34,843 nucleotides of DNA from Spirochaetales bacterium (lineage in GTDB: Bacteria > Spirochaetota > Spirochaetia > Treponematales > Treponemataceae), in NCBI GenBank assembly GCA_016929605.1, contig JAFGIM010000059.1:1-34843 (forward strand), read 5' to 3'. Positions within the stretch are counted from its first letter, which is position 1. Each line of letters starts with the position of its first letter. Below, piece after piece: positions 1 through 34,843 of this stretch. The notes beneath the pieces were generated by a model. The model searched no databases. It saw only the letters and a list, made by a program, of their open reading frames with translations, and was not told the origin of the DNA. Position numbers and translations under genes: made by a program.

Positions 1-1
1 A

Positions 2-553
2 GACGTGATCTACTACGCCATCAACAATGAATTAGCGAATCTGCGCGTCGGAACCGCTTGTACCAAGACCCGTGCAGAAGTGCATGGCTCTAACGCCAAG
101 CCGTACAAGCAGAAGGGTACCGGACGGGCCCGCCGTGGTGATAAAAAGTCCCCGATTAGTGTCGGTGGCGGTATCATCTTCGGACCCAAACCGCGTGATT
201 ATAGTTTCGCTTTACCCAAAAAGGTAAAGCGCCTTGCAATGAAGTCCATTCTTAGCCTCAAGGCTCAGGATGAACGCCTTACCGTTGTTGAAGATTTTAC
301 CGTTGAAAGCGGAAAGACCAAGGATCTGGTAAAGATTCTTGAAAACTTCGCGAAGGGAGAACGTGCTGTTATCGTTCTTAAAGACGATGATGCAAAGATC
401 AGACAGGCCGGCCGCAATATTCCGACTCTGTCCTTCCTTTCATACAACCGCCTTAGAGCACATGATCTTTTCTACGGACGCAAGGTTATTATGCTCGAAA
501 CTGCCGCTAAAAATCTTTCAGATTTTTATGCACAGGATGAGGGGGCACAGTGA
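2..553 (+). CDS. rplD: 50S ribosomal protein L4 (5' truncated by window edge)
   Basis: L4 binds 23S rRNA, lines the exit tunnel and in some bacteria represses its own operon. The open frame runs in from the window edge with no start; by comparison with the usual length of about 200 residues, roughly the first 20-30 are missing. The GTG at 5-7 is an internal Val codon, not a start. Family hallmarks are present: KTRAEVHGS, then [11 protein letters not shown] and the GGG-FGP-PRDY stretch, which form the tunnel-reaching loop. The stop overlaps the rplW start by one base (TGATG), indicating translational coupling. First visible gene of the S10 part of the operon. Confidence 0.97.
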
Positions 554-837
554 TGAATTACGAAAACGTACTCATCTCTCCGGTGTTGTCAGAAAAGTCG
601 AACGAGCTTCGCGAACAGGGAAAATACGTTTTTAAGGTAGATCCCCGTGCGAGCAAGATCGAAATTAAGGAAGCTGTTCGCAAGCTCTTTGACGTAAAAG
701 TCGTTGATTGCACAGTTATGAATATGGGTGGAAAGATGAAGCGGGTGCGTGGTCGCCCCGGTCTTACCTCCAGCTGGAAAAAAGCCATTGTTCGGCTTGC
801 GCCCGGCGAGACTATTAAGGTGTTCGAGGGCGTTTAA
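553..837 (+). CDS. rplW: 50S ribosomal protein L23
   Basis: L23 sits at the tunnel exit and is the docking site for trigger factor and SRP. The 94-residue product begins [16 protein letters not shown], the family's usual opening, and contains the KIEIKEAVRKLF segment. A GTG lies three bases upstream in frame (550), but ATG 553 is preferred: a G-rich Shine-Dalgarno run (538-546) is well spaced from it and it overlaps the rplD stop. Length is normal. Second gene of the visible operon, 34 bases before rplB. Confidence 0.97.
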   Translation: MNYENVLISPVLSEKSNELREQGKYVFKVDPRASKIEIKEAVRKLFDVKVVDCTVMNMGGKMKRVRGRPGLTSSWKKAIVRLAPGETIKVFEGV

Positions 838-871
838 GCTCTCGAGTCCGCGTTAAAGAAGGGGAAACCAA

Positions 872-1693
872 ATGGCTCTTAAAGTATACAAGCCAATTAC
901 CGCGGGAACCAGAACACGTATTGACCTGCGGCGAGACGATATCACTGCCGACAAACCCGAGAAGGGTTTGACCAGTGGTAAGAAGTCCCGTGGTGGTCGC
1001 GGTGCTGGCGGACGGATTTCTGTTCGTCATCAGGGCGGCGGTCACAAGCAGAAATACCGCGATATTGATTTCAAGCGTAACAAGTTCGGTATTCCGGGTA
1101 CTGTCAAGACAATTGAATATGACCCGAACCGAAGCGCCAATATCGCGCTCGTGTTTTATGCAGATGGTGATAAACGATACATCATCGCTCCCAAGGGACT
1201 TACGGTTGGCCAGAAGGTCATGAGTGGAGAGACTGCAACCCTCGACGTTGCAAACGCACTCCCGCTCGAGGCGATTCCGGTTGGATTTACCGTACACAAT
1301 ATCGAGCTTACCATCGGGAAGGGCGGTCAAATGGCTCGTTCTGCCGGTGCAAGCGCGCTCGTTGCCGCTAAAGACGGCGACTATGTAACCGTAAAGCTGC
1401 CCTCGGGCGAAATGCGCATGGTTCACAAGCGTTGCTATGCCACGATCGGTGAAGTTGGAAACGAGGATCACATGAACACCAGCCTTGGTAAGGCAGGACG
1501 TTCACGGTGGAGAGGTATCAGGCCGACCGTCCGCGGTATGTCCATGAACCCTGTCGATCACCCCCTTGGTGGTGGTGAAGGACGCGGTAAGGGACGCAAC
1601 CCGGTTACGCCCTGGGGACAGCCCTGTCGTGGCTATAAGACCCGGAAGAAACGGAAGGTTTCGAGCAACTTTATCGTTTCGAGACGTAAGTAA
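872..1693 (+). CDS. rplB: 50S ribosomal protein L2
   Basis: L2 is a primary 23S rRNA binder needed for subunit association and peptidyl-transferase activity. The 273-residue length matches the family. The GRNNxGRIS-like region appears as [18 protein letters not shown] and the catalytic-centre loop as [17 protein letters not shown]. The key His (His230, equivalent to E. coli His229) is kept, but the next conserved His of the HPHGGG motif is Leu232. I cannot say from one sequence whether that is normal for this phylum. AAGGGG at 859-864 is seven bases before the ATG. Confidence 0.98.
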
Positions 1694-1707
1694 CAGGGGG
1701 ACTGAGC

Positions 1708-1986
1708 GTGTCAAGATCTGTTAAGAAAGGCCCTTTTATTGAAAAGAGCCTTTATAAAAAGGTAATTGAAATGAATAAGGCGAATGACCGGAAGATGATC
1801 AAATCATATTCCCGTTGCTCGACTATCATCCCTGAAATGGTAGGTAATACCATCTCTGTTTATAATGGCAAGTCCTGGATTCCGGTGTATATCACCGAAA
1901 ACCTCGTCGGTCATAAACTTGGCGAATTTGCGCCCACCCGCGTTTTCCGCGGACACGCAGGTTCGGACAAGAAAACAGGTAAGTAA
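1708..1986 (+). CDS. rpsS: 30S ribosomal protein S19
   Basis: S19 works with S13 in the head of the small subunit, near the A site. The 92-residue product opens [14 protein letters not shown] and contains the [14 protein letters not shown] stretch, both diagnostic. The start is GTG at 1708, supported by AGGGGG at 1695-1700 and by the conserved N-terminus; there is no nearby ATG. Normal length. It lies 14 bases after rplB and just ahead of rplV. Confidence 0.97.
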
Positions 1987-1998
1987 TAGGTGGATATG

Positions 1999-2355
1999 AT
2001 GGCTGATAAAAGCGGATATATAGCCACTACAAAATTCCTTATCGCGTCTCCCACCAAGGTACGCCCGGTGGCTGATGTGGTAAAGCTTAAATCTTATTCC
2101 GAGGCCATGGCCATTCTCGAGAATATGCCCCAGAAGGGCGCTCGGTTATTGACCAAGACCATGAAATCTGCGGCATCCAATGCCCTGAACCGGAACAAGA
2201 AGCTCGATGAAGACATGCTTTTCGTCAAGGAAATTCGCATCGATGAAGGTCCCCGCCTCAAGAGATTGTGGTGCCGTGGACGCGGACGTGCGGACATGCT
2301 CCTTAAACGGATGTGTCATATCACCGTCATCGTTGACGAAAAGGCGGGGGAATAA
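1999..2355 (+). CDS. rplV: 50S ribosomal protein L22
   Basis: L22 reaches into the exit tunnel opposite L4; its beta-hairpin is the usual site of macrolide-resistance changes. Three in-frame starts are possible: GTG 1990, ATG 1996, ATG 1999. AGGTGG (1988-1993) includes the GTG itself, so it can only serve a downstream start; ATG 1999 gives the best spacing and an N-terminus [13 protein letters not shown]. The 118-residue product carries the family core [12 protein letters not shown], the SAASNALN helix and the tunnel hairpin [17 protein letters not shown]. Confidence 0.96.
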
Positions 2356-2356
2356 A

Positions 2357-3121
2357 GTGGGACAGAAAGTAAATCCTATTGGATTGCGACTGGGTATTAA
2401 CAAGACCTGGTCTTCACGCTGGTATGCGGATCCCCGCGAGTATGCGGACCTTCTGCATGAAGATCTTAAGATCCGGAAGATGGTTCAGGCCCTGCCCGAG
2501 TGCAAGAATGCCGACATTGCCGAGATCGAGATCGTTCGTCATCCCCAGCGGGTTACGATCGTTATTCATACCGCCAGACCCGGTGTTATCATCGGTGTTA
2601 AGGGCGCGAATATCGAGCAAATCGGTGTACAGATTCAGAAGAGCTTCACCAAAAAGGTGCAGATCAAGATTAAGGAAATTAAGCGATCGGAGACCAATGC
2701 GTCTCTTGTGTCGCAAAACGTTGCCCGTCAGCTTTTGAACCGCGGATCTTTCCGCAAGGCTCTTAAGCAGGCTTCTTCTTCAGCTATGAAGGCCGGAGCC
2801 CAGGGTGTAAAGATCCGTGTTTCCGGACGTCTTGGTGGCGCAGAAATGAGCCGCACTGAAGAGCACAAAGAAGGCCGTGTGCCGCTGCACACCCTTCGAG
2901 CTGACATCGATTATGGTTTTAGCGAAGCTCACACCACCTATGGCGCCATTGGCGTTAAGGTATGGATCTATAACGGAATGATGTACGGACACGAACAGAA
3001 AGAGGATGCCGGCGCGCTTCTCAAGAAACAACGTCGTGATCGTCCGGAGCGTGGTGAACGCAGCGATCGTGGCGATCGCAGTGATCGCGGCGAGCGTCCT
3101 ACGCCTTCAGGAAGGAGTTAA
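2357..3121 (+). CDS. rpsC: 30S ribosomal protein S3
   Basis: S3 forms part of the mRNA entry channel and has helicase-related function. The open frame extends upstream inside rplV, but the true start is GTG 2357, one base after the rplV stop, giving the conserved [13 protein letters not shown]. The 254 residues include a KH domain with the [14 protein letters not shown] signature and the C-terminal [13 protein letters not shown] block. After about residue 225 comes a low-complexity Arg/Asp/Glu/Ser tail of RSDRGD-like units, longer than the usual 210-235-residue family. The SD is the G-run at 2343-2350. Confidence 0.97.
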
Positions 3122-3124
3122 GTC

Positions 3125-3544
3125 ATGGCACTTAGTCCCAAGAGAATTAAGCACAGAAAAATACAGCGTGGACGGGTAAAGGGAAACGCAACCAGAGGAA
3201 ACAACATCGATTTTGGTGAGTTTGCTCTTGTGTCCCTTGAGCCTTTTTGGCTTACCAACAGGCAGCTTGAAGCAGCCCGTGTCGCCTTGAACCGTAAGGT
3301 TAAGCGTGGCGGAAAGCTTTGGGTTCGCGTGTTCCCGGACAAACCTTTTACCAAGAAACCTGCGGAAACTCGCATGGGTAAGGGAAAGGGTGCTCCTGAG
3401 TACTGGGTTGCCGTCGTGAAGCCGGGAACTATCCTTTTTGAGTTGGCCGGTATTGACCGTGAACTTGCTTATGCTGCGATGCACCTCGCTGGCAGCAAGC
3501 TCCCATTCAAGACCAAGTTTGCCGAACGGCTCGCCGTTGAATAA
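3125..3544 (+). CDS. rplP: 50S ribosomal protein L16
   Basis: L16 helps position the acceptor arm of A-site tRNA on the large subunit. The 139-residue product is full length, opening [17 protein letters not shown] and containing [17 protein letters not shown], the family signature near the catalytic centre. The ATG begins three bases after the rpsC stop, with AGGAG in the rpsC end acting as ribosome-binding site. It is followed 12 bases later by rpmC. Confidence 0.98.
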
Positions 3545-3556
3545 GGGAGGCGCCAG

Positions 3557-3763
3557 ATGAAGAAGAAAGAGCTGAAAAGCTTGTCTCACGCCGAACTCGT
3601 TTCAAGGCGCGATGAATTGAACAGGAAATACATGGATCTCCGCTTTCAGCTGGTGATCGGTCATGTAGATAATCCCCTGCAAAAGCGTAATATGCGTCGC
3701 GAGATCGCGGCTGTTAATACGCTCATCCGGCAAAATGAATTGTCCGGACAGGGAAACAAGTAG
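3557..3763 (+). CDS. rpmC: 50S ribosomal protein L29
   Basis: L29 is a small helical protein at the tunnel exit next to L23. The 68-residue product has the family's two-helix pattern: a first helix with [17 protein letters not shown], the [13 protein letters not shown] turn (usually LRFQ-A-GQL-NP), and a second helix rich in Arg ending in [14 protein letters not shown] at 3545-3550 lies six bases before the ATG. Length is normal. It sits between rplP and rpsQ, as in most bacteria. Confidence 0.96.
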
Positions 3764-3773
3764 GAGCAGGCCC

Positions 3774-4043
3774 GTGGAAGAGCAAGCTATCAAGAAAACC
3801 GGGAACCGCGAGTTTGTTGGCGTTGTTACCAGCGATAAGATGGATAAAACCATCGTAGTGCAGGTAAGCACCAAGAAACTTCACCCACTGTACAAGAAGT
3901 ACGTGTCGCGCAGCAAGAAATACAAGGCTCACGACGAAAAGAACGAAGCCAAACTTGGTGATACCGTTCGTATCGTAGAGTCAAGGCCGATCAGCAGAGA
4001 AAAATGCTGGCGGCTCGTAGAAATTGTAACCCGGGCAAAGTAA
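3774..4043 (+). CDS. rpsQ: 30S ribosomal protein S17
   Basis: S17 is a primary 16S rRNA binder with an OB fold. The longest open frame starts inside rpmC, but GTG 3774 is the likely start: AGGAG at 3762-3766 precedes it and the product (89 residues, [14 protein letters not shown]) then has normal length. Signature elements are [32 protein letters not shown] and the C-terminal [15 protein letters not shown]. It follows the rpmC stop by 10 bases and precedes rplN by 14. Confidence 0.96.
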
Positions 4044-4057
4044 ACGAGGAACCCTAG

Positions 4058-4426
4058 ATGATTCAGATGCAATCAAGGTTGAATGTTGCCGATAACTCGG
4101 GTGCGAAACTGGTCGAGTGTATTAAGGTTCCCGGTGGTTCTCACCGCCGGTATGCCAGTATCGGTGATATTATCGTTGTAGCGGTTAAGGATACCCTTCC
4201 GACCTCTACAATTAAGAAAGGTTCAGTGGAAAAAGCCGTTATCGTTCGGATTTCCAAGGAATATCGTCGCCCCGACGGGACTTACATCCGCTTTGATGAT
4301 AACGCTTGTGTTATTATCGATGCTAATAAGAACCCCAAAGGCAAGCGCATTTTCGGGCCCGTGGCTCGCGAGCTGCGCGATATGGACTACATGAAGATCG
4401 TATCGCTTGCTCCAGAAGTCCTATAA
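4058..4426 (+). CDS. rplN: 50S ribosomal protein L14
   Basis: L14 contributes to intersubunit bridges and to the docking site of silencing factor RsfS. The 122-residue product is exactly family length, opening [17 protein letters not shown] and carrying [10 protein letters not shown] and the C-terminal [23 protein letters not shown] block (quoted here only in outline). GAGGA lies upstream at normal spacing. It opens the spc part of the operon, followed by rplX after 12 bases. Confidence 0.98.
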
Positions 4427-4438
4427 GGAGATTGAGTA

Positions 4439-4753
4439 ATGGAAAAGAAATTCAAGATCCGGAAGGACGACACGGTCGAGATTATCGCCGGCAAAGATAA
4501 GGGAAAGCGTGGTGCAGTGGTTCGCGTCCTTAGGGACAAAGACCGCGTAATTGTTGCCGGAGCTAACCTTGTTAAAAAGGCCATGAAGAGACGCAGTCAG
4601 CAAGACCGCGGCGGTATCGTCGAGATTGAAGCCCCGCTTCATGTTTCCAATGTTATGATCGTCTGCAAAAAATGTGGACCGGTTCGCATTGGGTACAAGA
4701 TTGATGGCGACAAGAAGGTACGCGTCTGCCGGAAATGTGGAGAAGCACTGTAA
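4439..4753 (+). CDS. rplX: 50S ribosomal protein L24
   Basis: L24 is an assembly initiator for the large subunit. The 104-residue protein has the KOW motif ([18 protein letters not shown]) near the N-terminus and the HVSNVMIVC segment. Two CxxC pairs, CKKC and CRKC, in the last 30 residues form the zinc-ribbon-like end seen in most bacterial L24. AGGAG follows the rplN stop directly. The stop overlaps the rplE start by one base (TAATG), so rplE translation is probably coupled. Confidence 0.97.
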
Positions 4754-5304
4754 TGAATAAGTATATACCCCGGCTTAAGAAAGTCTATGTGGAAAAAATC
4801 GCCCCCGAACTCTTTAAAGAGCTCGGATACAAGTCTGTGATGCAGACTCCCAAACTCACCAAGATTGTGTTGAGTATGGGTATTGGCGAAGCTCTCGCAA
4901 ATAAGAAACTCCTTGATGCCGCAGCCACCGACCTGGGTTTGATCACGGGACAAAAAGCTGTAAAAACAAAGGCAAAAAAGAGTATAGCGAACTTCAAGCT
5001 TCGTCAGGGAAATGAAGTGGGCGTTATGGTAACGCTGCGCGGTGCAAAGATGTACGAGTTCTTCGATCGCTTTGTAAACGTAGCACTTCCTCGCGTCAAG
5101 GATTTCCGCGGTATCAATCCTAACGGATTTGATGGTCACGGAAACTATTCATTGGGTATCACCGAACAGATTATCTTCCCGGAGATCGACTTCGACAAAA
5201 TCGAAAGAGTCGCCGGTTTGAATATCAACGTGGTTACCAGTGCCAAAACAGATGCCGAAGCCAAAGCGCTTTTGAGCAAGTTTGGCATGCCCTTCAGAAA
5301 GTAA
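4753..5304 (+). CDS. rplE: 50S ribosomal protein L5
   Basis: L5 binds 5S rRNA and contacts P-site tRNA. The open frame extends 18 bases upstream into rplX, but ATG 4753, overlapping the rplX stop, gives the expected start [12 protein letters not shown]. The 183-residue product has [34 protein letters not shown], and RDFRGINP-like ([18 protein letters not shown]), all diagnostic. GGAGAAG at 4739-4745 serves as ribosome-binding site within rplX. Length is normal. Confidence 0.97.
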
Positions 5305-5315
5305 GTGAGGAGTTC

Positions 5316-5501
5316 ATGGCTACAACAGCGATGATTAACAAGGCGAACGCCACCCCGAAGTATTCTACCCGAAAATACAATCGGTGCAGGGTATGCGGTC
5401 GCCCCCGTGGATATCTCCGGAAATACGCGATGTGTCGTGTTTGTTTTCGGAAGTTAGCAAGTGAAGGCCTGATTCCGGGCGTCACCAAGTCGAGCTGGTA
5501 G
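5316..5501 (+). CDS. rpsN: 30S ribosomal protein S14, zinc-binding type
   Basis: S14 lies in the head of the small subunit next to S3 and S10. The 61-residue length and two CRVC pairs identify the short zinc-binding (type Z) form rather than the about 100-residue zinc-free form. The C-terminus [11 protein letters not shown] is typical. The N-terminus is a little extended by [16 protein letters not shown] compared with the common MAKKSM start. GAGG lies before the ATG. It sits between rplE and rpsH as usual. Confidence 0.97.
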
Positions 5502-5516
5502 GAGGGAGGACATTAA

Positions 5517-5915
5517 ATGAGCGTTTCAGATCCCATAGCAGACATGTTGACCAAGGTCCGGAATGCGGCGATGGCCCGCCACGAAAAAGTGGACATTCCC
5601 GCCTCCAAGTTAAAACTCGAGATCGTGAAGATCCTGAAGACCGAAGGTTTTATTAAAAACTTTAAGAAGGTTAATCAGGAAGGCAGTAACTGCATTCGCG
5701 TATTTCTCAAGTACGATGACAAGAACCTTCCCGTAATACATGGTATTGAAAAACTTTCAACACCAGGAAGACGGATGTATGCTGGATATAAGGACCTACC
5801 CCGTGTTTATAACGGGTATGGTACCGTTATTGTATCAACCTCTCTTGGCGTTACCACTGGTAAAAAAGCCCAGGAGAAGCAGGTCGGCGGTGAGCTGATC
5901 TGTACCGTCTGGTAA
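5517..5915 (+). CDS. rpsH: 30S ribosomal protein S8
   Basis: S8 is a central-domain 16S rRNA binder and in E. coli the translational repressor of the spc operon. The 132-residue product opens [17 protein letters not shown] and ends in [10 protein letters not shown], both standard (usual end is G-GE-LC-VW). The basic [17 protein letters not shown] helix is present. AGGGAGG precedes the ATG. It is separated by 14 bases from rplF. Whether S8 autoregulates here cannot be seen from sequence alone. Confidence 0.97.
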
Positions 5916-5929
5916 GACAGGAGTAACAG

Positions 5930-6469
5930 ATGTCAAGAGTTGGTAAACTTCCTGTTGCGATACCGGCGGGAGTTAAGGTAACTGTTACCAATCAGACTGT
6001 CGTTGTTGAAGGTCCAAAGGGAAAGCTTTCCCAGGATTTTCAGCCGGTAGTCGATATCAAAGTAGAAGGAGACGTTGCAAACGTAACCCGTAAGGATGAC
6101 TCAAAGGTCTCCCGCTCGTGCCATGGTTTGTATCGCAATCTTCTTAATAATATGGTCGTCGGCGTAACCTCCGGCTTTACCAAAACACTCGTTATTAACG
6201 GTGTTGGGTATCGTGCAGAGGTCCAGGGCAACCTGTTGGTGATGAATCTCGGTTATTCAACCGACTTTATCGCAGGTATTCCCGAGGGTTTAACCGTAAC
6301 GGCTGACGCCCAGGGTAGGATCGTCATTACCGGAGTCCGCAAGGATCAGGTTGGCGAGTTCGCCGCACAGGTACGCAAACTTCGTGGACCCGAGCCTTAT
6401 AAGGGTAAGGGTATTCGTTACGAGACCGAAGTTATCAAGCGGAAAGTCGGTAAATCCGGCGTCAAATAA
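5930..6469 (+). CDS. rplF: 50S ribosomal protein L6
   Basis: L6 binds near the sarcin-ricin loop and the factor-binding site. The 179-residue product opens [15 protein letters not shown] and has the C-terminal signature [13 protein letters not shown], diagnostic for the family. It contains two copies of the L6 fold, the second beginning around residue 85. AGGAG is positioned normally before the ATG. It precedes rplR by 12 bases. Confidence 0.97.
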
Positions 6470-6481
6470 GGGTAAGGCGAA

Positions 6482-6844
6482 ATGTTCAAGAAACTTAATG
6501 ATAAGGATCGCAAGAGACTTAAGAGAAAGATTCACATACGCAAGCGGCTTTTCGGAACCGAGGCTCGTCCCCGCATGACGGTATACCGCAGCAATAGCAA
6601 TCTTTCCGTTCAGGTAATTAACGACGACGCAGGGGTCACCCTCGCCGCTGTTTCCACCCTGGAGAAGGATCTTTCGTCGCTCAAGGCTAATATTGCCTCC
6701 GGCACGAAGATTGGCGAAGAAATCGGACGCCGCCTCAAGGAAAAGAACATCACTACTGTTGTTTTTGACCGTAACGGGTATCTTTACCACGGTGTGGTAA
6801 AGGCGATCGCGGATGGTGCCCGAAGCGCCGGTATAGAGTTCTAG
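6482..6844 (+). CDS. rplR: 50S ribosomal protein L18
   Basis: L18 brings 5S rRNA to the large subunit together with L5. The 120-residue product has the basic N-terminus with [22 protein letters not shown], the YRSN region ([15 protein letters not shown]) and the end [20 protein letters not shown], all typical. AAGGC stands before the ATG. Length is normal and the rpsE gene follows eight bases later. Confidence 0.97.
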
Positions 6845-6852
6845 GAGAGGCT

Positions 6853-7365
6853 ATGGAATACCAGAAGAATTATGACAGGGATCAGCCTAAGGAATTCGTC
6901 GAGAAACTGGTTAAGCTTAACCGGACTGCCAAGGTCGTAAAGGGTGGACGCAGGTTCTCCTTTTCCGCGCTCACTGTTGTGGGCGACCAGAAAGGCCGTG
7001 TTGGATTCGGTTTTGGTAAGGCTAACGACGTATCCGAAGCTATCCGCAAAAGTATCGACAAGGCCAAACGCAATATGGTTCATGTTCCCATAAAGAACGG
7101 AACCATTCCCCATGAAATTCAGGCTAGCTTTAAGAGCTCCGAAGTTCTTTTACGCCCTGCCTGTTCGGGAACCGGTCTTATCGCCGGTGGCCCGGTTCGC
7201 GCGGTTCTCGAGGCAGCCGGAGCGACGGATGTGCTTTCCAAGAGTCTTGGATCAAGCAGTTCCGTAAACGTTATCCGTGCTACTTTCGAGGCTATCAAGG
7301 GTTTGATGGACGCGAAAACCGTTGCCAAAAACAGGGGCAAAACCCTGAAGGATCTGTGGGGTTAA
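6853..7365 (+). CDS. rpsE: 30S ribosomal protein S5
   Basis: S5 lines the mRNA entry channel and influences decoding accuracy. The 170-residue product has the double-stranded-RNA-binding-like N-domain with [19 protein letters not shown] and [14 protein letters not shown], and the C-domain with [15 protein letters not shown], the family signature. GAGAGG precedes the ATG. Normal length. It is followed after five bases by rpmD. Confidence 0.98.
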
Positions 7366-7370
7366 CTTAA

Positions 7371-7556
7371 ATGGCAAATAGAATTTGTATTAAGCTTGTT
7401 CGCAGCACCATTGGCCAGAAACCGAAAGTCGTTGCGACAGTTCGTTCTCTGGGCTTGAAGAAGCTCAATTCGACGGTTGAGCACGATACCACCGATCCCG
7501 TATTGGGAATGGTGAATGCCGTGAAGCACCTCGTTGAAGTCAAGGAGATCAAGTAA
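7371..7556 (+). CDS. rpmD: 50S ribosomal protein L30
   Basis: L30 is a small protein on the large subunit, absent from some bacteria. The 61-residue product has the family pattern IKLVRSTIGQKPKVVATVRSL (shown in outline), then LGLKKLNSTVEH and PVLGMVNAVKHLVEV. Its stop overlaps the rplO start by one base (TAATG). There is no strong purine run before the ATG, so translation may be coupled to rpsE. Confidence 0.95.
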   Translation: MANRICIKLVRSTIGQKPKVVATVRSLGLKKLNSTVEHDTTDPVLGMVNAVKHLVEVKEIK

Positions 7557-8029
7557 TGTCTGATTTCAATCTGTATGCACCGGAAGGGGCAAACAAGAAA
7601 AAACGTATCGTTGGCCGAGGTTCATCCTCAGGTCGCGGTACCACCGCAGGTCGTGGAAACAAGGGACAGCAGTCCCGTTCCGGCGGCAAGGTGTACGTCG
7701 GCTTCGAGGGCGGTCAGATGCCCTTATACCGCCGTATCGCCAAACGCGGATTTTCAAACTATCCGTTCCGTGTTGATTATGAAGTGTTTAACCTTCATCA
7801 GCTTGAGACTCGTTATACCGATGGAGAAACCGTTAATCGTGAATCTCTGGTAATAAAGGGTCTTCTCAAGAAGGTTTCTGCTCCCATTAAGGTCCTTGGA
7901 GAAGGTGACTTTACCCGTAAGGTAACCGTATCTGTGGACAAGGTTTCTGCTTCTGCGAAGGAGAAGATCGAAAAGGCCGGTGGAACCGTTGTTCAGGCCG
8001 ACGGAACGGATACCCGTACCGCTCAATAA
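7556..8029 (+). CDS. rplO: 50S ribosomal protein L15
   Basis: L15 is a late assembly protein of the large subunit with a long N-terminal extension into rRNA. The 157-residue product shows the Gly/Arg-rich N-terminus (RIVGRGSSSGRGTTAGRGNKGQ in part), the GFEGGQMPLYRRIAKRGF signature and a C-terminal domain with VSASAKEKIEKAGG. ATG 7556 overlaps the rpmD stop. It is followed by a 21-base gap and then secY. Confidence 0.97.
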   Translation: MSDFNLYAPEGANKKKRIVGRGSSSGRGTTAGRGNKGQQSRSGGKVYVGFEGGQMPLYRRIAKRGFSNYPFRVDYEVFNLHQLETRYTDGETVNRESLVIKGLLKKVSAPIKVLGEGDFTRKVTVSVDKVSASAKEKIEKAGGTVVQADGTDTRTAQ

Positions 8030-8050
8030 TCCTTAAACAGGTGTAGAAAC

Positions 8051-9367
8051 ATGGCAAACAACGCAATTGTAAATATGTTCAGAATCAAGGAGCTGCGAGA
8101 GCGGATTATCTTTACGATAACCATTCTCGCTGTTTTCCGTCTTGGTTCGGTATTGACCATTCCTGGTATTGATCCTAACGCATTGACCACTTTTTTTAAG
8201 AGTCAGGTTAAGGGAAACGCCTTTGTTGACTACATGGACTTCTTCGCCGGTGGAGCGTTCTCCAATTTCTCGGTGTTTATGCTCGGTGTTATGCCCTACA
8301 TTTCCACCCAGATTTTGATGCAACTTGCCCTTATTATCTTCCCCAGTCTTAAAAAGATTGCCGAAGATGATGGTGGCCGAAAGAAGATCCAGTCTTGGAC
8401 ACGGATGGCAACCATCGTTGTAGCTCTTATTCAATCGTATGCGGTTACCATTTACGCCCAGAGCATTCCTAACGCGGTTGTTATCAGTAAGCTTTCCTAT
8501 ACGCTTATCGCTATGTTAACCGTTACTACGGGAACCATGATAACCGTTTGGCTCGGCGAGCAGATTACCGCACGCGGAATTGGTAATGGTATTTCCATGC
8601 TGATTTTTGCCGGTATCGTTGCACGTCTTCCCAGCGCGGTGTGGGAGCTGATAAAGAACGTACAAAGTGGAGACTTGAATCCCGTGTTCGTTATTGTCGC
8701 GTTTGTCATGTTCATCGCCATTATCGGCCTTGTTATTTACGAACAGCAGGGTCAACGAAAAATTCCGGTTCATTATGCAAAGAGGGTTGTCGGAAGAAAG
8801 ATGTACGGAGGTCAGAACACCTATATACCGTTCAAGATCAATCCGTCCGGGGTTATTCCCGTTATCTTCGCTTCCTCATTCCTGACCTTCCCTTTGCAGG
8901 TTGCTTCCAGCATTGGTCCAAACGTTAAATGGCTTAACAGCATTGCGACGTTCCTTAGGCCCAATGGTTTGTGGTATACCGTTTTTTATGTCCTTCTCAT
9001 TGTTTTCTTCGCGTATTTCTATACACAGGTAACACTGAACCCCACAGAAATAGCGAAGCAGATTCGAGAGAACGGGGGATCAATCCCCGGTATCCGGACA
9101 GACAAGACAGAGGAGTATATGCAGCGAATCTTGAATCGGCTGGTTCTTCCCGGTTCGCTGTATCTTGCCGTTATCGCGGTTTTACCGACGATTATCCAGA
9201 ATCTTTTCGGCTTCCCCCAATCAATTTCCATGTTGATGGGTGGTACCTCGCTTTTGATTCTTGTTGGTGTCGATCTTGATACCATGAGTCAGATTGAGGC
9301 ACAGCTAAAGATGCATCACCATGACGGTCTGGTAAAGAAAGGAAAAATCAGGTCTCGTAACCTGTAG
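8051..9367 (+). CDS. secY: Protein translocase subunit SecY
   Basis: SecY is the channel of the SecYEG translocon in the inner membrane. The 438-residue protein shows ten hydrophobic segments. The first family signature follows helix 1 (FRLGSVLTIPGIDP), the second lies at GGxxxNFSVFMLGVMPYIS, and the long cytoplasmic loop before helix 7 carries RKIPVHYAKRVVG. The C-terminal tail is basic (KKGKIRSRNL). AGGTG precedes the ATG. Next is rpmJ; the adk, map and infA genes often found here are absent. Confidence 0.98.
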   Translation: MANNAIVNMFRIKELRERIIFTITILAVFRLGSVLTIPGIDPNALTTFFKSQVKGNAFVDYMDFFAGGAFSNFSVFMLGVMPYISTQILMQLALIIFPSLKKIAEDDGGRKKIQSWTRMATIVVALIQSYAVTIYAQSIPNAVVISKLSYTLIAMLTVTTGTMITVWLGEQITARGIGNGISMLIFAGIVARLPSAVWELIKNVQSGDLNPVFVIVAFVMFIAIIGLVIYEQQGQRKIPVHYAKRVVGRKMYGGQNTYIPFKINPSGVIPVIFASSFLTFPLQVASSIGPNVKWLNSIATFLRPNGLWYTVFYVLLIVFFAYFYTQVTLNPTEIAKQIRENGGSIPGIRTDKTEEYMQRILNRLVLPGSLYLAVIAVLPTIIQNLFGFPQSISMLMGGTSLLILVGVDLDTMSQIEAQLKMHHHDGLVKKGKIRSRNL

Positions 9368-9385
9368 AAAAGAATTTGAGAAAGA

Positions 9386-9399
9386 TGTACTATAGTACA
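9386..9399. promoter_or_regulatory. 14-bp perfect palindrome in the secY-rpmJ gap
   Basis: TGTACTATAGTACA is its own reverse complement and lies in the 52-base gap after secY, followed within three bases by a short T run. As RNA it would make only a five-pair stem with a TATA loop, too weak for an efficient terminator. It also contains TACTAT and TATAGT, either of which could be a -10 box, and TAGAAA lies 17 bases upstream of TACTAT. A regulated internal promoter for the rpmJ-alpha segment is possible but unproven. Confidence 0.3.
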
Positions 9400-9419
9400 C
9401 CTTTTTCCGGGGGTTTATT

Positions 9420-9533
9420 ATGAAGGTAAGAACGAGCGTAAAGCCCATATGTGATAAATGCAAGGTAATCAAGCGGAGAGGAATCGTCCGCATTATCTGC
9501 ATCAATCCCAAGCATAAGCAGCGCCAGGGCTGA
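9420..9533 (+). CDS. rpmJ: 50S ribosomal protein L36, zinc-binding form
   Basis: L36 is the smallest large-subunit protein and binds zinc. Translation of this frame gives 37 residues, [19 protein letters not shown] continuing to a final HKQRQG. Cys11, Cys14, Cys27 and the later His form the C-C-C-H zinc site, so this is the zinc form and not the zinc-free paralogue. GGGGG at 9409-9413 is six bases before the ATG. It lies directly between secY and rpsM, as in other spirochaetes as far as I recall. Confidence 0.97.
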
Positions 9534-9546
9534 TGGAGGAATAAGA

Positions 9547-9912
9547 ATGGCTCGAATTGCGGGAGTCGACCTCCCTAACAAGCATGTCAATATTGCATTG
9601 ACGTACATCTATGGAATCGGCCGCTCATCAGCAGATGATATCTGCGAAAAGGCTAAAATTGATCCCATGAGGCTGATTAACGATCTTAATCAGGACGAAT
9701 TGGCCGAGATCAGAAACCTTATTGAAAATGAGTATAAGGTTGAAGGTCGTCTCAGGACCGAGATTGGTCTTAACATCAAACGTCTTATGGATATTGGCTG
9801 TTACCGGGGCCTCCGGCACAGAAAGGGTCTTCCTGTTCGCGGTCAAAGAACCCGGACAAATTCTCGCACGCGCAAGGGTAAGAAAAAGACCGTTGCCGGC
9901 AAGAAGAAGTAA
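9547..9912 (+). CDS. rpsM: 30S ribosomal protein S13
   Basis: S13 contacts the P-site tRNA and bridges to the large subunit. The 121-residue product opens [20 protein letters not shown] and has the YIYGIG helix-two-turn-helix region, then [20 protein letters not shown], the family signature. The C-terminal Lys-rich tail is typical. GGAGGA at 9535-9540 sits six bases before the ATG. It starts the alpha part of the operon. Confidence 0.98.
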
Positions 9913-9937
9913 ACGTTGAAGCGGAGGAACGAGTAAC

Positions 9938-10318
9938 GTGGCAACCGTAAAAAAGCGGAAAGAAAAGAAAAGCGTATACGAAGGTAATGTCTACATCCAG
10001 GCAACGTTCAATAATACCATCGTAACGATAACAGACCTTAAGGGAAATGCTCTTTCATGGGCATCTTCCGGTGGTCTTGGATTTAATGGCGCAAAGAAGT
10101 CAACGCCCTTCGCGGCTCAGACTGTTGCGGAAACTGCGGTTCAGAAGGCCCTTACCTATGGTCTTCGTGAGGTGCATGTATTTGTCAAGGGTCCCGGCGT
10201 TGGACGTGAGTCTGCCGTTCGGTCTCTGGGCGCTCTCGGCTTGAGGGTAAAGTCAATTAGCGACGTAACCCCCATTCCCCACAATGGCTGCCGTCCCCGG
10301 AAAACCCGGCGTATCTGA
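9938..10318 (+). CDS. rpsK: 30S ribosomal protein S11
   Basis: S11 shapes the platform of the small subunit near the E site. The 126-residue product starts at GTG 9938, preceded by GGAGG at 9923-9927. It contains [31 protein letters not shown], the [14 protein letters not shown] segment and the end [16 protein letters not shown], all diagnostic. It is followed by rpsD after 14 bases. Confidence 0.98.
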
Positions 10319-10332
10319 CAGAGGAGACATAC

Positions 10333-10968
10333 ATGGCTAGATATACAGGACCCCTTTGCAGACTTTGCCGCGCAGAGCAGAAAAAACTCTTCCTTAAGGG
10401 AGATCGCTGCAAAACTGACAAGTGCCCCATCAATAAGAAGCGCCCCATTCCCGGTAAGGACCCCAAGGCCCGTATCGGTAAGAGGAGCGATTATGGTGTT
10501 CAGCTTCGCGAAAAGCAGAAACTCAAAAGAACCTACGGTATGCTCGAAAAGCAGTTCCGTATCTTCTTTGACCGCTCTCTTCGCATGCCCGGTATCACCG
10601 GCGAGAACCTTATCGGGCTTCTCGAGCGACGCCTTGATAACGTTGTGTTCAGAATGCACTTTGCCGTAAACCGCAATCAGGCTCGACAAATTGTTCAGCA
10701 CGGACACATTTTGGTAAACGGCAAACCCGTGAACATCCCCAGCTATCTCGTTAAAGCGGGTGACGTTGTGGAAATCAAGGAAGTTAGCAAGAAGCTTAAC
10801 GTAGTCAAGGATGCCCTGATGGAAATTTCCAAATCAGGAACCTATCCCTGGCTTTCCGTAGACGCTGACGCTCTTAAGGGAACCTTCGTATCCGTACCTC
10901 ATCGTGCGGACGTAACAGACCTTGCAGACGTCAAAGAGCAGCTCGTCGTCGAGCTCTATTCTAAATAA
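10333..10968 (+). CDS. rpsD: 30S ribosomal protein S4, zinc-binding form
   Basis: S4 starts assembly of the 16S 5' domain, affects decoding accuracy and in many bacteria represses the alpha operon. The 211-residue product has Cys9, Cys12, Cys26 and Cys31 in its N-terminus, the pattern of the zinc-binding S4. The S4 RNA-binding domain follows (about residues 98-160; [21 protein letters not shown] in part). The gene lies between rpsK and rpoA as in Gram-negative enterics. From memory, host-restricted spirochaetes keep it elsewhere, so its place here may be ancestral. Confidence 0.97.
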
Positions 10969-10979
10969 GAGGAGTTCGA

Positions 10980-12035
10980 ATGGCCCGCAAAAATCTGTTA
11001 AAAGGATTTAAAAAGCCGAAGGGTCTCACCTTCGAGCATGACGAGTCTACATCTGATTACGGAAAATTTGTGGCTTCCCCCTTCGAAACCGGCTTTGGAA
11101 CTACGGTGGGTAACACCTTGCGCCGCGTGCTTTTGTCTTCAATCCAGGGGTACGCGATTAGCGCGGTAAAAATTACCTCTTACGATGCAGACGGAGTACC
11201 GCACAACATCTCAAGCGAGTTTGAAACCATTCCTAATGTGGTGGAAGACACTCTTGAGGTGTTGAACAACCTTAAGCTGATCCGTTTACGGCTGCCTGAG
11301 GATGTTGACCAGGATACCTTCCTGTACGAATTTACCGGGCCGGTAAACGTTACGAGCGATATGTTCGCCCGCGACAGCCAGCTCGAAATACTGAGCGAAC
11401 CCTTCCATATCTTTCAGATGATGGAAGGTGGCAAAGTTGAATTCGAAGTTCAGGTCGATTTTGGTCGGGGATATGTACCTGCCGAAGTTAACGAGCGCTA
11501 TATCGAAGTAGTGGGAACAATTCCCCTCGACGCGATTTACAGCCCGGTTACCAAGGTAAAGTACGCCATAGAGCCGTGCCGCGTAGGCCAGCGAAACGAC
11601 TACGACAAGCTTAATCTGGAAATTTGGACCGACGGTTCAATATCTCCGGAGAACGCGCTTGCCGAAGCCGCTAAAATAATCAAGGATCACTTTTCCATAT
11701 TTGTCAATTTCAACGAAAATGAAATCGGCAAGGATGAGGATTTTGACGAGGAAGATGAGCGCGTTCGCCAACTGCTTAACACTCCGGTTGAGGAGCTTGA
11801 GTTGTCCGTTCGTTCGTCCAATTGCCTCAAAAACGCCAACATCAGGACAATTGGCGAGTTGACCAAGAAAACTGAGGATGATATCGCCAAGACAAGAAAC
11901 TTTGGCAAGAAGAGCCTTCAGGAAATCAGGGAAAAACTCCTTGAATGGAATCTTGGTCTCGGTATGACCGACTACAGTCACCTGAAGAACTCGATCAAAC
12001 TGCCCAAGCAGAAGGAAGAAACAGATGAAGCATAA
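10980..12035 (+). CDS. rpoA: DNA-directed RNA polymerase subunit alpha
   Basis: Alpha dimerises to start polymerase assembly and its C-domain touches UP elements and activators. The 351-residue product has the N-domain ([17 protein letters not shown], the dimer helix) and, after an acidic linker ([10 protein letters not shown]), the C-domain: [16 protein letters not shown] carries the Arg equivalent to E. coli Arg265, and [10 protein letters not shown] forms the second contact. It is about 20 residues longer than in E. coli, mostly at the C-terminus. It overlaps the rplQ start by 11 bases. AGAGGAG precedes the ATG. Confidence 0.98.
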
Positions 12036-12558
12036 GAATGGCTTTAATCCGCTTTCGCGCAATGCCTCACATCGCCGCGCGATGCATCGCAATATGGTTA
12101 CCTCCCTTTTCAAGTTTGAGCGCGTTACAACGACTCAACCAAAGGCCCTTGAGGTAAGACGGACCGCAGAAAAGCTGATTACACGCGCCAAAGTTGACAC
12201 CGTACACAATCGACGCCAGGTTGCCCGATTTGTACAGGACGAAGCGGTACTCGCCAAGTTGTTTACCGATATCGGTCCTCGAATGAAAGACCGTGCCGGT
12301 GGATATACCCGAGTTCTTAAACTCGGCTTCCGCGAAGGTGATGCTGCAGAAGTAGCTATCCTCGAACTGGTAGATTATCAGCTCGAAAGCGCCGACAAAG
12401 AAGATAAGAAAGCCAAGAAGAGCGCCGACAAACCGGCAGTAGAAAAAAAGGCCACCGCCTCAAAGGCTGGAGCGACTAAAAAAAGTGCTGGAGAAAAGAA
12501 AGCTCCGGCTGCTAAGAAAAGCGCACCCAAAAAAGCGGCCGAAGCCGGGGAGGAGTAA
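12025..12558 (+). CDS. rplQ: 50S ribosomal protein L17 with Lys/Ala-rich tail
   Basis: L17 lies at the tunnel exit. Residues 1 to about 118 are the normal family core, [20 protein letters not shown] and [21 protein letters not shown]. The remaining 59 residues are an added tail of Lys, Ala, Ser and Glu ([23 protein letters not shown]), histone-H1-like in composition and probably disordered. The usual family length is 115-130. The ATG lies inside the end of rpoA with GAAGGAAG upstream. It is followed by a zinc-ribbon gene only three bases after its stop. Confidence 0.96.
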
Positions 12559-12561
12559 GGT

Positions 12562-12738
12562 ATGTCCAAGGCACATCGCGGAAAGGGAATTCGCGGCAAT
12601 CCTAACAGGGGTCGCGGTACTTGCCCAGTTTGCAAAAAAGAGGGCGTAAAGGTTCTTTACGAGCAGGAAATCGACGGAGCAAAAACCGTTATCTGCAAGG
12701 TTTGCAAGGCAACCCTCAAGAATGGCAAAGCAAGCTAA
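12562..12738 (+). CDS. Small zinc-ribbon protein of the ribosomal operon (58 aa)
   Basis: The product is 58 residues, opening MSKAHRGKGIRGNPNRGRG, then TCPVCKK at Cys21/Cys24 and ICKVCK at Cys45/Cys48. Two CxxC pairs 20 residues apart, with a beta-type VKVLYEQEIDGAKTV between them, fit a zinc ribbon; the basic Gly/Arg N-terminus suggests RNA contact. It starts three bases after the rplQ stop, behind AGGAG (12551-12555), and precedes the operon terminator, so it is co-transcribed with rpoA and rplQ. I recall short zinc proteins after rplQ in treponemes but know no assigned function. A ribosome-associated or zinc-buffering role is inference. Confidence 0.85.
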   Translation: MSKAHRGKGIRGNPNRGRGTCPVCKKEGVKVLYEQEIDGAKTVICKVCKATLKNGKAS

Positions 12739-12756
12739 TAGTTTTTTTGTCATAAT

Positions 12757-12786
12757 AAAACCGTCCACTCCGGACGGTTTTTTTTT
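12757..12786 (+). terminator. Intrinsic terminator of the ribosomal operon
   Basis: CCGTCC (12761-12766) pairs with GGACGG (12772-12777) across a five-base loop. The stem is extended by A-T pairs and followed by an uninterrupted T run to 12786. It lies 19 bases after the zinc-ribbon gene and is the first strong terminator since the window start. The A run before the stem would also favour use in the opposite direction. Confidence 0.92.
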
Positions 12787-12817
12787 GGGCAAAGCAGGTT
12801 TCAGTGCTGTAAATAGG

Positions 12818-12846
12818 TGGACACGGCGTAGAAGTACGCCTAAAAT
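12818..12846 (+). promoter_or_regulatory. Candidate livK promoter with palindromic spacer
   Basis: TGGACA (12818-12823, five of six consensus) and TAAAAT (12841-12846, five of six) are separated by exactly 17 bases. The spacer from 12825 to 12840 is a perfect inverted repeat, GGCGTA-GAAG-TACGCC, so a repressor or activator bound there would cover both hexamers. Start of transcription would fall near 12853, giving a leader of about 50 bases. No other good promoter is visible between the terminator and livK. The match was made by eye. Confidence 0.5.
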
Positions 12847-12853
12847 AACATTA

Positions 12854-12881
12854 TATATCCACTATTAAAGTAATGGATATA
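12854..12881 (+). promoter_or_regulatory. Inverted repeat at the start of the livK leader
   Basis: TATATCCA (12854-12861) and TGGATATA (12874-12881) form an eight-pair inverted repeat around a 12-base AT-rich centre that can add a few more pairs. It begins at the predicted transcription start and ends 10 bases before the AGGAGG ribosome-binding site (12891-12896). It could be an operator or a 5' stabilising hairpin of the liv mRNA. Confidence 0.45.
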
Positions 12882-12901
12882 AAAGAGGAGAGGAGGAATA
12901 C

Positions 12902-14023
12902 ATGAAAGTATCCAAAATTGTGTGTGTCGCCCTTTTGGCTTGTGTTGTCATGGGTGTCCATGCAGCAGGACAGAAAGAGGCAAATGTAATCAAGATTGGT
13001 GTTGCTGGAGCCCATTCAGGCGATCTTGCGTCGTATGGATTGCCCTCGGTTAACGCAGCCAAACTTGTTGTGGAAGAATATAATGCCAAGGGCGGCATTA
13101 ACGGTAAGCAGGTAGAACTTGTTATTGTTGACGATCAGTGTAAGCCCGAATTGGCAACCAACGCCGCTTCCAAACTGGTGAGCGATCAGGTTGTAGCTGT
13201 TGTCGGTCATATCTGTTCCGGTGCCACCAAGAGCGCGCTTGGTATTTATAAGGACTCGGGAATTGTATGTATTTCCCCGTCCGCTACCACACCGATGTTA
13301 ACCCAGAGTGGAGAATATCCTAACTTCTTCCGCTCTATTGCTCCGGACGACGCCCAAGCTCGTTTGGCAGTAACCTTTATCAAGAACAATCTTAAGCTTA
13401 CATCTCTTGCTGTATTGCACGACAAGGGTGATTACGGCAAGGGCTTTGCCGATCTGGTTAAAGAATATGCCGAGAAGGAAGGCATTAAGGTTCTTTTGTT
13501 TGAAGGTGTTAACCCCGGTGCTCCCGATTATTCAGCCGTTGTTAACAAAATTGGGAACGCGGCTCCCGATGGCGTTGTATGGGGCGGTTACCACCCTGAA
13601 GCTTCAAAGCTCGTACAGCAAATGCGCGACAAGGGTATGAAGATCCCCTTTGTGTCTGACGACGGTGTAAAGGATAATACCTTTATCGAAGTTGCCGGAA
13701 AATACGCCGAAGGTGTATATGCAACCGGACCGATGGACACCAGCAAGCTACCGATGGCTGTTAAGGCTATTAACGCTCACAAGGCTAAATTCGGTGACGA
13801 GCCCGGTGCATTCTTTAAGGAAGCATATGCAGCGACTCAGGCCCTGCTTAATGCTATCGAGAAAGCTGGCTCTACCGACTATAATGCGATCTCTGCCGCT
13901 ATGCGCTCACAGTATGTTGATACCTCTCTTGGTAAGATCAGCTTTGACGCCAAGGGCGATGTAATCGGATTTGGTTTCTCCGTATTCCAGGTACAAAACG
14001 GTACCTATGTGGAGATCAAGTAA
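12902..14023 (+). CDS. livK: Branched-chain amino-acid ABC transporter, binding protein
   Basis: The periplasmic receptor delivers Leu/Ile/Val or related ligands to LivHM. The 373-residue product has an N-terminal export signal (MKVSKIVCVALLACVVMGVHA), most simply cut by signal peptidase I after residue 20 or 21. LLAC at 11-14 could instead be a relaxed spirochaetal lipobox, which would tether the protein to the membrane. The mature part is a Leu/Ile/Val-binding fold: IKIGVAGAHSGDLASYG, NAAKLVVEEYNAKGGINGK, then VVGHICSGATKSA and SPSATTPMLT. AGGAGG is five bases before the ATG. First gene of the liv cluster, separated from livH by an attenuator. Ligand preference cannot be read. Confidence 0.95.
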   Translation: MKVSKIVCVALLACVVMGVHAAGQKEANVIKIGVAGAHSGDLASYGLPSVNAAKLVVEEYNAKGGINGKQVELVIVDDQCKPELATNAASKLVSDQVVAVVGHICSGATKSALGIYKDSGIVCISPSATTPMLTQSGEYPNFFRSIAPDDAQARLAVTFIKNNLKLTSLAVLHDKGDYGKGFADLVKEYAEKEGIKVLLFEGVNPGAPDYSAVVNKIGNAAPDGVVWGGYHPEASKLVQQMRDKGMKIPFVSDDGVKDNTFIEVAGKYAEGVYATGPMDTSKLPMAVKAINAHKAKFGDEPGAFFKEAYAATQALLNAIEKAGSTDYNAISAAMRSQYVDTSLGKISFDAKGDVIGFGFSVFQVQNGTYVEIK

Positions 14024-14036
14024 ACAGCTGTAATTC

Positions 14037-14048
14037 CCGGTTTACCGG
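14037..14048 (+). repeat. Short inverted repeat after livK
   Basis: CCGG-TTTA-CCGG folds on itself just after the livK stop. On its own it is weak and has no T run, but it is the first of three hairpins stacked in the 121-base livK-livH gap and may help protect the livK message from 3' decay. Confidence 0.35.
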
Positions 14049-14059
14049 TATAAGGGATG

Positions 14060-14091
14060 TACAGGATGCGTCAAATGCGATGCGTCCTGTA
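14060..14091 (+). promoter_or_regulatory. Long hairpin in the livK-livH gap
   Basis: Left arm 14060-14072 and right arm 14079-14091 pair over 13 positions, two of them G-U in RNA, around a six-base loop; GGG and CCC just outside (14054-14056 and 14094-14096) could extend it. There is no T run behind it, so it is not a terminator by itself. A stem of this kind at the 3' end of a binding-protein gene commonly stabilises the upstream message. Confidence 0.6.
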
Positions 14092-14105
14092 TTCCCGTGT
14101 TATGA

Positions 14106-14127
14106 CGCGCCAAGGCGCGCCTTTTTT
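14106..14127 (+). terminator. Attenuator-like terminator between livK and livH
   Basis: CGCGCC (14106-14111) and GGCGCG (14114-14119) form a GC-only stem with a tight AA centre, or five pairs with a CAAG tetraloop, followed by CC and six T (14122-14127). It lies ahead of the livH ribosome-binding site (AAAGGA, 14132-14137). Partial termination here would yield more binding protein than permease, the usual stoichiometry for such importers. Confidence 0.7.
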
Positions 14128-14144
14128 GTGTAAAGGACCCGTTG

Positions 14145-15047
14145 ATGGACTATTTTATCAAGCTGTTTTTAAGCGGTACCGCTAAAGGAAGTATTTACGC
14201 CCTGATAGCCCTCGGGTATACAATGGTGTATGGTATCGTTCAATTAATCAACTTTGCTCATGGCGAAGTGTATATGATCGGCGGTTTTACCGCATTGATA
14301 TTCGGCGGATTTCTTTTTACCCTGGGTTTCCCCGTGTACCTTGTGTTGCTTATATCAGTTTTTTGTGCAGTAGTTTTTGCTTCTGCTTTTGGATTTACCA
14401 TAGAGAAACTCGCTTATAGTCCTTTACGGAATAAGCCAAGGCTTTCCGCATTGATTAGTGCAATTGGTATCTCTCTTATTTTGCAAAATTTTGTATTGCT
14501 GATGCAAACTGAAAAATATTTGTCTTTTCCATCGTATCTACCGGAACTTGCCTTTATAGAGCCAGTTCGGGAATATTTGAATTCAACGCAATTTATCATT
14601 CTTTTTACAACTGCAGTAATTATGATCTTGCTGACTGCCTTGATCAAGTTTACTCGCATTGGTAAGGCTATGCGAGCGACTGCTCAGGATAAGGATATGG
14701 CCCTGCTTCTTGGGGTAAATATCAATCAGGTAATCTCGGTAACCTTTATTATTGGTTCCGCACTTGCAGCTATCGGTGGGGTGCTTATTTGCTCGTACAT
14801 GGGACAGATCAATTACTATATCGGTTTTATAGCTGGTATAAAGGCCTTTGTTGCCGCTGTTCTTGGTGGTATTGGCAGCATCCCTGGTGCGGTATTGGGT
14901 AGTTTTATTCTTGGTTGGACAGAGAGTCTTGGAACCGGATATATCTCCAGTGATTATGAGGATGCGTTCGCGTTTATCATTCTTATTCTTATCCTGGTTG
15001 TTAAACCGTCGGGTATTCTCGGCAAGAATCAAAAGCAGAAGGTGTAA
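14145..15047 (+). CDS. livH: Branched-chain amino-acid ABC transporter, permease LivH
   Basis: LivH is one of two inner-membrane permeases of the importer. The 300-residue product begins MDYFIKLFLSGTAKGS; a TTG three bases upstream is possible but AAAGGA is better spaced for ATG 14145. Hydrophobic segments run throughout, with the family pattern SIYALIALGYTMVYGIVQLINFAHGE split between helices 1 and 2, and the cytoplasmic contact loop ALLLGVNINQVISVTFIIG and GGIGSIPGAVLGS near the C-terminus. It starts 18 bases after the attenuator T run and is followed by livM after three bases. Confidence 0.96.
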   Translation: MDYFIKLFLSGTAKGSIYALIALGYTMVYGIVQLINFAHGEVYMIGGFTALIFGGFLFTLGFPVYLVLLISVFCAVVFASAFGFTIEKLAYSPLRNKPRLSALISAIGISLILQNFVLLMQTEKYLSFPSYLPELAFIEPVREYLNSTQFIILFTTAVIMILLTALIKFTRIGKAMRATAQDKDMALLLGVNINQVISVTFIIGSALAAIGGVLICSYMGQINYYIGFIAGIKAFVAAVLGGIGSIPGAVLGSFILGWTESLGTGYISSDYEDAFAFIILILILVVKPSGILGKNQKQKV

Positions 15048-15050
15048 TGT

Positions 15051-16325
15051 ATGAAGTCTCAAAACATTTTACACGAAATTCTTGATTCACTTAAAACCAT
15101 GGTTTGGTTTGTGATTCTTCTTTTTCCTCTGGTTGTAATGAAAGTCTCTGTATCCTCCGGGGTTGCCTCAGTCAGTTTCAGGTGGGCTTATATTCCGTTA
15201 ACCGCATTGGGCTCTTTTGTCCTTTCGTTTATATGGAATCGTGCGCTTCAATGGAGCGAAAACCGTGCTTCAATGGGGAATGCGAATCTTCAAAAAGGAT
15301 TGGTGTATCGCACAAGCGAGATATTCAGGCAAAAAAAGACACGGACATCCGCATTGATTATTCTTGCCATCCTGGTACTCGCGTATCCCCATGCGTTGGG
15401 TATGTATCATACCAACATCATGATTACCGCTTTGATTTATGTAATTCTTGCGCTTGGACTTAATATCGTCGTTGGCCTTGGAGGCTTGCTTAATCTGGGT
15501 TATGCAGCCTTCTTTGCTGTTGGGGCGTATACCTATGGTTTGTTGTGGAAGTACGCTGGCCCTGTGTTTACCGAATCTGGTATTCACACCGGGTGGCTTT
15601 TCTGGATAGCCCTTCCCCTTGCAGGCCTTATTGCGGCTCTTTTTGGCATCTTGTTGAGCTTGCCCGTTCTCAGGTTGCGTGGTGATTATCTTGCTATCAT
15701 TACCCTGGCCTTTGGCGAAATAATCAGGATGTTTTTACAAAACTCCGGAGACTTGACCGGGGGTGCAGCTGGAATTAGTTTGATTCCACGTCCATGGTTT
15801 TTTGCCATGAAGTTGCGACCTCCTGCGGCCGCTCTGTATATTTACTATATCGTAGTGGCGCTTGTATTACTCACTATTTTGGTTGTTAGAAGAATCGAGG
15901 ACTCTCGTGTTGGTCGAGCCCTTGAGGCAATGAAAGAGGATGAGATCGCTTGCGAGGCAATGGGTATTGATTTAGTCAAGAATAAATTGATTACCTTCTC
16001 TCTTGGCGCTTTTTGGGCAGGTATAGCGGGTGTGGTTCTTGCAGCTCAGACAACCTTTATCAACCCGGACAGTTTTACCCTTTGGGAATCAATAATGATA
16101 CTTATGGCTGTTGTTATCGGTGGAACTGGCTCAATTCCGGGAACTATAGCCGGAGCGTTAATTCTTAAGCTTCTTCCCGAGTATTTCCGCGCACTCTCTC
16201 AGTATCGTATGCTCATTTATGGTGTAGCCATGATTGTAATTATAATCTTTAAGCCAGAGGGTCTAATTCCACGCAATCGAAAGAAATATACTATCTCGAC
16301 CGTTGACGAAAAGGAGGTTCACTGA
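15051..16325 (+). CDS. livM: Branched-chain amino-acid ABC transporter, permease LivM
   Basis: LivM is the second permease. The 424-residue length matches the long LivM type, with about 110 N-terminal residues (two hydrophobic segments and a basic loop) ahead of the conserved permease core. The core holds LGLNIVVGLGGLLNLGYAAF, LRLRGDYLAIITLAFGEI, the cytoplasmic EDEIACEAMGIDLVKNKL coupling helix, and GGTGSIPGTIAGA. AAGGTG precedes the ATG. Its TGA stop overlaps the livG ATG by one base, so livG translation is coupled. Confidence 0.96.
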   Translation: MKSQNILHEILDSLKTMVWFVILLFPLVVMKVSVSSGVASVSFRWAYIPLTALGSFVLSFIWNRALQWSENRASMGNANLQKGLVYRTSEIFRQKKTRTSALIILAILVLAYPHALGMYHTNIMITALIYVILALGLNIVVGLGGLLNLGYAAFFAVGAYTYGLLWKYAGPVFTESGIHTGWLFWIALPLAGLIAALFGILLSLPVLRLRGDYLAIITLAFGEIIRMFLQNSGDLTGGAAGISLIPRPWFFAMKLRPPAAALYIYYIVVALVLLTILVVRRIEDSRVGRALEAMKEDEIACEAMGIDLVKNKLITFSLGAFWAGIAGVVLAAQTTFINPDSFTLWESIMILMAVVIGGTGSIPGTIAGALILKLLPEYFRALSQYRMLIYGVAMIVIIIFKPEGLIPRNRKKYTISTVDEKEVH

Positions 16326-17113
16326 TGAGCGATATACAAACCTCCTTGTTGGAAATTCAAAACCTTTCTATGGTTTTTGGTGGCTTACGCGCAATCGATG
16401 ATGCCAGTATGACCGTACGCCGTGGCGGGATAACCGCTTTGATTGGCCCAAACGGCGCCGGCAAAACAACCATTTTTAATTGTATAACCGGTGTGTATAA
16501 GCCGACCTCCGGTACAATTACTGTCTATAACACAGAGGGAAAAGCAGAACGTATTGGCGGTCTTAAACCAAATGTTATCAATCGTAAGGGTCTTGCCCGA
16601 ACCTTTCAGAATATCAGGCTTTTTTCTAACATGAGCGTTTTGGAAAACGTTATGATTGCCCGTCATAATTCTCTGTCTGCAACATTATTAGATTCTATTG
16701 TACGCAATCGCAAAACTCGACTTGAAGAGGAGCGGGTAATAGAGGAGAGTCACGAGGTCCTAAAGAAGATGGGCTTGGATGAATTTGCCAACGAAATGGC
16801 CCGAAATCTTCCGTATGGTGCCCAACGAAGGTTGGAGATAGCGCGCGCTCTTGCTACCAATCCATCACTCCTTCTTTTAGACGAGCCGGTCGCCGGGATG
16901 AATCCTCAGGAGACGCGAGATCTTGAGCAAACGATTCATATGATACGAGATCGCGAGAAGGTTTCTATTTTACTTATCGAACATGATATGAGTTTGGTTA
17001 TGAATGTTTCCGAGCAGATCTATGTACTTGATTATGGTCGAATGATTGCAGAGGGTAAACCGGAAGAAATTAAAAGCAATCCCGATGTTATCAAGGCTTA
17101 CCTGGGAGAATAA
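16325..17113 (+). CDS. livG: Branched-chain amino-acid ABC transporter, ATPase LivG
   Basis: LivG is a cytoplasmic ATP-binding subunit. The 262-residue product has the Walker A loop GPNGAGKT (41-48), the LivG-type signature LPYGAQRRLEIARAL in place of the usual LSGGQ, Walker B LLLLDEPVAGMNP and the switch His in LLIEHDMSLV. The C-terminal MIAEGKPEEIKSNPDVIKAYLG segment is typical for the family. AAGGAGG (16311-16317) is seven bases before the ATG. Followed after one base by livF. Confidence 0.97.
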   Translation: MSDIQTSLLEIQNLSMVFGGLRAIDDASMTVRRGGITALIGPNGAGKTTIFNCITGVYKPTSGTITVYNTEGKAERIGGLKPNVINRKGLARTFQNIRLFSNMSVLENVMIARHNSLSATLLDSIVRNRKTRLEEERVIEESHEVLKKMGLDEFANEMARNLPYGAQRRLEIARALATNPSLLLLDEPVAGMNPQETRDLEQTIHMIRDREKVSILLIEHDMSLVMNVSEQIYVLDYGRMIAEGKPEEIKSNPDVIKAYLGE

Positions 17114-17114
17114 T

Positions 17115-17828
17115 ATGGCACTATTGCACGTTGACGGAATAAGCACTTTTTATGGAAATATACAGGCATTGAGATCTATCTCTTTGAGTGTTGAAGAAGG
17201 GGACATTGTTACCTTAATCGGTGCTAATGGTGCGGGTAAATCAACCACCCTGATGTCTATTTGTGGCATTACATCAATACGATCAGGCCGAGTGCTCCTT
17301 GATGGCGAAGACATAACTCATCTAAGTCCTAACAAGATTGTTGAGCGGGGCATTGCGCAAGTACCAGAAGGGCGAAGAATCTTCCCGCAACTAACTGTTA
17401 CAGAAAATCTTGATATGGGCGCTTTTTTGCGAAGAGATACAAACGGTATCAAGGATGATATTGATTTAGTCTTTTCTTTATTTCCCCGCTTGGCAGAGCG
17501 GCGAAGTCAGGCAGGCGGGACTCTTTCGGGAGGGGAGCAACAAATGCTCGCTATCTCTCGAGCACTGATGATGCGGCCAAGAATTTTGCTGTTAGACGAG
17601 CCATCGCTTGGTTTGGCTCCGATATTTGTTCAGCATATATTCGAGATTATTACCCGAATCAATCGTGAGCGTAAAACTACCATTTTCCTGGTAGAGCAAA
17701 ACGCCCACATGGCTTTAAAAATCGCGAGTAAGGGCTATGTACTCCAAAATGGGGCGATAAAAATGGAAGATACCAGCGAGCGTTTACTCGCTAACGAAGA
17801 TGTTCGCAAAGCGTATTTGGGAATATAA
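17115..17828 (+). CDS. livF: Branched-chain amino-acid ABC transporter, ATPase LivF
   Basis: LivF is the partner ATPase. The frame is open upstream into livG, but ATG 17115, one base past the livG stop, gives MALLHVDGISTFYGN, the conserved start. The 237-residue product has Walker A GANGAGKS (36-43), the Q-loop region VPEGRRIFPQLTV, signature LSGGEQQM (137-144), Walker B LLLDEP (158-163) and the switch His of the family replaced by Gln in VEQNAHMAL, which is the usual LivF state. GGAGAA in the livG end serves as ribosome-binding site. Confidence 0.97.
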   Translation: MALLHVDGISTFYGNIQALRSISLSVEEGDIVTLIGANGAGKSTTLMSICGITSIRSGRVLLDGEDITHLSPNKIVERGIAQVPEGRRIFPQLTVTENLDMGAFLRRDTNGIKDDIDLVFSLFPRLAERRSQAGGTLSGGEQQMLAISRALMMRPRILLLDEPSLGLAPIFVQHIFEIITRINRERKTTIFLVEQNAHMALKIASKGYVLQNGAIKMEDTSERLLANEDVRKAYLGI

Positions 17829-17869
17829 TCTATACTGATAAGAGAACACCGATTTCAAGGAGGCTTTTC

Positions 17870-18508
17870 ATGATGGTATCAGATGTAATGACGAGTAATC
17901 CCCTGTATGTGCATCCGGATCTGTCCGTTACCGAGGCACGAAATTTAATGCGAAAGGAAAAGGTCGGTCAACTGTTAGTGTTGGACAGGGCGAATAAGCT
18001 TGTTGGTATCGTTACGGAGCGGGACTTGATAAACGCAAGTCCTTCTGAGGCCACCACCCTAAGCATATTTGAGATTAGTTCTCTGTTGGCTAGCCTTAAG
18101 GTTGAACAGGTAATGACCAGGAAGGTGATAAGCGTAGATGAGTCGGTAGTTATCGAGGAAGCCGCCCGCATTATGGTAGATAATGGTATTAGTGCTTTGC
18201 CGGTTATGAAAGGTGATATCCCGGTTGGTATTGTATCTGACGGTGACTTGTTTCGCTTGTTTATAAATCTTTTTGGCGCACGACAAAACGGGCTTAGGAT
18301 AAGCATGCTGGTTCCCGAGAAAAAGGGTGAGCTGCATGACCTGGCAGAGGTCCTAACTCAAAAAGGCGCGAACGTACTTTCAATGGTTATTTGCGATGGC
18401 TGTGATGTAACGAACCGTATGTGCATTATGAAGGTAAGCGATATCAGCAAGGAAGATCTTTTGGATGCGGTTAAACCCTGCTCTCTCAAGGTAGTCGATA
18501 TTCGTTAG
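17870..18508 (+). CDS. CBS-CBS-ACT domain protein (AcuB-like)
   Basis: The 212-residue protein has two CBS domains, about residues 1-58 (VSDVMTSNPLYVHPDLSV, then VGIVTERDL) and 79-132 (VEQVMTRKVISVDESV, then VGIVSDGDLF), forming one adenosyl-nucleotide-binding Bateman module. An ACT-like region follows (about 142-212). This is the AcuB architecture. It lies 41 bases after livF on the same strand and probably shares the liv transcript; a sensor of adenylate or amino-acid state acting on the importer is a reasonable inference, not shown. AAGGAGG (17857-17863) serves ATG 17870, with ATG 17873 also possible. Its end overlaps the convergent rel gene by four bases. Confidence 0.88.
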   Translation: MMVSDVMTSNPLYVHPDLSVTEARNLMRKEKVGQLLVLDRANKLVGIVTERDLINASPSEATTLSIFEISSLLASLKVEQVMTRKVISVDESVVIEEAARIMVDNGISALPVMKGDIPVGIVSDGDLFRLFINLFGARQNGLRISMLVPEKKGELHDLAEVLTQKGANVLSMVICDGCDVTNRMCIMKVSDISKEDLLDAVKPCSLKVVDIR

Positions 18509-20292
18509 TCTTTCTTCTTTTTTGTGGGTTGGGCAATAGCAACAGGTATTTCCCATTCCACCGGTATATTTCTGTTTTGTATGTCCGGTATTGCGGCAAG
18601 GTTTGCGCAATCCGTTCGATGAATAATTATACCTCTTCCTCGTGACACATAGCCAATTATCGGTGCGGGGGGCATTGGTTCGCAGCACTGAGCGAATTTA
18701 ATCATGAAATTAGTCGTGTCCCCAACCCGTATCTTTAGGACTGCACTGTCGAACTGACGAGTTTGCTCTTCGGGTAATGTACTTCGATGATGGGTCTGCT
18801 TTTGAATTGGAGATTGCTTTTCGCCATCGTCTTTCTTTTCGCTCGCATCCTTTGGTTCATTAGCTTGAAGCCAGGCGCGAATTTTCTGGCGAGCTTTAGC
18901 AGTTCGAACTGAATTATATTGATTCTGCGTGGGGTGAGCCTGTGGATGGGTAATTATTTCAATTACCTGCGTATTTTTTAAGGCTTGCGACAGAGGAATA
19001 ATCGATCCATCTGCCCTGGCGCCTACTATTTTTTCTCCAATGGCTGAGTGTATGTGGTATGCAAAATCAACGGCAGTAGAAAGAGCAGGCAATTCGACAA
19101 TATCTCCCTTTGGGGTAAAGACATAGATTGAATCTCCAAGAAGATCCGTCTTTATCCTGGCCAGGAAATCCTCATCGGAAAATCTGCCTTTTGATAATTC
19201 TTTTAGCTGATTGATAATGGAAAGGTGATCGGCATTAACGATTTCCTTTCCACTTCCTTTTTTATATAGCCAGTGACTGGCAATACCGTTCTCTGCTATA
19301 TGATGCATCTCAAAGGTTCTGATTTGAATTTCGAGCATTCTGCCGTGATCGCACATAACAGTGGTATGAAGGCTTTGATACCCGTTAGGTTTTGGCATGG
19401 CAATATAGTCCTTAAATCTTCCATCAAGAGGCTTCCAGACTGTATGGACCAGGCCAAGAAGGGTGTAGCATTCATGAACCGTTGAACAGAGAATACGCAT
19501 AGCCAGAAGGTCGTACAGTTCATCTACGCCTTTGTTGCGTTTCTTCATTTTTTGGTAAATTGACCAGAAGTGCTTTGCACGAGAGTGGATTTCAACAGAA
19601 AGACCTGCTTGTTGGGCTGCGCTGTAGAGCGCCTTTTCTGCAGAATCAAGAAATTCCGCTCTTTCCCCTTTTTTAGCGGCAACAAGATTTTTGATTTGCT
19701 CGTATACCTCGCGATTAAGGTATTTAAGGCTCAGGTCTTCAAGTTCATCTTTGATGTAGGATATTCCAAGGCGGTTTGCCAGAGGTGCCCAAATATCGAT
19801 TGTTTCCTGGGCTATGGACCTTTGTTGCTCGATGGGGAAGTTTTTAAGACTTCTCATCTTGTCCAGACGGTCGGCCAAGCGTACCAGAATGACCCGGATA
19901 TCGTCGACCATGGCAAAAAACATTTTTCTGATAGATTCAGCTTGTTGAATTGTTTTATTTTTTAGCTTGAGGGCAGAAATTCGCGAAGTACCTTCTACAA
20001 GGGTGCGAACCGTTTTACCGAATTGCCGTTCAATCTCGTCTGCGGTGAACCCGAGCTCTTCCATTGAACCATGTAAAAAAGCGCACGCTATGGATGGACT
20101 GTCTAGTTGGAGTGAGGCAAGAATGCGAGCAACGCGTATTGGGTGTTCAAGGAATGCTTCGCCGCAAAGGCGACGAACATCGCCTCTTTTTTGGCACATC
20201 AGCTCCCATGCTTGCGTTATAAGGGCCTGGTCATCGCCATCGAGGTATGGGTAGTCTGCAAAAAAATCATCAAGAAGCTTTGTTATTTCCAT
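18505..20292 (-). CDS. rel: RelA/SpoT-family (p)ppGpp synthetase, altered HD site and no ACT domain
   Basis: The enzyme makes the stringent-response alarmone from ATP and GDP/GTP. Order of domains in 595 residues: HD hydrolase region (about 25-170), synthetase (about 235-345), TGS (388-447), then the CC/zinc-finger-like region with Cys536-Cys537 and GIIIHRTDC. The synthetase motif is RFKD (292-295), the form typical of bifunctional enzymes, with the GYQSLHTTV and EIQIRT motifs intact. The hydrolase signature is changed: His50 remains, but the HD pair is His74-Gly75 and LADRLHNMRT reads LADRLDKMRS. The family's C-terminal ACT domain is missing (usual length 700-750). The start overlaps the prmC end by 10 bases. 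Confidence 0.93.
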   Translation of the reverse strand: MEITKLLDDFFADYPYLDGDDQALITQAWELMCQKRGDVRRLCGEAFLEHPIRVARILASLQLDSPSIACAFLHGSMEELGFTADEIERQFGKTVRTLVEGTSRISALKLKNKTIQQAESIRKMFFAMVDDIRVILVRLADRLDKMRSLKNFPIEQQRSIAQETIDIWAPLANRLGISYIKDELEDLSLKYLNREVYEQIKNLVAAKKGERAEFLDSAEKALYSAAQQAGLSVEIHSRAKHFWSIYQKMKKRNKGVDELYDLLAMRILCSTVHECYTLLGLVHTVWKPLDGRFKDYIAMPKPNGYQSLHTTVMCDHGRMLEIQIRTFEMHHIAENGIASHWLYKKGSGKEIVNADHLSIINQLKELSKGRFSDEDFLARIKTDLLGDSIYVFTPKGDIVELPALSTAVDFAYHIHSAIGEKIVGARADGSIIPLSQALKNTQVIEIITHPQAHPTQNQYNSVRTAKARQKIRAWLQANEPKDASEKKDDGEKQSPIQKQTHHRSTLPEEQTRQFDSAVLKIRVGDTTNFMIKFAQCCEPMPPAPIIGYVSRGRGIIIHRTDCANLAAIPDIQNRNIPVEWEIPVAIAQPTKKKKD

Positions 20293-21149
20293 GATCCTTC
20301 AACAACCCTCTCTTGTCCGGAAAGATCCGCATGAATGACTATATCAGTAAATCCTTTGAGATTCAAATACTCGCTCGCTTGCTGTGCGTTGTATTCCCCG
20401 GTTTCAATAAGGACCTTTCCTCCCTGTTTTACCACCTGAGGAAGGTGATCTATTAACGAGCGGACAAGATCAAGACCGTCGCTTCCTCCGTCCAGGGCCA
20501 GAAGCGGCTCTGATCGTCCATCATTCAAGAGATGTTTGGCAATAAGTGAAGGGACATAGGGAGGATTTGAAACGACAAGATCGAACGTTCCTTCGTTTTT
20601 GGGGAGTCCCTGTCTAAGATCCCCTTGAATAAACCGAATGGCATTAGGGCTTTGAAGGAGGGTTTGAGCATTGGTCCGGGCAATATCCAGGGCTGGATTG
20701 CTGATGTCGGTAGCGACGCATTGTATATGCTGTTTCTCGGCCTTAAGGGTAATAGCGATACAGCCAGAACCGGTACACACATCAAGGACGCAGAAGGGAG
20801 GAGTATCCGGTATTATGTGTAATGCGCGTTCGATAAGGGTTTCAGTATCAGGCTTTGGAATAAGAGTGGCAGGGGATACAGAGAAGGGGCGCCCCCAAAA
20901 TTCTTTGACGCCGGTAAGATAAGCAACTGGATAACCCATTGAGCGTTTGGAAACGCTTTTATAAAAGGAATCCAGGACACCGTCACACTCAAGATCATCA
21001 TGGGCAGCAAGATAGGAACGTGATACGCCTAAGTGAAAAGCGAGAAGGACTGCAGCGTCCAGGGCTGGGGTCAAATCCGGGTGTAATCCATGTTGTTGTG
21101 CGGCTTCCAGCTTTTCTCTGGCGTATATCAGCGCTTGACGGACCGTCAT
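20283..21149 (-). CDS. prmC: Release-factor glutamine methyltransferase PrmC (HemK)
   Basis: PrmC methylates the Gln of the GGQ motif in release factors, raising termination efficiency. The 288-residue product has the N-terminal substrate-binding helical domain ending in YPVAYLTGVKEFWGRPF, the SAM-binding motif VLDVCTGSGCIAI, and the catalytic NPPYVP that holds the target Gln. All are family hallmarks. On the transcribed strand GGGAGG lies ahead of the ATG. It follows its own substrate gene prfA by 42 bases, a classic pairing, and overlaps rel by 10 bases at its other end. Confidence 0.96.
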   Translation of the reverse strand: MTVRQALIYAREKLEAAQQHGLHPDLTPALDAAVLLAFHLGVSRSYLAAHDDLECDGVLDSFYKSVSKRSMGYPVAYLTGVKEFWGRPFSVSPATLIPKPDTETLIERALHIIPDTPPFCVLDVCTGSGCIAITLKAEKQHIQCVATDISNPALDIARTNAQTLLQSPNAIRFIQGDLRQGLPKNEGTFDLVVSNPPYVPSLIAKHLLNDGRSEPLLALDGGSDGLDLVRSLIDHLPQVVKQGGKVLIETGEYNAQQASEYLNLKGFTDIVIHADLSGQERVVEGSWK

Positions 21150-21191
21150 GTTATCCTCCCGCTCTGTGGTTGCAGGAAGGGCCGTAAGCCC

Positions 21192-22262
21192 TTATTCCGC
21201 CATTGCCTTCAGTTGTTCTTCCCGGGCCGCGATGCAAAGCCCTTCGACCAGCTCGGTCAGATTCCCCTGCATGACCAGATCAAGTTTGTATAGCGTAAGG
21301 TTTATCCGGTGATCGGTAAGTCTGTTTTGGGGAAAGTTATAGGTGCGAATCCTCTCGGACCTGTCTCCCGACCCTACCTGGCTCTTGCGGTTCTCGGCTC
21401 GCTCGGCGTTTTTTTTGCCTTCTTCAAGTTCATACAGTCGTGTACGCAACACGCGCATTGCCTTAGCCTTATTCTTTATTTGGCTTTTTTCGTCTTGCTG
21501 GATTACTACGATACCGGTTGGAATGTGTGTCAGGCGGACTGCCGAGTCTGTAGTGTTAACACATTGTCCCCCGGGGCCTCCCGCTCTCATCACATCGATG
21601 CGAAGGTCTTCTTGGCGGATGGTAATCTCGGTTTCTTCTGCTTCAGGAAGAACGGCAACGGTTGCGGCGCTTGTTTGTATGCGCCCAGAGGCTTCGGTTT
21701 CCGGAACACGCTGTACCCGGTGTACTCCAGATTCATAGCGAAGACTTCCATACACATATTTACCGGTTATGGACAGAATTATTTCCTTGTATCCGCCCAG
21801 TGCTGTTTCGTTAGCCGATAAAACTTCGTACTTCCAACCCTTTGATTCGGCGAAACGGGTGTACATCCTGAAAAGGTCAGCCGCAAAAAGGGCCGCTTCT
21901 TCTCCTCCGGTTCCTCCCCGAATTTCCATGATGATATTTTTTTCTTCAAGGGGATCGGGTGGAATAAGGAGGACTTTTAATTGAGATTCCCTCTGGTCTA
22001 ATTCTTTTTCCAGACGATGTTGTTCGTCTTTTGCCATCTCCCTCATATCGCTGTCGTCGGCTTCCCGAACCATGGCAAGGGTTTCCTCAAGATCCTTTTC
22101 GGCATTAAGGTACAGATCGTATTCTTCCATCAGTCGCGATAAATACGCATGTTCGCGCATGGAATCGCGGTATTTGGCGGGGTTTTTTATCAGGAGGGGA
22201 TCCTGGATATTAGTATCAAGTTCGGCGAAACGAACTCTGAGTCTGTCGAGCTTATCGTGCAT
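21192..22262 (-). CDS. prfA: Peptide chain release factor 1
   Basis: RF1 reads UAA and UAG and triggers peptide release. The 356-residue product has the GGQ catalytic loop (231-233; [18 protein letters not shown]) and the acidic [11 protein letters not shown] segment. The stop-codon-reading tripeptide is PET (187-189), fitting the RF1 PxT pattern where E. coli has PAT; RF2 would have SPF. Window genes end in TAA, TAG and TGA, so an RF2 must exist elsewhere. An inverted repeat AAGGGC/GCCCTT (21177-21193) overlaps its stop, without a T run. Confidence 0.97.
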
Positions 22263-22306
22263 ACCACACTATATCAAAATCGAGTACAGGACTTCAATTG
22301 GCAGGA

Positions 22307-23041
22307 TTATTGGTTTTTTGTTTTCTTTGTACCGATAGGAGGTTTGCGGTTTACCGGTTTTTCGGTAATTTTTATCTTTGCCGTTGATTTTCCGGTGGAA
22401 GAGGGTACTGTTGACCCATAGGTAAGGGTTTTTCGTTGTGTGGAGCGGTTAACCGTTTTGTTTTGGGCAATCATCGCCGTTCGCGTTCGTACCGGTTTAA
22501 AAAAACCAAAAAGACTGCCGCATAAACCACCGGCAAGATGGGCAAATTGGGAGATATCATCTCCGTTAAAAGCTTGTTGGATTTCTCTTCCCAAATACAG
22601 AATAACAATAAGAATAAACGTAAGGGGAACATCATCTTTACCATGATTGGTAAAGGATGCCAGGAGAATCATCATGAAAACCACGCCCGAGGCGCCAAGA
22701 AGGGGATGCGGGAAAAAGCAGACATTTAACACGCCGGTTACAAAGCCGGTTACAAGAATCATCAGGAACATGGTAAAGGAGCCATAGGTTTCTTCGAGCA
22801 TGGGTCCCAGAAGAAGGATGTATGCAAGATTGCTCATCAGGTGAGTCCAGTCCGCGTGACCGGCGATATGGGTAAAGAGCCTGAGGTAATTCAGGGGGTC
22901 CATTAAGTTAAAGGCAAGGGCATTTGGTACGGTAAAGAGGGCCCGGGTAAGGGATGGAAACACAAATTGAGTTGTAAGCACAATTGCTGCGCAAAAGAAT
23001 GAAAAGGTAAGGGTGGTGGGGGCGTTGTACTTAATTCTCAT
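22307..23041 (-). CDS. Rhomboid-family intramembrane serine protease
   Basis: A predicted membrane protease that cleaves transmembrane segments. The 244-residue product has about six hydrophobic helices in residues 8-182 and all active-site landmarks: HLMSN with His67 and Asn71, the nucleophile Ser118 in GASG, and the base His168 in FAHLAGG. After the last helix comes a basic, Thr/Lys-rich cytoplasmic tail of about 60 residues (RTRTAMIAQNKTVNR onward), longer than in GlpG-like enzymes of minimal size. Substrate unknown. Its start overlaps the xth end by 11 bases, and prfA follows after 44 bases, so it is in the same transcript. Confidence 0.9.
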   Translation of the reverse strand: MRIKYNAPTTLTFSFFCAAIVLTTQFVFPSLTRALFTVPNALAFNLMDPLNYLRLFTHIAGHADWTHLMSNLAYILLLGPMLEETYGSFTMFLMILVTGFVTGVLNVCFFPHPLLGASGVVFMMILLASFTNHGKDDVPLTFILIVILYLGREIQQAFNGDDISQFAHLAGGLCGSLFGFFKPVRTRTAMIAQNKTVNRSTQRKTLTYGSTVPSSTGKSTAKIKITEKPVNRKPPIGTKKTKNQ

Positions 23042-23807
23042 AGCTTAGTTTCACCGGACAATGATCTGAACCATATACATCAGAAAGAATGGTAGAAGAC
23101 TTCACTCGGTCCATAAAACCGGGATTGACACAGGTATAATCGATTCTCCACCCGATATTCTTTTCCCTGGCATGGAATCGATAACTCCACCAGGAGTATT
23201 GACCTGGATCGGAGGTAAAAGCTCTAAATGTATCTACATAGCCACTTCCGATAAAGCGGTCCATCCATGCGCGCTCTTCCGGTAAATATCCGGGGTTCCC
23301 CTCGTTTGTTTTGGGGTTTGCAAGATCGATTGGCTTATGGGCTATGTTATAGTCCCCACACAGAATCAGGGGTATGCCCTGAGCGCTCAGGCGGTCGCAT
23401 TCTTGCAGTATTGCATCGCAAAAGCGAAGCTTGTAGGGAAGTCGTGCCCCGGCTTCTTGAGAATTAGGAAAATATGCGGAAATAATGGCTACATCGTCAA
23501 ATCGTGCAACAAGAACTCGCCCTTCATCATCGAATTCATCAACGCCCAGGGTTCTTACCTCAAGAGGTTCGGTTTTACTGTATATAGCTACGCCGGAATA
23601 TCCCGCTTTTTTTGCGGAACTCCACCAGGACTGCCAGGTTCCACCGGGCAATACAGGGGTAACAAGAGCCGGGTTTAGCTGACCTTTATGGGCCTTAGTT
23701 TCCTGTAGGCATAGGACGTCGGGGGATTCAGTAGAGAGCCAATCAAGAAAGCCTTTTTTCTCCACCGCGCGGATACCGTTTACGTTCCAGGAAACAACTG
23801 TTTTCAT
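23031..23807 (-). CDS. xth: Exodeoxyribonuclease III (AP endonuclease family)
   Basis: The enzyme cuts DNA at abasic sites and has 3'-5' exonuclease activity in base-excision repair. The frame is open 36 bases upstream, but ATG 23807 gives MKTVVSWNVNGIRA, the conserved start, and 258 residues. Metal and catalytic residues are visible: Asn8, Glu36 in LQETK, Tyr112 in SAYFPNS, Asp152 and Asn154 in GDYN, and Asp248-His249 in SDHCP. No close Shine-Dalgarno is present; AGGAG is 17 bases upstream. The start codon lies in one arm of a long inverted repeat. It heads the minus-strand run xth-rhomboid-prfA-prmC-rel. Confidence 0.94.
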   Translation of the reverse strand: MKTVVSWNVNGIRAVEKKGFLDWLSTESPDVLCLQETKAHKGQLNPALVTPVLPGGTWQSWWSSAKKAGYSGVAIYSKTEPLEVRTLGVDEFDDEGRVLVARFDDVAIISAYFPNSQEAGARLPYKLRFCDAILQECDRLSAQGIPLILCGDYNIAHKPIDLANPKTNEGNPGYLPEERAWMDRFIGSGYVDTFRAFTSDPGQYSWWSYRFHAREKNIGWRIDYTCVNPGFMDRVKSSTILSDVYGSDHCPVKLSYEN

Positions 23808-23865
23808 ACGAGCTATAATGCCATCTCCTGTCTGTACTTTCAAGAGCGGAAACTGTTGTTTCCTG
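23788..23865. promoter_or_regulatory. 18-base inverted repeat spanning the xth start codon
   Basis: Arms 23788-23805 and 23848-23865 match 16 of 18 positions in inverted orientation around 42 bases. In xth mRNA the upstream arm would pair with the G of the AUG and codons 2-6. The upstream arm alone is also a perfect hairpin, GGAAAC-TGTT-GTTTCC on the plus strand (23848-23863), so two exclusive folds are possible. The element also lies in the clpS leader region. Confidence 0.5.
23814..23819 (+). promoter_or_regulatory. Candidate -10 box for clpS-clpA-aat
   Basis: A perfect TATAAT lies 75 bases before the clpS start, reading towards clpS. The -35 region at 17-base spacing is GAAACA (23791-23796), matching consensus in three of six positions, and lies inside the inverted-repeat arm at the xth start. 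Transcription would start near 23826 and the leader would carry the GGAAAC hairpin. No stronger candidate is seen in the gap. Confidence 0.35.
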
Positions 23866-23893
23866 AGCGGTTTTGCAGTATTTTTTAAGGAGT

Positions 23894-24199
23894 ATGGAAG
23901 AATTGGGAAAGCCGCAGGCTTTTGGTTCAGTTTCGGAAGAAACGAGCGAGCCGGCGCAATACAAGGTAGTACTCCTCAATGATGACTTTACCACAAAGGA
24001 CTTTGTGGTAGCGGTATTAGTGGCTGTGTTTCATAAAAAGCAGGAAGAGGCTACCGTCATAATGGAAGACGTGCATAAAAAGGGACGGGGTGTAGTAGGT
24101 GCATATTCCTACGATATTGCCGCCACTCGTTGTTTGCAGGTCCATGAAGCGGCTCGGCAAAGCGGATTTCCGCTTAGATGTGTTATGGAGCAGATGTGA
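23894..24199 (+). CDS. clpS: ATP-dependent Clp protease adaptor ClpS
   Basis: ClpS binds N-terminal Leu, Phe, Tyr and Trp and delivers such proteins to ClpA(P). The 101-residue product has a disordered acidic N-terminus (about 1-22) and the ClpS core YKVVLLNDDFTTKDFV. Asn29, Asp30-Asp31 and His61 match the residues holding the N-terminal amine. The gatekeeper Met of E. coli ClpS (Met40, in DDYTPMEFV) aligns with Lys35. AAGGAG (23887-23892) is only one base before ATG 23894, oddly close; TTG 23903 at 10-base spacing is an alternative start that removes three residues. The stop overlaps the clpA GTG by four bases. Confidence 0.94.
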   Translation: MEELGKPQAFGSVSEETSEPAQYKVVLLNDDFTTKDFVVAVLVAVFHKKQEEATVIMEDVHKKGRGVVGAYSYDIAATRCLQVHEAARQSGFPLRCVMEQM

Positions 24200-26685
24200 A
24201 AATAAAGATAACGAGCGCAGTTCAAAAGGCTTTGGATAGGTCGTGGGCTGACGCAAAAGCGAGAAGTCATGAATATGTTACCCCAGAACATCTGTTGTTG
24301 GCAGTGCTCGACTCCCAGTCGGCAATACGGATACTTTCTTTTTGCGGAGCGGATATCTCCTTTATTCACGAGAGTGTAGATGAGTATATTCGTACTACGA
24401 TTCCCGTATCGCCCAATAGGGATCCTCTGCAAACAGTTGGCTTCCAAAGTGTGTTACAGCGAGCGGTATTTCATTGTGAAAACGCGGAGAAATCTGATCT
24501 TGAAATATCTGATATCCTTGTCAGTCTGATCGATGAAGAGCGAAATCATTGTTCTTACTTTCTTCGCAGGGGAGGCCTTGATCGGCTTGCCCTTTTGGAG
24601 GTGATAAGTCATGCGGGAATCGCAGATGACGGGGAGCCTCACCCGGAAGAGGGTGATCCCTTTGTTGGCGGCATGACCGAGGATCCCTTTTTGGGCAAAG
24701 ACCCGTTTGACCTTCGTTCAATTGAGGAAGGAAGGACTGCTGACCCGCAAAGCTCGGCCGGCTTTTCAAAAAAAGCGAGAGGGAGCGGCGAGGAAGATAA
24801 GCCATCTGATGGTGGTGATGGGGAGACTTCGCGCGGTCAAAAGAGTGTTAAGAAAAGTTTCCTTGAACGATTTGCGGTGGAATTAACCGCTTTAGCCAAG
24901 CAAGGATCGCTCGAACCATTGATTGGACGAACAGAAGAGTTGGAGCGAACGGTCCAGGTTCTCTGTCGCCGTATGAAGAATAATCCGGTTCATGTGGGGG
25001 ATGCGGGTGTTGGAAAGACGGCCATTACCGAAGGTTTGGCCCAGTTAATCGCCCGAGGGGAAGTTCCCCCATTCTTGCGCGATTTTGAACTGTATAGCCT
25101 TGATATGGGCGCTCTTGTTGCGGGAACAAAGTTTCGCGGAGATTTTGAAGAGCGCATTAAGCGAGTTCTAGACGAGCTCTTAAAGAAAGACAAGGTTATT
25201 CTATTTATCGACGAGATTCACACCATGATTGGAGCCGGTTCAACCGGTGGCGGAACCCTTGACGCTTCTAATTTAATGAAACCCGTTCTTTCATCGGGAA
25301 AGATACGTTGCATAGGTTCTACAACATACGAGGAGTATAACAAGCACTTTGAAAAGGATCATGCGCTTTCGCGAAGGTTCCAAAAGATAGATATTCTTGA
25401 GCCGTCGCAGGAAGATACTATCAAAATACTTGAAGGGGTTAAAACTCGTTATGAAGACTTTCATGGCGTCAGGTATACTGCCTCGGCTCTTGAAAGTGCC
25501 GTTCGTCTTTCGGCTCAGTATATAAACGAGCGGCGTCTACCCGATAAGGCTATTGATGTTATCGATGAAGCGGGCGCACGTGCGCGTATTCTTGCCGGTT
25601 CTCTTGCTCCAACAGATGCGAATACCCTGGAACAGGGTGAAACCCTTCCGGTAATAGACACCTTTTTGATTGAAACGGTTGTTGCACGAATGGCAAGGAT
25701 ACCGGAGAAAACCGTATCATCAGGAGAGGTTGAACGTTTACGCGACCTGGAAGGGGTCTTGCATCACTCGATTTTTGGGCAGGACATCGCGGTTAAGGCA
25801 GTGTCTCTTGCGGTAAAGAGGTCCCGTGCCGGATTTCGCGCAAAGGGCAGGCCGGTTGCTAACTTCCTGTTCGTCGGCCCAACCGGAGTGGGTAAAACCG
25901 AACTTGCGCGTGTGTTAGCGGACACGCTTGGGGTCTCCCTTATAAGGTTTGACATGAGCGAATATCAGGAAAAGCACACTGTAAGCAGACTTATCGGCTC
26001 GCCTCCCGGATATGTTGGTTTTGATGAGGGTGGGTTGTTAACCGAGGCAGTTCGTAAACAACCGCATGCGGTACTTCTGCTGGACGAGATTGAGAAGGCC
26101 CATACGGACATATTCAATGTTCTTTTGCAGATTATGGACTATGCAACGCTCACTGATAATCAAGGACGTAAAGCTGATTTTCGTAATGTTATCTTGATTA
26201 TGACCAGTAATGCGGGTGCCAGGGAAATCGGAAAACCAATGATTGGATTTGGAGGACGGGAGATCACGGAAGAGGCGGTTAATGAAGCGGTAGATCGTGC
26301 CTTTACCCCGGAATTTCGCAATCGTCTGGATGCGGTAGTCCGGTTCGCCCATCTTTCCCGAGAGGTAATGGTCTCTATTGTTCATAAAGAGCTCGACGGA
26401 GTGTCTGTGCGACTTGCAGAACGTGATGTGCGCTTGGAGATTGATGAGCCTGTGATTCTCTATTTGGCAGACAAGGGATACTCAAACGAATTTGGGGCAC
26501 GTAATGTAAGCCGCCTTATAGAGGATGTAATTACAACCCCGCTTGTTGATATGGTTTTGTTTGGGGATTTGTCCTCGGGAGGCCTTGTCCGGGTATCGCT
26601 TGGTGCCACTGTTGATGCTCCTCTTTCCTTTGAGATTGTGAATACTCAAGAAAAGAGTGCTGTTGAGGAAACTGGAGCGCTGTAA
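24196..26685 (+). CDS. clpA: ATP-dependent Clp protease ATP-binding subunit ClpA
   Basis: ClpA is the unfoldase ring that feeds ClpP. Start GTG 24196, within GTGA overlapping the clpS stop and five bases after GGAG, gives 829 residues. Order: N-domain (1-140), an unusual acidic linker of about 80 residues (142-220) with three DPF tripeptides, AAA-1 (VGDAGVGKT 267-275, then VILFIDEIHTMIGAG), AAA-2 (FVGPTGVGKTEL and VLLLDEIEKAH), and the IGF loop (MIGFGG) that docks into ClpP. E. coli ClpA is about 758 residues, the difference being mostly the linker. No clpP lies in this window. Translation is coupled on both sides. Confidence 0.97.
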   Translation: MKIKITSAVQKALDRSWADAKARSHEYVTPEHLLLAVLDSQSAIRILSFCGADISFIHESVDEYIRTTIPVSPNRDPLQTVGFQSVLQRAVFHCENAEKSDLEISDILVSLIDEERNHCSYFLRRGGLDRLALLEVISHAGIADDGEPHPEEGDPFVGGMTEDPFLGKDPFDLRSIEEGRTADPQSSAGFSKKARGSGEEDKPSDGGDGETSRGQKSVKKSFLERFAVELTALAKQGSLEPLIGRTEELERTVQVLCRRMKNNPVHVGDAGVGKTAITEGLAQLIARGEVPPFLRDFELYSLDMGALVAGTKFRGDFEERIKRVLDELLKKDKVILFIDEIHTMIGAGSTGGGTLDASNLMKPVLSSGKIRCIGSTTYEEYNKHFEKDHALSRRFQKIDILEPSQEDTIKILEGVKTRYEDFHGVRYTASALESAVRLSAQYINERRLPDKAIDVIDEAGARARILAGSLAPTDANTLEQGETLPVIDTFLIETVVARMARIPEKTVSSGEVERLRDLEGVLHHSIFGQDIAVKAVSLAVKRSRAGFRAKGRPVANFLFVGPTGVGKTELARVLADTLGVSLIRFDMSEYQEKHTVSRLIGSPPGYVGFDEGGLLTEAVRKQPHAVLLLDEIEKAHTDIFNVLLQIMDYATLTDNQGRKADFRNVILIMTSNAGAREIGKPMIGFGGREITEEAVNEAVDRAFTPEFRNRLDAVVRFAHLSREVMVSIVHKELDGVSVRLAERDVRLEIDEPVILYLADKGYSNEFGARNVSRLIEDVITTPLVDMVLFGDLSSGGLVRVSLGATVDAPLSFEIVNTQEKSAVEETGAL

Positions 26686-27476
26686 TGTCCTACGCGAATC
26701 ATACATTTGATGCGGACACCCGCTTTGATCCAGATTTTCCCTGGTTAGAAGCGGGGGATTTTTTTTCATTTCCTGATCCCGAGGAAACCCAGGGCTCGGT
26801 GGTTGCGGTTGGGGGAAATCTTTCTCCGGGGATGATACTCTCTGCATACACCCAGGGGATATTTCCCTGGTTTAACGAAGATGATCCCCTATACTGGCAG
26901 TCACCGGATCCCCGATTTGTTATCTTTCCGCATGTATTTCGCCTTCCGGAGCGTCTGTCGCGTCAAATCAAGACCAGTACGCTTCGACTCACTGTTGATA
27001 CCGCGTTTAACAGGGTTATATCCTTTTGCTCCGGGGTTCAAAGACGGGGGCAGGATGGTACCTGGATTACCGAAGACATGATAGAGGCGTATCAGGCCTT
27101 GCATTCGGCGGGATTTGCGCATTCAATTGAAGCATGGCAGGGGAATGATCTTGTCGGCGGTTTTTATGGGGTGCATCTGGGACGAATGTTCTTTGGAGAG
27201 TCCATGTTTACCCGTTTGCCAAACGCGGCAAAGATTGCCTTTGTTGCCTTTGCCCGTTACTTTTTTACTACAATGAAAGGGACCTGTATTGATTCCCAGG
27301 TATATACCGATCACATTGCTCGCTTTGGCGGGATGAATATCTCGCGGAGCGCCTACCTCAAGACGCTCTCCGATGCCTTGGGCTCCGGCTTTCCTGATGC
27401 CTTGATGGAGGGGCGTGGATTATGGCCGGCCGGGATGTTAAGCGGGTATCAGGCCTCGGGAGGGCTAAACTTATAG
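26685..27476 (+). CDS. aat: Leucyl/phenylalanyl-tRNA-protein transferase
   Basis: Aat adds Leu or Phe from aminoacyl-tRNA to proteins that begin with Lys or Arg, creating degrons for ClpS. The 263-residue product has the family blocks FPDPEETQG-VAVGGNLSPGMILSAYTQGIFPWF (in part), SPDPRFVI, DGTWITEDMIEAYQALH, then GGFYGVHLGRMFFGESMF and DSQVYTDHIARFGG. Its ATG overlaps the clpA stop by one base. With clpS and clpA it makes a full N-degron cassette. The last 28 bases overlap the convergent response-regulator gene. Length is about 30 residues above E. coli. Confidence 0.96.
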   Translation: MSYANHTFDADTRFDPDFPWLEAGDFFSFPDPEETQGSVVAVGGNLSPGMILSAYTQGIFPWFNEDDPLYWQSPDPRFVIFPHVFRLPERLSRQIKTSTLRLTVDTAFNRVISFCSGVQRRGQDGTWITEDMIEAYQALHSAGFAHSIEAWQGNDLVGGFYGVHLGRMFFGESMFTRLPNAAKIAFVAFARYFFTTMKGTCIDSQVYTDHIARFGGMNISRSAYLKTLSDALGSGFPDALMEGRGLWPAGMLSGYQASGGLNL

Positions 27477-28150
27477 CCTATGCCACGAATGGTGTGGATG
27501 TAACGGCTCATGTCCCCGATATCTCCGAGTTTTTGGCGTAAGCGTGCCACATGTACATCTACGGTTCTGGTAGTGATGTTTTTTTCATATCCCCACACGT
27601 TATTCAGTAAATCCTTTCGGGACACGATCGTTCCGTAATGAAGATATAAATATTGGAGTAGCTTGATTTCTTGTGCGGATAGAGGAACTTCCTTGTCTTG
27701 TCGAATGACGATTCCTTTTTCCAGATCGATTGATAATGAGGGGGTCCCCTTGTTTTGTACCTTCTTTTTAGAGATCTCGGAAGAAGTTGATCTTCGAAGG
27801 AGAGCCTCAATGCGCGCAAGCAGTTCATTCATGTCAAACGGCTTACACAGGTAATCATCTGCTCCGATCTTAAGTCCGGTAACCCGGTCTTCTACCTGGC
27901 TTCGCGCGGTTAGCATCAGTATGGGTGTGTCTACTCCGCTGTCGCGCAGAGATTTACAGATTGAAAAACCGTCTTTTCCGGGGAGCATGATATCAAGAAT
28001 TATCAGGTCATAGGGATTTTTCCTCGCTTCCATCTCGCCCTCATCCCCGGTATGTCGGGCGACAAAGTGATATCCTTCGGCCTTTAATCGATCTCCTACG
28101 GTAAGTACGAGTCCCTGTTCATCCTCTATCATGAGAATTTTGGTTATCAT
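27449..28150 (-). CDS. OmpR/PhoB-family response regulator
   Basis: A DNA-binding output protein of a two-component system. Start ATG 28150 is chosen because AGGAG (28157-28161) abuts the ATG at 28156 but is six bases from 28150; it gives MITKILMIEDE and 233 residues. The receiver domain has acidic Glu9-Asp10, phosphoacceptor Asp53 in LDIMLPG, Thr81 and Lys103 in CKPF. The winged-helix domain (about 130-230) contains LSAQEIKLLQYLYLH and TRTVDVHVARLRQKLGD, typical of OmpR/PhoB. Its start overlaps the 3' end of the kinase gene by 32 bases, so the two are coupled. Target genes unknown. Confidence 0.96.
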   Translation of the reverse strand: MITKILMIEDEQGLVLTVGDRLKAEGYHFVARHTGDEGEMEARKNPYDLIILDIMLPGKDGFSICKSLRDSGVDTPILMLTARSQVEDRVTGLKIGADDYLCKPFDMNELLARIEALLRRSTSSEISKKKVQNKGTPSLSIDLEKGIVIRQDKEVPLSAQEIKLLQYLYLHYGTIVSRKDLLNNVWGYEKNITTRTVDVHVARLRQKLGDIGDMSRYIHTIRGIGYKFSPPEA

Positions 28151-29861
28151 TGCCATCTCCTGTATATGCATGCAGGCGTACGGTAAAGGCGCTGCCTTCT
28201 CCAGCCCTTGTTTCAAGTTCTATAGTACCATTATGCAGCATGATTATTTTTTTTGTAAGGTTCAATCCAACACCATTTCCCGGAGTTTGGGATGCAATTG
28301 CGTTTTCTCCCCGCATAAAAGGCTCGAATATTCGATTGCGATCCTTTTGGGGGATGCCAGGCCCCTTATCCCGAATGGTCAGTACAACTTCAGCCCTTTT
28401 TTTACCTCTGGTTACCAACCGTGCGCTGATGCCAAGGTATTTTCCGCTTTTGCCATGCCGTACCGCATTTTGAACAAGATTTTGAATGGCTGATTCCAGG
28501 GCAATACGATTACCGACGACCACTAATGACGGATTCGGAAGCTCAACCTTGGTTGTAATTGAATTAGTTTCTCGCTCTTCTTCTGTATATTTTAAGGCTG
28601 AGTTGATCAAGTCTGCTACCGTACAAGCTTCCATGGTCATCCGGGTGATTCGTGCAGAATTTGCAAAAAGAAGGAAATGGTCAATCGCCGCGGTTAGTCT
28701 GAGCGCTTCTTTACGAATCATGGAACCGTATTGCCGAGCTTTCTCCTTGTCCGCAACGATGCCATCTGCAAGATTTTGTGAGGCGGAAGATATGACTGCC
28801 AGAGGGGTTTTTAGTTCATGCGTTACAGAGGCAATAAACGTTTTTTGGCTCGCGGCAAGTGCTCTTGACTTTCTGGTAGCTTCGGCAAGGGTGATAATCA
28901 CAACGGCAAGAAGGATTACCAGTCCAAAACTAATGGCCGCGTTTTGTCGGGTGGTCCTACGGGTAATCTGTTCAAGAGACCCGTCGCGGTAAAGTATCTG
29001 AATTCTGATAGATTCAAAACTTTTAAGAACTGAATCAATGTCTGGTCTGTCCGGAATAATACGCTCGGTAGAAAACGCAAGTTCGGTTTCGGTAATTCGT
29101 TTTGAGGCAATTCGTTGTTGCAAGAGTGGGTTTGGTCTGAGTGTGTAGGCGCTGCCTATTGAACTTCGCAAAGAGATGTCGACGTCTGGACGGGAATATT
29201 CTTCGTCTGTCCGATTACCCGGGGACATGTACAAGGTTCGGGTGTTTCCATAATCATGAATACGAAAATCAAAATCGTGATTTAAATCAATACTATCTTC
29301 TGCAAGACGCGGGATTATCTGGGTAAGGATAACCTCAGAATCTAAAACGCAAAAGACAAAGGTCGTCCTTCTGGTAGTATGAGGAAGGGGAAATACCAGG
29401 AGAATTGACTTGTTTCTATGACGGAAAAAGGTTTCCGGGACATCGTCGAAGGTAAGATCACTCACCAGCGTTTGTATACACGGCGGGCATCCAACGGTAA
29501 TAAATGAACCATCGATCCACTCTTGGGCTACCTTTGACCGAGTGTCGTATAAATAGATATTGGACATGAGTTGAGGCGACAGGGCATAATTTTGCCAAAT
29601 TTGATATCGCTCGGCAAAGGCCGCTTTCCCGTCCTGGCCCGAGCGGTTACGCACTCGCAGCAGGGTTGGAAAGAAAAGAAGCTCGTCCCGAAGATAGCGG
29701 GACAAATTTTGAACAGAGGACGCTATCTTTTCCTGTTTATCGTTTCGTTCACGGGTTTGCAATTCCTGAAGCCATCTAAATTGATTTATAGCCAGGATAC
29801 CCAGAAGCGGTAACGTGCACGCCACCAAAAACCAGAGGACGGGCAATTGCTTGGTTTTCAC
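28119..29861 (-). CDS. Sensor histidine kinase with CPPC motif in sensor region
   Basis: The membrane kinase partner of the downstream regulator. The 580-residue product begins at GTG 29861 (no strong ribosome-binding site; start uncertain). Helix one is about 7-25 and helix two about 309-326, enclosing an extracytoplasmic domain of some 280 residues of no family I recognise. That domain holds CPPC at 125-128. No HAMP is evident. The catalytic part has the H-box SVTHELKTPL (His348), N-box NLVQNAVRHG, G1 DKGPGIP (498-504), F-box IFEPFMRG and G2 GNGVGL (528-533). It lies 73 bases after the TPR gene on the same strand. Signal unknown; a thiol-based one is inference. Confidence 0.93.
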   Translation of the reverse strand: MKTKQLPVLWFLVACTLPLLGILAINQFRWLQELQTRERNDKQEKIASSVQNLSRYLRDELLFFPTLLRVRNRSGQDGKAAFAERYQIWQNYALSPQLMSNIYLYDTRSKVAQEWIDGSFITVGCPPCIQTLVSDLTFDDVPETFFRHRNKSILLVFPLPHTTRRTTFVFCVLDSEVILTQIIPRLAEDSIDLNHDFDFRIHDYGNTRTLYMSPGNRTDEEYSRPDVDISLRSSIGSAYTLRPNPLLQQRIASKRITETELAFSTERIIPDRPDIDSVLKSFESIRIQILYRDGSLEQITRRTTRQNAAISFGLVILLAVVIITLAEATRKSRALAASQKTFIASVTHELKTPLAVISSASQNLADGIVADKEKARQYGSMIRKEALRLTAAIDHFLLFANSARITRMTMEACTVADLINSALKYTEEERETNSITTKVELPNPSLVVVGNRIALESAIQNLVQNAVRHGKSGKYLGISARLVTRGKKRAEVVLTIRDKGPGIPQKDRNRIFEPFMRGENAIASQTPGNGVGLNLTKKIIMLHNGTIELETRAGEGSAFTVRLHAYTGDGNDNQNSHDRG

Positions 29862-29934
29862 AAAAGTGATTGTACTTCATTTTTAGTAAAGGGTTAAAGG
29901 TTGACCGGTGGTGAGCGCTGATTTTACACTATCG

Positions 29935-32439
29935 TTACAATTTGTCTTGCCATTGACGAAGGATCCACAGAATTCCTTGATGCGTCAACTTAAGGCTTGT
30001 CCCGCAATGAGGACAAAGGAATCTACCTTCGTCATTGATGTGTTCTCGTGCACAGCCGATACACAGGTGTTTTTGACAGGTTGGGCAGGTCCCCGCCGGT
30101 ACATCATCCGGAGGCATATCGTTTATTCTGAGAATTCCCTGTGGCGGTATGGACTTTGGGTATCGCCACTGTCTGCCACACTGATTGCACGATACGCTAT
30201 CGGTCGATGCGTCTAGTATACGCTGCGAAAGGATGTCGGCCTGATCAGGTGTGCCGGCAGCAATAAGGCGGGGGATGATTTTTTCGGCCTTTGATGGGCG
30301 CCCTGTGGAAAGGTACACTTCTGCCAGAGAAGACAGCAGTTCCGTATTGTTGGGAAATTCCGACAAGCCCTGATGAAGGGTAACTTCGGATCGGGCAAAT
30401 TCGCCCTTGCGCAGGGCAAGTATGCTGATAAGTCGATATACATCCGGTGAGCTTTGGAGATCAAGGGCCTTTGATAAAAGGTCATCGGCTTCGTTGAGGA
30501 GGTCAAGCTCAATGCAATTAGAGGCTCGGTCGGTCAGCAATTCGCTGTCATATGGTAGTCTTTTTTGCGCCTGGCGGTACCAGTCTTCTGCATCCTCGTA
30601 CCGACCGTCAGACACCAGAAGGTTCGCTGCGCAATGAAGGAGCTTGCCGTCGTCTCGATTAAAGTCGTTTAGTATTTCATCGAGTCTGCCTTGCTGGCGA
30701 CGAACTTCTCCCAAGTTAACCAGAATATCTCCTTCCTGAGGGAGAAGAATTCTTGCCTTGTGCAACAAGGTGTCTGCCTGGGATACATCACCTTCTGAAA
30801 GGGCGACAAGAGCGGCAAGGTTATATATCCATCCGTTATCATCGGCCAGGGATAAGGCTCGTGAGAGTTCTTCCTTGCACGGCAGGTTAAGGTTGAATTT
30901 GGTCTCTGCAAGCCGGAAATGATAGAGCGCACAGCTGTCCTCAAGTTGTATCGCTCGCTCAAATGCCTCAATCGCTTGCGCTGACTGTTCGTGTTCCCTA
31001 AGGATCATTCCATAGAGATACCACACACCGGAGTCACTGGTGTTTTTATCTATTAAAGACCGAATATATGGCTCGGCTTGTGCCGTCTCTCCAATTGAAT
31101 AAAAATATTTACCGGCAAGGGCTTGGACATCCTCGTCTTCTTTCCCATAGTCCAAAAGAAGGGCTATCGCTCCGTCCAGGTTTTCATAATCGCTTTCTTC
31201 CATAAAAATTCGAGCTGCCTTAACCCATGCACCGATGGCTTGCGGGATACTACCTGTTACGAGCCATTCCTTACCTTCGTTAAAAAAATAAAGCCCATTA
31301 TTTACAGAAAGAATACCTGCTCTTTGGTAAGCACGTGCAGCGTCTGTGTATGCTCCTTTTCCATGGAGAAGGTGTCCTTCCAGGTTGGAAAGAAAGGCTG
31401 AGTTCTCTATTGTGGTTGCCGGTAGGGTCTTAAAAAAAGAATCCAGGGCGGCTGCATTATTGGACAGATACAGAGCGCTTGCAATAGAAGCGATCGCTTC
31501 AGAATTTGAAGGGTTAAGAGAAAGCGCTTTTCTTGCAGCGTCTTCTGCTTCGGATAGTAGTCCTTGTGCAAGGTATATTTGCGCGCCAAGAAGAAGTTCT
31601 TTCTCTCCGCTTTCCCGCTTTGCAGCCGCCTGTTTGAGCGACGCCAGGGCAGGTCCAAAATGCCCCATTGCAAAACGTGTTGTAGCAAGACGCAGGTGTG
31701 CTTCAGGTGATATTGCAAGATAGTGATTCCAGCGGGAGTGAAGTGCTTCTATCTCCATCGGTCGACTGTCAATCCCGATAGCTTTAAGGTATACAGATAC
31801 ATCCTTGCGCTCTTTCCACGTTTGTGCCGCAAAGGCTATACGCCCTGCAGCCTGAATCGTATCATCCTCGCATTCGGCTACCCATTCATCATTTACGATA
31901 AGTGTAATACTGGTTCCCCGGGCAATAATCCTTAGAGAGAATACATTGGGATTTTCGTGATAGGGTAATAGTGCATCACCTTGTGAATCCTGGTTTCCCA
32001 TCGCGGTCTCCGTCCAACCAAGGACAGGCAGCGGTGTTTCATTAACAACTGCATCCAGGCGAATCATTCCACCATCAGAGACCATTACGCTGTAGAATGT
32101 TGAATCGTTGAGGCATCTAAAGTGAATTCCTGCGGCCATGGATCCTGCCATAGAGTCGGCTCTTGGAATGGGATCAGGAAATTCGATAAGGGCTTCGATA
32201 ACAGCATCTTGATAGCGGTATACAGGATTGGTGATCCATGCAAAACAATTGTTTCTAAAGATGGTGAGTATAACGCCTGCGCGGTTTACGGTTGCCTCGT
32301 ATCCATCGCCACATTCGCCTGTGAATCGATCATCAGTTTTGGACGAAAAAGTGCAGACCCAATTTTCCTGGGGGATATCGTCGAGATCGGGAACAACATC
32401 AGACTTTTTTATGAAAAGACGTTTCAGGAATGAGAACAT
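29935..32439 (-). CDS. Beta-sandwich / TPR / zinc-module fusion protein, function unknown
   Basis: I do not recognise this 834-residue protein as a named family. Residues 1-12 (MFSFLKRLFIKK) could be an amphipathic helix; there is no signal peptide or clear membrane segment. About 24-225 looks like a jelly-roll of the laminin-G/DUF1080 kind (FYSVMVSDGGMIRLD, VFSLRIIARGTSITLIVND), by pattern only. About 230-745 is tetratricopeptide-like (SEAEDAARKALSLNPSNSEA, QAIEAFERAIQLEDSCALYH). The end has eight Cys in four CxxC pairs (751/754, 785/788, 793/796, 809/812) with His800, fit for two zinc ions. Start ATG 32439 is five bases after the acetyltransferase stop; TTG 32448 is an alternative. Confidence 0.85.
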   Translation of the reverse strand: MFSFLKRLFIKKSDVVPDLDDIPQENWVCTFSSKTDDRFTGECGDGYEATVNRAGVILTIFRNNCFAWITNPVYRYQDAVIEALIEFPDPIPRADSMAGSMAAGIHFRCLNDSTFYSVMVSDGGMIRLDAVVNETPLPVLGWTETAMGNQDSQGDALLPYHENPNVFSLRIIARGTSITLIVNDEWVAECEDDTIQAAGRIAFAAQTWKERKDVSVYLKAIGIDSRPMEIEALHSRWNHYLAISPEAHLRLATTRFAMGHFGPALASLKQAAAKRESGEKELLLGAQIYLAQGLLSEAEDAARKALSLNPSNSEAIASIASALYLSNNAAALDSFFKTLPATTIENSAFLSNLEGHLLHGKGAYTDAARAYQRAGILSVNNGLYFFNEGKEWLVTGSIPQAIGAWVKAARIFMEESDYENLDGAIALLLDYGKEDEDVQALAGKYFYSIGETAQAEPYIRSLIDKNTSDSGVWYLYGMILREHEQSAQAIEAFERAIQLEDSCALYHFRLAETKFNLNLPCKEELSRALSLADDNGWIYNLAALVALSEGDVSQADTLLHKARILLPQEGDILVNLGEVRRQQGRLDEILNDFNRDDGKLLHCAANLLVSDGRYEDAEDWYRQAQKRLPYDSELLTDRASNCIELDLLNEADDLLSKALDLQSSPDVYRLISILALRKGEFARSEVTLHQGLSEFPNNTELLSSLAEVYLSTGRPSKAEKIIPRLIAAGTPDQADILSQRILDASTDSVSCNQCGRQWRYPKSIPPQGILRINDMPPDDVPAGTCPTCQKHLCIGCAREHINDEGRFLCPHCGTSLKLTHQGILWILRQWQDKL

Positions 32440-32444
32440 ACCGC

Positions 32445-33239
32445 TCAAAGGTATCCCAAATCACGGTATCTGTCTACGCAAAAGTCCACTGCAGAGCGCA
32501 TCCGGACTAGACGGAAGAGGGCTTCCGGTTTCGCTCCTGGGAAGGTTCCCTTAATGATATTGTCACTCTTGTGTTCCTCAAAATCTTGTCCAATATGAGC
32601 GAATCGCTCTTGATGTAATACGGGTTCCTGCCATACAGAACGACAAGGTAAGCCAAAATGTGATGATATCGCTGTGTACGTAAGGGTGTCTGTGTGATCC
32701 ATCCAATCTGCCAGATGAAAGGCTGTGCAGCTTTCCCAGGAGCAGCCGAGCATCAAGATAAGTGCATCTTTTGCATAGAGGCTACCCAGCGGGGACTGTG
32801 GGCCGAGTCCCTGGCGACATGGATGGGATGACATCAATTTTTTTGCTCCGTAACCTTCCGCGCAAAAAGAGTAAAAGGGATGATTAGAACGCTTGATTCC
32901 AGCTGTTTTTCGAAAAAGCTCCGGCAAAGCGCCCATAGCGCGACAAGTAGTGTCCCTTTTGTTATACACAAACGGTACTGCAAAGGGCTGTGCTGGATCT
33001 GGGGTGTCGCTGAACGTGGGCATAACCAGGGTGGCATCTTTTTTTTTGCAGCTTCTCCGCAAGGCTTCCAAAACGGTGGCGGCGGCCATGGGCATCGGGT
33101 GGAACGAGGACAGGGATGAATGAACTAGTAGATAGGGCTTCTTTGGAGGAGGTTCTGCGTCGAATAAAAGAGATGAAGAGGAAAGCAGTGAGGAAAAAAA
33201 ATCAGTTAAATTGTTGAAAAAGGCAACTAATTCGCCCAT
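32445..33239 (-). CDS. AAC(3)-family acetyltransferase-like protein
   Basis: Members of this family (antibiotic NAT / YokD-like) transfer acetyl from acetyl-CoA; some act on aminoglycosides, many have no known substrate. The 264-residue product has VHSSLSSF (about 39-46), VMPTFS, then the signature DTTCRAMGALPELFRKTAG and RSNHPFYSFCAEG, followed by GPQSPLGSLY and CTAFHLADWMDHTD, all at family spacing. The first 35 residues are a variable Ser/Leu-rich stretch ending PPPKKP. GGGAAGG precedes the ATG. It heads the four-gene minus cluster and diverges from the beta-glucosidase across 64 bases. A resistance function should not be assumed. Confidence 0.85.
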   Translation of the reverse strand: MGELVAFFNNLTDFFSSLLSSSSLLFDAEPPPKKPYLLVHSSLSSFHPMPMAAATVLEALRRSCKKKDATLVMPTFSDTPDPAQPFAVPFVYNKRDTTCRAMGALPELFRKTAGIKRSNHPFYSFCAEGYGAKKLMSSHPCRQGLGPQSPLGSLYAKDALILMLGCSWESCTAFHLADWMDHTDTLTYTAISSHFGLPCRSVWQEPVLHQERFAHIGQDFEEHKSDNIIKGTFPGAKPEALFRLVRMRSAVDFCVDRYRDLGYL

Positions 33240-33303
33240 AAAGCCTTCCCTTTTTAATTCGCCTTTGTTACACTGAAACTAGAACCATAGTACAGGAGTT
33301 TAT

Positions 33304-34668
33304 ATGGCTTTTCCACCTGATTTTACTTGGGGTGCCGCAACGGCGGCCTATCAAATTGAAGGGGCCTGGGATGAAGATGGCAGGAAGCCGTCTATCTGGG
33401 ACGTGTTTTCAGCAGAACCCGGAAAAATCTGGAATGGGGATACAGGAAAGACAGCCTGTGATCACTACCATCGCTTTCGCGAGGATGTAGCCTTGATGAA
33501 AGAGCTGGGTTTGCCTGCATATCGATTTTCTATTGCCTGGCCGCGAATTCTCCCCGATGGAAGAGGAAAGATCAATCAAAAAGGCCTTGATTTTTATTCA
33601 AGTCTTGTTGATGAGCTTCTTTCCGCCGGGATAGAACCCTGGGTAACCTTGTATCATTGGGATTTACCCCAAGTGCTTCAGGAGCAGGGCGGATGGCTTA
33701 ATCCTGCCATTATTGACGCATTCGTTGAGTATACCCAAGCGGTTGTCGGTGCCCTTGGAGACCGGGTAAAGCATTGGATGACCTTTAACGAACCGCAATG
33801 CTTTATCGGCTTGTCATTGCAACAGGGAGTACAGGCTCCGGGGCTCAAGCTCCCGGCAAGCTCAATTACCAAGGCGGTTCATCATGTTTTGGTAGCACAT
33901 GGAAAAGCAGTAGATGTTCTTCGTGCAAGAGGTGGATCAGACTATTGTATTGGAATTGTCCCGACGACTCAGACAATGATTCCGGCGACAGAATCACCTC
34001 AGGACATTGAAGCGGCCCGTCGTGCAACGTTTTGCCATACATCCGTAAGGCCGATTATCTGGACCCTTTCTCTGTTTACCGACCCTCTGTTTCTTGGCAC
34101 GTATCCCTCTGATATTCTTGAGGTTATTGAAAAGGATTTACCTCAAGGATGGGAAAAGGATATGTCTCTGATTAACAGAAAAATTGATTTTTGCGGTATT
34201 AATCTGTACTCAGGAAAACGTCTCCATGCCGACGCGCAGGGTAATCCTGTCATGAATCCCGTTCCTGCAGGATTTCCGCAAACGGCTATCAAGTGGTTTG
34301 TGGAGGACGAGACCCTGCGCTGGTGTCCTCGCTTTATTCATGAACGCTACAAGATTCCGGTAGTCATTGCAGAAAATGGTTTGTCCATGACTGACTGGGT
34401 TCATCTTGACGGTAAGGTTCACGATCCGCAACGAATTGATTATACGCATCGGTATCTTCGCGGCTTACACAAGGCGATAGAGGATGGCGCAGAGATTAAA
34501 GGGTATTTTCATTGGAGCTTGATGGATAACTTCGAATGGTCCGAAGGCTACAAGGAACGGTTTGGTCTTGTTTATGTGGACTTTGCCACTCAAAAAAGAA
34601 CCATTAAGGACTCAGGCTATTGGTATAAAGAAGTCATTCAGTCGAATGGTTCCTTGATAACCGGTTAA
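33304..34668 (+). CDS. Beta-glucosidase, glycoside hydrolase family 1
   Basis: The enzyme hydrolyses beta-glucosides such as cellobiose, or galactosides; exact preference is not readable. The 454-residue product opens FPPDFTWGAATAAYQIEGAW, the GH1 N-terminal signature. Glu163 in TFNEP is the acid/base and Glu357 in IAENG the nucleophile; SLMDNFEWSEGY lines the sugar site. There is no signal peptide, so it is cytoplasmic and probably acts on imported sugars. It has no 6-phospho-specific context and no transporter beside it. AGGAG (33294-33298) is five bases before the ATG. The 64-base divergent gap must hold its promoter, but no convincing hexamers stand out. Confidence 0.95.
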   Translation: MAFPPDFTWGAATAAYQIEGAWDEDGRKPSIWDVFSAEPGKIWNGDTGKTACDHYHRFREDVALMKELGLPAYRFSIAWPRILPDGRGKINQKGLDFYSSLVDELLSAGIEPWVTLYHWDLPQVLQEQGGWLNPAIIDAFVEYTQAVVGALGDRVKHWMTFNEPQCFIGLSLQQGVQAPGLKLPASSITKAVHHVLVAHGKAVDVLRARGGSDYCIGIVPTTQTMIPATESPQDIEAARRATFCHTSVRPIIWTLSLFTDPLFLGTYPSDILEVIEKDLPQGWEKDMSLINRKIDFCGINLYSGKRLHADAQGNPVMNPVPAGFPQTAIKWFVEDETLRWCPRFIHERYKIPVVIAENGLSMTDWVHLDGKVHDPQRIDYTHRYLRGLHKAIEDGAEIKGYFHWSLMDNFEWSEGYKERFGLVYVDFATQKRTIKDSGYWYKEVIQSNGSLITG

Positions 34669-34669
34669 C

Positions 34670-34705
34670 AGCTCAAATAAAAGGGGCCACCCTGACGGGC
34701 GGCCC
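34670..34705 (-). terminator. Intrinsic terminator of groL
   Basis: GGGCC-A-CCC (34684-34692) pairs with GGG-C-GGCCC (34697-34705) around a TGAC loop, with one mismatch. Read on the minus strand the hairpin is followed by CCTTTTATTT, so it terminates transcription arriving from groL. Read on the plus strand it has no T run, so it would be a poor terminator for the beta-glucosidase gene. Confidence 0.8.
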
Positions 34706-34735
34706 AATTACACGCTGTTTGTGTGTTATCCGTTA

Positions 34736-34843
34736 TTAGTACATCCCGTCCATTCCGCCCATTCCGCCGCCCTGGGGCATTGCGGGGGGATTCTTCTCGG
34801 GGATGTCGCAGATGGCGCATTCGGTGGTCAGCAAGAGACTTGC
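34736..34843 (-). CDS. groL: Chaperonin GroEL, C-terminal end (truncated by window edge)
   Basis: Only the last 35 codons are present. The translation reads [18 protein letters not shown] and ends in a [11 protein letters not shown] tail, the Gly-Gly-Met repeat that fills the chaperonin cavity. The SLLLTTE segment is the conserved last helix of GroEL. The stop TAA is at 34736-34738. The rest of the gene, and any groS, lies beyond the right edge. Confidence 0.96.

Follow-up and report, generated by a model that had tools for sequence, protein, structure and literature searches.

The window analysed here is a stretch of 34,843 nucleotides from a Spirochaetales bacterium (contig JAFGIM010000059.1). 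It carries a ribosomal operon in which 26 genes, from rplD to rplQ and including secY, rpmJ and rpoA, lie upstream of a short gene at positions 12562-12738 of the plus strand. Pfam identified 25 of these 26 genes, and bL36 was recognised by eye in the 37-aa ORF at 9420-9533. The directly preceding gene is rplQ (uL17; 12025-12558, plus strand, stop included), whose 177-residue product carries a Pfam L17 domain at residues 20-116; only 3 nt separate its stop from the short gene. A Shine-Dalgarno sequence, GGAGG (12549-12553, plus strand), lies inside the last codons of rplQ at a distance of 8 nt from the ATG, and purine-rich stretches of the same kind also precede the gene in the relatives whose loci were inspected. 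The gene is the last one ahead of a hairpin with a T-run that resembles an intrinsic terminator (12757-12781, plus strand), where the operon ends. It is present in a single copy in its own assembly, and ORF 12562-12738 is a genuine gene. The first-pass annotation had described a ribosomal operon ending in a 58-residue gene with its own ribosome-binding site, three bases after rplQ and before the terminator; the coordinates agree, and its count of 26 translation and polymerase genes is right, with secY among them.

Two minor features of the locus were recorded. Past its L17 domain, the rplQ product continues for about 60 residues as a C-terminal tail rich in Lys and Ala, and the L17 tail of a Treponema pallidum-like genome is also basic. 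Past the terminator a new transcription unit begins with a periplasmic ligand-binding protein (Peripla_BP_6; window positions 12902-14023).

The 58-aa product has the sequence MSKAHRGKGIRGNPNRGRGTCPVCKKEGVKVLYEQEIDGAKTVICKVCKATLKNGKAS, in which 14 Lys and Arg residues stand against 4 Asp and Glu (counted from the sequence). Its N-terminal basic tail (residues 1-19, MSKAHRGKG..RGRG; 12562-12618, plus strand) is followed by a predicted treble-clef zinc finger (residues 20-53; 12619-12720, plus strand) with the cysteines C21-x2-C24 and C45-x2-C48, 20 residues lying between the pairs. Both the Gly/Arg-rich basic start and the two CxxC pairs 20 residues apart had been noticed in the first-pass annotation and are found in the translation. 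Structure modelling, which had been proposed there as well, was carried out with AlphaFold2 from 43 sequences and gave a model with pLDDT 80 and pTM 0.58, the tail being the lower-confidence part. The model has a CxxC knuckle (21-24), a hairpin (strands 29-37 and 40-45), and a helix (46-53) beginning at C45/C48, and we read this order of elements as a treble clef. Foldseek searches with the model returned nothing convincing (best E 0.75). VIA-align listed 22 entries with Z 2.0-3.5, most of them FYVE, RING, LIM, GATA-like, and similar fingers; the bL28 chains 8cvm_w, 7msc_X, and 5v7q_X were among the 22 (Z 2.0-2.2, rmsd 2.2-2.5 Å, 35-37 residues). Z scores this low point to a shared arrangement at most.

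The gene is encoded in 52 of 59 relatives, and in the other seven rplQ is undetectable too, so these are assembly gaps. Named relatives encoding it belong to Treponema, Brucepastera, Breznakiella, and Rectinema, and also to Spirochaetales; Breznakiella homolactica, Brucepastera parasyntrophica, and Rectinema subterraneum are among them. A scan of named genome contigs turned up 212 stretches that encode the protein; 80 were retained, 78 of them from spirochaetes and two labelled only 'bacterium'. The near alignment (43 rows) has 17 invariant columns, which include all four cysteines and the tail residues M1, K3, H5, R6, G7, and R18; reading frame and cysteines, the conservation of which had been put up for checking, are both kept in this near set. 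The median pN/pS was 0.26 across 3239 pairs, which indicates purifying selection. In one genus (g15; L009, L034, L036), the start codon is GTG in place of ATG.

Among close loci, uL17 adjoins the gene in 80 of 81, and the 81st stops at a contig edge with 181 upstream bases. In those 80, the end of uL17 falls anywhere from 114 nt ahead of the start of the 58-aa gene to 17 nt beyond it. For 27 further loci from the class, the gene was beside rplQ in 9/9 of the window's order and in 0/18 of other orders, where 774 to 2550 upstream bases were available for seeking rplQ. Adjacency to rplQ is therefore an order-level trait, and the family itself extends further; at three loci inspected from the other orders, the neighbours share no theme. 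The suggestion that the gene is co-expressed with translation genes is supported by the operon place in the window's order and weakened by the 18 loci elsewhere, none of which is beside rplQ, and by a second proteome in which the protein was not highly abundant.

At E ≤ 1e-6 the family was present in 260 of 346 genomes of the class and in 190/245 of the better genomes. It was detected neither in the Borreliaceae-like genomes (family f7, identified by the match of its query protein to the Borrelia bL38 chain) nor in members of several other rplQ-bearing families, and gaps in incomplete assemblies could account for some of the absences. Elsewhere in the phylum only 14 weak matches were found (E 3e-4 to 0.05), which were taken as chance. 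The out-of-class matches that were re-examined were partial or lay in longer or broken frames and were rejected as relatives, as was a BLAST hit in genome G100 (8.7e-4) that had no match with the profile.

In the T. pallidum-like genome (G030), uL17 is followed by a 65-aa frame and then by a GrpE-like one (GrpE recognised by eye). According to PMC5015957, TP0213 is L17 and TP0216 is DnaK, so that the 65-aa frame should correspond to TP0214. From this gene order, we infer that TP0214 is orthologous to the 58-aa gene. The first-pass annotation had held the gene to be too short for the usual ORF cut-offs, which does not apply generally, because T. pallidum annotates TP0214 if the gene order is a guide. 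In the same paper, TP0214 is an uncharacterized 7-kDa protein that ranks first by NSAF (19.6), above L34 (13.1), S18 (12.5), and L17 (9.4), and the top rank is repeated in PMC9200625. A later proteome reports TPANIC_0214 as not highly abundant by MaxLFQ (PMC10600179). Small Lys/Arg-rich proteins are described as poorly detected after trypsin in PMC9200625. At the transcript level, TP0214 is tabulated with rpsO, rpsS, and rpmC among differentially expressed genes in PMC8525777.

The family occurs in two forms, one with four cysteines (C+) and one in which the first Cys is kept and the others are replaced by T, S, and A or G (C-). The scheme C-x2-T...S-x2-A/G was found in 29/29 distinct C- sequences, the fourth position being A in 16 and G in 13. 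The C- form includes the T. pallidum protein, from which three of the four ligand cysteines are gone, as well as proteins of families f14, f17, f22, and others. The first motif was CxxC in 139 and CxxT in 8 of 148 loci, with redundant loci kept; one more, missed by the pattern, reads CxxC on inspection. No genome among the 346 of the class carried both forms. Two strong matches were present in G464 alone; both are C+, and one of them sits on a contig of 3.1 kb that could be a contaminant. The C- form may have arisen once or several times: in a quick tree built without the ligand columns, the T. pallidum genus stood apart, but a single C- clade was not rejected (p 0.638). C+ and C- variants have been documented for S14, S18, L28, L31, L32, L33, L36, and S4 (PMC3087516), and the 58-aa family shows the same pattern of four conserved cysteines in one form that are disrupted in the other.

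Zinc status was compared with that of bL28. A search of 88 class genomes found bL28 in 83, own genome included; the five genomes lacking a bL28 match were left out. Where bL28 was C- (14 genomes), the 58-aa gene was absent in 10, C- in 2, and C+ in 2. Where bL28 was C+ (69 genomes), the gene was absent in 9, C- in 1, and C+ in 59. The C+ form was thus missing from 12/14 genomes with C- bL28 vs 10/69 with C+ bL28. With families as units, it was missing in 6/8 vs 4/28 (Fisher p 0.0024), with five mixed families counted as C+. Both comparisons are post hoc and control kinship only roughly. The single genome with C+ bL28 and a C- form, which breaks the link, is the T. pallidum-like one with TP0214. 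The co-variation fits a shared ribosomal zinc economy.

In the model, the 58-aa protein shares with bL28 a CxxC knuckle, a beta hairpin, and a helix that opens with the second CxxC. The C- schemes are also close: the first Cys is kept in both, the second position is T in the family and T or S in bL28, the third is S, and the fourth is A/G and A/T, respectively. In the 14 C- bL28 proteins, inspected by eye, the first position was Cys in 14, the second T in 10 and S in 4, the third S in 14, and the fourth A in 12 and T in 2. As differences, bL28 has a long basic loop that separates its knuckle from its hairpin, and it lacks the 20-residue N-terminal tail. The genes are separate, and the window's own genome has both. 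The window protein had no hit to Pfam PF00830 (bL28) at E values of 10 or less, the family was not listed for six C- members, and the profile comparison with bL28 was not significant (hhalign E 0.04-0.5). 'bL28-like' is therefore a resemblance and not a membership. The bL28 proteins of Borrelia-like genomes (L266, L269, L335-L337) are C- and have an odd inserted GGG/GQH loop.

The 58-aa protein is probably an unrecognised, stoichiometric ribosomal protein of Spirochaetia that Borreliaceae and certain other families have lost; we give this reading a probability of roughly 60%. The gene, which closes the S10-spc-alpha cluster in the window's order, would give rise to a small treble clef folded around one zinc ion. 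The invariant Arg/Lys/Gly-rich tail would thread into rRNA, and the finger would rest on the subunit surface and aid assembly and stability. Some lineages may have a cysteine-poor version with the same fold and no zinc, as for bL28, bL31, bL33, bL36, and uS14. A more specific form of the reading is evenly poised, namely that this is an unrecognised, Spirochaetia-specific ribosomal C+/C- zinc family with TP0214 as a member, perhaps a stripped-down bL28-like treble clef that joined the ribosome and was lost once bL28 gave up zinc. The first-pass annotation had regarded a lineage-specific ribosomal protein as attractive; the place beside rplQ, conservation, selection, the C+/C- forms and their co-variation with bL28 zinc status, the first place by NSAF, the transcript's listing with ribosomal genes, and the treble-clef model with its weak bL28 matches support this, and the second proteome, in which the protein is not highly abundant, speaks against it. 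Against a ribosomal protein, it also counts that the gene can be lost, and that the Borrelia ribosome structure (PMC10618245) comes from a lineage lacking it. Literature searches returned no earlier paper calling the gene ribosomal, none for the tail sequence MSKAHRGKG, and none for Treponema with bL38; Treponema is not mentioned in LSTrAP-Crowd.

The main rival, which we consider unlikely, is a ribosome-associated non-structural factor for assembly, hibernation, or quality control that binds rRNA via the basic tail and zinc finger. The loss from whole families and the stand-alone genes in other orders would suit such an accessory factor, and the conflicting abundance reports would suit a variable level. 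Against this, forms whose C+/C- state follows the zinc status of bL28, together with first place by NSAF in one proteome, would be expected more of a stoichiometric component.

An improbable alternative is a zinc protein that binds RNA or DNA in a generic way, with no fixed complex. In its favour, the protein resembles many unrelated zinc fingers weakly and belongs to no characterised family. Against it stand the very high conservation of the tail, the single scheme by which the cysteines are replaced, and the link to rplQ throughout the order. Quite improbable is an RNA-polymerase or transcription accessory protein that resembles an Elf1 zinc ribbon and is placed after rpoA-rplQ for balanced synthesis. 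Elf1-type ribbons share a four-Cys zinc-binding module with the 58-aa protein, rpoA is two genes upstream, and Elf1 (Pfam PF05129) is the best single Pfam match of the window protein (E 0.0099). The score of 16.4 bits is far under the cut-off of 29.8, however, so that membership was rejected; the match spans only residues 20-52, with the KAHRG tail outside, it is shared by only 2 of 43 members at E ≤ 0.1, and outside the window's order the gene no longer neighbours rpoA-rplQ. Very improbable is a secreted antimicrobial miniprotein, the role suggested for TP0214, which an earlier study put forward as an antimicrobial peptide according to PMC10600179. The gene closes a ribosomal operon and its zinc finger is conserved in relatives from many sources, and basic composition alone would presumably make such candidates of many ribosomal proteins.

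Returning to the ribosomal reading, bL37, bS22, and similar lineage-specific ribosomal proteins are likewise short, basic, and easily missed, and unlike the 58-aa protein they are not known to be zinc fingers. PMC10618245 describes bS22 and identifies bL38 of the Borrelia ribosome as BB0162. Known from Borrelia and Flavobacterium, bL38 would match the 58-aa protein as a small basic spirochaete ribosomal protein found late, and differs from it in gene and sequence. Its orthologue in the Borrelia-like genome G279 (P0002) matches 8fmw_Ai (E 3e-24), and the bL38 query matched 230/392 genomes of the phylum (E ≤ 0.5), the window's own at 1.3e-7; 16 of these matches are weak and come from other classes. 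Identity with bL38 was thus ruled out, the bL38 orthologue lying at a different locus of the same genomes, own included. As the two co-occur, the 58-aa gene is a further candidate that is invisible in the Borrelia ribosome. If the ribosomal reading is true, a major bacterial class gains one more ribosome component, TP0214, among the most noticed uncharacterized proteins of T. pallidum, gains a role, and the Borrelia ribosome structure is an incomplete template for treponeme ribosomes. Lineages that have lost the zinc ligands or the entire gene may then serve as a natural series for studying how ribosomes gain and drop proteins.

Two further ideas were rejected. The protein is not, as a general rule, a stand-in for the long uL30 of Borrelia (bL37 place): uL30 was found in 49/50 genomes, with three Borrelia-like frames of 104-110 aa, and among the other genomes the open uL30 frames of those with and those without the 58-aa gene overlap. 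Nor was its presence tied to a 23S rRNA feature, as no column went beyond clade permutation (35% of 1287 arrangements were as good) among the 23 of 35 genomes that gave 23S, with the first ~400 nt uncovered and the T. pallidum-like row consisting of Ns in its 5' part.

Two observations on variants conclude the comparison. Orthologues of bL38 (BB0162) are almost class-wide, and those of the window's order form a more diverged type (L165:5126-5290, own genome G000). In six loci of the 58-aa family (L055, L066, L090, L105, L117, and L131), the zinc finger is followed by long Ala/Glu/Pro-rich C-terminal tails, which bring the protein to up to 173 aa in total.

Follow-up and report, generated by a model that had tools for sequence, protein, structure and literature searches.

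A conserved TPR protein of spirochaetes with a predicted CBM66-like beta-sandwich and a predicted RING-like zinc module: a possible scaffold at the inner membrane

Several described systems resemble parts of the protein analysed here. The CBM66 module of the B. subtilis levanase SacC is part of a secreted sugar enzyme. RING and FYVE fingers are built as a cross-brace, in which ligands 1, 2, 5 and 6 form one zinc site and ligands 3, 4, 7 and 8 the other. The TPR protein LapB (YciM) is attached to the membrane, has a transmembrane helix and ends in a metal module of the four-cysteine rubredoxin type. LapB is reported to regulate FtsH-mediated proteolysis. Among spirochaete proteins, TP0920 of Treponema pallidum is a conserved hypothetical protein annotated as a "tetratricopeptide repeat protein". 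It was listed under "Energy production" from guilt by association and gene context (PMC2386257), and in the literature found no role is given to it beyond the TPR label and this guess.

The window, meaning the whole stretch of DNA analysed (34,843 nucleotides), is one entire contig of a 2.16 Mb genome assembly that is 77.8% complete. It contains a relative of TP0920 on the minus strand (29935..32439), an open reading frame of 834 codons plus a stop, with its ATG at 32439 and a stop codon ending at 29935. The ORF call and the homologues agree on this gene; nearly all of its 834 residues can be aligned in genomes of the same taxonomic family at 31-51% identity, which puts the frame beyond chance. 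The sequence has no apparent signal peptide, as an earlier note on this DNA had stated, and no transmembrane segment is apparent in it. Pfam models above cut-off matched the TPRs only and no NCBIfam model passed its cut-off. A similarity search of the 77.8%-complete assembly found no second copy, the sole other match being a TPR stretch with 23% identity (E 9e-7). Structure prediction of the full-length protein from the single sequence gave a pLDDT of 44.7, too low to read a fold. The domain architecture is well supported by sequence, and the function is inferred.

The first 12 residues, MFSFLKRLFIKK (32404..32439, minus strand), are a basic amphipathic start and a candidate membrane-targeting helix. 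This start had been pointed out before, and comparison shows that the motif M[FL]xFL[KR]RLFxxK recurs across divergent families; the amphipathic start is missing from four homologues of another class. The window start MFSFLKRLF resembles the MinD membrane helix GFLKRLFGG, FLKRLF being common to both. E. coli MinD ends in KKGFLKRLFGG, and this C-terminal end is its amphipathic membrane helix. MinD proteins bind the membrane via an amphipathic helix (PMC13246001). Against a background of 504 ORFs from the fetched loci, 62 starts (~12%) equal or exceed the window start in moment and charge. A single start of this kind is thus unremarkable and the membrane-helix argument rests on conservation; the first helix is a probable membrane dock of the protein.

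Residues 18-232 (31744..32388, minus strand) form a predicted beta-sandwich of the CBM66/concanavalin-A-like type. A profile of 33 N-domain sequences of the family, A4, was compared with PDB sequences and matched the CBM66 of SacC (4b1l, 4azz, 4b1m) at E 3-5e-5 over ~110 residues. A weaker match was to 4jqt, a putative glycosyl hydrolase (E 0.009). The likeness to CBM66 and DUF1080 (PF06439) spans the core sandwich. Single members of the family gave weak matches to PF06439, Laminin_G_3 and GH43_C2, all of which are concanavalin-A-like. The window N-domain alone matched nothing in Pfam above cut-off; the window protein scored 12.9 bits with PF06439, where the gathering cut-off is 26.8, and alignment of the N-domain with four PF06439 members by hhalign was weak (probability 12%). 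A profile-level match to a superfamily member of known structure, E 3e-5, supports the earlier reading of the beta-rich first quarter as a sandwich. Unlike the SacC module, the window domain is joined to a TPR array in a protein with no apparent signal peptide, and it stays below the Pfam cut-off. Invariant residues make up 12% of the N-domain (25 positions) compared with 5% of the TPRs. Of these 25 residues 17 have polar or aromatic side chains, a pattern that suggests a candidate conserved binding site.

The middle of the protein, residues 233-744 (30208..31743, minus strand), is a TPR alpha-solenoid, as its helices had suggested in the earlier note. Many Pfam TPR models match residues ~236-735 (best E 7e-24), with tandem motifs above cut-off, and TPR proteins are matched in the PDB. 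The solenoid has ~14 repeats, as estimated from its length.

Residues 745-834 (29938..30207, minus strand) carry the putative zinc module, followed by a C-terminal helix. The four CxxC pairs that the earlier note placed at 751, 785, 793 and 809 are invariant in all 14 same-family sequences. The His it had added to them is not conserved in the same-family alignment. All eight cysteines are found in 40 of 47 distinct sequences across the whole family. The pairs C751/C754 (30178..30189) and C793/C796 (30052..30063), which would ligate zinc at site I, are kept in 47/47. The pairs C785/C788 (30076..30087) and C809/C812 (30004..30015), all four pairs being on the minus strand, would ligate zinc at site II. 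Five of the 47 sequences, those of family f7 (loci L107, L108, L120, L124 and L132), read CCSTCCCS, with Ser or Thr in place of cysteines 3, 4 and 8; one putative site is gone and the other kept. Two other sequences have Asp at position 8 (C812).

Two arrangements of these eight ligands were weighed: one interleaved binuclear module, or two serial zinc ribbons serving nucleic-acid or general protein binding. Loss of cysteines 3, 4 and 8 with 1, 2, 5 and 6 retained is the loss of a single site only if the pairing is (1,2,5,6)/(3,4,7,8), and it would break both serial ribbons. This evidence for interleaving is indirect, and the co-loss is probably one event because the five f7 sequences are related. 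The zinc-module profile, built from 31 sequences, matched the RING fingers of RNF4 (E 8.9e-6, summed over two copies) and TRIM37 (E 5.1e-5), and most of its best 60 matches were RINGs, in alignments covering mainly ligands 3-8. A decoy profile of 16 sequences, in which the Cys columns were fixed and the others shuffled, gave seven matches, none below E 0.25; the RING likeness thus depends on residues other than cysteine. The serial arrangement draws on a weak Pfam DZR match of the window protein, below cut-off (E 1e-4 or 0.04 depending on the search), and on a predicted model of the C-terminal piece, a poor one (pLDDT 59, core 78-84), for which Foldseek placed TFIIE zinc ribbons at the top of its list, ahead of RINGs. 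The RING matches, the failure of the decoy and the co-loss of cysteines 3, 4 and 8 make one RING-like module the most likely reading; the co-loss disfavours a serial double ribbon, which we regard as improbable for this part of the protein. The RING-like module shares with RNF4, TRIM37 and prokaryotic RING families its eight ligands, their similar spacing and the probable cross-brace. It differs from RINGs in being all-Cys, in the four-residue spacer that separates its middle pairs, the second and the third, in a long first loop of 30 residues, and in having no known ubiquitin partner; all Pfam RING models remained below cut-off.

The earlier note had taken the protein for an unusual, undescribed-looking fusion and proposed a search for its three-part architecture across Spirochaetota. 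The protein is no isolated fusion; it belongs to an old family. Homologues, mostly near full length and 31-51% identical, are present in 33 of 145 genomes of the window's taxonomic family. In 393 sampled Spirochaetota genomes the N-domain profile matched 44 and the zinc module was found in 35, always within the same long ORF as the N-domain; one zinc-module match lies on a short contig, in an open frame of 231 residues. The N-domain and TPRs in one ORF define this TP0920-type family of spirochaetes. In four members that belong to another class, identity is low but beta-domain, TPRs and zinc module follow one another in this order. The gene is not universally needed, since many spirochaete genomes are without it. 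A scan for relatives in a genome-contig collection yielded one unrelated cyanobacterial TPR protein, and viral contigs gave none. No description of the same domain order was found in the literature searched. The family is of interest as a conserved, unstudied spirochaete protein and as a RING-like finger in bacteria.

A tree of 43 sequences broadly follows taxonomy; the family is ancient and vertically inherited in spirochaetes. The sequences that have no zinc module, those of the T. denticola/T. pallidum lineage and its kin, group in a single, fully supported clade. With the root placed outside this clade, the tree implies one loss of the module. Five module-less loci (L015-L019, from genomes G057, G050, G071, G064 and G043) have instead long Ala/Lys/Thr-rich, histone-like C-terminal tails.

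Two of the genomes that bear homologues are, we assume, T. pallidum Nichols and T. denticola ATCC 35405. In T. pallidum the gene order is HD-GYP, TPR, mgtE, the homologue, NADH oxidase, a Tex-like S1 protein and flavodoxin. A published list gives TP0912 as HD, TP0915 and TP0920 as TPR and TP0923 as PEGA (PMC5951579). Gene order and locus list agree, which identifies the T. pallidum homologue as TP0920. It has a homologous N-domain and TPRs, with ~40% identity to the window protein; unlike the latter, TP0920 is without the RING-like module, and so is the homologue in T. denticola. The gene has been kept in the 1.1-Mb T. pallidum genome. These two species kept the body of the protein in a lineage that lost the finger once, a natural experiment on each part. 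A few genes upstream of TP0920 there is another TPR gene (L033:4117-5451, plus strand), which its position in the gene order identifies as TP0915.

The genes next to the homologues vary among lineages. In seven deep-branching families (f2, f4, f7, f9, f14, f19 and f20) the gene heads an apparent operon on one strand, followed by lolA, rodZ, usually rimO, and uvrD. Here lolA was placed by the LolA model and the rodZ-type gene is an HTH gene placed by HTH_25. This context points to an envelope pathway and makes an envelope role directly testable. The co-occurrence of lolA and rodZ-type genes with the family was uninformative as evidence: all 40 genomes tested have both, including 12 in which the target gene was not found, so it shows no dependence. 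The operon lends indirect support to the "envelope-associated" half of the earlier proposal; its other half, a role in stress, found no support. In family f3, prfA-prmC-relA/spoT follows the gene in three of four genomes; among the members from the other class, the following gene is of the PHP type. The window has prfA-prmC-relA/spoT at 18505-22262 (minus strand), ~8 kb downstream of the target, a relic of shared order.

Taken together, these features suggest a cytoplasmic TPR scaffold docked at the inner membrane and tied to envelope biogenesis, a tentative reading to which we give a probability of roughly 45%. The basic amphipathic first helix would insert into the inner leaflet of the inner membrane from the cytoplasmic side. 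The CBM66-like sandwich next to it may recognise a ligand, which could be a sugar or lipid head group or a protein. The TPR solenoid would hold at least one client protein, and a further protein contact would be made by the RING-like module, presumably zinc-bound. The work of such a scaffold would probably be tied to lipoprotein transport and cell shape, in the manner of a LapB/YciM-style adaptor. LapB, which combines TPRs with a metal module at its C-terminus and acts at the cytoplasmic face of the inner membrane, is the nearest working analogue, and alpha-COP and the Vps proteins are the nearest in layout; no family membership is claimed. LapB differs in having a transmembrane helix and a four-cysteine rubredoxin-type module and in lacking the beta-sandwich.

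A soluble TPR scaffold serving cytoplasmic metabolism or redox, with no membrane role, would fit the published annotation of TP0920, which was drawn from the annotation of interaction partners and gene context (PMC2386257), and nox (TP0921, NADH oxidase) does lie directly after TP0920 in T. pallidum. In the other homologues compared, nox is not a neighbour; aroA is found in three, and lolA/rodZ or prfA elsewhere. "Energy production" read from nox was rejected on this ground, and the published guess is open to question, since the neighbour on which it relies does not stay next to the gene in the relatives. The amphipathic start is conserved, which also argues against a purely soluble protein, an unlikely reading on balance. 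Somewhat less likely is a protein-quality-control adaptor that delivers clients to a protease of the AAA+ type, in the way that LapB serves FtsH. The regulation of FtsH-mediated proteolysis reported for LapB would agree with such an adaptor, as would LapB's combination of membrane attachment, TPRs and a C-terminal rubredoxin-type module, and clpS, clpA and aat are found nearby in the genus of the window. These Clp genes are encoded on the opposite strand, however, and are not near the target beyond close relatives of the window; LapB models of NCBIfam are absent among matches of the window protein up to E 1, and the eight-cysteine module is of a different kind.

The protein also resembles alpha-COP, Vps8, Vps11, Vps18 and Vps39 in layout, with a beta-domain first, then an alpha-solenoid and at the C-terminus a RING-like finger (PMC4678705), and coat-like proteins occur in planctomycetes and their relatives (PMC2799638). 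A convergent, spirochaete-specific counterpart of such coats or tethers might dock at the membrane, self-assemble and organise the inner membrane or envelope machinery, and if so would be an organiser for the unusually shaped cells of spirochaetes. We consider this very improbable. The likeness is one of layout: the eukaryotic trafficking proteins have a beta-propeller where the window protein has a sandwich, its solenoid is made of TPRs, and the lineage of T. pallidum and T. denticola does without the RING. Spirochaetes are not known to have endomembranes. A scaffold docked at the inner membrane stays the preferred reading.

Two further features of the window lie near the gene. The N-degron proteolysis cluster clpS-clpA-aat, at 23873-27476 on the plus strand, is kept near the target in close relatives of the window; a ClpS/ClpA/Aat link was rejected, as it is confined to these and lies on the opposite strand. 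An acetyltransferase gene of the Antibiotic_NAT family (AAC(3)-like), at 32445-33239 on the minus strand, ends five bases before the target, and its product scores far too low to pass the curated cut-offs of any named aminoglycoside resistance enzyme. The earlier note had asked whether this gene and a kinase gene stay adjacent; the acetyltransferase does so at three loci and the kinase/regulator pair at about five, all within the window's own family.
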